Positions 1 to 64,000 of a stretch of DNA of 64,000 nucleotides are shown here, piece after piece; position 1 is the stretch's first letter; each line of letters opens with the position of its first letter. The notes beneath the pieces are model-generated. The model did not search any database and was not told where the DNA came from. It saw only the letters and a program-made list of their open reading frames with translations. Origin of the DNA: Alphaproteobacteria bacterium. GTDB lineage: Bacteria > Pseudomonadota > Alphaproteobacteria > SHVP01. A program made the translations under genes and the position numbers. The DNA lies in NCBI GenBank assembly GCA_016869765.1, contig VGES01000005.1, positions 1 to 64,000 of the forward strand, given 5' to 3'.

Positions 1-421
1 ATGAGCCTGGAAACCATCGCTCCGCTGAGCGATCATCCCATGGTCAGCCTGCCCACCGTGGCAGCCTGATCGACCAACCGACCCTGCCAAGGGTCGCCGC
101 TCCTACACCACTACCGGGGACACGACCCACAGTTCCTCGGGCGGGACTTCGTCTTCAGGACGCTCGACCACACGCGATACGCGACTCATGGGGACCTCCA
201 AGTCCTCTAAGGTCCTCCCCCCGCGTCCCATACGCGGGTCCCATGGTTCGTCGAGGGGTGCTGCGGACTCCGATCTCTTATGGTCGGGTCAGAGCGCGAA
301 TCCCTCGCATCGTTCAAGTATTGGCAAAACGCGAGGATCGGACAAGTGGGGTTCTAACGCTCCGTCGCCAAAGCAAAATCGCTGGCGCTCGCATCCTCGT
401 GAGCTACCATCCGGCACCGCC
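1..421. other. Window-edge stretch without a confident gene
   Basis: No recognisable gene. A short frame open from base 1 ends with TGA at 67-69 and could be the last 22 codons of a gene starting outside the window, but the peptide matches no family I know. From 70 to 421 an open frame continues into the amidase, but its Arg/Ser/Pro-rich translation does not look like amidase sequence. Two small perfect stems are present: GGACCT/AGGTCC (192-197 with 210-215) and CCGCGT/ACGCGG (221-226 with 232-237). Neither is followed by a T-run. The promoter of the amidase should lie here, but I cannot point to clear -35/-10 boxes. Confidence 0.3.
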
Positions 422-1804
422 ATGAACCCGTTGGACCACGATTGGCAGGGTTGGAAACCCGCCCTCGAAGAGCGGCGCGTGTCGGCACGCGCCTTGGCCG
501 AGGCGTGCCTCGAACGCATCGCGCGCCTCGACGCCAACATCCGGGCGGTCTCCCATCTCGACAGGAACAACGCGCTTGCGGCGGCCGAGGCTTCGGACCG
601 GCGGCGGGCGGCAGGAGAGGCGCGCGGGCCCCTCGACGGCCTGCCAATGTTGTTCAAGGACAACATCGATGTCGCAGGCTTACCGACGACCGCGGGCCTT
701 GTCCCACGGCGTGATCATGTCGCAGGCGACGATGCGGTCGTGGTCGCGAAACTGCGTGCCGCCGGCGTTGTCGTGCTGGGCAAGGTCACCATGCATGAGG
801 CGGCGCTCGGCGCCACCAATGAAAACCCGCTCACCGGACGGACCTTCAACCCGCATCGCGCTGGCTTCACCCCGGGCGGGTCGAGTGGTGGGTCTGGGGC
901 CGCAACGGCCGCAGGCTTCTCGCTCGCAGCCCTTGGCACGGACACGTTGGGGTCGGTGCGTATCCCCGCGGCCTACTGCGGCGTCGTCGGCCACAAGCCA
1001 ACCCGGGGTCTGGTCAGCAAGCGTGGCGTGGTGCCGCTGTCCTGGACGCTCGATCACGTAGGACCGATCGGGCGGAGCGTCACGGATGTGGCGGCAATCC
1101 TATCGGCCATCGCCGGCTACGATGCGGCATCGCCCGAGTCCGTGGTGGCCCCGCCCGAGACAACCCAGGTTCCGGAACAACCCGACCTGCGCGGGGTCCG
1201 CCTTGGGCGGCTCTCGGCCATCGATCGTGTCGCCGTCGTTTCGAGTGTGTTGGAGGCCTTTGCGAAGGCGCTCGACGTCTTGCGCGCATTGGGGGCCACG
1301 ATCGTGCAGGTCGATCTGCCGGACAACGACTTCGGGCGCGTGCGCCGGACGGGGCTTCTGGTGTCCGAGGCGGAGGGGGCCTTCGCGCATGCCGAACTCC
1401 TGGCCAAGCACCCCGAGCAATTCTCGCCCGAACTGCGCACGCTGCTCACCTATGGGCGGGACGCGGGAAGTCAGGCCCTGATCAAGGCGCAACGCACGAT
1501 CGCCGAAATCCTCGTGGCGACGCGTTTGGCCTTTGCCCCCGTCGACGCCATCGTTCTCCCCACCGCGCCGCAGCCCGCCTTCGACTTCGCGACCCCGGTT
1601 CCCGTCGGCCAGGCCGACTTCACTGCCATCGCCAACCTGACGGGCCGGCCCGCGGTGTCGCTCCCCATGGGATGGAGCGACCAAGGTCTCCCCTTGGGAC
1701 TCCAATTGATCGGGCACCCGTTCGGCGATGCCCGTGTGTTGGCGATTGCACAGGCCTATGAGAGGGCCGCCGGCTGGGACATGCGCCCGCGAGCCCTCGA
1801 CTGA
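422..1804 (+). CDS. Amidase signature family hydrolase (GatA-like fold)
   Basis: A 460-residue amidase-signature enzyme that hydrolyses an amide, or transfers ammonia in the GatA branch. The Ser-cisSer-Lys triad fits by spacing: Lys79 in LFKDNID, Ser154 in the Gly/Ser-rich GGSSGGS stretch, and nucleophile Ser178 in GTDTLGSVRIPAAYCG. The 75- and 24-residue gaps equal those of the fatty acid amide hydrolase prototype. The usual second Gly of DTGGS is Leu here. I start at ATG 422 because homology begins at once (a DWQGWK-type N-terminus); the frame is open 78 codons further upstream, but that part is Arg/Ser-rich and unlike the family. It stands alone, with no gatC or gatB nearby, so a stand-alone amidase is likelier than the tRNA amidotransferase subunit. 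The substrate is not predictable. Confidence 0.88.
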   Translation: MNPLDHDWQGWKPALEERRVSARALAEACLERIARLDANIRAVSHLDRNNALAAAEASDRRRAAGEARGPLDGLPMLFKDNIDVAGLPTTAGLVPRRDHVAGDDAVVVAKLRAAGVVVLGKVTMHEAALGATNENPLTGRTFNPHRAGFTPGGSSGGSGAATAAGFSLAALGTDTLGSVRIPAAYCGVVGHKPTRGLVSKRGVVPLSWTLDHVGPIGRSVTDVAAILSAIAGYDAASPESVVAPPETTQVPEQPDLRGVRLGRLSAIDRVAVVSSVLEAFAKALDVLRALGATIVQVDLPDNDFGRVRRTGLLVSEAEGAFAHAELLAKHPEQFSPELRTLLTYGRDAGSQALIKAQRTIAEILVATRLAFAPVDAIVLPTAPQPAFDFATPVPVGQADFTAIANLTGRPAVSLPMGWSDQGLPLGLQLIGHPFGDARVLAIAQAYERAAGWDMRPRALD

Positions 1805-1983
1805 CGCCAAAACACGCCTGATCGGTCCATAGCTCGTTCTGCAGCGCTGCTGTGGGGAGCCCGCTAGGACCGTGGACGCAGGGTGCTGAGATGGGTGTGG
1901 AGACGGAAGTCCTTTGCGGCTGATCCCCAAGGTTCCCCGCGTCTCCGCACCCGCGTTTCAAGAATCCGGCGGCCGAGGCCGGG

Positions 1984-2769
1984 TCAGGAATAGGTAAAGC
2001 GTGCCTTGCGCTTCTCGAGGAACGCCCGTGTTCCTTCGCGGTGGTCCTCGCCCTGGAAGGCCTGATCGAAAAGGGCCAGGGTTTCCGAGGAGTCCTCGGC
2101 CTGGCCGTCCAAGATCAGGCGGACGATGCGCTTGGCCGCGCGCACCGAGAACTGCGAGGACTCGATGATGGCGGCGCACAGGGCGCGTGTCTCGGCTTCG
2201 ATGGCATCGGCAGCGATCAGCCGATCGACGAGGCCGATCCGGTGGGCCTCTTCGGCGCCGACCAAGCGTCCCGTGAACAGCATGTCTTTGGTCTTGGCTG
2301 GACCGACCACATCGACCAGCAGCTTCGTGTCCTGCAGGCTGTACACGAGTCCGAGCTTGGCGGGTGGGATGCCGAAGCGTGCGGTGGGATCGGCCAAACG
2401 CAAGTCGGCGGACAGCGCGATGCCGCAACCGCCGCCGACGCAGGGGCCCTGCACCATCGCCAGCAGCGGCTTCGGGCATCGCGCCAGGCGGCGCGAGGCG
2501 ACGTGTACGATCCCGTTGTATTCCTTCGACGTCGCGGGTGAGGCGTGGACCGTACCGAACTCGCTGATGTCGGCGCCGGCAGCGAACGCCCGGTGATCGA
2601 CGCCGCGTACGACCAGGACTTTCACGGCAGCGTCATGCTCCGCATCGTCGAGCAACGCCGGGATGGCCAGCCACATGGCGCGCGAGATGGCATTGCGGCG
2701 ATCGGGTTGGTTCAAAACGAGCCAGCCGATGCCATCGGATTTTTCGAGGTAGATCGCGGGCTTGGTCAT
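1984..2769 (-). CDS. Enoyl-CoA hydratase/isomerase (crotonase) family protein, catalytic Glu pair absent
   Basis: A 261-residue crotonase-fold protein that should bind an acyl-CoA thioester. The CoA/oxyanion-hole features are present: HRAFAAGADISEF near residues 60-72 and VQGPCVGGGCGIALSADLRLA around 105-125. In rat mitochondrial hydratase the two catalytic glutamates lie in GGCELA and QPEILLG. The aligned segments here read GGCGIA and IPPAKLG, so neither is conserved. It may therefore catalyse another crotonase-superfamily reaction, or use other residues, rather than classical 2-enoyl-CoA hydration. The start at 2769 (MTKPAIYLEKSDG) is chosen over an upstream ATG because the crotonase strand begins there. 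It is convergent with the amidase across a 179-bp gap holding nothing recognisable. Confidence 0.85.
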   Translation of the reverse strand: MTKPAIYLEKSDGIGWLVLNQPDRRNAISRAMWLAIPALLDDAEHDAAVKVLVVRGVDHRAFAAGADISEFGTVHASPATSKEYNGIVHVASRRLARCPKPLLAMVQGPCVGGGCGIALSADLRLADPTARFGIPPAKLGLVYSLQDTKLLVDVVGPAKTKDMLFTGRLVGAEEAHRIGLVDRLIAADAIEAETRALCAAIIESSQFSVRAAKRIVRLILDGQAEDSSETLALFDQAFQGEDHREGTRAFLEKRKARFTYS

Positions 2770-2832
2770 GGCGCGCTCCGGAGAAAGGGCGGGCATTGAC
2801 CCACGTCACCGCCGGGACTGTCAACGCGCGAC

Positions 2833-3168
2833 TGCCGTCGGCGCCTGCTGCACGACATCGGCGACCACCTGGCGCCTCACAACCACGTTGCCTTCGCCGC
2901 AGAATTGATGCGTCCGTGGATCAACGACACGAACTACGCGATCCCGCGCTATCACCCGGAGTTCCAGGGCTGTTTCTACTGGGACAAGATCGGGCGCAAT
3001 GCGCAGGCCGGGCGAACGCCACCGCGGTAAGCCGTTGTTCGAGGCGGCGCACCACGTCTGGGACCGAAGGGCGTCCGACCCGGATTATCGTTCGGAACCC
3101 CTGGAGGCTTTCGTAACGATGGTTAGGCGCCTATTCTCGCGCGAGCCCCATCCGGAGGAGAACCTATG
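2833..3168 (+). pseudogene. Decayed, 5'-truncated duplicate of the downstream HD-domain gene
   Basis: Translated in two frames, this stretch reproduces the C-terminal two thirds of the next gene. Frame one gives LLHDIGDHLAP, then RPWINDTNYAIPRYHPEFQG, then CFYWDKIG. After a frameshift near 3008-3020 (a TAA interrupts at 3028) the other frame gives ERHRGKPLFEAAHHVWDR and finally FVTMVRRLFSREPHPEENL with a TGA at 3166-3168. The intact paralogue has LLHDIGDHLAP, DTNYQILRYHPEFQG, ERHRGKPWFDLAHRFC and MVRRLF at the same places. A second single-base loss just before CTGCTGCAC (about 2844) explains the upstream match. The first third of the gene, including the first metal-ligand region, is missing. 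Its last bases supply the ribosome binding site and ATGA overlap of the intact copy. Confidence 0.85.
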
Positions 3169-3771
3169 AACACCGCGATTCGCCGCCAAGCCCGCTTCAC
3201 CCGCCTCGACCAGGCGACGAGCGAGGACTTTGCGATCCTCCACGTGTATATGAGCGCCGAACGGCAAAAGCTGTCCGACAGGGTGTTGCAGCAGCTTCAT
3301 GACCTGCGTGGGCCGAAACTGGGAATGCAGGTCGACCGCTTCGAACACTCTTTGCAGACGGCGACGCGCGCGAAGCTCGACGGGGCCGACGAGGAAACGA
3401 TCGTGTGCGCTCTGTTGCACGACATCGGCGATCATTTGGCGCCCGACAATCATGGCGCCTTCGTATCGGAGATCCTGCGGCCCTTCGTCAGCGACACGAA
3501 CTATCAGATCCTGCGCTATCACCCCGAATTTCAGGGCTACTTCTTCTTCGACAAGCTAGGCGCTGACCCGAACATGCGCGAGCGCCATCGTGGCAAGCCG
3601 TGGTTCGACCTGGCTCACCGCTTCTGCGAGCGTTGGGACATGCCGGCGTTCGATCCTGCCTATCAGGCGCTGCCGATCGAGACCTTCGAGCCCATGGTCC
3701 GGCGCCTGTTTGCCAAGCCGGCAACTCACAACGGCGTGGTGCTGCCCTCGGCAGACACGGGTAAGGGTTGA
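3166..3771 (+). CDS. HD-domain metal-dependent protein (PhnZ/MIOX-like, function unknown)
   Basis: A 201-residue protein with an HD-domain metal-site pattern: His61 (FEHSLQTATRA), the His85-Asp86 pair plus His90 (ALLHDIGDH), and His119 (RYHPEFQG). The HSLQ...LLHDIGD arrangement resembles the PhnZ/myo-inositol oxygenase group of mixed-valent di-iron oxygenases more than HD phosphohydrolases, but the substrate cannot be assigned. ATG 3166 is preceded by a strong GGAGGAG Shine-Dalgarno and overlaps the stop of the decayed duplicate (ATGA). No phosphonate genes are adjacent, so a PhnZ role has no contextual support. The C-terminus (MVRRLFAKPATHNG) is the part best preserved in the pseudogene copy. 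Confidence 0.75.
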   Translation: MNTAIRRQARFTRLDQATSEDFAILHVYMSAERQKLSDRVLQQLHDLRGPKLGMQVDRFEHSLQTATRAKLDGADEETIVCALLHDIGDHLAPDNHGAFVSEILRPFVSDTNYQILRYHPEFQGYFFFDKLGADPNMRERHRGKPWFDLAHRFCERWDMPAFDPAYQALPIETFEPMVRRLFAKPATHNGVVLPSADTGKG

Positions 3772-3828
3772 GTTTTCGCGGCGGCGGTGACCCGGGTTTG
3801 AGGGGCCTTGATTCGGATCGACGGCGCG

Positions 3829-3852
3829 CCAAGTAATATTCAACGTACTTGG
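3829..3852. repeat. Inverted repeat in the intergenic region before the MaoC gene
   Basis: CCAAGTA and TACTTGG form a perfect 7-bp inverted repeat separated by 10 bases. It lies in the 231-bp gap between the HD gene and the MaoC gene. No T-run follows on either strand, so an operator or a weak hairpin is more plausible than an intrinsic terminator. The rest of the gap holds only the hairpin listed next. Confidence 0.35.
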
Positions 3853-3968
3853 ACGGGCCGGGTCAGCCCCCCAGACGGACGGTATCCGGCCTGACTCACA
3901 GGCCCCCGCTGGCCCCGCCTATGGTACGCCGTCGGGTCGGATACCACTTCTTCAACCTTCCTCGTCGG

Positions 3969-3988
3969 AGCGCCCGCGTCAGGGCGCT
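3969..3988 (+). promoter_or_regulatory. Perfect 7-bp hairpin just upstream of the MaoC gene
   Basis: AGCGCCC and GGGCGCT pair perfectly around a 6-base loop and end 14 bases before ATG 4003. A TGTAAT box (5 of 6 to the -10 consensus) sits at 3993-3998, only 4 bases before the start codon, with no matching -35. No Shine-Dalgarno is visible between hairpin and start. The stem could be an operator or affect translation initiation; this is a sequence-level observation only. Confidence 0.35.
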
Positions 3989-4002
3989 ATGCTGTAATTG
4001 TC

Positions 4003-4431
4003 ATGACCACGTTGCGCAGTTATTTCCTCGAAGATCTCAAGGTCGGCGTTCACGAGAGCATCAGCAAGACCGTCACCGACCAGGTGATCCGGGAGTTCGC
4101 CCACGTCTCGGGCGACGTCAACCCAGTTCATCTCGACTCGGGCTACGCGGCCACCACGCGGTTCAAGGAGCGGATCGCCCACGGCATGCTGGGCGCGAGC
4201 CTCATCTCGGCCGTGATCGGCACCAAGCTGCCCGGCCCGGGAACCATCTATCTTGGGCAGTCGCTCAAGTTCCGAGCGCCGGTCATGATCGGCGACACGC
4301 TGACGGCGCGCGTCGAAGTGGCCGCGATCGATCGCGACAAGGGCCGCGTCAGCCTGGGCACGACGTGCTGGGTCGGTGACAAGCTGGTCATCGAGGGCGA
4401 AGCGCAGGTGCTCGTGCCCTCGCGCACCTGA
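4003..4431 (+). CDS. MaoC-like (R)-specific enoyl-CoA hydratase
   Basis: A 142-residue single hot-dog-fold protein of the MaoC/PhaJ type, which hydrates trans-2-enoyl-CoA to (R)-3-hydroxyacyl-CoA. The catalytic Asp/His segment is visible as FAHVSGDVNPVHLD (residues about 32-45), followed by the hydratase-2 pattern RIAHGMLGASLIS and the substrate-tunnel stretch PGPGTIYLGQSLKF. The length fits short stand-alone PhaJ proteins. It ends 5 bases before the ribF start, so the two genes may share a transcript although their functions are unrelated. (R)-3-hydroxyacyl-CoA is a polyhydroxyalkanoate precursor, but no phaC is in the window. Confidence 0.85.
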   Translation: MTTLRSYFLEDLKVGVHESISKTVTDQVIREFAHVSGDVNPVHLDSGYAATTRFKERIAHGMLGASLISAVIGTKLPGPGTIYLGQSLKFRAPVMIGDTLTARVEVAAIDRDKGRVSLGTTCWVGDKLVIEGEAQVLVPSRT

Positions 4432-4436
4432 CGGCC

Positions 4437-5411
4437 GTGGACGTCTTCCGCCGCTTCGACGCTTTGCCGGCTGGGCGCGACGGCGGGGTTTTTGCCATCG
4501 GCAACTTCGACGGCCTTCACCGTGGCCACCGCGCGGTGATCAGCGAGGCCGCACGTGTCGCCCGAGAGCGAAACGCCCCCCTCGGCGTGATTACGTTCGA
4601 GCCACACCCGCGAAGTTATTTTGCGCCTCAGGATGCACCGTTTCGGTTGACCCCGCTCGACCGCAAAATCGAGCTTCTCAAGCGCTGGCAGGTCGACCTG
4701 ATGGCGGCGATCCCATTCGACACGACCATGGCCGCTACGACCGCTCACGATTTCGTCGCACGAAATTTGGTCGGGGAGCTCAAGGTCGCCCATCTCGTCG
4801 TCGGTCACGATTTCGCGTTCGGCCACAAGCGTCAGGGCAATGTCCGCTATCTCGAGGAACAAGGCACCTGGCTTGGGTTCGGTGTTTCTGTCGTCTCTGC
4901 CCAGCTCGCCGAGAGCGGTGCCCTCTATTCGTCGCGTTCCGTACGCGAACTGTTGGGCAGCGGCCGTCCACGCGACGCGGCGGAAGTGCTGGGGCGTTGG
5001 TGGAGCGTCCGTGGCACGGTTCAGCGTGGCGATCAGCGTGGGCGGGACCTCGGGTTTCCGACGGCCAACATCCGGCTCGGCGAATACCTGCAGCCCTCGC
5101 TCGGCATCTACGCGGTGCGCGCTGCGACCGGTGAAGGGGCGGCCCGTCGTTGGCACGACGGCGCTGCGAGCCTCGGGGTGCGTCCGACGTTCGATGGCAA
5201 GGGCGTACTGCTCGAGGTGCACCTGCTCGACTTCAAAGCCGATCTCTATGGCCAGACGCTCGATGTCGCCTTCGCCGAATATTTGCGACCCGAAGAGCGT
5301 TTTCCCAATGTCGACAGCCTGGTGCGCCAGATGCAGGCCGACTGCCTACGGAGCCGTGGCATTCTGGCCGACCATCGTTATGCCGTGGACCGGTTCGGCG
5401 AGGCTCCGTAG
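4437..5411 (+). CDS. ribF: Bifunctional riboflavin kinase / FAD synthetase
   Basis: A 324-residue RibF, which phosphorylates riboflavin to FMN and adenylylates FMN to FAD in the cytoplasm. The N-terminal nucleotidyltransferase domain has GNFDGLHRGH near residue 22 and the late motif YSSRSVRELL. The C-terminal riboflavin kinase domain has RGRDLGFPTANI and SLGVRPTFDG. The start is GTG 4437, five bases after the MaoC stop; VFAIGNFDG comes too soon after it for a later start. It is followed by ileS and lspA, the classical proteobacterial ribF-ileS-lspA order, but a 154-bp gap with a probable terminator lies between ribF and ileS. Confidence 0.96.
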   Translation: MDVFRRFDALPAGRDGGVFAIGNFDGLHRGHRAVISEAARVARERNAPLGVITFEPHPRSYFAPQDAPFRLTPLDRKIELLKRWQVDLMAAIPFDTTMAATTAHDFVARNLVGELKVAHLVVGHDFAFGHKRQGNVRYLEEQGTWLGFGVSVVSAQLAESGALYSSRSVRELLGSGRPRDAAEVLGRWWSVRGTVQRGDQRGRDLGFPTANIRLGEYLQPSLGIYAVRAATGEGAARRWHDGAASLGVRPTFDGKGVLLEVHLLDFKADLYGQTLDVAFAEYLRPEERFPNVDSLVRQMQADCLRSRGILADHRYAVDRFGEAP

Positions 5412-5457
5412 GGCCTCCCTCGACAGGACCTCAGCGCTCCTGTTACAAGACCCGACC

Positions 5458-5514
5458 ATGTTGCGGACAGCTTCGATCATTGGCGGGCAAATTGGTTGCC
5501 CGGTCCTCGCGTAG
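5458..5514 (+). CDS. Putative Ile-containing leader peptide upstream of ileS
   Basis: An 18-codon open frame reading MLRTASIIGGQIGCPVLA, with an adjacent Ile-Ile pair (ATC ATT, 5476-5481) and a third Ile (ATT, 5491-5493). Its stop codon lies inside the 3' arm of a strong terminator hairpin. This arrangement resembles leader peptides of amino-acid attenuators, and the gene downstream is isoleucyl-tRNA synthetase. Against it: no good Shine-Dalgarno precedes ATG 5458 (upstream is ACAAGACCCGACC), and three Ile in 18 codons can arise by chance. Treat it as a hypothesis. Confidence 0.35.
   Translation: MLRTASIIGGQIGCPVLA
5484..5502 (+). promoter_or_regulatory. Candidate anti-terminator hairpin in the ileS leader
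   Basis: CGGGCAA (5484-5490) and TTGCCCG (5496-5502) form a perfect 7-bp stem with a 5-base loop. Its 3' arm shares bases 5498-5502 with the 5' arm of the terminator that follows, so the two structures cannot form together. A further perfect 6-bp stem, ACAGGA (5423-5428) with TCCTGT (5438-5443), lies upstream. Mutually exclusive stems before a T-rich tract are the architecture of an attenuator. Confidence 0.45.
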
Positions 5515-5529
5515 GGCCGGGGCTTCTTT
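5498..5529 (+). terminator. Probable intrinsic terminator/attenuator between ribF and ileS
   Basis: The arms at 5498-5507 and 5513-5523 pair over 10 base pairs, including one T-G pair and one bulged G at 5519, around the 5-base loop CGCGT. TTCTTT follows immediately and the next 17 bases remain T-rich. GC-rich stem plus T-tract fits a Rho-independent terminator. Because ribF-ileS-lspA is normally one transcription unit, a terminator here either separates ribF from ileS or conditionally controls ileS. Confidence 0.6.
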
Positions 5530-5565
5530 GCATTCCGTTTTGCTTTGATCTGAAGGTCCGAGACC

Positions 5566-8436
5566 ATGGCTGACCGCCCTGAATCGCCGACGCCCGCTAC
5601 GGGCGTCGACCGCAAGTCCACCGTATTCCTGCCCCAGACGTCCTTTCCGATGAAGGCCGGCCTGCCGCAACGCGAGCCCGAAACGCTCGCGCAGTGGGAG
5701 CGGCAGGGGCTCTATCGGCAATTGCGCGAGCAATCGAAGGGCCGCGAGAAGTTCATTCTTCACGACGGCCCGCCCTACGCCAACGGCAATCTCCACATTG
5801 GCCACGCGCTCAACAAGATCCTCAAGGACGTGATCAATCGCTCGCAGCAGATGATGGGGCGGGATGCCAACTACGTTCCCGGTTGGGACTGTCATGGCCT
5901 GCCGATCGAATGGCAGATCGAACAGAACTATCGCCAGGCGGGCAAGAACAAGGATGCCGTCCCGATCGTGCAGTTTCGCCGCGAGTGTCGGGAGTTCGCG
6001 AGCCATTGGATCGGTGTCCAGCGCGAGGAGTTCAAACGTCTCGGAGTCATCGGTGATTGGGACCATCCCTACTCGACGATGGACTTCCAGGCCGAAGCAC
6101 AGATCGCGCGCGAGATATGCAAGTTCGTGATGAATGGCGGCCTGTACAAGGGCGCGAAACCGGTGATGTGGTCGGTCGTCGAGCGTACGGCATTGGCCGA
6201 GGCCGAGGTCGAATACCACGACCGTACGTCGACCACGGTGATGGCGTGTTTCCCGGTAAAGGCAGCCGGCCGGGCTCCGAGCCTGCTCGGCACGACGGTC
6301 GTCATCTGGACGACGACACCATGGACGCTACCGGGCAACCGTGCGATCGCCTACGGCAAGGGCATCGACTACGTCATCGCGACCGTCGGGGCCGTCGTCG
6401 AGGGCAGCTTCGTGAAACCCGGCGATCGCCTGGTCATCGCCAAACGACTCGTCGACAGCGTGCGTGACGCGGCCAAGATCACCGCTTGGGAACGGCTGTT
6501 GCCGATGGTCGGTGCCGACCTGGCCGGCGTCGTGTGCCGCCACCCGTTCCATGGAGCGGGTTACGACTTCGATGTTCCCCTCTATCCCGGCGACTTCGTC
6601 GATACCGAACAAGGCACCGGGTTCGTCCACATTGCACCCGGCCATGGCGAGGACGACTTCGTGTTGGGCCAGCGTCACGGCGTGCCAGTCCCGGAGACCG
6701 TCGGCGGCGACGGCGCCTTTTTGCCGCACGTGCCGTTATTTTCGGGCAAGCGCGTCATGCTGCCCTCAGGCAAGGATGGCGACGCGAATTCAGCCGTGAT
6801 CGAGGCCCTGCGGGAACGGGGTCGTTTGGTGGCGCTCGGGAAACTCGTTCACTCCTATCCGCACTCGTGGCGTTCCAAGGCCCCCGTAATCTTCCGCAAT
6901 ACGCCGCAGTGGTTCATCTCGATGACGGCCAACGACCTTCGGGCCAAGGCGCTGAAGGCGATCGAGCAGGTTCGTTGGATTCCGCCGCAGGGCCGCAGCC
7001 GAATCTATTCGATGGTCGAGAATCGCCCCGAGTGGGTGATCTCGCGTCAGCGTGCCTGGGGCGTTCCGATCACCGTTTTCGTGGATCGCAAGACCGGTCA
7101 GCCGCTGCGCGATGAGCGCGTCAATGAACGCATTGTCTCGGCCTTTGTGGCCGAGGGGGCCGATGCGTGGTTCGCCGACGACGGCAAACGGTTTCTCGGC
7201 ACCGACTACGCGATCGCGGACTACGAGAAGGTCAACGACATCGTCGATGTCTGGTTCGACTCGGGATCGACCCATGCGTTCGTACTCGAGCAGCGGCCCG
7301 ACCTGCAATGGCCGGCGTCGCTATATCTCGAGGGCTCGGACCAGCATCGCGGCTGGTTTCATTCCTCATTGCTCGAATCTTGCGGCACCCGCGGCGTCGC
7401 GCCCTACGAAGCCGTGCTGACGCACGGTTTCGTCATGGACGGCGAGGGCCGCAAGATGTCCAAGTCGCTCGGCAACGTCGTCAGTCCTCAGGACGTGGTC
7501 AAGAAACACGGGGCCGACATTCTTCGACTCTGGGTCGTGAGTTCGGATTATTCGGAGGACCTGCGGATCGGTGAGGAGATCCTCCAGCGTCAGGTCGATG
7601 CCTACCGCAAGCTGAGAAACACCTTGCGCTATATCCTGGGCAATCTCGCCGACTTCTCCGAACGCGAGCGGCTGCCGGTCGAAGCGATGCCGGAACTCGA
7701 GCGTTGGGTGCTGCACCGTTTGGCGGAACTCGATCAGCTCGTCCGGCGGTCTTGCGACGACTTCGATTTCCACGCGTTGTTCGTCACCCTGTACAACTTC
7801 TGCACCAACGACCTGTCGGCCTTCTACTTCGACGTTCGCAAGGACTCGCTCTATTGCGATCGCCCGGACGCGATCCGCCGGCGGGCGGCGCGGACCGTCC
7901 TCGACGAGTTGTTCCGTTGCCTGACCGCCTGGCTCGCGCCAATTCTGTGCTTTACGGCGGAGGAGGTTTGGCAGTCCCGCCACGGTGCTGGAGCGGCCAG
8001 CGTTCACTTGCAGCTGTTTCCGGACATCCCCAAGGCTTGGCGCAGCCAGGCACTGGCCGATCGCTGGGCCGCGGTCCGAACGCTGCGCCGGGTCGTGACC
8101 GGGGCCCTCGAGATCGAGCGGCGCGACAAGCGCATCGGTGCCAGCCTCCAGGCCCATCCGACGGTCTACGCGGACGCCGCAACATTGACGGCTTGTGTGG
8201 GTATCGACCTTGCCGAAGTCTCTATCACGTCGGCGATCACGGTCGTCGAAGGGGTGCCACCAACCGGAGCCTTCACGCTCGATGACGTTCCGGGGATCGG
8301 TGTGGTCACGACCCTGGCGGATGGCACCAAATGCCAGCGCTGCTGGCAGGTCTTGCCCGAAGTCGCTGTCCCGGACAGCGGCGGGGTGTGCCGCCGCTGC
8401 GCCGATGCCGTTGCACACCATGGGCACGCGCGTTGA
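5566..8436 (+). CDS. ileS: Isoleucyl-tRNA synthetase
   Basis: A 956-residue class Ia synthetase charging tRNA-Ile. The HIGH signature is in PPYANGNLHIGHALNK (about residues 67-83) and the KMSKS loop in GRKMSKSLGNVVSPQ (about 628-642). Between them lies the CP1 editing domain with TTTPWTLPGN and GTGFVHIAPGHGEDD. The C-terminus carries a zinc-binding CQRCWQ...CRRC pair at about residues 924-944, typical of bacterial IleS. Length is normal. ATG 5566 is preceded by GAAGGTCCGAG. The TGA overlaps the TTG start of lspA, so translation is coupled. Its leader contains a candidate attenuator. Confidence 0.98.
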   Translation: MADRPESPTPATGVDRKSTVFLPQTSFPMKAGLPQREPETLAQWERQGLYRQLREQSKGREKFILHDGPPYANGNLHIGHALNKILKDVINRSQQMMGRDANYVPGWDCHGLPIEWQIEQNYRQAGKNKDAVPIVQFRRECREFASHWIGVQREEFKRLGVIGDWDHPYSTMDFQAEAQIAREICKFVMNGGLYKGAKPVMWSVVERTALAEAEVEYHDRTSTTVMACFPVKAAGRAPSLLGTTVVIWTTTPWTLPGNRAIAYGKGIDYVIATVGAVVEGSFVKPGDRLVIAKRLVDSVRDAAKITAWERLLPMVGADLAGVVCRHPFHGAGYDFDVPLYPGDFVDTEQGTGFVHIAPGHGEDDFVLGQRHGVPVPETVGGDGAFLPHVPLFSGKRVMLPSGKDGDANSAVIEALRERGRLVALGKLVHSYPHSWRSKAPVIFRNTPQWFISMTANDLRAKALKAIEQVRWIPPQGRSRIYSMVENRPEWVISRQRAWGVPITVFVDRKTGQPLRDERVNERIVSAFVAEGADAWFADDGKRFLGTDYAIADYEKVNDIVDVWFDSGSTHAFVLEQRPDLQWPASLYLEGSDQHRGWFHSSLLESCGTRGVAPYEAVLTHGFVMDGEGRKMSKSLGNVVSPQDVVKKHGADILRLWVVSSDYSEDLRIGEEILQRQVDAYRKLRNTLRYILGNLADFSERERLPVEAMPELERWVLHRLAELDQLVRRSCDDFDFHALFVTLYNFCTNDLSAFYFDVRKDSLYCDRPDAIRRRAARTVLDELFRCLTAWLAPILCFTAEEVWQSRHGAGAASVHLQLFPDIPKAWRSQALADRWAAVRTLRRVVTGALEIERRDKRIGASLQAHPTVYADAATLTACVGIDLAEVSITSAITVVEGVPPTGAFTLDDVPGIGVVTTLADGTKCQRCWQVLPEVAVPDSGGVCRRCADAVAHHGHAR

Positions 8437-8909
8437 GTAGGGCGACCTGGATCATCGTCGCGATTGCGGTGCTGGCGCTCGACCGGATCACCAAGTATTG
8501 GCTCATCGACGTCATCGACGCCCATGGGCCGGTCATTGTCTTGGCCCCATTCTTCAATCTGGTCCTGGTGTGGAATACCGGTGTGAGCTTCAGCATGTTG
8601 CAACTCGAACCGGACACTGGGCGTTGGGTGCTGTCGGCGATCGCCGGAGTCATCGTGATCGCCATGGTCCTCTGGCTCGGACGGTCGGTCTGGCTACTGG
8701 AGCGACTGGCGTTGGGCCTCATCGTGGGCGGCGCCCTCGGTAACATCGTGGATCGGCTGGTCTGGGGGGCGGTTGCCGACTTTTTCGATTTCCACGCCTT
8801 CGGCTATCATTGGCCGGCGTTCAATGTCGCCGATTCGGCGATTGTCCTTGGGGTCGGCCTCATGTTGCTCGACACCTGGATGCGGCGACGGATGCGGAGC
8901 CAGGAGTAA
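8433..8909 (+). CDS. lspA: Lipoprotein signal peptidase II
   Basis: A 158-residue inner-membrane aspartic peptidase that removes signal peptides from diacylglyceryl-modified prolipoproteins. About four transmembrane segments are evident. The conserved NTGVSFSM, GNIVDRLVWGAVADFFDF and FNVADSAI segments carry the two catalytic Asp residues. The start is the TTG at 8433, overlapping the ileS stop (TTGA) and giving the family-typical short N-terminus; no ATG lies between the ileS end and the first membrane segment. The next gene, a predicted lipoprotein, begins in its stop codon and is itself a candidate substrate. Confidence 0.93.
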   Translation: MSRATWIIVAIAVLALDRITKYWLIDVIDAHGPVIVLAPFFNLVLVWNTGVSFSMLQLEPDTGRWVLSAIAGVIVIAMVLWLGRSVWLLERLALGLIVGGALGNIVDRLVWGAVADFFDFHAFGYHWPAFNVADSAIVLGVGLMLLDTWMRRRMRSQE

Positions 8910-9469
8910 TGACCGGAGTGCGAATGCCCTCGAGTCTCAGGATGACGACCGTGGTGACCTTCGTGATCGTCGGTCTCGCAGCCTGTTCCGGCGTTCGCCA
9001 GCAGCTCGGGTTGGAACCCACAGCGCCCGACGAATTCGCCGTGGTACGGAAGGCGCCCCTGACGTTGCCACCGGATTTCAACCTCCGTCCGCCGCGGCCT
9101 GGGGCGCCGCGCCCACAGGAACTCGATCCGCGGCAGCAAGCGCAGGCGGCGTTGGGCGGCGGGGGAGGGCGCCCTGCGGCTGCCGCGAATGCCAGTTCGG
9201 GGGAGACTGCGCTGTTGCGCCAGGCGGGAGCCGGCCGCGCCAATAGCAGCATCCGCGACCAGTTGATCGAAGACGAGGCTCTGGCCGTTCGGGACCGTGA
9301 TTTCGTCGACCGGTTGGTCAGTGCCGTTCGTGGCCGCGAGAGCGAGGTCGTGAATCCGGCGCAAGAGCAACGCCGCGTCCAGCAGCAGGTCGCCACCGGC
9401 TCACAGAACGCTCCTGACGCTCCGATCATCCGGCGCAAGTCGCGAACGGTCCTGAGTGGCGTCTTTTAG
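8909..9469 (+). CDS. DUF3035 outer-membrane lipoprotein, BamF-like
   Basis: A 186-residue lipoprotein with a signal peptide and lipobox LAAC at about residues 22-25. After the Cys it has the DUF3035 core: LGLEPTAPDEFAVVRKAPL, then LPPDFNLRPPRPGAPRP. In Caulobacter a protein of this type (BamF) co-purifies with the BAM beta-barrel assembly complex of the outer membrane, so a role in outer-membrane biogenesis is likely. A low-complexity Gly/Ala and Arg/Gln-rich tail follows. The ATG overlaps the lspA stop (TAATG), so lspA and this lipoprotein are coupled. Confidence 0.78.
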   Translation: MTGVRMPSSLRMTTVVTFVIVGLAACSGVRQQLGLEPTAPDEFAVVRKAPLTLPPDFNLRPPRPGAPRPQELDPRQQAQAALGGGGGRPAAAANASSGETALLRQAGAGRANSSIRDQLIEDEALAVRDRDFVDRLVSAVRGRESEVVNPAQEQRRVQQQVATGSQNAPDAPIIRRKSRTVLSGVF

Positions 9470-9522
9470 GGCGGCTCCCCAAACTGTGACCGTCGTTCGA
9501 GGGTAAGACGACTTGCCCCCGT

Positions 9523-9539
9523 CGTGGCGGAGCGCCACG
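9523..9539 (+). terminator. Hairpin after the lspA-lipoprotein genes, weak terminator candidate
   Basis: CGTGGCG and CGCCACG form a perfect 7-bp stem with a 3-base GAG loop, followed by TTACACC rather than a full T-run. It sits in the 100-bp gap between the BamF-like gene and the M16 pair. It may be a terminator or an mRNA-end stabiliser; the poor tail keeps confidence low. Confidence 0.35.
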
Positions 9540-9569
9540 TTACACCGACATGGTTAGGTGGGGTTCTCG

Positions 9570-10916
9570 ATGATCGTTCGTGCCAGCCTTGGGTTTGTCA
9601 CAGCCCTGATCGTGACGTTGGCTTCGGCGGCGGCTTGGGCAGGCCTCTACAACCCGAAGACGTTCACCCTGGCCAATGGCCTGCAGGTCGTCTTGATCGA
9701 AGATCACCGCGCACCGATCGTCACCCAAATGGTCTGGTATCGCGCGGGTTCGGCCGATGAAAAACCGGGAAAGTCGGGGATCGCCCACTTCCTGGAACAC
9801 CTGATGTTCAAAGGCACGAGCAAGGTGCCCGCCGGCGAATTCTCGGCCACGGTCGCGCGTTTCGGCGGCCGGGAAAACGCCTTCACCTCGACCGACTACA
9901 CGGCCTACTTCCAGACGGTCGCGACTGAGCAGCTCGAGCGGATGATGGAGCTCGAGGCCGATCGCATGGTCAACCTGACGATCACCGCCGAGCAGGTGGA
10001 CTCCGAGCGCTTGGTCATCCTCGAAGAGCGTCGCTCGCGAATCGACAACAGCCCCGCGTCACAGTTCGCCGAACAGGTCCAGGCGGCGCAGTATCTGGCT
10101 TACCCGTATCGCATCCCTGTGATCGGATGGGAGCATGAGATGCGCGGCCTGACGCGCGAAGACGCGCTCGATTGGTATCGCACGCACTACGCGCCGAACA
10201 ACGCGGTGCTGGTGGTCGCCGGCAACGTCACGCTCGAACAACTCCGCCCATTGGTCGAGCGCTACTACGGCCCGATCCCGGCCCGTGCCCTCCCACCGCG
10301 GTTGCGCCCTGACGAGCCGCCGCAACGCTCGGCACGTCGCCTCGAAATGACTCATCCCCGGGTCACCGATGTCTCCTGGCGCCGCGGCTACACGGCGCCG
10401 TCCTACGGATGGGGCGAGAAGCAGCATGCCCTACCGTTGCAAATGCTGGCCGAAGTGCTGGGTGGCAGCCAGACGAGCCACCTCTACCGCGCGTTGGTCA
10501 TCGAAAAGAAAGTTGCGACCTACGCCGGAGCGTTCTACAGCGCCGGCAATCTCGGCCCGTCCCAATTCGTCCTGATCGTCAACCCGGTCGCAGGTCAGGA
10601 CATTGTGGCGATCGAGCGCGCGGTCGAGGACGTCGTGCGTGACGTGATAGCGAACGGGGTCGATGCTGCCGATCTCGAACGAGCCCGAACCGGCATGCAG
10701 GCATCGACGATCTTCGGTCGAGATTCGGTGCAGGGCGCGGCGCGGGTTTTTGGCGCCGCGCTCACCACGGGCCGGACCATCGAGGACATCGAGTCGTTTC
10801 CGGAACGGGTCGAGGCCGTCACCCTCGATCAGGTCAAAGCGGCGGCCAAAGCGGTTTTTGACGAGGCGCGCTCGGTCACCGGAGTGCTTCGCCCACGATC
10901 GGGAGATCGTTCATGA
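9570..10916 (+). CDS. M16 family zinc metallopeptidase, catalytic subunit, exported
   Basis: A 448-residue pitrilysin-family protease. A Sec signal peptide (MIVRASLGFVTALIVTL, ending near AWA) predicts export to the periplasm. The inverted zinc motif HxxEH is intact as HFLEH (His73-His77), with the downstream metal-ligand Glu in the ELEADRMVNL region. ATG 9570 is preferred over the in-frame GTG at 9558 because an AGGTGGGG Shine-Dalgarno sits correctly before it and the signal peptide starts there. It overlaps the next M16 gene by ATGA. Such catalytic/non-catalytic pairs act as heterodimers that degrade peptides. Confidence 0.9.
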   Translation: MIVRASLGFVTALIVTLASAAAWAGLYNPKTFTLANGLQVVLIEDHRAPIVTQMVWYRAGSADEKPGKSGIAHFLEHLMFKGTSKVPAGEFSATVARFGGRENAFTSTDYTAYFQTVATEQLERMMELEADRMVNLTITAEQVDSERLVILEERRSRIDNSPASQFAEQVQAAQYLAYPYRIPVIGWEHEMRGLTREDALDWYRTHYAPNNAVLVVAGNVTLEQLRPLVERYYGPIPARALPPRLRPDEPPQRSARRLEMTHPRVTDVSWRRGYTAPSYGWGEKQHALPLQMLAEVLGGSQTSHLYRALVIEKKVATYAGAFYSAGNLGPSQFVLIVNPVAGQDIVAIERAVEDVVRDVIANGVDAADLERARTGMQASTIFGRDSVQGAARVFGAALTTGRTIEDIESFPERVEAVTLDQVKAAAKAVFDEARSVTGVLRPRSGDRS

Positions 10917-12238
10917 TCCGGCTTCGGTCTTTCATCGTTCTGGCGTGTCTGGCCTGGGCCCTTCCGGCCGAGGCGAGCAAGGTGACGCCGATCACCAGTC
11001 CCGGCGGCCTCAAGGCTTGGCATGTTCACGAGCCGTCGATCCCGATCGTCACGATCAACGTCGCGTTTCGCGGCGGGGCCGCGACCGAGCCCATCGGTAA
11101 GGAGGGCCTCGCGAAGATGCTGGCGAGCCTCATGGACGAGGGGGCGGGCGATATGGATTCCCAGGCGTTCCAGCGCAGGTTGCAGGAGTTGGCTGTGGCG
11201 CTACGATTCGACTCCGGCCGCGACAGTTTCTCGCTGTCGATCCGCACGCTCACCAAGTTTCGCGACGAGGCCGTGGCGCTGGCCGATCTTGCGCTGACGA
11301 AACCTCGCTTCGATGCCGAGGCGATCGAGCGGATTCGTGCCCAGGTCGCCCAGAATATCCGCCGCCGCTCGCAGAGTCCCGACGCGATCCTCAGCCAAAC
11401 GTTCTTCAAGCAGGGCTTCCCGGGGCACCCCTACGGACGCTCGTCCGAGGGCAGCGAGGAAAGCATCAAGGCGATCTCCGCGGAAGACCTGCGATCGTTC
11501 CTGCTCGGACGGTTCGCCAAAGACAACATGGTCATCGGTGTCGTCGGCGATGTCGACGCTGCCGAGGCCGGACGCTTGCTGGACCGTGCCTTCGGTGGAT
11601 TGCCCGCGAAGTCGCTGCCGATAGACGTGCCCGAAACCCGTCTTGCCGCCGGTGGTGACACCCTGATCGTGCGCCGTCCCGTGCCCCAGAGCGTCGTCAT
11701 GTGGGGGCTCCCCGGCATCAAGCGCAACGATCCCGACTTCTTCCCCGTGACGCTGCTCAACCACGTGCTGGGTGGTGGTGGCTTCAACTCGCGGCTCTAT
11801 GAGGAAGTTCGCGAGAAACGCGGTTTGGCCTATTCCGTATACAGTTCGCTCGTTCCAATGGACCGCACGGGAATCCTGTTGGGAGGACTCGGCACGCAGA
11901 ACGAACGTGTGGCGGAGTCGATCGAAGTGCTGCGCTCGCAATTGCGGGATATCGCAGAGCATGGGATTCGGCCCGAGGAGCTGACCGCGGCGAAGACCTA
12001 CACCGCGGGCTCATTTGCGCTAAGGCTCGACAGCAACGGCGCCATCGCTGCGACGCTCGTGTCGTTGCAGATGAACGACTTGGGAATCGACTATCTCGAC
12101 CGGCGCGTCGAACTGATCAACGCGGTGACGTTGGCCGATGTTCAGCGTGTGGCGCGACAGTTGATCCGCCCGGAAGCCATGTTCATCGTCACGGTCGGCG
12201 ATCCCCAAGGGTTGCAGGCGACCCGGGCGGTGGAGTGA
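10913..12238 (+). CDS. M16 family protein, non-catalytic partner subunit, exported
   Basis: A 441-residue M16-fold protein with a signal peptide (MIRLRSFIVLACLAWALPAEA). Where an active enzyme has HxxEH it reads MLASLMDEGAGD, so the zinc site is absent. The C-terminal substrate-binding Arg/Tyr element is kept (REKRGLAYSVYSSL), as expected for the inactive partner of a two-subunit M16 peptidase. The ATGA overlap with the catalytic gene supports equimolar production. It probably forms half of the closed chamber. Confidence 0.88.
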   Translation: MIRLRSFIVLACLAWALPAEASKVTPITSPGGLKAWHVHEPSIPIVTINVAFRGGAATEPIGKEGLAKMLASLMDEGAGDMDSQAFQRRLQELAVALRFDSGRDSFSLSIRTLTKFRDEAVALADLALTKPRFDAEAIERIRAQVAQNIRRRSQSPDAILSQTFFKQGFPGHPYGRSSEGSEESIKAISAEDLRSFLLGRFAKDNMVIGVVGDVDAAEAGRLLDRAFGGLPAKSLPIDVPETRLAAGGDTLIVRRPVPQSVVMWGLPGIKRNDPDFFPVTLLNHVLGGGGFNSRLYEEVREKRGLAYSVYSSLVPMDRTGILLGGLGTQNERVAESIEVLRSQLRDIAEHGIRPEELTAAKTYTAGSFALRLDSNGAIAATLVSLQMNDLGIDYLDRRVELINAVTLADVQRVARQLIRPEAMFIVTVGDPQGLQATRAVE

Positions 12239-12286
12239 CCCGGGTCCGATTGGCCCACGCCAAACCGCTCTGCTAGTTTGCCGAGA

Positions 12287-13546
12287 ATGTTCTATCGGCA
12301 CGACATGTCCCAAGCTTTCCCGAACAGCGACCTGCCGGTCGGGAAGTACCAGTCGGCCGCCGCCGATGCAGCCCGGTCGCTGGCCTCGCGTCTGTGCGAA
12401 CCGACCTACAATTGTCTGAACCTGGCGCTCCAGGACGCGGATCTGGCGCCGATCGAGGCACTCGCCGCCGATTGGCGATTGCGCTACCGTGACGTGATCG
12501 TGATCGGCATCGGCGGCTCGAGTCTCGGAGCGCGTAGCCTGGTCGAGCCCCTGGGTGGCGCCCGCCCGCGGCTGATTTTTGTCGACAACGTCGAGGTTTT
12601 GACACTCGAGCCGCTCTTGCGCGGCCTGGATGCGGCTCGGACAGGGCTACTGTTGGTCTCGAAATCGGGCTCGACCGCCGAAGTCCTCGCTCAAGCGCTC
12701 GTAGCGCTGCGTCACTTCGAAGCGAGTCTCGGTCGGGAACGCATCGCTGGTCATGTCGCGGCGATCACCGGGCCGGGCCAGAACGCGCTTCGTCAGCTCG
12801 CTGGCCGCTGGAGTGCCCCCGTGTTTGACCACGACCCCCACGTCGACGGTCGCTACTCGGTTCTGACAAATGTCGGTTTGCTGCCGGCCTTTTTGGCCGG
12901 CATCGATGCGCAGGCCGTCCGTATCGGGGCTCGCTCGGTCATCGAGGCTTTGCGCGCCGCCCCGGATCAGTGCCCGGCCGCGGCCGGCGCCGCGTGGCAA
13001 GTGGCCTACGAGCGCGAGGGCCGTGCGGCCACGACCGTTCTGGTTCCTTACGACGCGCGGCTCGCCAATCTGGCCAAGTGGCATCGGCAAATCTGGGCAG
13101 AAAGCCTCGGCAAGAACGGCGGCGGGCTGACACCCCAGGCGGCCCTTGGACCCGTCGATCAACACAGCCAGTTGCAACAGTGGTTGGACGGCATGCCGGA
13201 CAAGGTCTTTACCGTGGTCGTGCCGGAGTTGGCGGGCCAAGGGGCGACAATTCCGTCCGAACTGCTCGCCGATGGGTTGGACTATCTGAAGGGTCGGACT
13301 CTCGGTGACCTTGTCGCTGCCGAGGCTCGCGCGACCCTCGCCACGCTCGCCCGCAATCACCGCCCCTTGAGAACGATTTGGTTGCCGAAGATCGATGCCG
13401 CGACCCTCGGGGCCCTGTTCGCCCATTACATCGTCGAGACGATCCTCGCGGCGGCCCTGCTCGGGGTCGATCCGTTCGGCCAACCGGCGGTCGAAGAGGG
13501 CAAGACGCTGACTCGGGAGTATTTGCGGTCCGGTCGGGTGCGCTGA
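12287..13546 (+). CDS. pgi: Glucose-6-phosphate isomerase
   Basis: A 419-residue isomerase interconverting glucose 6-phosphate and fructose 6-phosphate. The SIS-fold phosphate-binding motifs are clear: [11 protein letters not shown] (about residues 72-82), SKSGSTAEV (about 126-134) and the Pgi signature region [23 protein letters not shown]. It is shorter than the E. coli enzyme (about 550), like other compact alphaproteobacterial Pgi proteins. ATG 12287 is used; TTG 12278 and ATG 12305 are in-frame alternatives, and the Shine-Dalgarno is weak. Its stop overlaps the mutL start (TGATG). Confidence 0.93.
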
Positions 13547-15333
13547 TGGTGATCCGTCGCCTCCCCGAAGGGACAGTCAACCGCATCGCGGCCGGCGAGG
13601 TCATCGAGCGTCCGGCCAGCGTCGTCAAGGAGCTGGTCGAGAACGCCCTCGATGCCGGCGCACGCCGGATCGAGGTCACGCTGGGCGGCGCTGGCCGGGA
13701 TCTCATCGTGGTCGCCGACGACGGCATCGGCATGGATCGCAGCGATCTCATGTTGGCGATCGAACGGCATGCCACATCCAAATTGCCGGGCGACGATTTG
13801 ATGACGATCGCGACGTTCGGGTTTCGCGGCGAAGCCCTGCCGTCGATCGGTTCGGTCGCTCGTCTTCGCATCGCCTCGCGCGCGCGCGGGCTGGGGGAAG
13901 GTTGGGCGATCGCGATCGACGCTGGGCGCGTTCAAGCGGTCGAACCCGACTCTCAACCCGTCGGAACCCGAGTAGAGGTTCGCGATCTTTTCTACGCCAC
14001 ACCCGCACGTCTCAAGTTCCTGAAGACCGATCGCACCGAAGCCTCGCTCTGCCACGAGGCGGTCAAGCGACTGGCTATGGCCCACCCCGGCATCGCGTTC
14101 ACGATTCGTGACGGAGCCCATGCTGCGGTGACCTACCCCGCGCGACCGGAAAATCTCGTCGACGGCCGCCTTGATCGCCTGGCCGACGTCCTCGGGCGGG
14201 ATTTCGCCAAGAACGCGGTCTCCGTCGACGCCACGCGCGACAATGTGCGACTGACGGGTTACGCCGGGTTGCCGACGTTCAATCGCGGCAATGCGTTGGC
14301 GCAATACCTGTTCGTCAACGGCCGTCCCGTCAGAGATCGCCTGTTGGTGGGCGCGGTTCGTGCAGCCTATCAGGACCTTCTCGCGCGCGATCGCCACCCG
14401 GTGGTGGCCCTGTTTCTCGACCTTCCGCCGGGTGAGGTCGACGTCAACGTGCACCCGACGAAGGCCGAAGTGAGGTTTCGCGACGGCACGTTGGTTCGTG
14501 GGCTCATTGTCAGTGCGCTCAGGGCGGCGCTGGCGAGCGCCGGTCACCGCGCGTCGACGAGCGTCTCGGCGCAAGCCATTGCAGCGTTTCGTGCCGGCAT
14601 CGCGCCCTCCGGAACGATTCCCTTTGCGGCCTCGCTCAACCGTTACCCCCGACCGGGGGTCGCCGAAGCTGCCGCGGCCTTCCAGGCGCCCGTCAGCGCC
14701 GCGACGCCCTTTGCCCCCGCCGCGCGGATCAACGAGCCCGCCCCGGCCGCCGGCTTTCCGTTGGGGGCCGCCGTGGCGCAAGTGCACGAGACATACATCG
14801 TCGCCCAGACCGAGCGCGGCATGGTGGTCGTCGATCAGCACGCCGCCCACGAACGGTTGGTCTTCGAACGGATCCGACGGGCGATCGACGGGACCGGAGT
14901 GGCGCGCCAGATATTGCTGATCCCGGAGATCGTCGAACTCGATGCGGTCGACATCGAGCGCCTGCTCGCGCGTACCGGCGAGTTTGCTGAACTGGGCCTC
15001 GTGATCGAGTCGTTTGGTCCGGGTGCAGTGGCCGTGCGTGAAGTGCCGGCGTTGCTGGGCGAGATCGACCTAAAAGGCCTGATGCGAGACTTGGTGGACG
15101 ACCTGGCAGCGCTGGAAGAAGGAATCGCCCTGCGCGACCGGCTCGAGCAGGTCTGCAGCACGATGGCCTGTCACGGCAGCGTGCGCGCGGGTCGCCGGCT
15201 CACCATTCCGGAGATGAATGCCCTGTTGCGAGAAATGGAATCGACGCCCCATGCCGGCCAATGCACGCACGGCCGGCCGACGTACGTCGAACTCGACCTT
15301 CATGACATCGAGCGGCTGTTTGGACGCCGCTGA
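13546..15333 (+). CDS. mutL: DNA mismatch repair protein MutL with endonuclease motif
   Basis: A 595-residue MutL that links mismatch recognition by MutS to strand removal. The N-terminal GHKL ATPase has [23 protein letters not shown] and [12 protein letters not shown] Pro/Ala-rich linker (about residues 345-410) separates it from the dimerisation domain. That domain contains [12 protein letters not shown] at about residue 430, matching the DQHA(x)2E(x)4E metal-dependent nicking motif, plus [10 protein letters not shown] and QCTHGRPTY. This is the endonuclease-type MutL of MutH-less bacteria, unlike E. coli. ATG 13546 overlaps the pgi stop. No mutS is in the window. Confidence 0.96.
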
Positions 15334-15733
15334 GCGCTCACCGACGCGATGGGAGCGCCTGAAGGCGTGGGCACGCCGCCTGAAAGAGAACGTGTTCGCG
15401 CTCTATTTGGCGGCCCGCGACCGGCGGACCCCGGCCGTTGCGACGGTCGTCGCGGCCGTGGTCGCCGCTTACGCGCTCAGCCCAATCGACCTCATTCCCG
15501 ACTTCATTCCGATCCTCGGCTACCTCGATGATCTGGTGATCGTTCCTGCGGGGGTTTGGTTGGCGATTCGGCTGATTCCGCTGGACCTGTTCGCCGAGTT
15601 TCGAACGCTCGCCCGCGAACGCCTCGAGGCACGCCCGCGAAGTTGGGTGGCCGCGGCCGCCATCGTGTTGATATGGCTCTGGGCTGGGGCGCTGATCGGC
15701 TGGTGGCTGGTTGTGGTCTGGTCGCCCGGTTAG
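15320..15733 (+). CDS. DUF1232 (YkvA-like) small membrane protein
   Basis: A 137-residue protein. The DUF1232 core is [23 protein letters not shown] (quoted here in part; about residues 49-70) inside a hydrophobic helix, with a second strong membrane segment at the C-terminus. Biochemical function is unknown for the family. The start is uncertain: TTG 15320 lies inside the mutL end and gives a sensible charged N-terminus ([15 protein letters not shown]); no ATG in frame gives a full domain. Coupled downstream of mutL. Its stop overlaps the convergent rsmD stop by 4 bases. Confidence 0.72.
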
Positions 15734-16293
15734 GTGGCGCGCAGGAAGACCATGCGCGCCGCGCCGTACGCGCGTTCTTCCTCCAGCGCAAAGCCCTCCG
15801 GCGCCGGGAAGGGTTCGTTCGCCGCAACTTCCGCGACGACGATGGCGCCCGAGGCGATCCACCCGGCTCGCCGGACGGCCGCCAAGCCTCGTGGGCCGAG
15901 CCCGCTGCGATAGGGTGGATCGACGAATACGAGCGTGCAGGGAGTCGTCGCTTGAGGCGGGGAAAGACAATCGCGGCCGATCACCTGGGCGTGTTCCGTC
16001 TCGCCGAAGTTGGCGAGCGTCCGGACGATTCGTCGGGTCGCCGCGGCGTCGGCTTCGATGAACGTCACGTGTTCGGCCCCGCGCGACAGGGCTTCGAGAC
16101 CCATCGCGCCGCTGCCGGCGAAAAGGTCGATGGCCCGTACCTCGGCCAGCGGAGCTCCGCCGGTGCTGAGTAACCCATGTTGTAGGCGATTGAACACGGC
16201 TTGACGGGCTCTCAGCCCAGTTGGTCGTACGGCGTCATCGTCGGCGGTCTCGATGGGGCGGCCACGATGCTTGCCGCCGGTGATGCGAATCAT
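15730..16293 (-). CDS. rsmD: 16S rRNA (guanine(966)-N2)-methyltransferase
   Basis: A 187-residue SAM-dependent methyltransferase modifying G966 of 16S rRNA. Visible are the N-terminal MIRITGGKHRGR motif, the SAM-binding DLFAGSGAMGLEALSRGA (about residues 52-69) and the catalytic DPPY loop. An upstream in-frame ATG at 16383 would add 30 residues without homology, so 16293 is chosen. It is transcribed toward mutL and follows the PuuD-like gene after 11 bases. Confidence 0.93.
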   Translation of the reverse strand: MIRITGGKHRGRPIETADDDAVRPTGLRARQAVFNRLQHGLLSTGGAPLAEVRAIDLFAGSGAMGLEALSRGAEHVTFIEADAAATRRIVRTLANFGETEHAQVIGRDCLSPPQATTPCTLVFVDPPYRSGLGPRGLAAVRRAGWIASGAIVVAEVAANEPFPAPEGFALEEERAYGAARMVFLRAT

Positions 16294-16304
16294 CGAAGGC
16301 GACA

Positions 16305-17024
16305 CTAGCGCTGGCGTGCGGCGTCGAGGAAAGCGCTGAATAGCCGGGCATCGCCCTCGTTCGTGAAATACTCGGGATGCCACTGCACGCCGAGGCAGAA
16401 GCGCTGGGCCGGGGATTCGATCCCTTCGATTACGCCGTCGGGCGCAACGGCGTTGACGACGGTGCCTGGCGCCACCGTCCCGGCGGCTTGGTGATGAGCC
16501 GAGTTCACCGCCAGTTGATCGCAGCCGACAATCCGATGCAGCAACGTTCCTGCGGTCACCTTGACCGTATGGCCGGGTTCATCGCGGGAGTTCTTCTGTT
16601 CGTGTTCGAGGGCGCCTGGTACCGCATCCGGGATGTGTTGAATGAGGGTGCCCCCGAGCACGACATGCAACAGCTGCTGGCCGCCGCAAATGCCGAGGAC
16701 AGGCATGTCGCGGGCAAGTGCGGCGCGGGTGAGGTCCCATTCGAAGCGGGTCCTCGTATCCTTGGTTGTCACCGTTTCATGGCGGTTCTCGGCGCCGAAC
16801 AACGTGGGGTCAATGTCGAACGCGCCGCCCGAGATGATGAGGCCATCGAGTCGCTCGACGTAGGTCGGAATGGCAGCCAAGTCGTGGGGGAGCAGGAACG
16901 CAACACCGCCGAATCGGTGGATGGCCTCGCAGTAGTTCTGACGCAGCGCGAACCAGGGCTTCTTCGAGTATCCGCCCGGTGGTTCAGAATCGACAGTGAT
17001 GCCGATCAGCGGTGCTGCGCCCAT
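16305..17024 (-). CDS. Class I glutamine-amidotransferase-like hydrolase (PuuD family, C26)
   Basis: A 239-residue gamma-glutamyl hydrolase/PuuD-type enzyme. The nucleophile Cys is in LGICGGQQLLH (about residue 115) and the catalytic His in GVQWHPEYF (about 217). A conserved SGGAFDIDPTLFG loop (about residues 65-77) matches gamma-glutamyl-gamma-aminobutyrate hydrolases. Such enzymes cleave gamma-glutamyl amides, for instance in putrescine breakdown, but no other puu gene is present, so the substrate is open. It is divergent from tadA across an 81-bp gap that must hold both promoters. Confidence 0.83.
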   Translation of the reverse strand: MGAAPLIGITVDSEPPGGYSKKPWFALRQNYCEAIHRFGGVAFLLPHDLAAIPTYVERLDGLIISGGAFDIDPTLFGAENRHETVTTKDTRTRFEWDLTRAALARDMPVLGICGGQQLLHVVLGGTLIQHIPDAVPGALEHEQKNSRDEPGHTVKVTAGTLLHRIVGCDQLAVNSAHHQAAGTVAPGTVVNAVAPDGVIEGIESPAQRFCLGVQWHPEYFTNEGDARLFSAFLDAARQR

Positions 17025-17105
17025 GGTCGAGGGAATTTAGGTCGTGCGGATCGGGGGTGCAACGAACCTTGACGCTCTCGGCCCTGCCGTCCAAGGTCCG
17101 CGACG

Positions 17106-17573
17106 ATGACGCCTGTGGGTTCCACGACCTCTCCGATGGCCCGCGCTCTCGCCGAAGCCGAGGGCGCAGCCCTGGCTGGCGATGTTCCTGTCGGGGCGGT
17201 CGTTGTCGATGCCCAGGGGCATGTCGTAGCGGCGGCAGCCAATCAAGTGCGTCGTCAGGGCGACCCGACGGCCCATGCCGAGATGTTGGCGATCCGAGAG
17301 GCGACGCGAGAGCTGGGCGCGGAACGCCTGGTCGACTGCGACCTCTACGTGACCCTGGAGCCGTGTGCCATGTGCGCCCAGGCGATCTCGCTGGCACGTA
17401 TCCGCCGGCTGTTCTTCGGGGCGGCCGATCCCAAGGGCGGTGCCGTCGAACATGGGCCACGCCTCTATAGCCTGGCCACCTGCCATCATCGGCCCGAGGT
17501 CTACGGTGGTATCGACGAGGCAAGGGCCGCCGAACTCCTGCGCCGTTTCTTCGCCACCCGGCGCAGCGACTGA
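17106..17573 (+). CDS. tadA: tRNA-specific adenosine deaminase
   Basis: A 155-residue zinc deaminase converting A34 to inosine in tRNA-Arg(ACG). The zinc site is HAE (in [10 protein letters not shown]) plus PCAMC (in [11 protein letters not shown]). VPVGAVVVD precedes it in the family position. ATG 17106 is used; an ATG at 17136 would also leave the domain intact, but no Shine-Dalgarno precedes it. The acyl-CoA dehydrogenase follows after 20 bases in the same direction. Confidence 0.93.
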
Positions 17574-17593
17574 CCTTTCACGAGGGAGTATCC

Positions 17594-18793
17594 ATGGTCG
17601 TCGAGCAACCCGAACGCACCCGGGCGTTGATGCCCAAGCTGATGGCCTTCATGGCCGACCACGTCTATCCGAGCGAGGCGCTCTATGCCGAGCAACTCGC
17701 CCGAGCGCGCTGGCAAGTCCCGGCGGTGATGGAAGACCTCAAGCAGAAAGCGCGAGCCGCCGGCCTGTGGAATCTGTTCCTGGCCGACGACGAATCGGGC
17801 GCCGGCCTCACCAACCTCGAATATGCGCCGCTGGCCGAAGTGATGGGGCGTTCGGCGATCGCTCCCGAGGTGTTCAACTGCAGCGCGCCCGATGTCGGCA
17901 ATATGGAGGTGCTGTTCCACTTCGGGTCGCCGGAACAGAAGCGTCAATGGCTGACCCCGTTGCTCGACGGACGCATTCGATCGGCGTTCTGCATGACCGA
18001 GCCCGACGTGGCTTCGTCCGACGCGACGAACGTGCGGACGAGGATCGTCCGAGACGGCGATCATTACGTCATCAACGGCCGGAAGTGGTGGATCACCAAC
18101 GCCGGCCATCCGCGCTGCGACATTTTGATCGTGATGGGCAAGACCAATCCGGATGCACCGCGCCATCAGCAGCAATCCCAAATTCTGGTCCCGCGGGGCA
18201 CCTCCGGGGTAAAGCTCGTACGGACTTTGCCGCTCTTTGGGTTCGACGACGCTCCCCATGGCCATGGTGAATTCGTTTTCGAAAACGTCCGCGTCCCGGC
18301 AAGTAACCTGATCGCTGGCGAGGGCCGCGGTTTTGAAATCGCCCAGAGCCGGCTTGGCCCGGGGCGCATTCACCACTGCATGCGCCTGATCGGATCGGCC
18401 GAGCGCGCGCTCGAAGCGATGGTCGTGCGAGCCCGCTCGCGGGTCGCTTTCGGCAAGCCTCTCGCCGAGCAGGGGGCGCTGCGGGAATTGATCGCGCGGT
18501 CCCGTATCGAAATCGAGCAAGCTCGCCTGCTCGTACTGAAGACCGCGTACCTGATGGACCAAGTCGGGTCCAAGGCGGCCCGGGCCGAGATCGCGATGAT
18601 CAAGGTGGCCGTGCCGATGATGGCCCAGGCCGTGCTCGATCGGGCCATGCAAGTTCATGGTGCCGGCGGCTTCACGGACGATTTCGGCCTGTCCTACGCC
18701 TGGGCCTGGGCTCGCGCGCTCCGCATGGCCGACGGCCCCGATGCTGTCCACCTCGAGGCGGTCGCCAAACTCGAGCTGAAGAAGAACGGGTAG
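17594..18793 (+). CDS. Acyl-CoA dehydrogenase, ACAD10/ACAD11-like (phospho-acyl-CoA processing?)
   Basis: A 399-residue FAD-dependent acyl-CoA dehydrogenase fold. The sequence follows the C-terminal half of human ACAD11 closely as I remember it: [56 protein letters not shown] and [22 protein letters not shown]10/11 and the bacterial LvaC enzyme act on 4-phosphoacyl-CoA, eliminating phosphate rather than doing standard beta-oxidation. The cognate kinase domain of ACAD11 is encoded separately at 21517-22566 on the other strand. ATG 17594 has a GAGGGAG Shine-Dalgarno. The ACAD fold is certain; the phospho-acyl specificity is inferred from family and neighbour. Confidence 0.88.
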
Positions 18794-18802
18794 GGCGCCA
18801 CG

Positions 18803-20584
18803 ATGGGATCGATGTCCTTTCGCGAAGAGATCCCCCTTCGAGCATCGACCGAGGTGGCGTGGAAGGTTCTGGCCGATTCCGCACGGCTCAACGAGTTCGT
18901 AGGCTCCGCACCGTACCGGGTCGTCGAGTCGCTCGATCGCGACGGACGTTTGCAACGTCGCGCCGTGGGCAAGCTGGGGCCGCTGGTAGCCGAGTGGGTC
19001 GAGAGTTACGGAGAGTGGGTTGAACATCGCTCGGCCGTTCAGGAGCGCTTTTATCATCGCGGCCCTCTGACGTATCTGCGCGTCAACGCCGAGCTACGTG
19101 AGCACGCGAACGGGTCGGTCATTGTGTTCTCGGGCCAGACCGATTGGCGTTCTTGGCTTGGCACAATCACCGCACTTCTCGGCATCCCGAGGGTCGAGTT
19201 TCGCAAGCGTGCCCGGGCTCTCGCCCGCCTGGTGGAGGAGGCCGCCAACCAGGGGCCGCAGGCTCCGCCCTTTGGTTTCTCGGCGGCAGCATCCGAGCGG
19301 CTGGAACGGTTGATGCCCGCCTGGAAACAGGCGGCAGGCTCTGACGTCCCGGCTCTTGTGATTGAAGAACTTCGGTCTTCGCCGGCGACACACCTGCAGC
19401 GAATGCGCCCCCTCGCCCTGTCGCGACGATGGCAGCGGCCCCTCGATGTGGTCGTCCGCGGCCTGCTCGCGGGTCATGCGGCAGGGGCCGTGACGTTGCA
19501 GTGGGATGTGCTGTGTCCGCGGTGCCGTGGCGCCAAGGCAGCGGCCGGCAATCTCTACGATCTTCCGCAGGGCGTTCACTGTTCGTCGTGCAACATCGAC
19601 TACGAGCGCGACTTCATCAACAACGTCGAATTGACGTTCAAGCCGGCGACGTGGCTGAGACCGCTGCCAGAGGGTTCGTTTTGCATGCTTGGCCCTGCGA
19701 CGACTCCCCACGTGCGAGTCCAGGCCAAGGTGGCGCCTCGCGACCATGTGACGGTGGCCGGGTCGCTATCGCCGGGCCGCTATCGTGCGCGAACAGCAGA
19801 ATCCGGGCCGCAACAGGACGTCGACATCGAGTCTGGCCATGCACTCGCGATCCGGCTAACTGTGGATTCGATCGAGGTCACCGGGGCAGCAGCCGATTCC
19901 ATCGTACTGCGTAACGACACGGATCGGCCGCGCACGTTCGTGATCGAAGACCGGGCCTGGGCCGCAGATGCACTCACAGGCGACCGCGTAATCGCCATGC
20001 CGGTGTTTCGCGAGCTTTGCCCGGAGCAGGTCGTCCGCCCAGGCGACCAAGTGGCGATCGGCCATGTTGCGATTCTCTTTGCCGATATCCGCGGATCGAC
20101 CGCGCTTTACGCCGAGGTCGGTGACGTCAAGGCCTATGGGCTGGTGCGCGACTATTTCGGCTTCTTCGAACGCCATCTCAAGACGGCGAACGGCGTGTTG
20201 ATCAAGACCATGGGCGACGCGGTCATGGCAGCGTTTGCTGAACCAGGGGATGCCATTGGCGCGGCGATAGCGATCCACCGCGACATCACCGAGTTTGGCA
20301 GGACTCATGGAGGCGAGATCGTCCCCAAGATCGGACTCCACGTCGGTCCTTGTATCGCGGTCAATACCAACGGTGTGCTCGACTATTTCGGGACGACCGT
20401 CAATCTTGCGGCCCGTCTCGAGACGGCGAGTCGAGGGGACGATATCGTCCTTTCGGCGTCGGTCGCTGCTGATCCCGTGGTCGGCCGAGCGATTGTCGGG
20501 CTTGGCAAGGAAACCGAGAGTATCGTTCTACGGGGTTTCACGGACCCGGTCGCCGTGGTGCGTGTTCGGGTTCCTGCCCCGTGA
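18803..20584 (+). CDS. Class III nucleotide cyclase with SRPBCC-like and DUF5939 zinc-binding regions
   Basis: A 593-residue cytoplasmic protein. Residues 1-150 look like an SRPBCC/START-like ligand-binding fold. The middle is DUF5939-like with a putative zinc site CPRC (Cys238, Cys241) and CSSC (Cys260, Cys263). Residues about 420-590 are a class III cyclase catalytic domain: ILFADIRGST (metal Asp), IKTMGDAVMAAF (adenine-selecting Lys and second metal Asp) and FGTTVNLAARLE (transition-state Asn and Arg). The Lys suggests ATP, hence cAMP. No membrane segments are seen. It follows the ACAD after 9 bases, possibly cotranscribed. The N-terminal domain may sense a small hydrophobic ligand; that is inference. 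Confidence 0.82.
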   Translation: MGSMSFREEIPLRASTEVAWKVLADSARLNEFVGSAPYRVVESLDRDGRLQRRAVGKLGPLVAEWVESYGEWVEHRSAVQERFYHRGPLTYLRVNAELREHANGSVIVFSGQTDWRSWLGTITALLGIPRVEFRKRARALARLVEEAANQGPQAPPFGFSAAASERLERLMPAWKQAAGSDVPALVIEELRSSPATHLQRMRPLALSRRWQRPLDVVVRGLLAGHAAGAVTLQWDVLCPRCRGAKAAAGNLYDLPQGVHCSSCNIDYERDFINNVELTFKPATWLRPLPEGSFCMLGPATTPHVRVQAKVAPRDHVTVAGSLSPGRYRARTAESGPQQDVDIESGHALAIRLTVDSIEVTGAAADSIVLRNDTDRPRTFVIEDRAWAADALTGDRVIAMPVFRELCPEQVVRPGDQVAIGHVAILFADIRGSTALYAEVGDVKAYGLVRDYFGFFERHLKTANGVLIKTMGDAVMAAFAEPGDAIGAAIAIHRDITEFGRTHGGEIVPKIGLHVGPCIAVNTNGVLDYFGTTVNLAARLETASRGDDIVLSASVAADPVVGRAIVGLGKETESIVLRGFTDPVAVVRVRVPAP

Positions 20585-20640
20585 TCGCTTGCTCGGAGAG
20601 CCAAAGGGCGCCAGAGTCGAGAGCGTCCCAAGGGGGTTCC

Positions 20641-21516
20641 ATGATTGGCCGAGTCCTGACGCTTATGTTGGCCACCGCCGTCGTTTCCGGGTGTGTCGAG
20701 GTCATGACCGACGAGCGCGCCGATTTCGGCCGTAAGCCTGGTGTGACCTGCACGGCCGATCGCCCGGCCTGGAATCAGCTTCAGACGCAAGGACTCGTGT
20801 CGGCATCGCGTCGCGAACATGGCTCCGCGGTACTTCACTTGACGGCGGCGCGCGACCGAATCGGTCGGGAGGCCGCCTGCGATCAAGCCCGCGCCCGTAT
20901 TCAGTATGCGCTGGGTCAGTCGTTGATAGCGCTCAACCAGCCGCGCGCGGCGGTTGAGCCATTCAAGGATGCACTCGCGGTGGAGCAAGAGCGGATCGAT
21001 GTGCTCGGCCGGCCGCAACGACCGCGTTCAGCGGGGGCGCAGGATGATCCGGACGATAACTCGCCACGGCCAACGGCGGCAGCACCCGCGGCGCCAGCGG
21101 CGCCCCGTCTCGCGGCCCCCGGGGCGACTCCGCCCCCGGGCGGGATCACCGCCGTCTTGCTCGAACGTCTCGATGCGCTGACCCAGGCGCAGGAGGACGC
21201 CGGCGAACTGGCCGATGCCGAAATCACGGCGCGACGATGGATCACGGCCGCCAACCAGTTTTTCACGGGCCGGCCGGTTTCGCGGGCGGGCGATGCCTAC
21301 ACCGTGCTTGGCGAAGTGCTGTTCAAGCGCGAGCGCTACCAGGAGGCCGAGGCGGCGCTGAAGCGTGCCTTGGAGATCCAGGAACCGCAGCCCAACGCGC
21401 AACCGCTCCTCTCGCGTACGCGTGGCGTCTACGCCGACGTATTGGACGCGACCGGACGATCGGACGAAGCGCGTGCGCTGCGTCAGCGGGCCGTCCAGGC
21501 CGCGCCTCGCCGATAG
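20641..21516 (+). CDS. TPR-containing lipoprotein
   Basis: A 291-residue predicted lipoprotein: signal peptide MIGRVLTLMLATAVVSGC with lipobox VSGC. It has a TPR-like helical pair near residues 60-110 and a better TPR at about 215-285 (AYTVLGEVLFKRERYQEAEAAL, quoted in part), separated by an Ala/Pro-rich linker. ATG 20641 is chosen for the AAGGGGG Shine-Dalgarno and the signal peptide; an earlier in-frame ATG-type start would bury the signal. It lies 56 bases after the cyclase. Its stop abuts the convergent kinase stop. Probably a scaffold on a membrane surface; no specific role can be given. Confidence 0.7.
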   Translation: MIGRVLTLMLATAVVSGCVEVMTDERADFGRKPGVTCTADRPAWNQLQTQGLVSASRREHGSAVLHLTAARDRIGREAACDQARARIQYALGQSLIALNQPRAAVEPFKDALAVEQERIDVLGRPQRPRSAGAQDDPDDNSPRPTAAAPAAPAAPRLAAPGATPPPGGITAVLLERLDALTQAQEDAGELADAEITARRWITAANQFFTGRPVSRAGDAYTVLGEVLFKRERYQEAEAALKRALEIQEPQPNAQPLLSRTRGVYADVLDATGRSDEARALRQRAVQAAPRR

Positions 21517-22566
21517 TCAGCCGCCTATTCGTTCGACCTGGCGCCAGCCGGCCTCGGCCACGGGGCGGGCCAGCGCGCCCAGCCGAGCGGCCTCGGTCGA
21601 CGCCGCGGTGCCATCGCGTACGCGGCCCATGATTCCCTGCAGGATCGCCGCCATCCGAAACATGTTGTAGGCAACGTAGTAGTCGAGCTGCGCAATAGAC
21701 GTCCGTCCGGTGCGACGGCAGTAGGCGGCGACATAGGCGGCCTCGTCCGGGATCCCGAGGGAGCGGAGGTCGAGCCCCGCGAGACCGCGGAATTCGCCAG
21801 GCGCCAGGCGCCAGATCATCAGGTGGTAGGCGAAATCGGCGAGCGGATGACCGAGGGTTGCGATCTCCCAGTCGAGCACGGCGATGACGCGCGGCTCACG
21901 ATGATCGAACACCAGGTTGTCGAGGCGAAAGTCGCCATGTACGAGGGCGGTTGCGTCGTCGGATGGAAGGTGTGTCGGAATCCAATCGATCAGGCGCTCC
22001 ATCGCCTCGATGCGTTCGGTCTCGCTGGCACGGTATTGTTCGGTCCAGCGCTTGATCTGGCGCGCGACGTAACCTCCAGCGCGCCCGAAGTCGCTCAAGC
22101 CGAGGGCCGCAGGGTCGACCCGATGCAGTGCGGCGATGGTGGCGTTCATCGAATCGTAGACCGCGCCGCGTCCGGCGGCGTCGAGTTCGGGCAGCGACCC
22201 ATCCCAGAAAATCCGGCCGTCGACGAAGGCCATGACGTAGAACGCCGTTCCGATCACGCCCGGGTCCTCGCATAGACAAAAGGTCTCCGGAACGGGCACA
22301 TCGCTGCCTCGGAGGGCGCGAATCACACGATACTCGCGGTCGACCGCGTGCGCCGACGGCAGCAGCTTGCCCGGTGGTTTTCGGCGCAGGACATAGCGGC
22401 GTTCTGGGGTTGTCAGGCGGTAGGTCGGGTTGGATTGCCCGCCGGTGAACTGTTCGACACGGATCGGGCCATGAAATCCCGGAATCGTCGCTGCGAGGTA
22501 TGCGGCGATCGCCTGCTCATCGATGCGATGGGCGTCGCGGACGGGGCCGATGGCGGAGGTGCTCAC
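21517..22566 (-). CDS. APH-family kinase, ACAD10/11 N-domain-like (4-hydroxyacyl-CoA kinase?)
   Basis: A 349-residue aminoglycoside-phosphotransferase-fold kinase. Visible are FTGGQSNPTYRL, the Lys region YVLRRKPPGKLLPSAH, IGTAFYVMAFVDGRIF, the Brenner motif LVHGDFRLDNLVF with catalytic Asp, and the metal motif VLDWEIATLGHPLADFAYH. This run of motifs is the N-terminal domain of ACAD11, which phosphorylates the 4-hydroxyl of acyl-CoAs (LvaA in Pseudomonas levulinate catabolism). The start is GTG 22566, whose GTGA overlaps the stop of the amidotransferase gene; an ATG at 22593 lies inside that gene. It is the third gene of a purD-led operon. Confidence 0.85.
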   Translation of the reverse strand: MSTSAIGPVRDAHRIDEQAIAAYLAATIPGFHGPIRVEQFTGGQSNPTYRLTTPERRYVLRRKPPGKLLPSAHAVDREYRVIRALRGSDVPVPETFCLCEDPGVIGTAFYVMAFVDGRIFWDGSLPELDAAGRGAVYDSMNATIAALHRVDPAALGLSDFGRAGGYVARQIKRWTEQYRASETERIEAMERLIDWIPTHLPSDDATALVHGDFRLDNLVFDHREPRVIAVLDWEIATLGHPLADFAYHLMIWRLAPGEFRGLAGLDLRSLGIPDEAAYVAAYCRRTGRTSIAQLDYYVAYNMFRMAAILQGIMGRVRDGTAASTEAARLGALARPVAEAGWRQVERIGG

Positions 22567-23261
22567 GTCGCGGCCTCGATTTGCGCGAGCCAACCACCGA
22601 ACACCGTCGCAGCGAGCCCCTCGATGCGTTCGCCGTGGGTCAGTCCGTCTCGGCGCAGGGACGGGACATCGATGCCGGCGCTCGCAAGTTCGAGGGTGTG
22701 GCCGAGGTACCAGCGCTCGAGGCCGCGCGCTTGAATCTCACAGTGAAATTGCAGGGCCAGCGTGGTTTCGCCCACCGCGAAGGCCTGGTTCGCGTAGTGA
22801 GTCGTCCCCGCCAACAGTTCTGCCCCCGACGGAAGATCGAAGGTCTCGCCGTGCCAGTGCAGAACGGGCGCACCGTCCAACGCACGCAGACAGGACCGCC
22901 GGCCAGCGGGCGTGAGTATCAGGGTCGACCAGCCGATCTCCTTCACCGGCCCGGCATAAACCCGTGCGCCGAGCGCCTTGGCGATGAACTGCGCCCCGAG
23001 ACACAGCCCCAGGGTCGGGCGTTCGCGCCGCGCGCGTTCACCGACAAGAGCGCATTCGTCCGCGAGGAAAGGATAGAGCGCCTCGTCGTTGACGCTGATC
23101 GGGCCGCCCAACACGATGAGCAGGTCGGCCGATCGGGCCGCTTCGAGATCATCGATCCCGGCATCGCAATACCGGATGTCGTAGCCCCTTGACGCGAGAA
23201 TCCGGGTGAGCGAACCCAGATCCTCGAACGCGACGTGCCTTAGCGCGACGGCCGTCTTCAT
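22563..23261 (-). CDS. Class I glutamine amidotransferase domain protein
   Basis: A 232-residue GMP-synthase-like amidotransferase. The nucleophile Cys is in [15 protein letters not shown] (about residue 90) and the catalytic His-Glu in LQFHCEI (about 177). The oxyanion loop is [10 protein letters not shown]. The synthetase part is absent, so it either hydrolyses glutamine for a partner or acts on a gamma-glutamyl compound. It overlaps purD upstream (ATGA) and the APH kinase downstream (GTGA), so the three are translated as a unit, although neither neighbour needs a separate glutaminase. Start at 23261 ([16 protein letters not shown]). Confidence 0.82.
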
Positions 23262-24538
23262 GGTTTGGCACGTTCGCGCGCGATCGCGCGCCATCCTATG
23301 TCGCGCCGACAGAAGCCGTCCGGCCACCGAATGGCGTCGACGCCGCGGTATGCCCGTTCCTTGGCCTCGGCGATCGAGGCCCCGAGGGCGGCGACGTTGA
23401 GAACGCGCCCGCCGTTGGCGACCAAGGCCCCCTGTTCACGCATAGTGCCGGCGTGGAACACTGTCGCCCCCGCCTTAGCGGCGGCGTCGAGGCCCGAGAT
23501 CGGTGTTCCCTTGCGGTACTGCTCGGGATAGCCGTTTGCCGCCATGACCACGACCAGGGCGGCTTCGCGTCGCCACCGCAGATCGACGTGCCTGAGCACG
23601 CCGTCGGCGGTCGCCAGCAATACCGGGAGGATGTCCGAAAACAGGCGCATCACGATGACCTGGCACTCGGGGTCGCCGAAGCGAACGTTGTACTCGATCA
23701 GCTTCGGGCCTTCGCGCGTGATCATCAGTCCGGCAAACAGGACACCGCAAAACGGCCGCCCCTCGGTCGCCATCGCTTTGATCGTCGGACGAATGATCTC
23801 GTCCAAGGTTCGTCTTTCGGTCGCGGCGTCGAACACCGGGGCCGGGGAGTAGGCTCCCATGCCACCCGTGTTGGGTCCGGTGTCGCCGTCACCGACCCGT
23901 TTGTGGTCCTGGGCGGCGATCAACGGAAGGACATCGCTCCCGTCGCTCAGCGCGAAGTAGCTGACCTCTTCGCCGTCGAGGAACTCTTCCACCACGAGTT
24001 CGGCGCCTGCCGCACCAAAACGTCCACCCAGGATGTCATCGATCGCCTGGTCGGCCTCGGCGTGGCTCGCCGCGATGACCACGCCCTTCCCGGCGGCCAG
24101 ACCGTCCGCCTTGACCACGATCGGGGGCGCCATCGAACGGGCGAAGGCTTTGGCCGACGACGCGTCGGTGAAACGGCGGTATCGGGCGGTCGGGATTCCG
24201 TACTTGGCGCAGAGGTCTTTGGTGAAGCCCTTCGATCCCTCGAGGGCCGCGGCATTGGCTCGCGGCCCGAAGGCCTTGATTCGGGCGGCCGACAATCGGT
24301 CGACCAATCCGGCCACGAGGGGACCCTCGGGCCCGACGACGACGAAATCGATACGGTGTTCACCGCAGGCGCGAACGATGCCATCGAAGTCCATTGCGTC
24401 GATGGCCAGGCATTCGGCGTCGGCGGCGATGCCGGCATTGCCGGGGGCGCAGTACAGGCGTTCGACCAAGGGGGAGGCCGCCAGGGCCCAGCACAGCGCG
24501 TGCTCGCGCCCACCCGACCCGATCACCAGCACCTTCAT
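23258..24538 (-). CDS. purD: Phosphoribosylamine-glycine ligase
   Basis: A 426-residue ATP-grasp enzyme making glycinamide ribonucleotide, the second step of purine synthesis. [19 protein letters not shown] opens the protein; [46 protein letters not shown] and [11 protein letters not shown] follow in the usual order. ATG 24538 places GSGGREHA at the N-terminus; the frame upstream to 24595 adds unrelated residues. It is divergent from xseA with only 59 bp between the starts, where TAACAT (24582-24587) could be a -10 for xseA. First gene of an operon with the amidotransferase and the APH kinase. Confidence 0.97.
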
Positions 24539-24597
24539 CGCCGCTCTCCACTCCGGCTCGTTCCGCCCGCGACCCTCTTGTAACATAGGCTTCAACG

Positions 24598-26121
24598 ATG
24601 ACCGACCCGAGCTCTGCCAACGCCCCCACGAACTATCCCGAGTACACCGTCAGCGAACTCGCGGGCGCGCTCAAGCGCAAGATCGAGGACTCGTTCGGAC
24701 GCGTGCGCGTGCGGGGCGAAACCTCGCGAGTCAAAGCGTATCCGTCCGGACACGTCTACATCACGCTCAAGGACGAGGGTTCGGTCCTCGAGGCGATCTG
24801 CTATCGCACCACTTGGGCCCGCCTCAAATTCAAACCGGGGGATGGGCTCGAAGTCATCTGCTCGGGGCGGTTGACGACCTATCAGTCGCGATCGCAGTAC
24901 CAACTGATCATCGATCACGTCGAGCCGGCCGGGGTCGGGGCTCTGATGGCGCTCCTCGAGGAACGGCGTCGCAAGTTGATGGCAGAAGGGCTGTTCGAAG
25001 CGTCTCGCAAGAAGGCGCTGCCGTACCTGCCCGATGTCGTCGGCGTCGTGACGTCGCTGTCGGGAGCTGTCATTCGTGACATCCTCCATCGTCTGCGGGA
25101 GCGGTTTCCACGCCATGTGCTGATTTGGCCCGTCGCCGTGCAGGGAGATGGAGCCGCGGACCAGATCGCGCGGGCGATTGCGGGGTTCAACCGACTTCCG
25201 CCGGACGGGCCGGTGCCTCGGCCCGACCTTCTGATCGTCGCTCGTGGCGGCGGCAGTCTCGAAGATCTCTGGCCGTTCAACGAAGAGATCGTGGTGCGGG
25301 CGACAGCGGCCAGTGGCATCCCGCTGATCTCGGCCGTCGGTCACGAGACCGACACCACGTTGATCGACTTCGCCGCCGACAAGCGGGCCCCGACCCCGAC
25401 GGCGGCTGCCGAGATGGCGGTGCCGGTTCGTCGGGAGCTGCTCTACCAGGTGAGCGATCAGCAGCGTCGGCTGCTCGGTGGGATTCATCGTCGGCTGCGC
25501 ACGGCAGAAGCAGAACTCCAGGCGGCGCGGCGCGGGCTGCGGGATCCCCGCGAGCGTGTTCGCGCTGCGGAGCAGCGCTTGGACGATCTCGGAGAACGTC
25601 TCGGGCGGGCCTTGCGGGCCAATCTGCTCCTGAGCGGCCGTCGGCTCGGCGAGGCTGGTCGGGGATTGCGACCCCGGGTATTGCGGCGGTCATTCCACGA
25701 GGCGCAGCGCGGTACCACGATCGCTGGCCAACGTCTCGCAAGAGCCCTTTTGGCCGATGTGCGTCACCACCGGACGCATTTCGAGGTCATCATGCGTCGG
25801 TTCCACGTCGGCCTGGTCGATCGTCGTTTCGACCGCGCCGCGGAGCGGCTCGGCGGGCAGGTACGCCTGCTCGAGTCCTTCGGCTATCAGAACGTCTTGA
25901 ATCGTGGCTTCGCCCTGGTTCGCGACTCGAACGGCGCGCCAGTCAAGGAGGTTGCCGCCGCGTTGCCGGGCAAACCCGTTGTGTTAGAGTTCCGCGACGG
26001 CTCGGTCGGGGCGCACATCGCCGACGATGCGTCCCCCAGCCTGAAGGCGCCGCGCCCTCCTGCGCGGTTCCGGCGGCGAAGTCGGGTCACCCCCGACGAG
26101 AAGCAAGGGAAACTCCTCTAG
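24598..26121 (+). CDS. xseA: Exodeoxyribonuclease VII large subunit
   Basis: A 507-residue XseA. The N-terminal OB fold ([31 protein letters not shown]) is followed by the catalytic core with [36 protein letters not shown] and [21 protein letters not shown] long Arg-rich alpha-helical region (about residues 280-430) is the coiled coil that binds XseB. xseB is not adjacent. Stop and the following DUF2093 start abut directly. Confidence 0.97.
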
Positions 26122-26352
26122 ATGCACGGGCCGTTGCGGAGCGAAGCGATTCTCAAGTACCTCTCCGGCAGCTTCGAAGTCGTGAAGCCAGGGACGTTCG
26201 TGCGCTGCGCCGTGACCCGCGTCGAGATTGCCATCGAAGACCTGCGCTACTGGAGCTTCGAGCGTCAGGAAGCGTACGCCTCGGCGGTGATCGCCGCGGA
26301 GCGCGCGCGCGCTGCGCGGAACGGCTCGACGGATTCGAGCCCCAGAACCTAG
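26122..26352 (+). CDS. DUF2093 family small protein
   Basis: A 76-residue protein matching the alphaproteobacterial DUF2093 family, which I recall beside xseA: EAILKYLSGSFEVVKPGTFV, then RCAVTRVEIAIEDLRYWS, then RQEAYA. A single Cys is present; function is unknown. It begins right after the xseA stop and ends 6 bases before the M23 peptidase, so it is probably the middle gene of a three-gene unit. Confidence 0.8.
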   Translation: MHGPLRSEAILKYLSGSFEVVKPGTFVRCAVTRVEIAIEDLRYWSFERQEAYASAVIAAERARAARNGSTDSSPRT

Positions 26353-26358
26353 CGGCAG

Positions 26359-27168
26359 ATGCGCAGCGTCGTCGCAGCGCTTCTCGTTCTGATCGCATTT
26401 CCTGCGCTGGCCCAGGTCGATCTGCGAGGTCAGATGGTTCAGGGAGGCGTCGTTCGTGGGCAGACGCTTCCCGGGGCTCAGGCCATGCTCGACGATCAAC
26501 CCGTCCGTGTCTCCCCGGACGGTCGGTTTGTCTTCGGCTTCGGCCGTGACCAGGCGACACGCGCGCGATTGGTGGTCCTGCTCCCGGACGGGCGACGCAT
26601 CGAACAGGATCTATCGGTCGAGCGGCGGCGCTACGTCGTGCAGCGGATCAATGGCCTGGCGAGCGAAATGGTCAGCCCCGACGAGGCTGCCATGGGGCGA
26701 ATCCGGCGCGAGGCCGATCAGGTGAGCGAAGCGCGGCGTCACGATCTGCCCGAGCCGTGGTTCGACGAGGAATTCCTCTGGCCGACTCGTGGCCCGATCA
26801 CCGGCGTTTATGGTAGCCAGCGCATCCTCAACGGTGAACCGCGGCAACCGCACTTCGGTGTGGACGTGGCCGCACCCGCCGGTACACCGGTTTTCGCGCC
26901 GGCGGCTGGCACCGTGACCTTGGCCGAACCCGATCTCTATTTCACCGGCGGTACGATCATCCTCGATCACGGCCATGGGCTCTCCTCGGTGTTCCAGCAC
27001 CTGAATTCTCTCGGGGTCAAAGTCGGAGATCGAGTCGCCCGGGGTGATCCCCTCGGAGCCGTGGGGGCGACGGGGCGCGTCACGGGAGCGCATCTGCATT
27101 GGGGAATGAACTGGTTCACGGTGCGGGTCGATCCACAGCTCGTGGTCGGGCCGATGCCAGCGGATTAG
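26359..27168 (+). CDS. M23 (LytM) family metallopeptidase, exported
   Basis: A 269-residue periplasmic peptidoglycan endopeptidase candidate. Signal peptide MRSVVAALLVLIAFPALAQ. The N-terminal domain (about 20-135) is a beta-rich region found in this family; the M23 domain follows (about 140-265). Zinc ligands are intact: HFGVD (H-x3-D), the ILDHGHG/FQHLNS histidines and HLHWG (HxH). It should therefore be an active endopeptidase rather than a LytM regulator of the EnvC type. Downstream of DUF2093 by 6 bases. Confidence 0.88.
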   Translation: MRSVVAALLVLIAFPALAQVDLRGQMVQGGVVRGQTLPGAQAMLDDQPVRVSPDGRFVFGFGRDQATRARLVVLLPDGRRIEQDLSVERRRYVVQRINGLASEMVSPDEAAMGRIRREADQVSEARRHDLPEPWFDEEFLWPTRGPITGVYGSQRILNGEPRQPHFGVDVAAPAGTPVFAPAAGTVTLAEPDLYFTGGTIILDHGHGLSSVFQHLNSLGVKVGDRVARGDPLGAVGATGRVTGAHLHWGMNWFTVRVDPQLVVGPMPAD

Positions 27169-27223
27169 GGGTGGGGCGTTTGATTGCCCGAAGGCGCCAA
27201 CCCGTATCCGCGGGGAGCGGGAC

Positions 27224-28132
27224 GTGATCCGCCTTTGGCCGGTCTCGGAGAGTTTCGGGGCGGAAGTCGAGGGCGTGGATCTCCGCCACTCGCCCTCGTC
27301 GGAATCCGTGGCCGCGATCGACGCGGCATTGCTGCGCTACGCCGTTCTCGTCATTCCAGGCCAACAACTGACGCCAGAGCAGCACCGCGCGGTCGCTGCC
27401 GCGTTTGGGCCGCTCGAACCGATGGCGCCACCCACCGGCAGGGACAAGGTCGGCCGCGGTGACGAATACTTGATCGACGTCTCGAACCTGACCGCTGCCG
27501 GTCGTCCCTGGGCCGATGACAGCCCATCGCGCGGCGTCCAGCGCGCCAACGAACTGTGGCACACCGACTCCTCGTTCAAGGAAACGCCCGCCCGCGCCTC
27601 GTTTCTCTACGCGCGATCAATCCCGACCGCCGGCGGGCGAACGGAGTTCGCCGACCTTCGTGCGGCGTACGACGCGCTGCCCCAGTCTCGTCGTGATTGG
27701 CTGGAGGGTCGTATCGCCCATCACTCGCTGGCCACGTCGCGCCGTAGGACGGGGTTCGGTGGCTTCGATGGTACACAGTTGGCGGCAATGGCGCCCGTTC
27801 CGCAGCTGCTCGTGCGCCGAATCCCGGAGACCGGCAGGCGAAGTCTTTACCTCGCCTCCCATATCGGCGGGATCGAGGGGCTCAGCTCGGACGGGGCGGA
27901 GGAGGTGCTGAGCGAGTTGCTCACACATGCGACCCAGCGTCAGTTCGTCTACAGCCACCGCTGGCGCAAGGGCGATCTCGTGATCTGGGACAACCGCTGC
28001 ACGATGCACCGGCTTCGTCCCTATGATGACCTCCACACGCATCGCGACTTGCAACGCGCAACGACCCTGGATCGTGGGAACACCTGCGACCTCGAGGGCA
28101 TCCTCCGACCCGCGCCCGCCCACCGACCATAA
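27224..28132 (+). CDS. TauD/TfdA family Fe(II)/2-oxoglutarate dioxygenase
   Basis: A 302-residue oxygenase whose motif run is that of TfdA/TauD: ELWHTDSSF (His and Asp of the HxD facial triad, about residues 109-117), RTEFADLRAAYDALP, SLYLASHIGGIEG, then DLVIWDNRCTMHRLRPYD (distal His) and RDLQRATT (2-oxoglutarate Arg). It would hydroxylate a substrate leading to cleavage, as for taurine or aryloxyacetates, but the substrate cannot be read from sequence. The start is GTG 27224, preceded by GGGAGCGGGAC. It stands alone and converges on the unknown gene downstream, 5 bases apart. Confidence 0.88.
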   Translation: MIRLWPVSESFGAEVEGVDLRHSPSSESVAAIDAALLRYAVLVIPGQQLTPEQHRAVAAAFGPLEPMAPPTGRDKVGRGDEYLIDVSNLTAAGRPWADDSPSRGVQRANELWHTDSSFKETPARASFLYARSIPTAGGRTEFADLRAAYDALPQSRRDWLEGRIAHHSLATSRRRTGFGGFDGTQLAAMAPVPQLLVRRIPETGRRSLYLASHIGGIEGLSSDGAEEVLSELLTHATQRQFVYSHRWRKGDLVIWDNRCTMHRLRPYDDLHTHRDLQRATTLDRGNTCDLEGILRPAPAHRP

Positions 28133-28137
28133 CGGCA

Positions 28138-28641
28138 TCAACGGTTCGGCCGCGGTTCCGCCAGTGTCTGGTCGACTCGGCCGAGAATCCGGGTCTCGTC
28201 GATCGCGTGCTTGGCATTGTAGCGCCGTACGGCGATCGTCGTGTCATCGGCGATGTACACCCAGAATTCGTCGCCAGCCCGGAACTGATCGTGGGACGCC
28301 TCGACCGCAAGGCAAAGAGCCTCCCGGATGATCTCTCCGTGCGACGTGGTGACCTCGTTGGCGTTGCGTCGCAGCGTCTTGCGCATCGAAATGACGGCCA
28401 TCAGTGCCAAGGCCCAAGGCGCGTCAAGCGGCAAGATCTCCGCCGCCTTTTCCTTGTTGGCCGATCGCTTGATCGCGACCCGGGTTCGGCGAGCAGCCTG
28501 AAATACGTCTCGTCCGTTGCAGTAGACCTGCCACCACGGGGGATTCCTGACCTCGCCGGGGCGCCCATCGCAGGCGTAGATCGCCACCCGGGCCCGAATC
28601 GTCCGCCACTCGTCAGCGAGCTTGCCGAATAGGCCACTCAT
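28138..28641 (-). CDS. Hypothetical protein coupled to a lipid A acyltransferase gene
   Basis: I do not recognise this 167-residue protein. No signal peptide or membrane segment is evident. It has a basic central part (ARRTRVAIKRSANKEKAAE) and a Trp-rich patch (NPPWWQVY) early on. The C-terminal half ends in a strand-rich segment (RAGDEFWVYIADDTTIAVRR). ATG 28641 overlaps the stop of the lpxL-like gene (ATGA), so it is translated with it and is the last gene of the lipid A run. Codon use resembles its neighbours, supporting a real gene. A role linked to envelope lipid synthesis is inferred from position only. Confidence 0.6.
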   Translation of the reverse strand: MSGLFGKLADEWRTIRARVAIYACDGRPGEVRNPPWWQVYCNGRDVFQAARRTRVAIKRSANKEKAAEILPLDAPWALALMAVISMRKTLRRNANEVTTSHGEIIREALCLAVEASHDQFRAGDEFWVYIADDTTIAVRRYNAKHAIDETRILGRVDQTLAEPRPNR

Positions 28642-29519
28642 GAGTCGGGCCACCGACGGTGCAACCACATCCAATGGGCGGGCCGCAACCGAATGGCTTC
28701 TTCGAGGTGGTGGTTGATCGTGCGCAGCAACGCCCGGACGTCGGCATGGCGATCGCCGCTACGCGGTAACGTGAGCGGTGGCGCGATCGTGACGCGGAAC
28801 CGGGCTCCGGTCTCGCGCACGACCCGACAGGGGACAAGCGGAAGATCGTATTTGAGCGCGAGTTGGGCCACGGCGGGGGCCGTCATGGCGTCGTGGCCGA
28901 AGAATGGTACGGCAATCCCGCCCGAATGTTTCTGATCGACCAGCATGCCGAGGTGGCCGCCCCGCTGGATGATTTCGATCATCTGGCGGGCGCCGCTCGC
29001 GCCTTTGGGGATGTGGGTTTCGGTGATGGCGCCCCGGGCCCGCAGGATCATCGCATCGACCATCGGATTGTTCGCGGCGCGGTAGACCAGACTGATCGAA
29101 ACGCCGCGTTGTGCGACCGCGAGCGGCATGATCTCCCAGTTCGCGAGATGCCCGGAGAAGAAGATGCCAGCCCGTCCGTCATCGCGCAGCCGATCGATGT
29201 GCTCGACGCCGTCGACGACGATGCGGCCGTCCTTGGCGTAACAGTCGAAGCGCTGGAGATTGGGGTATTCGGCCGCGGTGCGGCCGAGATTGTCCCACAT
29301 GTCGTGGATCGCCTGGGCGATCTGCCGATCGTCCCAGGTCGGAAACGCGCGGCGCAGGTTCTTCTCGGCGCGTTCGGATACCTTGAGATGGGGCCCCAAG
29401 CGCCGCGCGATGGCGCCTCCGAGGCGTGACGCGGCATCGAGCGGTAGAGCGCGAAACAGCGCACCGGCCGCGGTGGCCGCGGCCGCCTCCAGGATATGCG
29501 CGAGGCGTCGCTCGGTCAT
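28638..29519 (-). CDS. LpxL/HtrB-like lipid A acyltransferase
   Basis: A 293-residue inner-membrane-associated acyltransferase that would add a secondary acyl chain to lipid A using acyl-ACP. The HxxxxE catalytic motif is in FFSGHLANWEIMP (about residues 120-132). GASGARQMIEIIQRGGHLGMLVDQKHSGGIAVPFFG and PAHWMWLHRRW match the family in order. An N-terminal hydrophobic segment is weak (AAAATAAGALFRAL). It overlaps lpxK upstream and the unknown gene downstream by ATGA each. Confidence 0.88.
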   Translation of the reverse strand: MTERRLAHILEAAAATAAGALFRALPLDAASRLGGAIARRLGPHLKVSERAEKNLRRAFPTWDDRQIAQAIHDMWDNLGRTAAEYPNLQRFDCYAKDGRIVVDGVEHIDRLRDDGRAGIFFSGHLANWEIMPLAVAQRGVSISLVYRAANNPMVDAMILRARGAITETHIPKGASGARQMIEIIQRGGHLGMLVDQKHSGGIAVPFFGHDAMTAPAVAQLALKYDLPLVPCRVVRETGARFRVTIAPPLTLPRSGDRHADVRALLRTINHHLEEAIRLRPAHWMWLHRRWPDS

Positions 29520-30502
29520 GACGTCGCCGGACCGACGAAAATCGGTGCCAGGATTTCGGCCAGGGCATCGCTGTGTTCGAACGTCAGTTCGACGGCCAGC
29601 ACCTCGAGCATCCGGCGCGCATCCGTGGGCAGTCGAACGGCGTCCTTCGTCGTCGTGACGAGTTTGGCCTGGCGGCTGACGGCGATCTCGACCAGTTTCA
29701 TGATCTCATCGTCGCGATACACGTGATGATCGGGGAAGGTGTAGGCGCCGACGACCCGGCAGCCGGCCGCCACCAGGGTGTTGAAGAACTTCTGAGGGCG
29801 CCCGATCCCAGCGAACGCGACAAGGGCCTGATCGGCGAGCGTTGCAATCGAGGAAGTGGGCGCCAGGCGGGCGACATAGACGGGCGGCCCCCACAGGAGA
29901 TCGTCGGGCCGGACGACATCCCCGCCATCGTCGGCAACGAGAACGACGGCCGAGGCGCGCTTGCCGGCCTCCACGGGCAACTCGCGGAGTGGGCCGGCCG
30001 GAATCCGTCGGCCGTTGCCAAAGCCGTAACCGCCGTCGACGACCAAAAGGGATACGTCTTTGACGAGAGCCGGGTTCTGCAGGCCATCGTCGAGCACTAG
30101 GACATCGGCCCCGGCGGCTACGGCGGCGTTCGCTCCGGCCACGCGATCGCGTGCGACCCACGTCGGAGCCACTTCGGCCAAGAGCAAGGCCTCGTCGCCA
30201 ACGGCGGCCGCCCCGTGGGAGGCGACCCGCACTGGCCCCGGCAGGTTGCCCCCATAGCCGCGCGTGATCAGGTGGGGTTGGCGGCCGCGCTGCTTGAGAA
30301 ACCGCGCGACCGCGATGGCGGTCGGCGTCTTGCCCGCTCCACCCGCAACGACGTTGCCGACGCAGATCACCGGCACGGGACTGCGCACCGGGCGGACGAA
30401 ACCGCGATGAAGTCGGCCGGCAAGGGAATAGAGTCCGGCCAACGGCGACAGAAGATCGGCGATTCGTGAGCGGGGATTGCCCCAAAACTCGGGCGCGCGC
30501 AC
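29516..30502 (-). CDS. lpxK: Tetraacyldisaccharide 4'-kinase
   Basis: A 328-residue kinase phosphorylating the 4' position of the lipid A disaccharide precursor at the inner membrane. The P-loop is VGNVVAGGAGKTPTAIAVA (about residues 49-67), followed by ITRGYGG, VGDEALLLA, VLVLDDGLQNP and FPDHHVYRDDEI. The start is GTG 30502, three bases after the stop of the upstream acyltransferase; the open frame extends a further 630 bases, but that part lies over another gene and lacks LpxK homology. The gene commonly found just before lpxK in alphaproteobacteria, waaA, is not here. Confidence 0.92.
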   Translation of the reverse strand: MRAPEFWGNPRSRIADLLSPLAGLYSLAGRLHRGFVRPVRSPVPVICVGNVVAGGAGKTPTAIAVARFLKQRGRQPHLITRGYGGNLPGPVRVASHGAAAVGDEALLLAEVAPTWVARDRVAGANAAVAAGADVLVLDDGLQNPALVKDVSLLVVDGGYGFGNGRRIPAGPLRELPVEAGKRASAVVLVADDGGDVVRPDDLLWGPPVYVARLAPTSSIATLADQALVAFAGIGRPQKFFNTLVAAGCRVVGAYTFPDHHVYRDDEIMKLVEIAVSRQAKLVTTTKDAVRLPTDARRMLEVLAVELTFEHSDALAEILAPIFVGPATS

Positions 30503-30504
30503 GG

Positions 30505-31221
30505 TCAGGTTTCCTGCGGTAACGGCACGGGGCGGAGGGGCGTTCGGTCGCAATACTGATCGGCGATCCGACTGAGGTCGTTGAGGCGGTCCTCGAGTTC
30601 CTGTCGTTTGGCTTCTACGGCGGCGTTGTCTGCGTCGCGCGGCACCTCGATCGGCTGCCCCCAGAAATAGGCGCCTCGGGCAAACGGGCTCGGGACCATG
30701 AACCGGTCCCAGGAGTTGAGCACCAGGCCCGACGACGCGCTGCAGGAGACCGGGACGATCGGAACGCCCGCGAGTCGCGCCACCTGAATGGCACCCGCCG
30801 AGGCTCGCATATAGGGGCCGCGCGGGGCATCCGGGGTGATCCCGACCCACTCGCCCTTGCGCACGGCGCTCAGCATTGCCCGGACCGCGCGCGAGCCGCC
30901 CTTGGTCGTCGAGCCTCTCGTCGTGCCGACGCCGAACGATTCGACCGTTCGCGTGATCAGATCGCCGTCGCGGTGTTCGGAGGCCAACATCGACATGGTC
31001 CGATGCCGTGGCCATGCCGCCGGCATCATCAACAGGCGGCCGTGCCAAAAGGCCAGGATGAAAGGCCGTCCTTCGCGCCAGAATTGCCGGGGTACGTCGT
31101 CGCCGAAGACGCTCCATTGTCCCCATGAGCGGCACAGGCGAACATATCCGGCAATGGCGCGGGCGAGCATGCGACGCAACCTGCCGGATCGGCCCAGACG
31201 CTTCACCAGACGACGCATCAC
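30505..31221 (-). CDS. DUF374 lysophospholipid acyltransferase family protein
   Basis: A 238-residue acyltransferase-fold protein. AFWHGRLLMMPAA carries the catalytic His, MLASEHRDGDLITR and VGITPDAPRGP follow, and a membrane-anchoring stretch is weak. DUF374 genes sit next to waaA/lpxK in many alphaproteobacteria, and a role in lipid A or phospholipid acylation is assumed but not proven. Start ATG 31221 is adjacent to a second ATG at 31218. It begins 3 bases after the ABC transporter stop and ends 2 bases before lpxK. Confidence 0.8.
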   Translation of the reverse strand: MMRRLVKRLGRSGRLRRMLARAIAGYVRLCRSWGQWSVFGDDVPRQFWREGRPFILAFWHGRLLMMPAAWPRHRTMSMLASEHRDGDLITRTVESFGVGTTRGSTTKGGSRAVRAMLSAVRKGEWVGITPDAPRGPYMRASAGAIQVARLAGVPIVPVSCSASSGLVLNSWDRFMVPSPFARGAYFWGQPIEVPRDADNAAVEAKRQELEDRLNDLSRIADQYCDRTPLRPVPLPQET

Positions 31222-31224
31222 CGA

Positions 31225-33033
31225 TCAGGCCGAGGCGCGCGCCGGATCCGGGTCGGGGGTCGCTTGCAGCGCATAGAGCTTTGCATAGAGGCCGCCGCGC
31301 GCCATTAGTTCGGCGTGTGTCCCGGTGTCGACGACCAGTCCCCCATCGATCACGACGATCCGATCGGCATCGACCACCGTCGACAGACGGTGCGCGACCA
31401 CCACCGTGGTGCGGCCGCGACTCAAACGCTGCAGCGCATCCTGGACCTGTCGCTCCGACTGGGTGTCGAGAGAGGAGGTCGCTTCGTCGAGCAGGAGGAC
31501 GGGTGCGTTCTTGAGCATGGCGCGCGCGATCGCGATCCGTTGGCGTTGCCCGCCCGAAAGCTTGACGCCGGCCTCGCCGACCATCGTGTCGTATCCCTGA
31601 GGCAATTCGACGATGAAGTCGTGCGCCGCCGCCGACGTGGCCGCTGCGACGATCTCCGCTTCGCTGGCCCCCGGTCGGCCGTAGGCGATGTTCGCCCGTA
31701 CCGTGTCGTTGAACAGCGTCGACTCTTGGCTGACCAGGGCGACGGCGCGCCGCAAGCTCACCTGGGTCACCGCGCGTACGTCCTGGCCGTCGATCGAAAC
31801 GCGCCCGCCGTTTACGTCGAAGAAACGCGGAATCAGATTGAGGATGGTCGATTTTCCCGCCCCCGAGGGGCCGACGATGGCCAGCGTCTTGCCCGCGGGG
31901 ACTTCGAAGCTGACGCCGTGGAGCGCTGGTGCCAGCGCGTTGTACGCGTAGACGACTTGATCGAAGCGGATGCCGCCGCCACCCACGACGAGAGCCTTGG
32001 CATCGGCCCGGTCACGAATGTCGGGCTCGGTGTCGAGCAACGTGAACACTCGTGCGGCGGCGGCGAGGCCTTCTTGCAGCGCGGTGTTGAGGCCAGCGAG
32101 GCTCTTGACCGGTTGATAGGCGAGGAGCAGCGCGGTGAGGAACGAGAAGAAAGCTCCGGTCGAGATTTCCCCAGCAAAGACCCGGTTGCCGGCGTAGAGC
32201 ACGACGGCGGCAATGGCGACGCCCGAGAGAAATTCCATCAGCGGCGTCGACGCCGCCCGGGTGCGCACAACCTTGAACAACGCGGTCAAGCGCGCTTCGT
32301 TGGCGGCGCGCGCCCGATCCGACTCGTAGGCTTCCATGCCATAAGCCTTCACATGCCGTGCACCCTGGAAGGCTTCGGCCAGCAACGCGCTGAAGGCTCC
32401 GGCCCGCTCCTGGTTCTGGGTCGACGCCTTGCGCATACGTCGGCCGAGCTTGCGCACCGGCAAGATGGCGATCGGGAAGATGACGCAGGCGACGATCGCC
32501 AGGCGCCAGTCCTGGAAGAACAACACGCCGGCGAGCGCCGCGGCCATCACGAGGTCCTTGGCGATACCGGTGATGGCCTTCGACAGCGCCTCGGACAGCA
32601 GATTGGTGTCGGTGAGAAACCGGGAAATCAGGCCGCCCGTTGCGTTGCCGTGAAAAAACGACAGGTCGGCGCGCATCAAGTGCGCGAACAGGCGGTTCTG
32701 AATATCGGCGATGATGCGTTGCCCGAAGACGCTCATCAGATAGGATTGAAAGTACGTCGCCACCGCCTTGACCAGTGCGATCACCAGGATCGCGGCCGGC
32801 ACGATGAGCAGGGCGAACTGGTCGCGGTTGACGAACACGTCGTCGAGCACGCGCTCGATGATCAGGGCGTTCGCCGCCGTCGTGGCGGCGACCAACCCCA
32901 TGCAGCCGGCTGCGATGATCAGAGTCTGCAGGTGCGGGCGGACGAACCCGCGATAGAGCCGCAGCAGCAGCTCCTTGGTCGAAAACGACCGACCACCGGC
33001 CGACCCGGGGCGGCTGGCGCCACTGTCCTTCAT
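31225..33033 (-). CDS. MsbA-like ABC transporter (fused permease and ATPase)
   Basis: A 602-residue half-transporter: six transmembrane helices in residues about 25-330, then a nucleotide-binding domain with Walker A GPSGAGKST, Q-loop LVSQESTLF, signature LSGGQRQRIAIARAM, Walker B VLLLDEATSSLD and the switch His in VVAHRLSTV. Its position directly before lipid A genes favours lipid A-core flipping, like MsbA, over drug export, but sequence alone cannot exclude other substrates. ATG 33033 (MKDSGASRPG) is chosen; two further in-frame ATGs lie upstream (to 33066). The 76 bp to the upstream phosphatase gene could hold a separate promoter. Confidence 0.85.
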   Translation of the reverse strand: MKDSGASRPGSAGGRSFSTKELLLRLYRGFVRPHLQTLIIAAGCMGLVAATTAANALIIERVLDDVFVNRDQFALLIVPAAILVIALVKAVATYFQSYLMSVFGQRIIADIQNRLFAHLMRADLSFFHGNATGGLISRFLTDTNLLSEALSKAITGIAKDLVMAAALAGVLFFQDWRLAIVACVIFPIAILPVRKLGRRMRKASTQNQERAGAFSALLAEAFQGARHVKAYGMEAYESDRARAANEARLTALFKVVRTRAASTPLMEFLSGVAIAAVVLYAGNRVFAGEISTGAFFSFLTALLLAYQPVKSLAGLNTALQEGLAAAARVFTLLDTEPDIRDRADAKALVVGGGGIRFDQVVYAYNALAPALHGVSFEVPAGKTLAIVGPSGAGKSTILNLIPRFFDVNGGRVSIDGQDVRAVTQVSLRRAVALVSQESTLFNDTVRANIAYGRPGASEAEIVAAATSAAAHDFIVELPQGYDTMVGEAGVKLSGGQRQRIAIARAMLKNAPVLLLDEATSSLDTQSERQVQDALQRLSRGRTTVVVAHRLSTVVDADRIVVIDGGLVVDTGTHAELMARGGLYAKLYALQATPDPDPARASA

Positions 33034-33109
33034 GGCGCCGGACCATAGCATTGGCCCCGAAAGCACGCCAAACCGACTCGCCCGGCTGGCTCCCGCCCGG
33101 CACGGCGGG

Positions 33110-33901
33110 TCATGCGACCGTCGCAGCCGTGAGGCCGCTCACGAGCGCTGCGTGCAGTGGTTGGCCGGCGGCGACAACGTTTGGGTGTTCGACGCCCGGG
33201 CGGTTGTATTCGATACGACCGCCGTCGATTCGGGTCATGCAACCGCCGGCCTCGGTGATCAGGATGTCCGCCGCAGCGATGTCCCAATCGGATTTTCGGC
33301 TGAGAGTGATCGTGGCATCGAAGCGTCCTGCCGCAACCAGCGCCACCCGATAGGCCATCGAGTTGACGAACCGAAACTCCGCCCCATTGGCGGCTTCGAT
33401 CCAGTTGTGCCGTTCGAAGGTCCGGCGGCTCGACAGGAGTTTCGCTCCGACGACCCCCGCTTGTCGGCTCGTTCGGATGGGGCGGTCGTTGAGGGTCGCG
33501 CCCGCGCCCGCGGCGGCCAGAAAGAACTCGTCCTTGGCCGGGTTGAACACGGCTCCCAAGATCGGTCGGCCGTGCTCGACCAATGCCGCGACGATAGCGA
33601 ATTCGGGCTCCCGCTTGAGAAACGCCCGCGTTCCATCGATGGGATCGACCACCCAAACCCGTTCGGCCGAGAGCCGCCGGCGGTCGTCTTCGGTTTCCTC
33701 CGAAAGCCATCCGTAGCCGGGATAGGCCGCCGCCAGACGCTCCTTCAGCAGGTCATCGACCGCGATGTCCGCCTCACTGACCGGGTTGTCGGGGCCCTTT
33801 TGCCAGGACTTCACGTCGCCCTGGAAGTAGCGCAGGGCGAGGCGACCGGCCTCACGAACGGCGGCGGTAAGGGCTTCGCGTTCTGCGGCCAGTCCCGTCA
33901 T
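33110..33901 (-). CDS. Inositol monophosphatase/CysQ family phosphatase
   Basis: A 263-residue Mg-dependent, Li-sensitive-type phosphatase fold. Metal and catalytic motifs are present: LSEETEDD (Glu pair), VVDPIDGTRAFL (DPxDGT) and SDWDIAAADILITEAGG (the second signature). CysQ members hydrolyse 3'-phosphoadenosine 5'-phosphate, others inositol phosphates; the sequence does not settle which. It overlaps pmbA by one base and precedes the MsbA-like gene. pmbA next to an IMPase gene upstream of lipid A genes is a recurrent alphaproteobacterial arrangement. Confidence 0.85.
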   Translation of the reverse strand: MTGLAAEREALTAAVREAGRLALRYFQGDVKSWQKGPDNPVSEADIAVDDLLKERLAAAYPGYGWLSEETEDDRRRLSAERVWVVDPIDGTRAFLKREPEFAIVAALVEHGRPILGAVFNPAKDEFFLAAAGAGATLNDRPIRTSRQAGVVGAKLLSSRRTFERHNWIEAANGAEFRFVNSMAYRVALVAAGRFDATITLSRKSDWDIAAADILITEAGGCMTRIDGGRIEYNRPGVEHPNVVAAGQPLHAALVSGLTAATVA

Positions 33902-35259
33902 CAGGTGCCGGCCACCGTCATGCCGTCAATGCGGGTGGTGGGCGCGTCCGTGCCGTAGCGCAACTCGAGGTCGTTCGCGGGGACGAGCGCTGCGAACATG
34001 TCTTTGAGGTTGCCGGCGATCGTCATTTCGTTGACGGGGTAAGTGATCTCGCCGTTCTCGATCCAGAATCCGGCGGCGCCCCGGCTGTAATCCCCGGTAA
34101 CCCCATTGACCCCGAACCCGATCAGTTCGGTGACGTAGAAGCCCGACTTGATGTCGGCCATCAGGATTTGCGGCGTGTCCGCGCCCGGAGCGAGGTAGAG
34201 GTTCGTTGCGTGGGGCGTCGGCGGCCCCGACGTTCCGCGAAAACCGTGGCCGGTGGTTGTCAGGCCGAGTTGATGGGCTGACGCTCGATCGAGCAACCAT
34301 GTCGTCAGGGTTCCGCCCTCGACGAGGTGGCGTTTGCGATTGGCGGCCCCCTCAGCGTCGCTTGGGTAGGACGCGCGCCCGCGCACGATGTGGGGGTCGT
34401 CGACAATGGTGATGTTCGGGGCGAACACCTGGGTGCCCAGGCGATCCTTGAGAAAACTGGTGCCGCGCGCCACCGACTGACCGTTGATCGCCGACGCGAG
34501 ATGCCCGAGCAGCGAACGCGCAATCCTGGGATCGAACACCACCGGGACCTTGGCCGACGGCATCTTCCGCGGCCGGAGGCGCTTCACCGCGCGCTCTCCC
34601 GCCGATCGTCCGATGAGCGTCGGATCCTCCAGGTCGCTGCCATAGACTGCGGCGTGATAGTCGTAGTCTCGCTCCATCCCGGTGCCTTCGCCGGCGATCA
34701 CCGAGGCGCTGACGCTCTGGGAAGAGCGCGTATAAGCGCCGACGAATCCGTTCGAAATCACCAACGCGGCGGTCCCGCGCCACCAACTTGCGCCGGCGCC
34801 CTCGGAGTTGGTGATGCCGGGCACGGCCCGCGCCGCATCTTCGGCGGCCGCTGCGCGCTGATAGAGAAGCGTCGCAGTCGGTTCCGCCGGATCGTTGAGG
34901 TCGAGATCGGGAAACGGCGTTTTGGCCAAGAACGTCGGTTCGAGAAGGCCAGCATGGGAATCCTCGGGGGCTAGGCGAGCCATGGCCATGGCTCGCTCGA
35001 CCACGGCTGCGATCGCCGATTCGCTCGTATCGGTCGTCGAGACGTTGGCCGACCGTTGACCGATGAAGACGCGCAGGCCCACGTCGTTGGCCTCCGCGCG
35101 CTCCAAGTCCTCGCGGGCGCCGAGGCGTTGCGACACCGAAAGGTTGGCAGAAAACACGCCAACGGCGTCGGCCCCGTCGGCTCCGGCTTTCAGCGCCTTT
35201 TCGACCAGGCGATGGAGCGAGTCGAGCGCGCGGCGTTCGGTCTCATGGGCGTCGGTCAT
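33901..35259 (-). CDS. pmbA: TldE/PmbA metalloprotease-related subunit
   Basis: A 452-residue TldE (PmbA). It partners with TldD to form a heterodimeric protease that degrades unfolded peptides, and in E. coli processes microcin B17 and the CcdA antitoxin. As expected for TldE it lacks HExxxH. Family segments include NSEGAGASWWRGT, KVPVVFDPRIARSLLGHL, GHGFRGTSGPPTPHATNLYL and FGVNGVTGDYSRGAAGFWIENG. ATG 35259 is used rather than GTG 35265. A TATATA box at 35290-35295 on this strand may be its -10. The catalytic partner tldD lies 7 kb away at 42213-43646. Confidence 0.93.
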   Translation of the reverse strand: MTDAHETERRALDSLHRLVEKALKAGADGADAVGVFSANLSVSQRLGAREDLERAEANDVGLRVFIGQRSANVSTTDTSESAIAAVVERAMAMARLAPEDSHAGLLEPTFLAKTPFPDLDLNDPAEPTATLLYQRAAAAEDAARAVPGITNSEGAGASWWRGTAALVISNGFVGAYTRSSQSVSASVIAGEGTGMERDYDYHAAVYGSDLEDPTLIGRSAGERAVKRLRPRKMPSAKVPVVFDPRIARSLLGHLASAINGQSVARGTSFLKDRLGTQVFAPNITIVDDPHIVRGRASYPSDAEGAANRKRHLVEGGTLTTWLLDRASAHQLGLTTTGHGFRGTSGPPTPHATNLYLAPGADTPQILMADIKSGFYVTELIGFGVNGVTGDYSRGAAGFWIENGEITYPVNEMTIAGNLKDMFAALVPANDLELRYGTDAPTTRIDGMTVAGT

Positions 35260-35295
35260 GACCACTCGTGGGTTCGAAACGGATTTCCCTTATAT

Positions 35296-35326
35296 AGGGC
35301 AAAGCGCTGCCCTCGCTACCGAGGGC
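35296..35326 (+). promoter_or_regulatory. Two overlapping, mutually exclusive hairpins in the TSUP leader
   Basis: AGGGCA (35296-35301) pairs with TGCCCT (35308-35313). GCCCTCG (35309-35315) pairs with CGAGGGC (35320-35326) around a 4-base loop. The shared bases 35309-35313 prevent both forming. They lie in the short gap between the divergent pmbA and permease genes, upstream of ATG 35345. No T-run follows, so translational control or an operator is more likely than attenuation. Confidence 0.3.
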
Positions 35327-35344
35327 CGCAAATCTGGGGGGCTC

Positions 35345-36070
35345 ATGGTCGTGCCGGACATCGCGCTGACCGCGGCCATCGTTGCCGTCGCCGGTCTTTT
35401 GCACGGCTATACCGGAGGATTTGGGTCGGGACTCCTCATGATCCCGCTCCTGTCGATTCAGATCGGTCCAGTCCAGGCGATCGCCACCTCCTGCATCATG
35501 GGGATGGCGGCCACGATCCCCTTGGTCCGTGCCGCGCGGCGATCGGTGTCCTGGCGCCAACTCTGGCCCCTGGTCGGCGCGGCGATCGTCACGACGCCGA
35601 TTGCGGCCTCGTTCCTGTTCGTGGCCGACCCGACTTTCATCCGACGCCTGATCGGCGCGTTTGTGATCCTTTCGGTCGCGCTGCTGGCGACCGGATGGAC
35701 CTATCGTGGAGCGCGCACGCGCCTTCTCGATGGACTTGCGGGGGCCGTCGGCGGGGCGCTCTCGGGGATCGCGGGAATGTCGGGCCCGGTCGTCGCCATC
35801 TACTTTCTTTCGGCGCCCGAGCCGCCCGAAACGATCCGAGCCCGAATCGTGTTTACGGTCGTGGCGCTGATCATCATCACGTTCTCGACCCTCATGCTGG
35901 CCGGGGTCGTGGAAAAAGCCACCCTGATACAGGCAGCGCTCGTGCTGCCGCTCAATCTGGGGGGCGTTTTCTTGGGGGCTTGGCTGTTCCGTCGAGCGCC
36001 GGCGGCTTGGTTCCGTCCGGCGGCGCTCGTCCTGCTCGCGGTGGTCGGTCTCTCGGCGCTCGTCAGCTAG
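35345..36070 (+). CDS. TauE/SafE (TSUP) family membrane permease
   Basis: A 241-residue integral membrane protein with about eight hydrophobic helices in two repeats. The TSUP pattern is seen at the start of each half: LLHGYTGGFGSGLLMIPLL and ALSGIAGMSGPVVAIYFL. The family exports or imports organosulfonates, sulfite or similar small anions; the substrate here is not defined. ATG 35345 follows a GGGGGG Shine-Dalgarno. It is divergent from pmbA and its stop overlaps the convergent MFS stop by 4 bases (CTAG). Confidence 0.8.
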   Translation: MVVPDIALTAAIVAVAGLLHGYTGGFGSGLLMIPLLSIQIGPVQAIATSCIMGMAATIPLVRAARRSVSWRQLWPLVGAAIVTTPIAASFLFVADPTFIRRLIGAFVILSVALLATGWTYRGARTRLLDGLAGAVGGALSGIAGMSGPVVAIYFLSAPEPPETIRARIVFTVVALIIITFSTLMLAGVVEKATLIQAALVLPLNLGGVFLGAWLFRRAPAAWFRPAALVLLAVVGLSALVS

Positions 36071-37431
36071 CGTTCCTCAGGCGGTTTGATGCGCCGAAAG
36101 GCGAGCAACAGACTGAGGTCATAGACGATCTTCAGACCGCCACACAGGATCAGCGGCCAGCCGACACTGGTTGCCGCCAACAACGCCCCGGCGATCGCCG
36201 GGCCCGGCGCGGCCGCGAGAGTCCGCGGCACGTTGGTAAGGCTCGCGGCGGCCGGGCGTTCGGCCGGCTCGACGATCGCCATGACGTAGGAGGTGCGGGT
36301 TGGGACGTCCATCTGCGACAGAAGTCCGCGCAGGACGAGAAACACGATGGCCCACGGTAGGCTCGGGGAAAACGCCGCCGCGATCAGGAGCAGATTGGCG
36401 GGGATGTGCGTAAATACCATCGTGTTGACGAGGCCGATTCGCGCCGCCAGTCGCTCGGCGGCCAAGAAAGAAAGAGCCGCACCAACATTGATCGCCGCAA
36501 ATAGCGCCCCGGCGGTCGACGGGGCTACGTCGAAACGCTGCAGGAGCCAAAGGGTCAGCATCGTGTTGGTCACGAGACCGCCGGCAAACGAGTCCAACGA
36601 AAATAGAGCGGCAAGGCCCCACACCCGCCGCCGCGACGGACCGAGCGGTGCTTGGGCCGCCGTGCCGCCCGGTGCCTCGGCTCCCACCCCGAGACCACGG
36701 TAGATCACCCCAGCCGATACGCCGAAGGCGGCGTAGACGAAGAAGGATGCACGCCCGACCGTCGTGGGATCAAAGGCAACGGACAACAGATCGAACGCTC
36801 CACTGGCCAGCGAACCCAAGGCTCCGACGAGGACTGCGATCAAGCTGTATCGCGAGAACAGGGCCGTGCGTTCCGTCGCGGCCACCGACTGGGCCAGGAC
36901 CGTGTGTTCGAGCGGCTGGAAGGGACTGCCCGAGGATGGGCTCAAGGTGCTGATCGCCGCGACCACAAGGAGCGGGCCATAGTCGCCGAAACCGGCGAAA
37001 CCGAACCCGGTAGCGACCATGAGGCCGGCGCCCGCAAGAAGAAGCGGTCGACGTCGAACACGGTTCGCCACCATACCGACACCGATCGACAGAACCGACG
37101 ACCCGAGAAGCGTGACCGTCGTGATCACGCCGATCGCGATAGGACCGTGACCCAGGGCGGCCAGGTAGTATGGCAACAGGACGATGGCGTAGCCGTCCGC
37201 AAAGGCGCGAACAGCGCGGGCGAGGAGAATGCGCCGCGCGTCGACCGTCGTTGACGGAGGCAACCAGCGGCGGTGAAACTCTAAGCCGCGCACGGCACGA
37301 TCTGCGCCCAAGAGCGGCGGATTGGCGGCCTCGGGCTGGCGGACGTCGATGATCGTGTTCGGACCACCATCGCGGATGAGCGTAGGCGTAGGGCCGGGCC
37401 ATTGTCGATGTTGGCCACGATCTTGGGTCAA
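36067..37431 (-). CDS. Major facilitator superfamily transporter
   Basis: A 12-helix MFS permease. The first membrane segment begins near residue 68 (ILLARAVRAFADGYAIVLLPYYL, quoted in part). The inter-helix basic motif VANRVRRRPLLLAG matches MFS motif A, and RGLLSQMDVPTRTSYVMAIV is in the second half. From ATG 37431 the protein has 454 residues, including about 65 polar residues before helix 1 that are longer than usual and not obviously MFS-like. No internal ATG or GTG gives a tidy alternative, so the start is uncertain. Substrate unknown. Divergent from the next gene across 74 bp. Confidence 0.75.
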   Translation of the reverse strand: MTQDRGQHRQWPGPTPTLIRDGGPNTIIDVRQPEAANPPLLGADRAVRGLEFHRRWLPPSTTVDARRILLARAVRAFADGYAIVLLPYYLAALGHGPIAIGVITTVTLLGSSVLSIGVGMVANRVRRRPLLLAGAGLMVATGFGFAGFGDYGPLLVVAAISTLSPSSGSPFQPLEHTVLAQSVAATERTALFSRYSLIAVLVGALGSLASGAFDLLSVAFDPTTVGRASFFVYAAFGVSAGVIYRGLGVGAEAPGGTAAQAPLGPSRRRVWGLAALFSLDSFAGGLVTNTMLTLWLLQRFDVAPSTAGALFAAINVGAALSFLAAERLAARIGLVNTMVFTHIPANLLLIAAAFSPSLPWAIVFLVLRGLLSQMDVPTRTSYVMAIVEPAERPAAASLTNVPRTLAAAPGPAIAGALLAATSVGWPLILCGGLKIVYDLSLLLAFRRIKPPEER

Positions 37432-37505
37432 GGACGACGAGACGCGAAGAGATTCCCGCTCGGGTTGCGGTGGTGCCTAGCCTTACCTTGGGCTAAATCA
37501 TCGTC

Positions 37506-38288
37506 ATGGACAGCGACGCCGAAAAGCTCGTGCGCGCGAAGGGCTACCCCTACAGCGCGCCGGACTACAGCTACATCTTCTATCGCGGCCGGGCGCTCAA
37601 GCTCGGCCGCATGGACCTGCCGCCCGATATGGCGCGACGCAAGCCCGTCCTCGCCTACGGCTCGAACGCGGCACCAGATCAGCTGCGCCGGAAATTCCCG
37701 AAGCTCGGCGATGACGAGGCGATTCCCGTTCTGCGGACCGTGTTGCCCGGATTCGACGTGGTGTATTCGGCCCGCTTCGCACGTTACGGAGCGATCACGG
37801 CCATGCTCGCGCCATCGCCGGGCACCACGCTGCAGACCTTTACGACGTTCCTGACGCCCGAGCAGCTCGACCTCATGCACGTGAGCGAGCGACGTGGGCC
37901 GATGGACCACACGGGATACGAATACGGACGGCTGCGCAGCCTCACGGCAATGGTCGAGGCCGTCGGGATCCGAAAGGACCTGTTCGCCTACCAGAGCGAG
38001 GCGCCGGCACTCGTGCTCGATGGAGCATTGGTGGCCTTCGCGGAAGTGACGGCAAAGAACCGTACCCTTCCGGCCAAGCCCCACGGTGAAGTCTTGGCCA
38101 CGGTGGCCGGGCTCTTGTCGCCAGGCGAGGGTATCGACGCCTTCCTCCTCGCGCTGATCGCGGATCCCGAGCGCCGCAGGTCCCGTAGTGCTGCCTTGGC
38201 GGATCTTGGGCGTGCGGTCGATCTCCCCGGTTTCACCAAGGATAAGATCAAGCCGCCAAGGAGCCAACGACGAGCGCCAAAAAGATGA
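37506..38288 (+). CDS. Gamma-glutamylcyclotransferase-fold-like protein
   Basis: A 260-residue cytoplasmic protein. KPVLAYGSNAAPDQLRRKF (about residues 47-65) is the phosphate/substrate loop pattern of the GGCT-like fold, here deep in the chain rather than at the N-terminus. The rest does not identify a subgroup. The basic C-terminus (DKIKPPRSQRRAPKR) runs 41 bases into the convergent ubiA gene. Function unknown; I would not call it a true cyclotransferase. Confidence 0.6.
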   Translation: MDSDAEKLVRAKGYPYSAPDYSYIFYRGRALKLGRMDLPPDMARRKPVLAYGSNAAPDQLRRKFPKLGDDEAIPVLRTVLPGFDVVYSARFARYGAITAMLAPSPGTTLQTFTTFLTPEQLDLMHVSERRGPMDHTGYEYGRLRSLTAMVEAVGIRKDLFAYQSEAPALVLDGALVAFAEVTAKNRTLPAKPHGEVLATVAGLLSPGEGIDAFLLALIADPERRRSRSAALADLGRAVDLPGFTKDKIKPPRSQRRAPKR

Positions 38289-39204
38289 TCGCCCCCGTCC
38301 GATGGTTGGTCCGGAACATGGCAAGGCAGTGGGCTGGATCGTCGAAGCGGACCCGCGCTGCTTGCCAACCGAGGTGACACGCGGCGGCCACGAGCCCGAT
38401 CCAGAACGCCCACCCCGTCCCGACGAGCCCCGCGGCCAGACCCAAGAGAGCGACGGTGGCCGCGTAGCTTGCCCATAGGAAGCGCCGCGAATGTCCGGCA
38501 AGGCGTCGTGCGCTCGATCTGATCCCCACCAACGCGTCGTCCTCCTTGTCCTGGTGGGCGTAGATGGTGTCGTAGCCCAGCGTCCAGAAGAGTCCGGCGG
38601 CGTAGAGCGCTACGGCGGGCCACCCGAGATCGGCCCAAACCGAGGCCCACCCGAGCAAGGCGCCGTAGTTGAACGTCAGGCCCAACCAAGCCTGAGGCCA
38701 CCACGTCACGCGTTTCATGAAGGGGTAGGCGGCCACGAGTGCGATGGAGCCGAGGCCAAGCACGATGGAAAAACGGTTGAATGTGAGCAGGACCGCCAAA
38801 CCAATGAGTGCCAAGCCGATCAGGAACGCCCAGGCACCCGCGAGGCTGACCAGGCCCGCCGGTAGCGGGCGCTGGCGCGTGCGTTCGACCCGGGCATCGA
38901 GGTCGCGGTCGACGATGTCGTTGTAGACGCATCCCGCCCCGCGCATCGCGACCGCGCCGATCGCGAAGAACGCCAGAAGGATCAAGTCGGGGAGGCCGAG
39001 CCAGGGGCGGGTATCCGGGTGATCGGCGGTCATCGTTGCAGCAAGCGCCAGCGACCACCAGCACGGCCAAAGCAGGAGCCATGTGCCGATGGGGCGATCG
39101 AAACGCGCCAACCTCAGGTACGGCCGCCAGGATTTCGGCGCACGGCGATCGACCCAGTGCCCGGTGAGCGCGTCGGGCGTCGAGATTTCATCAGGCCGCG
39201 GCAT
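38248..39204 (-). CDS. ubiA: 4-hydroxybenzoate polyprenyltransferase
   Basis: A 318-residue membrane prenyltransferase attaching the polyprenyl tail to 4-hydroxybenzoate in ubiquinone synthesis. The two Asp-rich, Mg-binding motifs are intact: NDIVDRDLDARVERTRQRPL (about residues 95-114) and YDTIYAHQDKEDD (about 209-221). RFDRPIGTWLLLWPCWWSL opens the first helix. About eight or nine transmembrane helices. ATG 39204; the 36-bp gap to rsmE must hold divergent signals. Ubiquinone is the electron carrier for the respiratory chain that ends in the oxidase encoded at 44 kb. Confidence 0.95.
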   Translation of the reverse strand: MPRPDEISTPDALTGHWVDRRAPKSWRPYLRLARFDRPIGTWLLLWPCWWSLALAATMTADHPDTRPWLGLPDLILLAFFAIGAVAMRGAGCVYNDIVDRDLDARVERTRQRPLPAGLVSLAGAWAFLIGLALIGLAVLLTFNRFSIVLGLGSIALVAAYPFMKRVTWWPQAWLGLTFNYGALLGWASVWADLGWPAVALYAAGLFWTLGYDTIYAHQDKEDDALVGIRSSARRLAGHSRRFLWASYAATVALLGLAAGLVGTGWAFWIGLVAAACHLGWQAARVRFDDPAHCLAMFRTNHRTGAIIFLALVVGSLAA

Positions 39205-39240
39205 GCCCTAGGTTGTAGCAGATCGCCGCAGCGGGGCCGT

Positions 39241-39987
39241 ATGACATCGCCAAGGTTGTTCGTCGACGAAGCGCTCGGGGGCGACGGTTCGCTCATCCTG
39301 AACGAGCGGCGCAGTCACTATGTGCTGCATGTTCTGCGCCGGCAGGACGGTGACGTGGTTCGGCTGTTCAATGGACGTGACGGTGAGTGGCAAGCGACCA
39401 TCGTCGCGCGCGAGCGCAAGTCCTGTCGACTTGCGCTGGGTCCGCAAGTACGAACACAGGCCGCTGTGCGGCCGATGGTATTGGCGATTCCGCCGCTCAA
39501 ACGCGCGGCGCTGGAACTCGTCATCGAGAAGGCGACCGAACTCGGTGTAAGCGAGATCAGGTTGGTTTTGACCGACTACACCGATGTTCGCGAAGCGAAT
39601 GTGGCTCGTCTCACGGCCATTGCCACTGAAGCAGCGGAACAGTGCGGCCGGTTGGATGTGCCGGTCATTTCGCCGCCCGACGCCCTCGATGTTCTGACGG
39701 TCTCGGGAGGGCCCTGGCTTTTCTGTGATGAGTCCGGCGAAGCCCCACCCGTGGCGCGCGTGCTCGCAACCCTGCCCAAGGGCGGCGTCACCAACGTCCT
39801 GGTTGGACCGGCGGGCGGGTTCAGCGTGGCCGAGCGTGGACGGCTGCGCGGGAATCGTTCGGTCGTTGCCGTCAGTCTTGGTGAGACGTTGCTGCGCGCC
39901 GAAACCGCGGCAATGGCCGCGCTTTCGGTGTTGCGCGCCTGGCGCGATGCCGAGATCGAGACCTCGTCGGAGAAAATCCACCCTTGA
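39241..39987 (+). CDS. rsmE: 16S rRNA (uracil(1498)-N3)-methyltransferase
   Basis: A 248-residue SPOUT methyltransferase modifying U1498 of 16S rRNA. The PUA-like N-terminus contains RRSHYVLHVLRRQDGDVVRLFNG (quoted in part). The trefoil-knot SAM site includes LVGPAGGFSVAERGR and SLGETLLRAETAAMAALSVL. ERATELG-type element is seen as EKATELGVSEI. ATG 39241 fits the family start (SPRLFVDE). The 107 bp that follow, before gshA, hold no recognisable gene or terminator. Confidence 0.93.
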   Translation: MTSPRLFVDEALGGDGSLILNERRSHYVLHVLRRQDGDVVRLFNGRDGEWQATIVARERKSCRLALGPQVRTQAAVRPMVLAIPPLKRAALELVIEKATELGVSEIRLVLTDYTDVREANVARLTAIATEAAEQCGRLDVPVISPPDALDVLTVSGGPWLFCDESGEAPPVARVLATLPKGGVTNVLVGPAGGFSVAERGRLRGNRSVVAVSLGETLLRAETAAMAALSVLRAWRDAEIETSSEKIHP

Positions 39988-40094
39988 TCCGTATGGCCGG
40001 TTGCCCGGATACTGCGGCCACGCAACACAGCAACAGCATTTTGATCCTCGACATGGCCGAATCCAGCCGTCGTCGGGTCGGGGCGGATTGATCG

Positions 40095-41462
40095 ATGTCG
40101 GCCCCTCCTGGCAAAGACCCCGGCGTCACCGTCGAATCCAAGGCTCAGCTCGTCGCGCACCTCGAAGCTGGCTGTAAGCCGCCCGAGCGTTGGCGGATCG
40201 GCACGGAGCACGAGAAATTCGGCTATGACCTGAAGACCTTGCGCCCGCTCCCCTACGAGGGGCGGCCCGGGATTCGCCTCATGCTCGAGGGGCTGCAACG
40301 GTACGGTTGGAAGCCGCACTACGAGGGCGACAACGTCATTGCGCTCACTCTCGACAAGCAATCCGTGACGTTGGAGCCGGGTGGGCAGTTCGAGCTGTCC
40401 GGCGCTCCGCTCGAGACCATTCACCAGACCTGCACCGAGGTGAACCGGCACCTGAAACAGGTCAAAGAGGTCGCCGCCGAAATCGACGCCGGATTCATGG
40501 GCCTCGGTTTCCAGCCCAAGTGGTCGCGGGCCGATTCTCCGGTCATGCCCAAGGGCCGTTACAAGATCATGATGGCCTACATGCCCAAGAAGGGCGGGCA
40601 TGGCCTCGACATGATGTTCCGCACCTGCACCGTGCAGGTGAACCTCGACTACGCCTCCGAGGCGGACATGGTGAAGAAGTTCCGGGTGGCCTTGGCGCTG
40701 CAGCCGGTGGCGACCGCGTTGTTCGCGAACTCGCCGTTCGCCGAGGGCAAGGCCACCGGATACCTGTCGTATCGCTCGTTCGCCTGGACCGACACCGATC
40801 CCGACCGCTGCGGCATGCTGCCGTTTGTGTTCGAGCCGGGCATGAGCTTCGAGCGTTACGTCGATTACGCGCTCGACGTGCCGATGTATTTCGTGTTCCG
40901 CGACGGTCGCTACGTCGATACGTCGGGGCAGAGCTTCCGCGATTTCCTTGCCGGACATCTGCCGGCGTTGCCCGGGCAACGGCCGACCATCAACGACTGG
41001 CAGGACCACCTGACCACGTTGTTTCCCGAAGTGCGCATGAAGCAATTCCTCGAGATGCGCGGCGCCGACGGCGGCCCCTGGGGCCGTCTCTGCGCGTTGC
41101 CGGCGTTCTGGGTCGGCCTCCTGTATTCGAAGAGTGCGCTCGATGCGGCGTGGGATCTGGTCAAGGACCTTGGTAACGACGAGCGGGCGGCGCTGCGCAC
41201 GGACGTGCCGCGGCTGGGGTTGGCAACACGTTACCGCGGCGGGACGCTGAACGATCTTGCGGGGCAGGCGATTGCCATCGCGCTAGCCGGCCTGCGTGAT
41301 CGCGCCAGACTGAACAGCTCGGGTGATGACGAGAGTGGATTTCTGGCCGAGTTGGTCGAGATCCAACGCGCCGGCCGATCCCCGGCGGAAGATTTGTTGG
41401 AGCGTTTCAACGGCCCTTGGCGGGGTTCCGTCGAACCGGTGTTCAAGGAACTCGCGTACTAG
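40095..41462 (+). CDS. gshA: Glutamate-cysteine ligase, proteobacterial/plant type
   Basis: A 455-residue ligase making gamma-glutamylcysteine, the first step of glutathione synthesis. [14 protein letters not shown] (about residues 33-46), [20 protein letters not shown] and [14 protein letters not shown] mark the GCS2/plant-like class rather than the E. coli GshA class. The sequence continues with [19 protein letters not shown] and [27 protein letters not shown]. Start ATG 40095. gshB is not adjacent. The PIN toxin gene converges on it 10 bases downstream. Confidence 0.94.
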
Positions 41463-41472
41463 AAGCTCTGTT

Positions 41473-41895
41473 CTAGGCGACCACTGCAAATCCCTCCCGT
41501 CCGGCCGCAACGGTCAAGCGGTGATCGAGGCACACGATCTCGATCGCCGCCGGTTGATGGCGTGAAGCAATGATCGCCGCTCCCAGCTGAAATGCGTCGG
41601 ATGCTCGCAGATCGTGAAGGCGAACGAGTCGTTCGGCTTGATCGCGGACGCTGGTGGTCGCGTTGATCTCGCTCCATATGCGCCGGAGGTAACCGAGTCG
41701 CCCCCGCGCGATTCGGGACTCGTCCATTGTGAGGTCGCCGCTGCGTTCCCTTCGCGCTATTGCTGAGGCAAGTTCAAGCGGTGTCGCCCACCAGACGATT
41801 GGAGCTGGGTGATCTTCGAGCAGCGTTCGCATCCGCTGGCTTTGGTGTTCGCGAACGATTAGCGGAACGAGGGCCGAGGAGTCCCAGAACTTCAC
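41473..41895 (-). CDS. PIN-domain toxin (VapC-like ribonuclease)
   Basis: A 140-residue PIN nuclease. The acidic metal-binding residues occur in family order: Asp5 in FWDSSALV, Glu in TPLELASAI (about residue 41), Asp in LRASDAFQLGAAI (about 99) and Asp in VCLDHRL (about 123). Members cut tRNA or rRNA. The start is GTG 41895, whose GTGA overlaps the antitoxin stop, the usual toxin-after-antitoxin order with translational coupling. All catalytic residues are present, so the toxin should be active. Confidence 0.85.
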   Translation of the reverse strand: MKFWDSSALVPLIVREHQSQRMRTLLEDHPAPIVWWATPLELASAIARRERSGDLTMDESRIARGRLGYLRRIWSEINATTSVRDQAERLVRLHDLRASDAFQLGAAIIASRHQPAAIEIVCLDHRLTVAAGREGFAVVA

Positions 41896-42176
41896 CGCCC
41901 CTCGCGTCTCTCTTCGAGCAGCGCCTCGAGGACGCTCCGTTTGGCCCGAGGTGGATCGAGGGGGAGCGCCCCTGACGAATAGCGCTCGATGGGCAGCCGG
42001 AGAATTCCCTCGGCCGCCATTCGCTGCAACTCGGAATCGTCGATCGCGGCTCGGAGGGGCTCGATCTTGGCGATCGGTCGCTTGCGATCCGTGACGATGA
42101 CGGTCTCGCCCTGCTTCACGTGGCGAAGAAACTCGCTGAGGCGATCTTTCAGCTCAGAAACGGTCACACTCTTCAT
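41892..42176 (-). CDS. Phd/YefM-type antitoxin
   Basis: A 94-residue antitoxin. The N-terminal DNA-binding fold is typical: MKSVTVSELKDRLSEFLRHV, then GETVIVTDRKRPIAKIEP. The C-terminal part (about 50-94), rich in Arg/Leu and acidic residues, should be the toxin-neutralising tail. Upstream are two GGCTATT-type operator copies, and the -10 lies so close that the transcript appears leaderless. It starts 36 bases after the tldD stop on the same strand, so read-through from tldD could also express it. Confidence 0.85.
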   Translation of the reverse strand: MKSVTVSELKDRLSEFLRHVKQGETVIVTDRKRPIAKIEPLRAAIDDSELQRMAAEGILRLPIERYSSGALPLDPPRAKRSVLEALLEERREGR

Positions 42177-42178
42177 AT

Positions 42179-42214
42179 GGCTATTATAGCCGAACTGATT
42201 TGGCTATTCTAGCT
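42179..42214 (-). promoter_or_regulatory. Toxin-antitoxin promoter with tandem operators
   Basis: GGCTATTATAGCC (42179-42191) is a perfect 13-base palindrome with a central base. A second, 11-of-13 copy GGCTATTCTAGCT (42202-42214) lies 23 bp away, about two helical turns. On the minus strand the first copy contains an exact TATAAT (42188-42183), and six bases later the antitoxin ATG begins (42176), so the start of transcription should fall at or next to the start codon. The outer copy overlaps the tldD stop codon. This fits autorepression by the Phd-type antitoxin. Confidence 0.65.
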
Positions 42215-43646
42215 ATCTCGACTGAGTGCCACCGACGGTGAGGCCGTCGATGCGTACGGTTGGAAGGCCGACACCGACGGGGACGCCTTGGCCCGCCTTA
42301 CCGCAAGTGCCAACGCCGGGGTCAAGCATCATGTCGTTGCCGATGGCGGTGATCTTGGTGAGTACGTCCGGGCCGTTGCCGATCAGAGTGGCGCCCTTGA
42401 CCGGTGTCGTCACGCGCCCATTCTCGATCCGGTAGGCCTCGGTGCAGGTGAACACGAATTTGCCCGAGGTGATGTCGACCTGGCCGCCGCCGAAGTTCGT
42501 GGCGTAGAGGCCGTTCTTCACACCGGCCAAAATTTCCTCTTTCGGGCGATCGCCGGCCAACATGTAGGTGTTGGTCATGCGAGGCATGGGGGAATGGGCG
42601 AAGCTCTCGCGGCGACCGTTCCCCGTCGGACGCACCCCCATCAGTCGGGCGTTGAGCCTGTCCTGCAGATAGCCGCGCAGGATGCCATCCTCGATGAGGA
42701 CGGTGCGGGACGTGGGTGTGCCTTCGTCGTCGATCGTGAGCGAGCCGCGGCGGTCGGGGATGGTCCCGTCATCGACGACGGTGACGCCTTTGGCGGCAAC
42801 GCGCTGTCCGAGGAGGCCGGCGAAGGCCGAGGTCTTCTTGCGGTTGAAGTCGCCCTCGAGCCCGTGCCCGATGGCCTCATGCAGGAGGATTCCCGGCCAA
42901 CCAGGGCCGAGCACCACGGTCATTTCGCCCGCCGGTGCCGGCTCGGCGCCGAGGTTGACGATCGCTTGGCGCAACGCTTCTTCGACGGCCGCGTGCCAAG
43001 TGTTCGCACCGATGAACGCCGGCAATGAGGTGCGCCCGCCGGTGCCGAACGACCCTGATTCCTGCCGCTCGGCCTCGCCCACGACCACGGACACGTTCAG
43101 GCGCACCAGCGGCCGGATGTCGCCGGCGGATGCACCGTCGCCGCGCAACAGGTGGATGGCCTGCCAGGAACTGGCCAGCGAAACCGAAACTTGCCGGACG
43201 CGCGGGTCCTTGGCGCGGGCAAACGCATCCATGTCCTGGAGCAACTTGACCTTGGCGGCGAAATCGACGGCGGCAATCGGGTTTTCGTCGCTGTAAAGCC
43301 GCCGATTCGTTCCCGTCGGAGCGAGATCGAGCGTGCCGATGCGCCCGCTCTTGACGGCCGTGACGGTCGTCGCCGCACGTCGAATGGCATCCTCGGACAG
43401 TTCGGACGCGTGGGCATACCCGGTCGACTCGCCCGCCACGGCGCGGAGGCCGAAGCCCTGGGTGGTATCGAAGGTCGCCGCTTTCAGGCGGCCATCGTCG
43501 AACGCGAGGCTCTCCGACTGGCGGTATTCGAGATAGAGCTCGCCGTCGTCCATCCCCGAGAGTGTGTCGCCAACGAGCCGCGTGAGACGGCCCTCATCGA
43601 GCCCGGGACGATCGAACAGCAGGGAACGGGTGGTGGGGCCGGTCAT
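42213..43646 (-). CDS. tldD: TldD metalloprotease subunit
   Basis: A 477-residue TldD, the catalytic partner of TldE/PmbA (encoded at 33901-35259). The zinc motif HExxxH is intact in LLHEAIGHGLEGDFNRKKTSAF (quoted in part; about residue 255), and the downstream PGVGTCGKAGQGVPVGVGLP segment carries the Cys proposed as third ligand. ATG 43646 has an AGGAGAGG Shine-Dalgarno. A TATATA box (43669-43674) lies about 23 bases upstream of the start, too near the start for any long leader. The gene is divergent from the coxB operon. Confidence 0.94.
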   Translation of the reverse strand: MTGPTTRSLLFDRPGLDEGRLTRLVGDTLSGMDDGELYLEYRQSESLAFDDGRLKAATFDTTQGFGLRAVAGESTGYAHASELSEDAIRRAATTVTAVKSGRIGTLDLAPTGTNRRLYSDENPIAAVDFAAKVKLLQDMDAFARAKDPRVRQVSVSLASSWQAIHLLRGDGASAGDIRPLVRLNVSVVVGEAERQESGSFGTGGRTSLPAFIGANTWHAAVEEALRQAIVNLGAEPAPAGEMTVVLGPGWPGILLHEAIGHGLEGDFNRKKTSAFAGLLGQRVAAKGVTVVDDGTIPDRRGSLTIDDEGTPTSRTVLIEDGILRGYLQDRLNARLMGVRPTGNGRRESFAHSPMPRMTNTYMLAGDRPKEEILAGVKNGLYATNFGGGQVDITSGKFVFTCTEAYRIENGRVTTPVKGATLIGNGPDVLTKITAIGNDMMLDPGVGTCGKAGQGVPVGVGLPTVRIDGLTVGGTQSR

Positions 43647-43993
43647 GGGAACCTCTCCTGGTGAGAGCTATATAGGCGGCACACGCCGTCCACACCATGC
43701 GAGCGTCGTCTCACGAGCGATCACCGCGTCGGGGCCACAATGCTGCATTGCGACATTACGCCGCAAAAATTTCGCAGGTCCGAGATTGTCCGCGGGCAAC
43801 AGCAAAAAATATTGGTACTCCAGTAGGTTAGTGTATCGGGCCGCGATTGGCCGCGCGGTCAGACCTCGCACCGAGTTTGGCTCAGGTGGCAAGGCTAGCG
43901 CCCCTGTGGGGGACGGAGTAAAACAGCCCGCAATCCGCAGCGAAACGCTTGATTTGCTGTCGGAATTTGGAGTCCGCCGACAAGGAGTGGGTA
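43647..43993. promoter_or_regulatory. Divergent control region between tldD and the cytochrome oxidase operon
   Basis: A 347-bp region without a credible gene. It holds the tldD Shine-Dalgarno and TATATA box at its left end and the AGGAG before coxB at 43983-43987. An A-rich tract (CAGCAAAAAATATTGG, 43800-43815) stands out against the GC-rich surroundings and marks a likely promoter zone for the oxidase operon. I cannot assign -35/-10 boxes with confidence and see no known riboswitch or tRNA. Confidence 0.45.
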
Positions 43994-44827
43994 GTGCGCA
44001 GGATATTGGCAGTCTGGGTGGCCGTCGTGACGCTGGTCATGAGCGTGGGCGCCATGGCGGAAGAGGGCACGTTGTTCCCATGGCAGATGAACTTCCGTGG
44101 CGCGGCGTCGCCGTCGATGGAGCAGGTCGTTTCCCTGCACGACGGGCTTCTCGTCCTGATCACGTTGATCGCGTTGTTCGTCCTGGTGCTGATGGGCTAC
44201 GTGATGGTTCGCTTCCGCGCCAGCCGGAACCCGAACCCGAGCAAAACGACGCACAACACGCTGATCGAGGTGGTCTGGACGGTGGTCCCGATCATCATTC
44301 TCGTTGGCGTGGCGATCCCATCGTTCCGCCTTCTCTACTTCATGGATCGGACGGCCAATCCCGATATGACGTTCAAGGCCATCGGGCATCAGTGGTACTG
44401 GAGCTACGAGTACCCCGATCACGGTGGGTTCGGCTTCGATGCCATGATGATCGAAACCGACAAACTCAAGCCTGGGCAGCCGCGCCTTTTGGCAACCGAC
44501 AATGAGATCGTCCTCCCGATCAATCAGAACATTCGTCTGCTGGTGACCGCCGAAGATGTGATCCATGCCTGGGCGGTACCCGCCTTCGGCGTGAAGGTCG
44601 ACGCAGTCCCGGGTCGGGTAAACGAAACCTGGGTGCGGATTACGAAGCCCGGGACGTACTATGGTCAGTGCTCGGAGCTGTGCGGCATCCGTCATGGATT
44701 CATGCCGATTCAGGTCCGCGCCGTGCCAAAGGCGGAGTTCGATCAATGGGCTGTGCGTCAGAAGGCGGCGTTCGATGCCCAAAATTCCGGAACGACGCGG
44801 GTCGCGTCGGTTCGCGAGCAGCAGTAA
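43994..44827 (+). CDS. coxB: Cytochrome c oxidase subunit II (CuA subunit)
   Basis: A 277-residue subunit II of the aa3-type oxidase, accepting electrons from cytochrome c at the periplasmic CuA centre. A signal peptide (MRRILAVWVAVVTLVMS, cut near AMA) is followed by two transmembrane helices, the aromatic WYWSYEY patch and the CuA ligands in YGQCSELCGIRHGFMP (Cys, Cys, His, Met) with the earlier ligand His in VIHAW. The start is GTG 43994, six bases after AGGAG and exactly at the signal peptide. No C-terminal cytochrome c domain, so this is the caa3-negative form. First gene of the oxidase operon. Confidence 0.96.
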   Translation: MRRILAVWVAVVTLVMSVGAMAEEGTLFPWQMNFRGAASPSMEQVVSLHDGLLVLITLIALFVLVLMGYVMVRFRASRNPNPSKTTHNTLIEVVWTVVPIIILVGVAIPSFRLLYFMDRTANPDMTFKAIGHQWYWSYEYPDHGGFGFDAMMIETDKLKPGQPRLLATDNEIVLPINQNIRLLVTAEDVIHAWAVPAFGVKVDAVPGRVNETWVRITKPGTYYGQCSELCGIRHGFMPIQVRAVPKAEFDQWAVRQKAAFDAQNSGTTRVASVREQQ

Positions 44828-44853
44828 CAGTTTAGGAACGGGGACGTTCGACC

Positions 44854-46455
44854 ATGGGTTACAGAGCGAGCACCGGCGCGCACGACGATCATCGGCCACA
44901 CGGTTGGCGGAGATGGATTTACTCCACGAACCACAAGGACATCGGGACGATGTACATCATCTTCGCGATCGTCTCCGGGATCGTGGCCGGCTCGATGTCG
45001 ATCGCGATGCGGGCCGAGTTGGAGGCGCCCGGCATGCAGGTGTTCGGCGGAGACTTCCAGCAGTACAACGTGTTCGTGACCGCGCACGGTCTGATCATGG
45101 TGTTCTTCATGATCATGCCGGCGTTCATTGGCGGGTTCGGCAATTGGTTTGTGCCGCTGATGATCGGCGCCCCCGACATGGCGTTCCCGCGCCTCAACAA
45201 CATCTCGTTCTGGCTTCTGATTCCGTCCGCCATCCTGCTGGTGAGCTCTTCGCTGGTCGACGGTGGGGCGGGAGTAGGCTGGACCGTCTATGCCCCGCTA
45301 TCGACCTCGGGCCAGCCGGGCGCTGCCGTCGACATGGCTATCCTGGCGCTGCATCTTGCTGGCGCGTCGTCGATCTTGGGCGCGATCAATTTCATCACCA
45401 CGATCTTAAATATGCGGGCGCCAGGCATGACCATGCACCGCATGCCGCTGTTCGTCTGGTCGATCCTGGTGACCGCGGTCCTGTTGTTGCTGTCGCTGCC
45501 GGTCCTGGCCGGCGCCATCACAATGCTGCTCACCGACCGCAATTTCGGCACGGCGTTCTTCGATGCGGCCAAGGGCGGTGATCCGATCCTCTATCAGCAC
45601 CTGTTCTGGTTCTTCGGCCACCCGGAGGTCTACATCCTGATTCTCCCGGGCTTCGGCGTCATCAGTCAGGTGGTCTCGACGTTCTCGCGCAAGCCCGTGT
45701 TCGGCTATCTCGGGATGGCCTACGCCATGGTCGCGATCGGCGTGATCGGTTTCATCGTTTGGGCGCACCACATGTACACGGTAGGGATGGATGTCGACAC
45801 GCGCGCCTATTTCATGGCCGCAACGCTGGTGATCGCGGTGCCGACCGGCATCAAGATTTTCAGTTGGATCGCGACGATGTGGGGCGGGTCGATCGAGTAC
45901 AAGACGCCGATGTTGTTCGCGCTTGGCCTGATCTTCCTGTTCACCGTCGGCGGCGTCACCGGCATCATATTGGCCAACGCGGGCATCGACATCGCGTTGC
46001 ACGACACCTACTACGTTGTCGGGCATTTCCACTACACGATGTCCCTGGGTGCGCTTTTCGGCATCTATGCCGCGTTCTATTACTGGACGCCCAAGATGTG
46101 GGGTTACAACTACAACGAAACCCTCGGGAAGCTGCACTTCTGGATCACGTTCATCGGCGTCAACTTGACGTTCTTCCCGATGCACTTCTCGGGGCTCGCC
46201 GGGATGCCGCGACGCATCCCCGACTATCCGGACGCCTACGGTCCGTGGAACTACGTGTCGTCGATCGGATCGTACATCTCGGGATTCGGCGTGCTTGTAT
46301 TCCTGTACCTGATGGTCGAGATGTTCGCGAAGAAGCGGAAAGCCGCCGACAACCCATGGGGCGCGGGCGCCACGACGCTCGAATGGTCGCAGCCCTCGCC
46401 GCCGCCGTTCCACACCTACGAGCAGCTGCCCCGGATTACCGGGGGCCATCACTAG
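44854..46455 (+). CDS. coxA: Cytochrome c oxidase subunit I
   Basis: A 533-residue, 12-helix catalytic subunit carrying heme a, heme a3 and CuB. Signature segments: [35 protein letters not shown] with the D-channel Asp, [18 protein letters not shown] with the channel Glu and His-Tyr crosslink, [17 protein letters not shown], and PTGIKIFSW with the K-channel Lys. These place it in the A1 (mitochondrial-like) family. ATG 44854 follows coxB by 26 bases and the heme O synthase gene follows 15 bases later. Confidence 0.98.
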
Positions 46456-46470
46456 GCTCGGGAACGATCG

Positions 46471-47421
46471 GTGTCTGAAGCGACAACGAGCGCGCGAGCC
46501 GTGACGGGGTTCGTCGCGGCCGCCGACATGCCGGCGGCGGTTACGGATTACGTTGCTCTATTGAAGCCGCGGGTGATGTCGCTCGTCGTGTTCACCGGCC
46601 TCGTCGGCATGGTGATCGCGCCTGGCAGCCTCCACCCGGCACTCTCGGCCATCGCGCTGCTGTCGATCGCACTCGGGGCGGGCGCCTCGGGCGCTATCAA
46701 CATGTGGTTCGATCGTGACATCGACGCGGTGATGGCCCGAACCGCCTCACGCCCGATTCCGAGCGGTCGTATTGCTCCTGGCGAGGCTTTGGGCTTCGGT
46801 GTCTTCGTGGCGGTTGCGTCGGTCCTGCTGATGGGACTGATGGTCAATGTTGCGGCGGCCGCGTTGCTGGCGTTGACCATCGCGTTCTACGTGTTCGTCT
46901 ACACGATGTGGTTGAAGCGCAAGACGCCGCAGAACATCGTAATCGGCGGGGCCGCCGGAGCATTGCCGCCGGTGATCGGCTGGGCCGCCGTCACCGGTTC
47001 GGTCGACTGGCTGCCGCTCGCGTTGTTCGCTCTCGTCTTCTTCTGGACCCCGCCGCATTTCTGGGCGCTCGCTCTCGTGCGTCGCGACGAGTACGCCCGA
47101 GCGGGCGTGCCCATGTTGCCGGTCGTTGCCGGCATCGACCAGACCAAGCGCCAGATATTGCTCTATTCGCTCATCGTAAGCCCGCTCGGGCTGTTGCCGT
47201 GGCTCATGGGCGCAACCTCTCTGGTTTTTGGCGTGGGGAGCGCGGTCCTCGGCAGCGTCTTCGTCGCGATGTCGTGGCGCCTCCGCCGAACGGCGGCGGT
47301 GAACGAAGAGGAACAAGAGGCGCGACGCCTGTTCGGGTTCTCCATTCTCTACCTGTTCTTGATGTTCTGCCTGCTGCTCGCCGATCACGGCATGCGCGCG
47401 GCGGGCTTGGTCGTGACGTGA
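46471..47421 (+). CDS. ctaB: Protoheme IX farnesyltransferase (heme O synthase)
   Basis: A 316-residue membrane enzyme converting heme B to heme O, precursor of the heme A used by CoxA. The Asp-rich prenyl-diphosphate site is [21 protein letters not shown] (quoted in part; about residues 71-90), with the second Asp-poor loop in [13 protein letters not shown]. About nine transmembrane helices. Start is GTG 46471; the family domain begins at [15 protein letters not shown]. It overlaps the following small gene by GTGA. Heme A synthase is not in the window. Confidence 0.95.
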
Positions 47422-47540
47422 GCGAAGAAGAGCGGGCGCGGCGTATACGGTCTCGTAACCGCGCCGTCCTGATCGTGTTGCTGGCGATGGTCGTCCTTAT
47501 TTTCCTGGGATCGATCGCGCGGCTTGGAGGGGGCGGATAG
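47418..47540 (+). CDS. CoxF-like small membrane protein of the oxidase operon
   Basis: A 40-residue protein with a charged N-terminus ([15 protein letters not shown]) and one transmembrane helix ([20 protein letters not shown], quoted at 20). GTG start overlaps the ctaB stop (GTGA), and its TAG overlaps the ctaG GTG (TAGTG), so it is tightly coupled on both sides. A tiny gene in this exact slot is common in alphaproteobacterial oxidase operons and is often labelled CoxF; the exact function is unclear. The single helix may assist oxidase assembly. Confidence 0.75.
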
Positions 47541-48121
47541 TGGCGCCGTTTTCGCGCATTCGTTTGACCGGCCTGTCGCTCGTGGCGCTTGTCGTCGCCA
47601 TGGTCGGCCTCTCCTATGCCGCGGTGCCGCTCTACCAGGCGTTTTGCCAGTGGACGGGGCTGGGCGGCACGACTCAGCGGGCCGAGGCGGCTCCGGGAGC
47701 GCTCGGCGAGCGGACGATCAACGTCTTTTTCGACGCCAACGTCGGTCGCGGCCTGGCGTGGGAATTCAAGCCCGTGCAGCGCGAGATGACGGTTCGCATC
47801 GGCGAGGAATCGCTTGCGTTCTACCGTGCCCAAAATCCGACCGCGCGCGAGATCGTCGGCTCGGCGACATTCAATGTCACGCCGCCGACCGCGGGAATCT
47901 ACTTCAGCAAGATCGAGTGTTTCTGTTTCACCGAGCAGGTGCTGCTGCCGGGCGAGTCGGTGACGATGCCGGTGAGTTTCTTCGTTGACCCGGCGATACT
48001 CAACGACCGCAACCTGGCCGATCTTACCAGCATCACGTTGTCCTACACGTTCTTCGAACAAAAGGATCGCAAGAGCCGCGTTTCGAGCACCGGCGGCAAG
48101 GGCGATCGAACCTTGAATTAG
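47540..48121 (+). CDS. ctaG: Cytochrome c oxidase assembly protein, CuB insertion (Cox11 type)
   Basis: A 193-residue, single-helix membrane protein delivering copper to the CuB site of CoxA. One N-terminal transmembrane segment (LVALVVAMVGLSYAAVPLYQ) precedes AFCQWTGLGGTT; the copper-binding CFCF motif is in KIECFCFTEQVLLPGE (about residues 128-143), followed by MPVSFFVDP. The start is GTG 47540, overlapping the small upstream gene. It matches the Cox11 family in full length. Confidence 0.95.
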   Translation: MAPFSRIRLTGLSLVALVVAMVGLSYAAVPLYQAFCQWTGLGGTTQRAEAAPGALGERTINVFFDANVGRGLAWEFKPVQREMTVRIGEESLAFYRAQNPTAREIVGSATFNVTPPTAGIYFSKIECFCFTEQVLLPGESVTMPVSFFVDPAILNDRNLADLTSITLSYTFFEQKDRKSRVSSTGGKGDRTLN

Positions 48122-48156
48122 GCATGAGCCGGCCAGCGCAGTAAGGAGAGTTTCCC

Positions 48157-48969
48157 ATGGCGACACATACCAAAGGCCACGAATACCACCTGGTCGACCC
48201 CAGTCCCTGGCCGGCCGTCGGCGCGGTCAGCGTCCTCGCCCTTGCCGTCGGGCTGATTGTCTTCATGCACTCGGGTTTCGTGTGGCTCCTGGTGGCTGGC
48301 GGCCTCGGCGTGGCCTACACGATGTTGGTGTGGTGGCGCGACATCACCAAGGAAGCGGTCGTAGAGAAACACCACACGATGATCGTCCGCATCGGACTGC
48401 GGTACGGCATGATCCTGTTCATCGCCTCCGAGGTGATGTTCTTCGCGGCCTGGTTCTGGGCCTACTTCAACGCAAGCCTTTTCCCGACCGAGCAGATGGG
48501 GAACACGTGGCCGCCGGAAGGCGTGATCACCTTCCCGACGTGGGATCTGCCGTTCCTCAATACGCTCATCCTGCTGCTGTCCTCGACCACGGTGACCTGG
48601 GCCCACCATGCGCTGCGCCAGGGGGACTACGACGGACTGAAGAAAGGCTTGCTCGTCACCGTTGCGCTTGGCCTGCTGTTCACTTGTGTGCAGGTCTATG
48701 AGTACTCGCACGCTGCCTTCAGCTTCAGCGGCGGGATCTATGGTTCGACCTTCTTCATGGCGACGGGCTTTCACGGTTTTCATGTGATCGTCGGCACCAT
48801 CTTCCTGATCGTTTGCACCGTCCGGGCGTTCAAGGGGCACTTCACGCCCGATCACCACTTCGGGCTCGAGGCGGCCGCTTGGTACTGGCACTTCGTCGAC
48901 GTCGTCTGGCTGTTCCTGTTCTCCGCGATCTATTGGTGGGGTGCGGGCACGGCGATCGCCGCGCACTAG
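48157..48969 (+). CDS. coxC: Cytochrome c oxidase subunit III
   Basis: A 270-residue, seven-helix subunit III that stabilises the catalytic core and the proton uptake path. Family markers: FIASEVMFFAAWFWAYFNASLFP with the conserved Glu, TVTWAHHALRQGD, FMATGFHGFHVIVGTIFLIV and AAAWYWHFVDVVWLFLF (each quoted up to 20 where longer). ATG 48157 has an AAGGAGAG Shine-Dalgarno. It follows ctaG by 35 bases and precedes the DUF983 gene by 7. Confidence 0.97.
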   Translation: MATHTKGHEYHLVDPSPWPAVGAVSVLALAVGLIVFMHSGFVWLLVAGGLGVAYTMLVWWRDITKEAVVEKHHTMIVRIGLRYGMILFIASEVMFFAAWFWAYFNASLFPTEQMGNTWPPEGVITFPTWDLPFLNTLILLLSSTTVTWAHHALRQGDYDGLKKGLLVTVALGLLFTCVQVYEYSHAAFSFSGGIYGSTFFMATGFHGFHVIVGTIFLIVCTVRAFKGHFTPDHHFGLEAAAWYWHFVDVVWLFLFSAIYWWGAGTAIAAH

Positions 48970-48976
48970 CCGTCGC

Positions 48977-49339
48977 ATGACCGGGGAGACCCCGCACCGG
49001 GTTTCCCCGTTCGTGTCAGGGCTCCGCGGGCGCTGCCCGCGTTGCGGTCGTGGCCCGTTGTTCCAGGGATTGCTGACGATCCGGGAACGCTGCGAGGACT
49101 GCGGGCTCGCCCTGCGTGCCGCCGACACCGGCGACGGTCCGGCGGTCTTCGTCATCATGATCGTCGGCTTCCTGGTGGTCGGCGGCGTGCTCGTCCTCGA
49201 GATCGCCGCTCAACCGCCGTTCTGGTTCCATGCCGTGGTCTGGTTGCCCACGGTGCTGGTCTTGTCGCTCGCCCTGCTGCGACCGCTGAAGGCCACGTTT
49301 TATGCTCTGCAGTTTCGCCACCGCACGGATGTCCGATGA
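48977..49339 (+). CDS. DUF983 family membrane protein
   Basis: A 120-residue protein with a zinc-ribbon-like pair at the start (RCPRCGRG and RCEDCGLAL, about residues 18-44) followed by two transmembrane helices. DUF983 proteins are frequent in oxidase operons of alphaproteobacteria and a role in oxidase maturation is presumed. ATG 48977 lies 7 bases after the coxC stop; its TGA overlaps the SURF1 start (ATGA). Confidence 0.82.
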   Translation: MTGETPHRVSPFVSGLRGRCPRCGRGPLFQGLLTIRERCEDCGLALRAADTGDGPAVFVIMIVGFLVVGGVLVLEIAAQPPFWFHAVVWLPTVLVLSLALLRPLKATFYALQFRHRTDVR

Positions 49340-50085
49340 TGGGTTGGCTTGAACGGTACTTGGGCGTTCGACCCGCCCCGGGGGCGACCATCGCCACCGT
49401 CGTGGCGACCGCCATTCTCATCGGCCTCGGAACGTGGCAGATCGAGCGTCTCGCCTGGAAGAACGCTTTGATTTCCGAGCGCACGAGCAACTTTGCGGCG
49501 GCTCCAGTGGCTCTGACCGGCGATGACAATGCGGTGGAAGCCTTGGCGTGGCGGCGGGTCAGCGTGACCGGGCGATTCCTCCACGATCGGGAGCTGTTTC
49601 TCGCCGCCCGTTCGCTGCGCGGCAATGTCGGCTACCACGTGTTGACACCGTTGCAGCGGGACGATGGGCGGGTGGTGTTGATCAATCGTGGCTGGGTCGG
49701 GCCGCCGAAGAAAGACCCTGCAGCCCGTGCGGCGGCCAATCCCCCGGGCCCGGTCCGAATCAGCGGAATCGTCACGCTCGGCGCGAAGAAGGCTTGGCTC
49801 GGGCCCGACAACAACCCCTCGACCAACACGTGGCTCTGGGTCGATCTGCCTGCCATGGGGCAGCATCTAGGGACGAAACTCCTGCCCGTCGTCGTCGAGG
49901 CCGACGCCACGCCGAACCCCGGCGGATTCCCGATCGGCGGGCAGACCAGGATCAACTTGCCGAACGATCATCTTGGTTATGCGCTGACCTGGTACGCCCT
50001 GGCGGTCGTCCTGGTCGTCATCTGGTTCGCCTGGCATCGTCGGCGAGCGCGCCTCGCGCTCCGCGACGCCGCGTCGAATGACTGA
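49336..50085 (+). CDS. SURF1 family cytochrome oxidase assembly protein
   Basis: A 249-residue membrane protein with two transmembrane helices flanking a periplasmic domain. LIGLGTWQIERLAWK, GRFLHDRELFLAARS and LINRGWVGP are SURF1 landmarks; the C-terminal helix contains YALTWYALAVVLVVIWF. SURF1 delivers or handles heme a for subunit I. ATG 49336 (MMGWLERYLG) overlaps the DUF983 stop; another ATG at 49339 is an alternative. The last gene of the oxidase run; the M32 peptidase overlaps its end by 8 bases. Confidence 0.92.
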   Translation: MMGWLERYLGVRPAPGATIATVVATAILIGLGTWQIERLAWKNALISERTSNFAAAPVALTGDDNAVEALAWRRVSVTGRFLHDRELFLAARSLRGNVGYHVLTPLQRDDGRVVLINRGWVGPPKKDPAARAAANPPGPVRISGIVTLGAKKAWLGPDNNPSTNTWLWVDLPAMGQHLGTKLLPVVVEADATPNPGGFPIGGQTRINLPNDHLGYALTWYALAVVLVVIWFAWHRRRARLALRDAASND

Positions 50086-51574
50086 CGGCCCGTACGCGGC
50101 GCTCGAAGCGCGATTTCGCCGCATCGCCATCATCGACGGCGCGCAGGCCGTTCTCCATTGGGATCGGGCGGTCATGATGCCGCCGGGCGGTGCGGACGCG
50201 CGCACCGAGCAGTTGGCCGTCCTATCGGGTCTTAGCCATGAACTTATCGTCGAACCGGCCATAGGAGATCTGCTGGACCGAGTGGAGGCCGATCGCGACC
50301 GGTTGGGACCCTGGCAGGCGGCCAATCTCCGGGAGATGCGCCGGCTGTGGCGTCATGCCAATGCCCTCTCCCAGGACCTGGTCGAAGCCCTCGCACGTGC
50401 CGCCTCGACCTGCGAATTGAACTGGCGCCAGGCGCGAGCCGCAGACGACTTTGCCTCGGTCCTGCCGTCGCTCGAGAACTTGATCGGGCTCGTGCGGGAG
50501 AAGGCGCAAGCCAAGGCCACGGCCCTCGATGTTCCGCCCTACGAAGCGCTCCTCGATGCCTACGACCCCGGCCGCCGCCGAGCCGAGATCGATCGCCTCT
50601 TTGCCGAACTGCGGTCGTTCCTGCCGTCGATTCTCTCCGCGGTGTTGGCGCGTCAGTCGCGGCGCTCGGCGCCCATGCCCTTCGACGGACCGCTTCCGAT
50701 CGAGGCGCAACGTCGTCTCGGCGAGGCCCTGATGACCGCTGTCGGATTCGACACCGAATTCGGACGCCTCGACGTCAGCCACCACCCGTTCACCGGCGGT
50801 GTGCCCGACGACGTGCGCATCACGACGCGCTACAAAGACGACGATTTCTCGGAATCGGTCATGGCGGTGCTGCACGAGACCGGGCACGCCCTCTACGAAC
50901 GCGGCCTCCCCGCTGCCTGGCGTTGGCAGCCGGTCGGGGAGTCCCGCGGCATGACCATCCACGAATCGCAATCGTTGCTGATCGAAATGCAGGCCTGTCG
51001 CGGTCGCCAGTTTTCTGAATTCGCGCTGCCGATCATCAAGAGCAGCTTCGGGAAATCCGGTCCGGCCTGGACCCTCGAGAACCTGCTGGCCCATACCCAG
51101 CGGGTCGAGCCCGGCCTCATCCGGGTCGAGGCCGATGAGGTGACGTACCCGTTCCACGTCATGCTGCGTTATGACCTCGAGACGGCGCTACTCCAGGGCG
51201 ATCTTCGTCCACGGGACCTGCCCGGGGCGTGGCGCGATGGAATGATGAAGTTGCTCGGGATCGCGGTGCCCGATGATCGCGATGGCTGCATGCAAGATAT
51301 CCATTGGTTTCATGGCGATATCGGGTACTTCCCGACCTACACCTTGGGCGCCTTGGCCGCCGCACAGCTGTTCGCGGCAGCGGTGGCCGCTGTCCCAGAC
51401 ATCCCGGAGAGGATCCGTCGCGGCGATTTCCGGCCGTTGCTCGGCTGGTTGCGCGAGCACGTCCATGGTGTGGGCTGCCTGTCCTCGAGCGACGATCTCC
51501 TCGAGCGGGCCACCGGCACCGGTTTGGGGACGGAGGCGTTTCGCCGGCACGTCGAACGACGGTACCTATCATGA
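50078..51574 (+). CDS. M32 family carboxypeptidase (Taq-type)
   Basis: A 498-residue metallo-carboxypeptidase. Zinc motif HETGH (HExxH) lies in MAVLHETGHALYERGLP (about residues 265-281) and the third-ligand Glu in IHESQSLLIEM. ARTEQLAVLS and SHHPFTGGVPDDVRITTRY are typical of the family, and HWFHGDIGYFPTYTLGALAA marks the C-terminus. It removes C-terminal residues from peptides and is expected in the cytoplasm. Its start lies inside the SURF1 end and its stop overlaps the PAP2 gene (ATGA). Confidence 0.93.
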   Translation: MTDGPYAALEARFRRIAIIDGAQAVLHWDRAVMMPPGGADARTEQLAVLSGLSHELIVEPAIGDLLDRVEADRDRLGPWQAANLREMRRLWRHANALSQDLVEALARAASTCELNWRQARAADDFASVLPSLENLIGLVREKAQAKATALDVPPYEALLDAYDPGRRRAEIDRLFAELRSFLPSILSAVLARQSRRSAPMPFDGPLPIEAQRRLGEALMTAVGFDTEFGRLDVSHHPFTGGVPDDVRITTRYKDDDFSESVMAVLHETGHALYERGLPAAWRWQPVGESRGMTIHESQSLLIEMQACRGRQFSEFALPIIKSSFGKSGPAWTLENLLAHTQRVEPGLIRVEADEVTYPFHVMLRYDLETALLQGDLRPRDLPGAWRDGMMKLLGIAVPDDRDGCMQDIHWFHGDIGYFPTYTLGALAAAQLFAAAVAAVPDIPERIRRGDFRPLLGWLREHVHGVGCLSSSDDLLERATGTGLGTEAFRRHVERRYLS

Positions 51575-52113
51575 TTGCACGGTTTGCGTTGGCCACTGTT
51601 CTCGCGTTGTCGCTGGCACGACCGACGGTCGGCGCCGAGTTGTCGCGATCGGGATACGCCGATGGGATGCGCGTGCTCCTGCCGCTTGGGGCGGCGGCCG
51701 GCAGTGCCGTGGCCGGGGACTGGGAAGGTCTCAAGCAACTAGCGTTCAGCGGGGCTGTGACCGTCGCGCTAACGGAAGGGCTCAAGCATACGGTCGACTC
51801 GGAACGCCCTGACCGTGCGGGTAACGACTCGTTTCCTTCCGGCCATGCCGCAACAGCCTTCGCTGGCGCCAGCTACGTCTATTACCGCTATGGCTGGCAG
51901 TGGGGACTTCCAGCAGAGCTCGCAGCGGCGGGGGTTGCTTGGGCTCAGGTTGAGGATCGTCGGCACCACTGGGTCGACGTTCTGGCCGCCGCGGGGCTGG
52001 CCAACCTGTCCTCTTTCGTCTATGTCGATGGTCGTACGCCGGACGTGATCGTGATGCCGATCGTCGGCGGTAAGAAAGACAGTTTCGGCGTGCTCATAAA
52101 GTTGGGGTTCTAG
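51571..52113 (+). CDS. PAP2-family phosphatase-like protein with altered third motif
   Basis: A 180-residue exported or membrane protein with a signal-like N-terminus (MIARFALATVLALSLARPTVG). Motif 1 (K-x6-RP) is seen in KHTVDSERPDR and motif 2 in FPSGHAATAFAGA. In motif 3, usually SR-x5-H-x3-D, the His and Asp are kept (RRHHWVDV), but the SR position is Ala-Gln (AQVEDRRHHWVD), encoded GCT CAG at 51950-51955. The phosphate-binding Arg is thus missing, which may weaken activity. Start overlaps the carboxypeptidase stop. Substrate unknown. Confidence 0.75.
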   Translation: MIARFALATVLALSLARPTVGAELSRSGYADGMRVLLPLGAAAGSAVAGDWEGLKQLAFSGAVTVALTEGLKHTVDSERPDRAGNDSFPSGHAATAFAGASYVYYRYGWQWGLPAELAAAGVAWAQVEDRRHHWVDVLAAAGLANLSSFVYVDGRTPDVIVMPIVGGKKDSFGVLIKLGF

Positions 52114-52125
52114 CGGTTCTCGAGT

Positions 52126-53307
52126 TCAGAGCCGGAAGTGTTTCGAGAGTTTCAGCCCCTGGCGCTGATAGTTCGACCCGAGGTTCTGGCCGTAGATCCG
52201 ATCGGGTGTTGCCGTCAGCCGCTCGTATAGGAGTTTGCCGACGATCTGACCGTCCTCGAGCAGAAACGGGACCTCGTAGGATCGGACTTCGAGTACCGCC
52301 CGCGATCCCTCGCCGCCGGCGGCCGTGAAGCCGAACCCGGGATCGAAAAAGCCGGCGTAGTGGACACGGAACTCGCCGTGCAGCGGATTGAATGGCGCCA
52401 TTTCGGCCGCGTAGTCCGGTGGCACCGTCACCGCCTCCTTCGAGGCGAGGATATAGAACGCGTTGGGATCGAGGATCAGGGTCCGCCCTGCATTGGCGTG
52501 GATCGGGTCCCAGTAGTCGTCGATGGCATAGCCGCCAACGCGATCGACGTCGACCAGGCCAGCGTGGGCCTTGGCTTTGTAACCGACCAGGGCTCGGTCG
52601 CCCTGGCCCTTGAGATCGACCGAGACCGGGACCCCGCCATGAATGCGCTTGGCGAGTTCGCCTTCGGCGATCTCTGGAGTTCCGATCAGGCCGACCTCCT
52701 CCTGGAGGCGTCGCGCCATAGCATCGGTCGGCCGGGGCGTTCCCCGCCGAAGGCGCAGCTGCAGGAGGCGGGAGCCCTGGCGCACGACCACGCTGAAGGT
52801 TCGTGGGCTGATCTCGGCGTAGAGCGGACCCTTGTAGCCCTCTTCGACACGGTCGAACTCGGTGCCGTGATCGGTGATCAGGCGCGTGAAGACGTCGAGC
52901 CGTCCGGTCGAACTCTTCGGGTTGGCGACGCCGTAGAGACGACGAGGCAGGCGGAGAGCCTCCTGCAACGGCACGATGTAGACGCAGCCGCGCTCCAGTA
53001 CGGCGCCTTCGCGGAGGTCGATCTCGTGCATACCGAAGACATCGATCTTCTCCTTGACCGTGTAGCGCTCGCCTGGGAGGAAACTCGCCCTGACTCGAAA
53101 CGCCCGCCCGCTGAGGCGCAAATCGATGCTCGCCGGCTGGATCTGATCCTCACCCAAAGGATCGAGGAGCGACCCGATGATCCGATCGCGGATGCATTCG
53201 CGCAACGTCTGACTGGGCAGGATGCCCGTCGAATAGGTCTCACTCGTCGCGCTGGGTTCCGTTCCATTGCGATCGATCGCGAGAGGGGACTCGGAGAACA
53301 CGGCCAT
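52126..53307 (-). CDS. 2'-deoxycytidine 5'-triphosphate deaminase, double-domain type
   Basis: A 393-residue protein made of two tandem dUTPase/dCTP-deaminase folds, the alphaproteobacterial Dcd form, about twice the length of E. coli Dcd. The first copy has NPKSSTGRLDVFTRLITD and PLYAEISPRTFSVVVRQGSR; the second has DPNAFYILASKEAVTVPPDY, HYAGFFDPGFGF and RAVLEVRSYEVPFLLEDGQ. It converts dCTP to dUTP for dTTP synthesis. ATG 53307. Convergent with the PAP2 gene (12 bp) and divergent from thrC across 238 bp. Confidence 0.87.
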   Translation of the reverse strand: MAVFSESPLAIDRNGTEPSATSETYSTGILPSQTLRECIRDRIIGSLLDPLGEDQIQPASIDLRLSGRAFRVRASFLPGERYTVKEKIDVFGMHEIDLREGAVLERGCVYIVPLQEALRLPRRLYGVANPKSSTGRLDVFTRLITDHGTEFDRVEEGYKGPLYAEISPRTFSVVVRQGSRLLQLRLRRGTPRPTDAMARRLQEEVGLIGTPEIAEGELAKRIHGGVPVSVDLKGQGDRALVGYKAKAHAGLVDVDRVGGYAIDDYWDPIHANAGRTLILDPNAFYILASKEAVTVPPDYAAEMAPFNPLHGEFRVHYAGFFDPGFGFTAAGGEGSRAVLEVRSYEVPFLLEDGQIVGKLLYERLTATPDRIYGQNLGSNYQRQGLKLSKHFRL

Positions 53308-53373
53308 GGTGCGCCGTTGTTACCAGCGCCACTGGCGCGCCACAACGTGAGAACCACTCCCGTGTTTCGAATG

Positions 53374-53446
53374 TTGTCCGCCAATTTGTTCACTTGGAGG
53401 GACAATGCATGTATCTGGATAACCACAGAAAACGGAGTTATCCCCA
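53374..53446. promoter_or_regulatory. Structured control region between the dCTP deaminase gene and thrC
   Basis: TTGTCC-g-CCAA (53374-53384) pairs with TTGG-ag-GGACAA (53394-53405), a 10-bp interrupted stem. Next come two 9-mers that each match the DnaA-box consensus TTATCCACA at 8 of 9 bases: TTATCCAGA on the minus strand (53414-53422) and TTATCCCCA on the plus strand (53438-53446). They face each other 15 bases apart. No credible ORF lies in the 238-bp gap. Chance matches to a 9-mer are common, so the DnaA reading is tentative. Confidence 0.35.
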
Positions 53447-53545
53447 CGTTTCTCTGCCGGGATCGACTAGGCGCAGTTTGAGCAGGTTCGGTTGCCGGGC
53501 CGGGGGGACGCCGCTAGTCTACGCGCCCATTTCAGGAAACGTTCC

Positions 53546-54964
53546 GTGCAGTATGTCAGCACCCGGGGTGTCGCCCCGGTTCTCGATTTCACCGATGTGT
53601 TGCTCGCGGGTCTGGCGCGCGATGGCGGCCTCTATGTGCCGGCAAGTTGGCCGCGGCTGTCATACGAAGAGATTGCGGCGTTGGCTGGTCGCTCGTACGT
53701 CGATGTGGCCACAACCGTCATCGCCCCGTTTGTCGCGGGCGCCCTTTCGCCCGCCGATCTTCGTCGTCATCTCACGGCCGCTTACGCTGGCTTCAGCCAC
53801 CGCGCGATTGCGCCGCTGCGGCAGTTGGGCGACGACGAATGGCTGCTCGAGTTGTTCCACGGTCCGACGCAGTCCTTCAAGGACTATGCCCTGCAATTGC
53901 TCGGCCGCCTGTTCGACGACGTGTTGGCGCGACGCGGACAGTCGGTGACCATCGTCGGGGCGACCTCGGGCGACACCGGGTCGGCTGCGATCGAAGCGTG
54001 TCGCGACCGGCCGTCGATGGACGTGTTCATTCTGTTTCCGAACGGCCGAGTCTCGGAGATTCAGCGCCGGCAAATGACCACCGTCGAGTCCGCCAACATC
54101 CACTGCATTGCGGTCGAGGGCACCTTCGATGACTGCCAAGCGTTGGTCAAAGCGATGTTCGACGATCACGCGTTTCGCGATCGCCATCGTTTGGCGGCGG
54201 TCAATTCGATCAACTGGGGCCGGATCATGGCGCAGGTGGTCTACTACTTCACCGCAGCCCTGGCGCTGGGGGCCCCGGCACGTCCTGTCATGTTCTCTGT
54301 GCCGACCGGGAATTTCGGTGATGTGTTCGCGGGTTACGTTGCGGCGCAGATGGGATTGCCGGTGGCGGGGTTGGTCGTCGCCACCAACATCAACGACATA
54401 CTCGCGCGATTCTTCGCGTCGGGGCGTTACCAGCCTCGGGGTGTGGTCGCTACCACAAGCCCGAGTATGGACATCCAGGTGTCATCGAATTTCGAGCGGC
54501 TGTTGTTCGACTTGACCGGGCGAGATGGCCGCGTGGTTTCCGGGCTGATGGCCGATCTCAAGTCCGCCGGCGCATTCAAGGTGGGTGACAACGTACTGGC
54601 AGCCGCCTCACCGCTGTTTACCGCGGCCCGCATCGAGGAGGCCGAGGCGGCAGCCACCATTGCGGCCGAGGGCCGCCACGGTGGTGTGCTTCTCGATCCC
54701 CACTCGGCGATCGCCGTTGCTGCGGCACGGAAGGTCAAGCGAACGCGGGGCGTCCCGATCGTCAGTCTGGCGACCGCCCACGCCGCGAAGTTTCCCGACG
54801 CCGTGGCACGCGCCAGTGGCGTCCGCCCCACGTTGCCCGCCAACATGGAGGGCCTCTTGACCCGGCCTGAACGGGTCACCGTCCTGCCCAATGACCTCGA
54901 CGCCGTACGACGCTTCGTCACCGGGCGGGCGCGCGTGAGTCAGCCTCAGAGAGTACCTGCATGA
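53546..54964 (+). CDS. thrC: Threonine synthase
   Basis: A 472-residue PLP enzyme converting O-phosphohomoserine to threonine. The PLP Lys is in FHGPTQSFKDYALQLLG (about residue 111), the phosphate loop in GATSGDTGSAAIEAC, and SVPTGNFGDVFAGYVA and NIHCIAVEGTFDDCQALVK match the family. YVSTRGVAPVLDFTDVLLAG opens the mature N-terminus. GTG 53546 is chosen for its AGGA Shine-Dalgarno 8 bases upstream and for homology beginning there; the frame extends 54 bases more. It overlaps the M16 gene (ATGA). The partner kinase thrB is at 60.8 kb. Confidence 0.96.
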   Translation: MQYVSTRGVAPVLDFTDVLLAGLARDGGLYVPASWPRLSYEEIAALAGRSYVDVATTVIAPFVAGALSPADLRRHLTAAYAGFSHRAIAPLRQLGDDEWLLELFHGPTQSFKDYALQLLGRLFDDVLARRGQSVTIVGATSGDTGSAAIEACRDRPSMDVFILFPNGRVSEIQRRQMTTVESANIHCIAVEGTFDDCQALVKAMFDDHAFRDRHRLAAVNSINWGRIMAQVVYYFTAALALGAPARPVMFSVPTGNFGDVFAGYVAAQMGLPVAGLVVATNINDILARFFASGRYQPRGVVATTSPSMDIQVSSNFERLLFDLTGRDGRVVSGLMADLKSAGAFKVGDNVLAAASPLFTAARIEEAEAAATIAAEGRHGGVLLDPHSAIAVAAARKVKRTRGVPIVSLATAHAAKFPDAVARASGVRPTLPANMEGLLTRPERVTVLPNDLDAVRRFVTGRARVSQPQRVPA

Positions 54965-56226
54965 ACGGACCGCAGACGACCACCTTGGCGAACGGCCTGC
55001 GCATCGTGAGTGAGGATTCGCCTCACCTCGAGACCTCGGCGGTCGGTATCTGGGTCGACACCGGCGCACGCAACGAAGCGGCCGAGGTTAATGGGATTTC
55101 GCACGTGTTGGAGCATATGGCGTTCAAGGGCACGACGTCGCGTTCGGCCCGTCGCATCGCCGAGGAGATCGAGGCCGTTGGTGGTCACCTGAACGCGTAC
55201 ACCTCGCGCGAACAGACCGCCTACTACGCGCGAATCCTGAAGAACGACGTCGCGCTTGCCGTCGACCTTCTGGCGGACATCCTGCAACGCTCGGTTTTTG
55301 ATGCCGAAGAGCTGGCTCGGGAGCAGCAGGTCATCATTCAGGAGATCGGCCAAACCAACGACACGCCGGACGACCTCGTATTCGACCACTTTCAGGAGAC
55401 CGCCTTTCCCGATCAGGCCGTGGGGCGATCCATTCTGGGAACGCCCGAGCGAGTGGCAGGGTTTCGGCGGGACGACCTCCAGCGTTACCTCGCGCGCCAG
55501 TATCGCGCGCCCCACATGGTGCTTTCGGCGGCCGGACGGGTCGATCACGCGGCCCTGGTCGCCCTGGCGTCGCGTGCGTTTGGGGCCTTGCCCGCCGGCG
55601 AACTCGACACCCCACAAGCCGCTCGCTACGCAGGCGGGGACCGGCGCGAGGATCGTGACCTCGAGCAGATCCATCTGGTCGCCGGCTTCAATGGCGTGCG
55701 TTATGACGACCCGGACTACTACACGGCTCAGGTGTTTTCGACCGTCTTGGGCGGCGGCATGTCCTCGCGCCTCTTCCAGGAGGTCCGCGAGAAGCGGGGG
55801 CTGTGTTACGCCATTTATTCGTTCTCCTCGTCGTTCGTCGACGGCGGGATCTTCGGGATCTATGCCGGGACAGGCGGCGACAAGCTTGCCGAACTCATGC
55901 CGGCCATGGTCGGAGAGTTGGGTGGGCTCTCGGGCCCTATTCCGGAGGAAGAGATCGATCGCGCGCGAGCCCAGCTCAAAGCCGGCCTGTTGATGGCGCT
56001 CGAGAGTTCGTCGGCACGGTGCGAGCAGTTTGCCCGCCAGACACTGATCTTTGGGCGCGTGCTGTCGACCCGCGAAATCGTCGAACGGATCGATGCAGTC
56101 GACGCCCGGGCGCTATCGCGGTTCGCCGAACGCTTGCTGGCCGGCGGGTCCCCGACGCTGACGGCCTTGGGTCCAGTGGCGCCGCTTGAAGCGTACGACG
56201 TCTTTACGGCAAGATTTGGCCGCTAG
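54961..56226 (+). CDS. M16 family zinc peptidase, processing-peptidase-like, cytoplasmic
   Basis: A 421-residue M16 protease without a signal peptide. The zinc motif HxxEH is HVLEH in GISHVLEHMAFKGT (about residues 48-61); VGGHLNAYTSREQTAYY and EVREKRGLCYAIYSF are kept. It resembles the bacterial homologue of the mitochondrial processing peptidase beta subunit, often next to thrC in alphaproteobacteria. Unlike the exported pair at 9.6-12.2 kb it is a single gene and has the active site. It probably works on peptides in the cytoplasm. Confidence 0.9.
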   Translation: MNGPQTTTLANGLRIVSEDSPHLETSAVGIWVDTGARNEAAEVNGISHVLEHMAFKGTTSRSARRIAEEIEAVGGHLNAYTSREQTAYYARILKNDVALAVDLLADILQRSVFDAEELAREQQVIIQEIGQTNDTPDDLVFDHFQETAFPDQAVGRSILGTPERVAGFRRDDLQRYLARQYRAPHMVLSAAGRVDHAALVALASRAFGALPAGELDTPQAARYAGGDRREDRDLEQIHLVAGFNGVRYDDPDYYTAQVFSTVLGGGMSSRLFQEVREKRGLCYAIYSFSSSFVDGGIFGIYAGTGGDKLAELMPAMVGELGGLSGPIPEEEIDRARAQLKAGLLMALESSSARCEQFARQTLIFGRVLSTREIVERIDAVDARALSRFAERLLAGGSPTLTALGPVAPLEAYDVFTARFGR

Positions 56227-56257
56227 AGTCGTTTCGCCTACGGAGGGATGACTGCGC

Positions 56258-56878
56258 ATGGCGCTTCTGCGTAGCCTAACGCTGGCCGGCGCACCGGAGC
56301 TTCGCGGCCCCGACGTGTATCTGCGCATGCCGTTGCTCTCGGACTACTACACCTGGGCGAAGCTGCGTGAAGAGTCGCGAGAATTCCTCGAGCCGTGGGA
56401 GCCTGCCTGGTCGGCGGACGCTCTGTCCAAATCGGCCTACAGGCGTCGTCTCAAACGCTACGCCCGGGAACTACGCGACGATGAGGGGATCGCATTCTTC
56501 ATTTTTCGCCGTGCCGACGACGCCCTGGTGGGCGGTATCACGCTCAGTCAGATTCGTCGTGGCGTAACCCAGTCTTGCTCCGTCGGCTATTGGATGGGGC
56601 AACGTTATGCCCGCCGCGGCTACATGTATGGCGCAGTGACCGAGGTCGTACGGTTCGTATTCGACGAGCTGCGCCTGCATCGGCTCGAGGCGGCCTGCGT
56701 TCCGACCAATGCGCCCTCGATGGCGTTGCTGACCAAGGCTGGTTTTCGCTTCGAGGGTCTGGCGCGCCAATTCCTCTGCATCAACGGCGTGTGGCGCGAT
56801 CACAATCTCTTCGCGATGCTGTCGAGCGACCCGCGACCGGCGCATGTTCCCCGGCTTCGCGCTGCCAATCAGGCCTAG
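56258..56878 (+). CDS. GNAT-family N-acetyltransferase (RimJ/RimL-like)
   Basis: A 206-residue acetyltransferase. The acetyl-CoA loop region is GYWMGQRYARRGYMYGAVTEVV (quoted in part; about residues 110-129), followed by LHRLEAACVPTNAPSMALLTKAGFRFEG (in part), the RimJ/RimL pattern. RimJ acetylates ribosomal protein S5, but substrates of this branch vary. ATG 56258 with a GGAGGG at 56241-56246; the ATG at 56248 is out of frame. Follows the M16 gene by 31 bases and is convergent with the AlgH-type gene. Confidence 0.87.
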   Translation: MALLRSLTLAGAPELRGPDVYLRMPLLSDYYTWAKLREESREFLEPWEPAWSADALSKSAYRRRLKRYARELRDDEGIAFFIFRRADDALVGGITLSQIRRGVTQSCSVGYWMGQRYARRGYMYGAVTEVVRFVFDELRLHRLEAACVPTNAPSMALLTKAGFRFEGLARQFLCINGVWRDHNLFAMLSSDPRPAHVPRLRAANQA

Positions 56879-56880
56879 GG

Positions 56881-57456
56881 TCAGGCTCGTCCTGCTTGGC
56901 TCGACAGGAGTGAAACGTCGAAGCCGATCTTGCGCACGGCCAGATCCCACTTCTGCTCGAGGTCGGCGTTGAACAGCAGTTCCGGATCGGCGGACACGTG
57001 CAGCCAAGCGTTGGCCTGGATCTCGCCGTCGAGTTGCCCCGGTCCCCAGCCCGCATAACCGAGGGCAAACAACGACCGTGTCGGGCCTGTGCCGGTTGCG
57101 ATGTCGCGCAGGACGCCGATCGACGCCGTCAGGCCGATATCACCGTCGATCTTGAGCGTCGAATCCCCGTCGTAGTCGGCGCTATGCAGAACGAACCCGC
57201 GGCCCGATTCGACGGGTCCGCCGAAATGGATGCGGATATCGCGTGTCGGCGCCGGAAGATCGATCTCGAGTTGCTTCAAAAGGGCTGGGAACGAAATGCT
57301 GTCGATCAGGCGATTCACGACCAAACCCATCGCACCGGCCGGGCTGTGAGCGCACATGTAAATCACGGTGCGCGCGAAGCGCTCATCCGACATCGTCGGC
57401 ATGGCGATCAGCAACTGACCTTTGAGCGACGTATCGGGTTTTGCGCTCGCACCCAC
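56881..57456 (-). CDS. YqgE/AlgH family protein (DUF179)
   Basis: A 191-residue cytoplasmic protein of unknown biochemical role. SLKGQLLIAMPTMSD opens the domain; MGLVVNRLIDSISF, IHFGGPVESGRGFVLHS and ALGYAGWGPGQLDGEI are the conserved stretches. GTG 57456 is chosen because a GGAGCGGGAG Shine-Dalgarno precedes it; a TTG at 57483 has none. It lies 72 bases downstream of the flavin monooxygenase gene on the same strand. Confidence 0.87.
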   Translation of the reverse strand: MGASAKPDTSLKGQLLIAMPTMSDERFARTVIYMCAHSPAGAMGLVVNRLIDSISFPALLKQLEIDLPAPTRDIRIHFGGPVESGRGFVLHSADYDGDSTLKIDGDIGLTASIGVLRDIATGTGPTRSLFALGYAGWGPGQLDGEIQANAWLHVSADPELLFNADLEQKWDLAVRKIGFDVSLLSSQAGRA

Positions 57457-57528
57457 GGCGGTTCTCCCGCTCCGACGCGTCAATTCTAGTCGCGAGGGTT
57501 TCGTCCTGCCAGCGCCCTCGGAGTGGCT

Positions 57529-58743
57529 TCAGCCCTTGGACGGCGGCATGACGTGTGAAGCTCCCGGGCTCATGATTCCGCGTGCGGCGACGCCGAGGGC
57601 CCAGCGGCCATAGTGCGGCATCGTGGCGTCCCAAGAGACGCCGACCTGGGTCGTCATGGCGTGAATGTCGCGGTAGTAGCGATTGAGCGGGTTGTCGTCG
57701 AAGATCCCGAGCGCTCCCATCTGGCGGACGAGCCGGGTGACCGCGCGGACGCACTGTTCGGCGATATAACCCCGGTTGCGCACCAGTTCGACCTTCTCTT
57801 TTTCACTGAGGAGTTGGCCGGCTTTGCCGCGTTCGTGCAGCAGTTCGAGGTCGTGGCGGGCGACCAGGTCGGCGGCGTGAACCTCGGCGGACGATTCCGA
57901 CAGTCGCAAGTGCACCGCATCGCTGTCAGTCACCCGCTGTCCAGTCAGGGCCGAGACGCGATTTCGCGTGATCTCGATGTAGGCCTCGACGGCACCCTCG
58001 GCCGTGCCGACCACGGGGCCGAGCGGACTCGAGCCGTGCACGTGCGGCCCCATCTCCATGGCGTAGATGTATCCCGGGTTGTGCCTGCATCCCGGGGGAT
58101 TGGCATTGTTGAAGACGTCGAATCGGATAGCGCGATGCTCCGGGACGAAGGCCTTTTGGACGCTCATGTCCTTGGTCCCCGTGCCGCGCATGCCGATCGT
58201 GTGCCACGTATCGTCGACCGTGTAATCCTTGCGCGGCACCAGGAAGTACCAACGGGCCGGACCTTCGCCGTCGATGGCGCCGTTGGCCAGGCCCCACGCC
58301 GAATGATCGATCCCGCTCGAAAAGCAATAGTTGCCCTCGACGATGAACCCACCTTTGACACGGGTCGCCTTGGCATTCGGTCGGGTCGTCGAGCTGGTCG
58401 CGACGATGATGTCTTTGCTGCCGGCCCACACCTCGTCCTGAGCCTCGGCGCCGAAGCGCGCGGCATGGCACAGGTGCTGGCCGACCACCGACACGACCCA
58501 AGCCGTCGACGGACAGCCATGGGCGATGATCTTCGAGACGTAGTACTGCGTCCCCCACGGCATTTCCCAGCCGTCATAGCGGCGAGGCTGGAAATAGCGC
58601 AGCAGGCCGGCGTCGAAGAGCTTGCGAACGGTCTCCGATGAGAGCGTGCGTCGCTGATCGGCGGCGGCGGCTTCGTCCTTGAGGTGGGGGACAACACCCC
58701 ACGCGCGTTTCTCGAGCTCGGCTAGGGTTGGGACCTTGGTCAT
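57529..58743 (-). CDS. Acyl-CoA-dehydrogenase-fold flavin monooxygenase (HsaA/HpaB-like, group D)
   Basis: A 404-residue protein with the acyl-CoA dehydrogenase fold, but of the HsaA-type oxygenase branch: CPSTAWVVSVVGQHLCHAARF, SGIDHSAWGLAN, GMRGTGTKDMSV and DIHAMTTQVGVSWDATMPHYG (in part). These enzymes hydroxylate aromatic or other substrates with reduced flavin from a partner reductase. No reductase gene is adjacent. The start ATG 58743 overlaps the IclR stop (ATGA), so regulator and enzyme are translated together and the regulator likely controls this enzyme. Substrate unknown. Confidence 0.82.
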   Translation of the reverse strand: MTKVPTLAELEKRAWGVVPHLKDEAAAADQRRTLSSETVRKLFDAGLLRYFQPRRYDGWEMPWGTQYYVSKIIAHGCPSTAWVVSVVGQHLCHAARFGAEAQDEVWAGSKDIIVATSSTTRPNAKATRVKGGFIVEGNYCFSSGIDHSAWGLANGAIDGEGPARWYFLVPRKDYTVDDTWHTIGMRGTGTKDMSVQKAFVPEHRAIRFDVFNNANPPGCRHNPGYIYAMEMGPHVHGSSPLGPVVGTAEGAVEAYIEITRNRVSALTGQRVTDSDAVHLRLSESSAEVHAADLVARHDLELLHERGKAGQLLSEKEKVELVRNRGYIAEQCVRAVTRLVRQMGALGIFDDNPLNRYYRDIHAMTTQVGVSWDATMPHYGRWALGVAARGIMSPGASHVMPPSKG

Positions 58744-59603
58744 CTGGATTCTCCTCCTGTTCGCCGGCGGCCACGAGGGCGCTCCTCGTGCTGCGGGCTT
58801 TCTTGTTCCTGGGATCGATGAGGCGCGCGGAATCCGAGACGTTCACTCAGGCGGGCACAGGCCTCCGCCAACGCCCGAGCGTTGCGGCCCTTCCAGTCGA
58901 GGTCAAACGTCGACATCGGGCCGATGAGGGCGAACACCATGGCGATGCGCCCGGCGTGATCGAAGACCGGAGCGCTCAAGGCCGCGATCCCGGCGTGAAG
59001 GTCGCCCTCGGAGCGCGCCATGCCGCGCCCTCGGATGTCGTTGAGGAGCGCTTGATAACCGCGGCGGTCGAGTCGGCGGCCCATATGGGTGGGCAAGTCT
59101 CCCGCGGCCAATTCGCGCTCGATGATCGGGCCGATTACCGCGTTGGGAAGGTATGCGGCGAAGACGCGTGCGCTGGCAGCCGCGAGGATCGGCAGCGTCG
59201 CTCCCGTCCGCACGTTCACGGTGATCGTTCGTGCCGGCTGCTCGACCCGGGCGACCACGGCCAGACCATCGCCCCAAATGACCTGCACGGCCGTCTGATC
59301 GACGGTATCGCGCAGGCGCGCCAGTTCATCCCAGGCCACGCGATGAGTGTCCAAGCGTGCCAAAGCCGAGAGACCGAGGTTCACCGCGAGCGGGCCCAGA
59401 CCATAGTCGCCGGAATCCGGCGTCCGTGCGATCAGTCGCGCCCGCCCGAGGCTGACCAAGTAGCGATGCGCCTTGGCTGGCGCGAGATCGGCGGCCTGGG
59501 CCAGTTCCTTGAGGCTCATGTCGCGGCCGGCCGCGGCGAGCTCTGCAACCAAGGCGAGCCCGATTTCGACCGAACGCACGCCCTGCTGTGGCCGTTGTCC
59601 CAT
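58740..59603 (-). CDS. IclR-family transcriptional regulator
   Basis: A 287-residue regulator: N-terminal winged helix-turn-helix (SLKELAQAADLAPAKAHRYL, quoted at 20; about residues 30-49) and a C-terminal ligand-binding IclR domain (VWARVEQ-type ARVEQPARTITVNVRTGATLP in part, GIAALSAPVFDHAGRIAMVFAL in part). A Gln/Glu/Arg-rich low-complexity tail (from about 258) is unusual. It is the first gene of the operon with the flavin monooxygenase. A perfect 17-base palindrome lies 5 bases upstream of its start, suggesting autoregulation. Confidence 0.9.
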   Translation of the reverse strand: MGQRPQQGVRSVEIGLALVAELAAAGRDMSLKELAQAADLAPAKAHRYLVSLGRARLIARTPDSGDYGLGPLAVNLGLSALARLDTHRVAWDELARLRDTVDQTAVQVIWGDGLAVVARVEQPARTITVNVRTGATLPILAAASARVFAAYLPNAVIGPIIERELAAGDLPTHMGRRLDRRGYQALLNDIRGRGMARSEGDLHAGIAALSAPVFDHAGRIAMVFALIGPMSTFDLDWKGRNARALAEACARLSERLGFRAPHRSQEQESPQHEERPRGRRRTGGESR

Positions 59604-59608
59604 GGCTC

Positions 59609-59625
59609 ATTACACATTGTGTAAT
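59609..59625 (-). promoter_or_regulatory. Perfect 17-base palindromic operator before the IclR-monooxygenase operon
   Basis: ATTACACA-T-TGTGTAAT is a perfect inverted repeat with one central base, 5 bases before the IclR ATG (59603). Reading on the minus strand, CATAAT (59632-59627) just upstream is a possible -10, so the palindrome covers the transcription start. IclR regulators bind such palindromes as dimers of dimers. The surrounding sequence is otherwise GC-rich, which makes the AT-rich palindrome stand out. Confidence 0.65.
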
Positions 59626-59787
59626 CGATTATGAAAAGGCCTCTTGCTGCGGCGGCGCGCCCGCCCTATATCGGCGGCGACCGGTGAAGCCCTTCCCAAG
59701 GCGTGGGTCTGCGGCTTTAATGGTTTTTCCGGCGCCCCCGGCCAGAGGGCGCACGATCAACACACAAGGGACGGAGGACCCAGGGCG

Positions 59788-60267
59788 ATGGCGATCAAAG
59801 AAGGCGATAAACTTCCCGAAGCGACGTTCATGACGATGACGGCGACCGGCCCCAAGCCGATGACGACCAAGGAGCTATTCGGCGGCAAAAAGGTGGCCCT
59901 TTTTGCAGTCCCTGGTGCGTTCACGCCCACCTGCTCGGCCCAGCACCTGCCGGGCTTCCTCAACAACTTCGATGCCTTCAAGAAGAAGGGCGTCGACACC
60001 GTGGCGTGCATGGCCGTCAACGACGCTTTCGTCATGTCGGCGTGGGGCAAGGACCGCAACGTCGGCGAAAAGATCCTGATGTTGGGCGACGGCAACGCCG
60101 ATTTCACCAAGAAGATCGGGCTCGAGTTGGATGCATCCAAGTTCGGCCTCGGCGGCCGTTCGAAGCGGTTTTCGATGTATGTCGTCGACGGCGTCCTTAA
60201 GAAGCTCAATGTCGACGAGGGCGGGTTCGAGAAGACCAAAGCCGAGGTCTTGTTGACCCAGATCTAG
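59788..60267 (+). CDS. Peroxiredoxin, PRX5 type
   Basis: A 159-residue thiol peroxidase. The peroxidatic Cys is in VPGAFTPTCSAQHLPGF (about residue 49). Another Cys in VDTVACMAVNDAFVM may be the resolving one, and MSAWGKDRNVGEKILMLGDG follows as in PRX5/hybrid Prx. It reduces H2O2 and organic peroxides with glutathione or thioredoxin. ATG 59788 has GGAGGA at 59773-59778; the frame upstream is not homologous. The gene sits by rnhA-thrB-ispH, a usual alphaproteobacterial arrangement, but here in convergent orientation. Confidence 0.93.
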   Translation: MAIKEGDKLPEATFMTMTATGPKPMTTKELFGGKKVALFAVPGAFTPTCSAQHLPGFLNNFDAFKKKGVDTVACMAVNDAFVMSAWGKDRNVGEKILMLGDGNADFTKKIGLELDASKFGLGGRSKRFSMYVVDGVLKKLNVDEGGFEKTKAEVLLTQI

Positions 60268-60293
60268 ATTTCGCCGGAAATTTCGGCGCGGAA

Positions 60294-60315
60294 ACGGGGG
60301 CCTACGGGCCCCCGT
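60294..60315. terminator. Bidirectional hairpin terminator between peroxiredoxin and rnhA
   Basis: ACGGGGGCC and GGCCCCCGT form a perfect 9-bp stem with loop TACG. Flanks: TTGTC on the plus side, and on the minus side the arm runs into TTTCC. It ends both convergent genes, and the rnhA stop codon (60302-60304) is inside the stem. A weaker CGCCG/CGGCG stem lies just before it. T-tracts are short, so efficiency is uncertain. Confidence 0.5.
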
Positions 60316-60760
60316 TGTCGCTTGGGCTCGCGATTCCGCGCCGAGCGAGCGCATCGGCGCGTTCATTCTCTGGGTGGCCGGCGTGCCCCCGCACCCAATG
60401 CCACGTCACGTGATGACGGCCGATCGCCGTTTCGAGGCGTTGCCACAGGTCCACGTTCTTGACCGGCTTGCGATCGGCGGTCCGCCATCCGTTCTTCTTC
60501 CAGCGTTTGATCCATTGCGTGATGCCGTCACGCAGGTAGGTGCTGTCGGTATGGAGATGAACCGTTGATAGGCGCTTCAGCGCCTCCAGGGCTTGAATCG
60601 CCGCCATCATCTCCATGCGATTGTTGGTCGTCTCCGGTTCGCCGCCGAATAGTTCGCGTTCGTGGGTCCCGGAACGAAGGACGACTCCCCAGCCACCGGG
60701 CCCGGGATTTCCTGAGCACGCGCCATCGGTATAGACGTGGACGGTCGGATGGTCCGTCAC
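60302..60760 (-). CDS. rnhA: Ribonuclease HI
   Basis: A 152-residue RNase H1 degrading RNA in RNA:DNA hybrids. The catalytic carboxylates are all visible: Asp in [14 protein letters not shown], Glu in [10 protein letters not shown], Asp in [11 protein letters not shown] and Asp in NERADALAR; the active-site His loop is [10 protein letters not shown]. The start is GTG 60760, whose GTGA overlaps the thrB stop. The longer open frame upstream (to 61075) overlies thrB. rnhA directly after thrB is common in alphaproteobacteria. Confidence 0.96.
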
Positions 60761-61719
60761 GACAGACCGTACGCCGCGGGACTCTGGACCGCCTGATGAA
60801 ACCGCAGCTTTGCCGAGTACTCGAGCGGATCCTTGGGGCGCACGAGGGCGCCTTCGACCTGATGGAGCCAGTCGTAGAGACGCGTCAGGAGAAACCGCAG
60901 CGCGGCGCCCCGCGCCAGCAGCGGCAATGCCGCGAGTTCGTCGGGGCTGAGTGGTCGAACCTCGCGGTAGGCGGCAAGCAACTGGCGCGCTTTGGTCACG
61001 TTGAACGCATGGTCGAGCTCGAAACACCACGCGTTGAGCCCGATCGCCAGGTCGTAAGCCAGGGTGTCGGTGCACGCGAAATAAAAGTCGATCAATCCGG
61101 AGACCCTGTCACCGATGAAGAACACGTTGTCGGGAAAGAGGTCGGCATGGATGGTGCCCACGGGTAACCGAGTCGGCCACCGGCCTTCGAGGAAGGTAAT
61201 CTCGTCGAGGATGAACTTTGCCAATCCGGGACGAACGCCATCGGCAAGCGGTTGGCACGCTTGGGCCAAGGTCTTCCAGCCCTCGACCGACAGGTCGTTT
61301 CGGCGGCGCTGCCCGAAACTCGCGCCGTTCAAGTGTAACTTCGCCATGGCACGACCGACCTCGGCGCAATGCTCGGGTTTTGGCCGCCGTACGGATACGC
61401 CCTCGAGAAACGAGACGATGGCCGCCGGTTTCCCCATGAGGTGGCGCAGCGCCTGGCCATCGCGTCCATGGATCGGCCTCGGACAGGCGGTGCCCTTGTC
61501 TGCGAGATGGTCGAGAAGCGCGAGAAAAAACGGCAAGTCCTCAGGCCGGACCCGCTTCTCGTAGATCGTGAGAATGAAGACGCCCGCGCTCGTATGGATT
61601 AGGAAGTTGGAGTTTTCGACACCCTCGGCAATGCCCTTGCACGAAACGAGATCGCCGATCGCGTACTCGGTGAGGAACGTTGCCAGGGTCTCCGAATCGA
61701 CCTCGGTGTAAACCGCCAT
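60757..61719 (-). CDS. thrB: Homoserine kinase, APH-fold (ThrB type 2)
   Basis: A 320-residue homoserine kinase of the choline-kinase/APH-like class used by alphaproteobacteria and pseudomonads, not the GHMP class of E. coli. [19 protein letters not shown] starts it; [26 protein letters not shown] (in part), the Brenner motif [14 protein letters not shown] and the metal motif [18 protein letters not shown] follow. The product O-phosphohomoserine feeds ThrC (53.5 kb). ATG 61719 matches the family start; an extra 186-base open stretch upstream is not homologous. It lies 8 bases downstream of ispH. Confidence 0.95.
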
Positions 61720-61727
61720 GGTCGCCC

Positions 61728-62669
61728 CTAGGCCTCGAGGACGCGCGGCAACTTGAAGACGACGTCCTCGGGTACGCCAGCTGCCGAGTGCACCGTCACG
61801 GCGTAACGTACACGCAGGATCGCCAGTACTTCGTCGACCAATACCTCCGGTGCCGAAGCGCCGGCGCTGATCCCGAGGGTTTTCGCGCCGGCCAGATCGA
61901 CCCAATCGATATCGCTGGCGCGCTGCACGAGGCGCGCCTTGGGGCAGCCGGCTCGTTGGGCTGCTTCGACCAAGCGCAGCGAGTTCGACGAGTTCGGCGC
62001 GCCGATGACCATGAAGTAGTCGCAGCGCGGCGCGAGCGCCTGAACGGCCCTCTGGCGGTTCGTCGTGGCATAGCAGATATCTTCCTTGCGCGGCCCGACG
62101 ATCTCGGGGAAACGACGACGGAGCACGTCGATCATCTCGGCCGTCTCGTCGATCGAGAGCGTCGTCTGCGTGATGTAGGCGAGTCGCGTCGTGCCGGGGT
62201 CGACGGTCTCGGCGTCAGTCTTGGTTTCGATCAACGTGATGGCCCCGTCCTCGAGTTGACCCATGGTGCCGATAACCTCGGGATGTCCGGCGTGTCCGAT
62301 CAGCAGGACGTGCCGCCCCAAATCGTGGTGGAGTTCGGCCTCCCGATGGACTTTGCTCACCAAGGGGCAGGTTGCATCGACATAGCGCAAACGGCGCTGC
62401 TCGGCGTCGCGTGGTACCGACTTTGGCACACCATGCGCCGAAAAGATGACCGGCGCGGCGGCGGGCACGTCTTCCAGTTCATCGACGAAAACTGCACCCT
62501 TGGCTTCGAGTTGCTCGACCACGAAACGGTTGTGGACGATCTCGTGGCGGACGTAAACCGGCCGGCCGAATTTGGCCAACGCGCGTTCGACGATCAGGAT
62601 TGCGCGCTCGACCCCGGCACAGTAGCCGCGCGGACTCGCCAGCCAGACCGCCAGTGAGGGATTGGGCAT
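61728..62669 (-). CDS. ispH: 4-hydroxy-3-methylbut-2-enyl diphosphate reductase
   Basis: A 313-residue iron-sulfur enzyme completing the MEP route to IPP and DMAPP. The three cluster Cys are present: [11 protein letters not shown] (about residue 18), [11 protein letters not shown] (about 102) and [11 protein letters not shown] (about 201). [20 protein letters not shown] and [13 protein letters not shown] are active-site motifs. ATG 62669 ([13 protein letters not shown]) is the family start. Isoprenoids made here feed UbiA and CtaB. Divergent from the CDGSH gene across 127 bp. Confidence 0.96.
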
Positions 62670-62796
62670 GGCCGGTTTTATAGACGGTTTGTCCGTCGAA
62701 CGGGAGCGACCGGCGAACGGCCGCTCAGCTTGTTTCGCGTCGGCCCGTTGGATAGAGTGGCCGTCCGAAATTTCGCCACGCCGACAAGGGATTCCC

Positions 62797-63036
62797 ATGG
62801 CCGAGCCGACGATCGCGCAGAAGGCCCCGTACGCCGTTCAGGTCGAGGCGGGCAAAGACTACTTCTGGTGCCGTTGCGGCCTCAGCAAGAAGCAGCCGTT
62901 CTGTGATGGGAGCCACAAGGGTGGCGCCTTCACTCCGGTCAAATACTCCGCGACGCAGTCGGCCAAGGTGTTTCTGTGTGGGTGCAAGCACACCAAGAAT
63001 CAGCCGATGTGCGACGGATCGCATAAGGCACTCTAG
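62797..63036 (+). CDS. Tandem CDGSH iron-sulfur domain protein
   Basis: A 79-residue protein with two CDGSH motifs: [17 protein letters not shown] (about residues 24-40) and [17 protein letters not shown] (about 60-76). Each 3-Cys-1-His set should hold a 2Fe-2S cluster, so one chain carries two. No membrane anchor, unlike mitoNEET; this is the compact type-3 double form. Likely a redox or cluster-transfer protein. ATG 62797; a frame upstream to 62662 is not homologous. The lipoprotein gene follows after 6 bases. Confidence 0.9.
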
Positions 63037-63042
63037 ATTCGT

Positions 63043-63597
63043 TTGTTCCCAGCTCGCTCTATCCTTCGCCGCCTCGTCGCGTCCGGATTGGTGGCCGGCG
63101 CGACCTTGACGCTGGCCGCCTGCGGTCTGCTCTCTGGCGAAGAGGCGCGACCGTGCCCGCGCGTCGCCGTGATCGTCGACGCGGCCAACCTCACCGTCTT
63201 CACCCCGGGACCCGGACGCGATCTGATCGACGTCCAGTACGAAGCCGAGGTTGCGCAATTGGCGACGACCTGCCGCTACGACCGCAATTCGGTGACGAGC
63301 ACGGTGCCGATCCGTGTCATCGCAACGCGAGGACCGGCGGCGCAAACCAATCAGGTCACGATCCCGTTCTTTGTCGCGATCGCCGAGGGCCGGGGGAACG
63401 TGCTCGGACGGGAACGCTTCGAGTCGACACTCGTGTTCCAGGGCAACCAACGTCGCGCGGGGGTCGTGGAGGAGATCGAGCAGATCGTTCGGTTGAGAAC
63501 GCCGACGCAGAATGCCGCAGAGTTCGATATCCTGATCGGTCTGGAGTTGACACCCGATCAGCTTCAGTTCAATCGCCAACGCCTCGGACGGCGTTAG
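63043..63597 (+). CDS. Predicted lipoprotein of unknown function
   Basis: A 184-residue protein with a lipoprotein signal peptide: basic N-terminus, hydrophobic stretch LVASGLVAGATLTLAAC with lipobox LAAC. The mature part looks like a single beta-sandwich (VAVIVDAANLTVFTPG, VTIPFFVAIAEG, AEFDILIGLELTPDQL), which I cannot tie to a named family. The start is TTG 63043, 6 bases after the CDGSH stop. The C-terminal coding overlaps the convergent DUF962 gene by 29 bases. Confidence 0.65.
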   Translation: MFPARSILRRLVASGLVAGATLTLAACGLLSGEEARPCPRVAVIVDAANLTVFTPGPGRDLIDVQYEAEVAQLATTCRYDRNSVTSTVPIRVIATRGPAAQTNQVTIPFFVAIAEGRGNVLGRERFESTLVFQGNQRRAGVVEEIEQIVRLRTPTQNAAEFDILIGLELTPDQLQFNRQRLGRR

Positions 63598-64000
63598 TTC
63601 GCGAACCGGCCGTCGGGAGATGTCGCGGCATCTGCCCGGCGACATCGGCCGCAAGGCCACGTTTCAGTCCGAGCGCGAACAGGACTTCAGCGACGAGAAA
63701 AATCGGCGCGATCAGGACTTGAAAGAGGTTGTCGACGAGGGCGGGGCGACGTCCCTCGAACATGTGTCCGATGAGTTGGACGATCCAGCCTCCCACGAAA
63801 GCGATAGCAAACACGACGAGTCCGACACTTTCCTCGAGGAGCGCGACCCATTGTGCCGCGACGAAGATCGGCGCCAGGACCAGCACGGTGATCGCGCCGA
63901 TGAAACGGTCGAGGATCGCGTAATAGGCGAGGATGACGATCGTGAACACCAGTGCCAGTGACACGGGAATCCCCGCTACGTCGTGGGCGACCCATCCCAT
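63569..64000 (-). CDS. DUF962/Mpo1-like membrane protein, cut by the window edge
   Basis: The visible part has 143 codons and three or four hydrophobic segments. FVGGWIVQLIGHMFEGRRPALVDN (in part) is the DUF962 hallmark with a conserved His. In yeast, Mpo1 of this family is an Fe-dependent dioxygenase of 2-hydroxy fatty acids. The frame is open at base 64000 and begins with an ATG there, but family members have a further N-terminal stretch with additional His residues, so the true start is probably outside the window. Overlaps the convergent lipoprotein gene by 29 bases. Confidence 0.72.
   Translation of the reverse strand: MGWVAHDVAGIPVSLALVFTIVILAYYAILDRFIGAITVLVLAPIFVAAQWVALLEESVGLVVFAIAFVGGWIVQLIGHMFEGRRPALVDNLFQVLIAPIFLVAEVLFALGLKRGLAADVAGQMPRHLPTAGSRTNAVRGVGD

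Follow-up and report, generated by a model that had tools for sequence, protein, structure and literature searches.

A candidate leader-peptide sensor of charged tRNA-Ile upstream of ileS, and its relatives with exchangeable sensor codons across Alphaproteobacteria

In the 64,000-nucleotide stretch of an alphaproteobacterial contig analyzed here (the window), ileS lies behind ribF, which raises the question of whether the gap between the two genes holds a control element dedicated to ileS and, if so, what that element senses. The original prediction, made from this DNA alone, was an attenuator in which an Ile-containing leader peptide and two mutually exclusive stems adjust ileS to the supply of charged tRNA-Ile. 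At a probability of roughly 0.78, we favor the reading that a leader peptide gauges charged tRNA-Ile and thereby sets ileS expression, as one member of a class-wide family whose sensor codon is exchangeable. Comparison with relatives thus supports the Ile-dependent leader, but not the switching stem, the tandem Ile codons as sensor or the U-tract that had been proposed with it.

Direct reading of the window confirms an 18-codon leader ORF (ATG TTG CGG ACA GCT TCG ATC ATT GGC GGG CAA ATT GGT TGC CCG GTC CTC GCG TAG) whose Ile codons stand at 5476, 5479 and 5491, that is, the tandem ATC ATT and the later ATT on which the prediction was built. Also present are the perfect 7-bp stem (CGGGCAA/TTGCCCG) and the terminator-like stem, P2, whose 5′ arm overlaps it. 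P2, described earlier as 10 bp long, is a hairpin of 9 contiguous bp (−17.4 kcal/mol) that gains a tenth pair, 5498/5523, only if a G is bulged out. The leader stop codon (TAG, 5512–5514) falls at the junction of the P2 loop and 3′ arm, and the sequence after the hairpin, CTTCTTTGCATTCCGTTTTG, contains T residues but not the clean U-run that a T-rich tract might suggest. A promoter-like site (TCGACA/TACAAG) common to family members had been missed; its −10 box ends 8 nt ahead of the leader ATG.

Table 1. Features of the ribF–ileS region, in window coordinates.
Feature	Position	Strand	Basis
ribF, bifunctional riboflavin kinase/FAD synthetase, upstream gene	4437..5411	+	ORF; NCBIfam PRK05627/TIGR00083 above cut-off
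ileS, 956 aa, gene inferred to be regulated	5566..8436	+	ORF; Pfam tRNA-synt_1, Anticodon_1
Promoter-like site of the leader (−35 TCGACA, 5420–5425; −10 TACAAG, 5444–5449)	5420..5449	+	Sequence; CTCGACA-N-TACAA common to family members; profile and distance statistics over relatives
Leader ORF, 18 codons, peptide MLRTASIIGGQIGCPVLA, then stop	5458..5514	+	Sequence; frame kept in relatives
Putative sensor codon ATT, the third Ile codon (slot is ATT/CTT/GTT in relatives)	5491..5493	+	Sequence comparison
Hairpin P2 (arms 5499–5507/5513–5521, loop 5508–5512)	5499..5521	+	Folding; terminator-like scan; covariation over 105 relatives
Possible lower stem P1 (GCAAA 5487–5491/TTTGC 5527–5531)	5487..5531	+	Predicted with P2 at −22.0 kcal/mol
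T-containing tract ATTCCGTTTTGC 3′ of P1, possible termination region	5532..5543	+	Sequence; U-tract not general in relatives
5′ stem of the original prediction (5484–5490/5496–5502)	5484..5502	+	Present in window; not conserved; not considered functional

A single sequence would not decide the matter. The fold evidence from the window by itself is modest (z = −1.58 for 5470–5540 and −0.80 for the whole ribF–ileS gap), and the hairpin, which has the most pairs among 11 terminator-like matches in 12 kb, comes from a scan in which shuffles expect 7.7 matches. Rfam gave no match at gathering score in the window, none up to E = 10 in 5380–5600, and nothing relevant at relaxed thresholds. Because a DNA similarity search of the gap within the order found the gap itself alone, kinship is visible only through structure and frame.

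We collected ileS-upstream regions from family members and other alphaproteobacteria. Except in the AT-rich family members G006 and G007, where no element was found, the regions from the family shared one arrangement: the promoter-like CTCGACA-N-TACAA, an ATG just 3′ of it, a short ORF with R-I-x-x-P-x-(L)-stop at its end (the final L not in all), and a GC hairpin that encloses the stop codon in its loop and starts its 5′ arm a few nucleotides beyond the Ile codon. With a covariance model built from 16 members, all of them ileS leaders, we detected the element in 102 of the 385 alphaproteobacterial genomes sampled; such counts, here and below, refer to genomes and elements rather than to independent evolutionary events. 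In a sample of 398 drawn from the whole phylum, each of the matches listed fell in Alphaproteobacteria. The element also precedes ileS where the upstream gene is not ribF (L005, L056, L060). An ileS locus of Azospirillum brasilense (L036) is among those that carry it. Three genomes of one genus (G041, G266 and G169) carry two Ile elements ~180–200 nt apart on the same strand (L120, L121, L126). A second weak match in the window organism's own genome (C2:133278) was rejected, because it is not such a leader and stands before no Ile gene.

The leader ORF and the hairpin each carry their own signature of conservation. When we asked of 111 elements whether a frame was open from an ATG within 22 codons upstream of the Ile codon and closed by a stop 5–12 codons downstream of it, the predicted frame qualified in 83, compared with 0 and 2 for the other frames; leaders of this stop class are mostly 15–23 codons long. 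Across 105 aligned matches, P2 showed 93 double-change cells against 20.3 ± 6.6 in shuffled alignments, with 90.8% of positions paired, and the signal fell sharply once the partner was slid. The comparison of gaps from related genomes that the original prediction had proposed as its check therefore recovers the short ORF, the Ile codon and compensatory changes in the hairpin, but not the 5′ stem. Judged by these comparisons, the element is a real, class-wide leader-peptide element, and conservation makes the window copy appear far more than a product of chance.

The promoter-like site is a regular part of this arrangement. In the upstream profile of relatives, TTGAC stands near −36 and the −10 box is rich in A. 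The best promoter-like site ends 4–9 nt (mostly 6–9 nt) ahead of the leader start codon in 76 of 107 elements, and the element brings this site with it. SD-like cores are rare (4 of 105 elements). Because the ATG sits where transcription should begin, the missing ribosome binding site that the original prediction had pointed out is to be expected: the leader mRNA is probably leaderless, with a predicted start at or beside the ATG. Leaderless mRNAs are numerous in Caulobacter (PMC4117421), and the Sinorhizobium trpL leader is itself leaderless (PMC10117765).

Most elements share a CGA-ATT-A core, with CGA before the slot in 110 of 111 and A after it in 106 of 111, features that are typical and not required. 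In the window copy two core bases are changed (CAA-ATT-G), and both models had it among their training sequences, so that the case for its membership is made by features in common with family relatives: position, promoter-like site, frame, stop in the loop and hairpin. On these grounds we file it as a divergent member of the CGA-NTT cassette. More constraint falls on CGA, TT and the A that follows than the codon accounts for. This constraint, the deviation of the window copy, the single sensor codon and the rarity of a U-tract behind P2 count against the preferred reading. A scan open to any CGN-ATY returned CGA-ATT in 27 of 28 matches, the remaining one being chance-like, and a search of 190 genomes with the generic pattern GCGANNNA gave ATT, CTT and GTT alone among element-like matches. 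For comparison, ATT makes up 11.8% of Ile codons and CGA 4.4% of Arg codons in the downstream genes.

The slot codon fits the pathway of the next gene. ATT precedes genes for IleS (66), ACT-like (49), NTF2-like (4), IlvA (2) and AAA_33 (2) proteins and one unassigned gene, and never LeuA; CTT precedes LeuA in 20 cases, ACT-like genes in 3 and unassigned genes in 4 (pattern matches without leader anatomy), and never IleS; GTT precedes ACT-like genes in 2 cases and unassigned genes in 3. The covariance model supplied most of the ATT set, and a pattern search for slot variants supplied the CTT and GTT elements; neither approach used the downstream gene, except that the 16 training sequences were ileS leaders. 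The 20 CTT elements span about nine families (counted by handle), and the identity of LeuA, 2-isopropylmalate synthase, was confirmed. Several genomes hold both kinds; G194, for example, has ATT before ileS and CTT before leuA. In G001–G003 a doubled element, CGA-CTT followed by CGA-GTT, precedes a small ACT-like gene. The Leu and Val slots there lie ~48 nt apart in one leader (L151/L285 in G001, L152/L286 in G002, L234 in G003), and ~1.3 kb further downstream an Ile element stands before another ACT-like gene. This match between codon and pathway is, of the comparative results, what argues most strongly for sensing of tRNA charging. The working Ile codon in the window is predicted to be the third (5491–5493), the one conserved in relatives.

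The ACT-like gene is the second most frequent gene after the element, and these loci often continue with a DUF4743 Nudix gene, ilvA or cimA, or in some cases with ileS. For the ACT-like protein, Pfam and NCBIfam gave matches below threshold only (Pfam ACT_AHAS_ss, 0.031), and the best PDB match, the AHAS small subunit (E 0.13), is likewise below threshold. These ACT-like proteins form a family of ~100 aa with the sequence ACFSVxAxADPGxMPRVLELFAKRGLVP (for example L113:1141-1455:- and L155:2203-2547:-). At four loci (L196, L205, L214, L216) the leader ends R-I-(S/T)-x-P-A-stop and precedes an NTF2-like, DUF6841-related gene with no known link to isoleucine, and at two others (L150, L204) the element precedes an AAA_33 P-loop kinase-like gene.

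How might a single Ile codon, fewer than attenuators usually have, control the hairpin behind it? Transcription would begin at or beside the leader ATG, and a ribosome would then translate the 18 codons. When tRNA-Ile is charged, the ribosome would pass the ATT at 5491, reach the stop in the loop and depart, whereupon P2, perhaps lengthened by P1, could fold and ileS expression would fall, most likely through premature transcription termination. When charged tRNA-Ile is scarce, the ribosome would stall with the ATT at 5491 in its A site, covering roughly 5476–5503 and with it half of the P2 5′ arm as well as P1, so that the hairpin could not form and ileS would be expressed. A ribosome in that position reaches roughly to 5503, and masking its footprint leaves a residual structure of −6.8 kcal/mol in place of the −17.4 kcal/mol hairpin, whereas with a ribosome on the tandem Ile codons the hairpin persists (−18.9 kcal/mol). 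Because a ribosome at 5491 masks P2 and a stall on the tandem codons does not, the third Ile codon gives a starvation-on logic. The caveat attached to the original prediction, that a stall on the tandem codons would favor the terminator, falls away if the stall is at the conserved third codon, where the ribosome would mask the P2 arm directly; no antiterminator would be required. CGA and NTT codons are both read through wobble pairing, and two such codons in succession may make the site unusually sensitive to shortage.

P1, which in the window contains the first base of the sensor codon, was rejected as a general feature: over relatives its mean score is 11.8 compared with 10.2 for shuffles, with 14% of elements at p<0.05. 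It is clearer in an extended subtype whose leader ORF continues past the hairpin, and is a plausible lower stem, on the predicted fold, in the window and some members.

The explanation closest to the original prediction is a classical attenuator, with the 7-bp stem as antiterminator and the tandem ATC ATT as sensor. Both stems are indeed present and overlapping in the window, but the 5′ stem shrinks to 3–5 bp in family members and is not above shuffles (105 elements), pairing of the P2 arm with upstream sequence scores 0.64 compared with 0.62 when that sequence is shuffled, and a stall on the tandem codons leaves the terminator whole, all of which makes this explanation very improbable. Slightly less improbable, though still unlikely, is that the nascent peptide R-I-x-x-P-x-L arrests the ribosome in response to a small-molecule effector and not to tRNA charging. 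R, I and P hardly vary among the leader peptides, as arrest would predict, but the nucleotides behind them belong to the invariant part of the codon core and hairpin arm, and the residue in the slot varies with the pathway (I, L or V), as expected of codon sensing, although an amino acid could still be the effector. That the hairpin is a plain ribF terminator or a chance fold, leaving ileS unregulated, would suit its place between ribF and ileS and the T residues behind it; given that the hairpin keeps its position with respect to the conserved ORF and the promoter-like site, and that the element occurs without ribF and is also found upstream of leuA, ilvA and the ACT-like gene, we find this scarcely credible.

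A more serious alternative, which we hold only tentatively, keeps the codon sensor and changes its output: the hairpin would not be an intrinsic terminator but would act through Rho where the transcript is left untranslated, or would alter how well the downstream mRNA is translated or how stable it is. A U-tract lies within 12 nt of P2 in only 18 of 111 elements, and we rejected it as a general family feature; because it is not conserved, intrinsic termination is just one possible output. Against this alternative, the window and several members do carry T-rich sequence 3′ of the hairpin, T content in relatives climbs at +9 to +13, and TTTTC is enriched after the hairpin (18 occurrences, compared with 4–5 in control stretches). 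In its favor, the leader ORF runs through the hairpin in 21 members and usually ends just past the ACT-like ATG, which lies 67–79 nt 3′ of the Ile codon in another frame, the run-on leader stopping 8–32 nt beyond it. In this run-on subtype the leader ribosome would itself cross the start site of the next gene, which suggests control through ribosome traffic over that site. Run-on leaders were recorded at L123, L135, L147, L154, L158, L161, L164, L170, L171, L173, L177 and L178, and further at L184, L186, L187, L190 and L201.

Returning to the sensor of charged tRNA-Ile as the preferred reading, we suggest, at somewhat less than even odds, a broader generalization: a modular cassette in which CGA plus one exchangeable NTT codon (ATT for Ile, CTT for Leu, GTT for Val) in a leaderless ORF holds a ribosome over a single hairpin, and which controls branched-chain genes and ileS class-wide without an antiterminator or a run of codons, in many members without an intrinsic terminator, and with a new output step. 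These observations suggest that leader-peptide control in Alphaproteobacteria may be a reusable cassette in which one codon chooses the amino acid, much as in a T-box. Such a cassette would allow regulators to be annotated in roughly one in four of the genomes sampled from the class, tie the uncharacterised family of small ACT-like proteins to branched-chain amino-acid supply, and account for ileS having its own leader behind ribF in the window organism; it also raises the question of why CGA-NTT, and no synonym of it, is used.

Ribosome-mediated transcription attenuators include those of E. coli trp, his, pheST and ilv and the Caulobacter ilv leader. Like them, the element pairs a terminator-like hairpin with a short leader ORF that overlaps it and contains the codon of the amino acid under control, and a response to charged tRNA is expected. 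Unlike them, it has one sensor codon, no conserved antiterminator stem of the trp type (among 105 elements), a probable leaderless start and often no U-tract, and a single cassette with a changed codon stands before different genes. In the broad sense, then, the window locus has the apparent makings of a ribosome-mediated attenuator, namely a leader ORF with the appropriate codon and a hairpin overlapping the end of that ORF, so that the position of the ribosome would decide whether it folds. As a candidate cassette it has an NTT matching its gene, a hairpin near the slot, a stop in or beside the loop and a promoter-like site before the ATG, while lacking the typical CGA before and A after the slot (CAA and G instead). 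T-boxes, which regulate ileS in other phyla, bind tRNA directly and carry one exchangeable specifier codon per member; the element resembles them in that a single swappable codon sets the amino acid for each member, and differs in that its codon lies inside a translated ORF and that no T-box covariance model matches.

Among alphaproteobacterial leaders, uORFC-8-2 before cysS in Rhodobacterales, for which ribosome-mediated attenuation has been proposed (PMC8632094), is likewise a leader ORF ahead of an aminoacyl-tRNA synthetase gene, but by its published description it is a different motif, with two tandem Cys codons, two stems and an intrinsic terminator, and is confined to one order and one gene. 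Caulobacter crescentus has a translated ileS leader CDS, CCNA_03934, which served there as a negative control only (PMC4117421); compared by position and not by sequence, it too is a small translated CDS before ileS, in keeping with the preferred reading. The Sinorhizobium trpL/peTrpL system (PMC10117765) shares a leaderless leader ORF in an alphaproteobacterial attenuator, and differs in being a Trp leader with its own sequence and gene, for which no CGA-NTT core is reported. In the open-licence literature we found no description of the CGA-NTT cassette or its codon exchange, although an earlier description elsewhere is possible. Set beside these systems, the element departs from known attenuators in ways that, from comparative evidence, are best read as a variant of ribosome-mediated attenuation.
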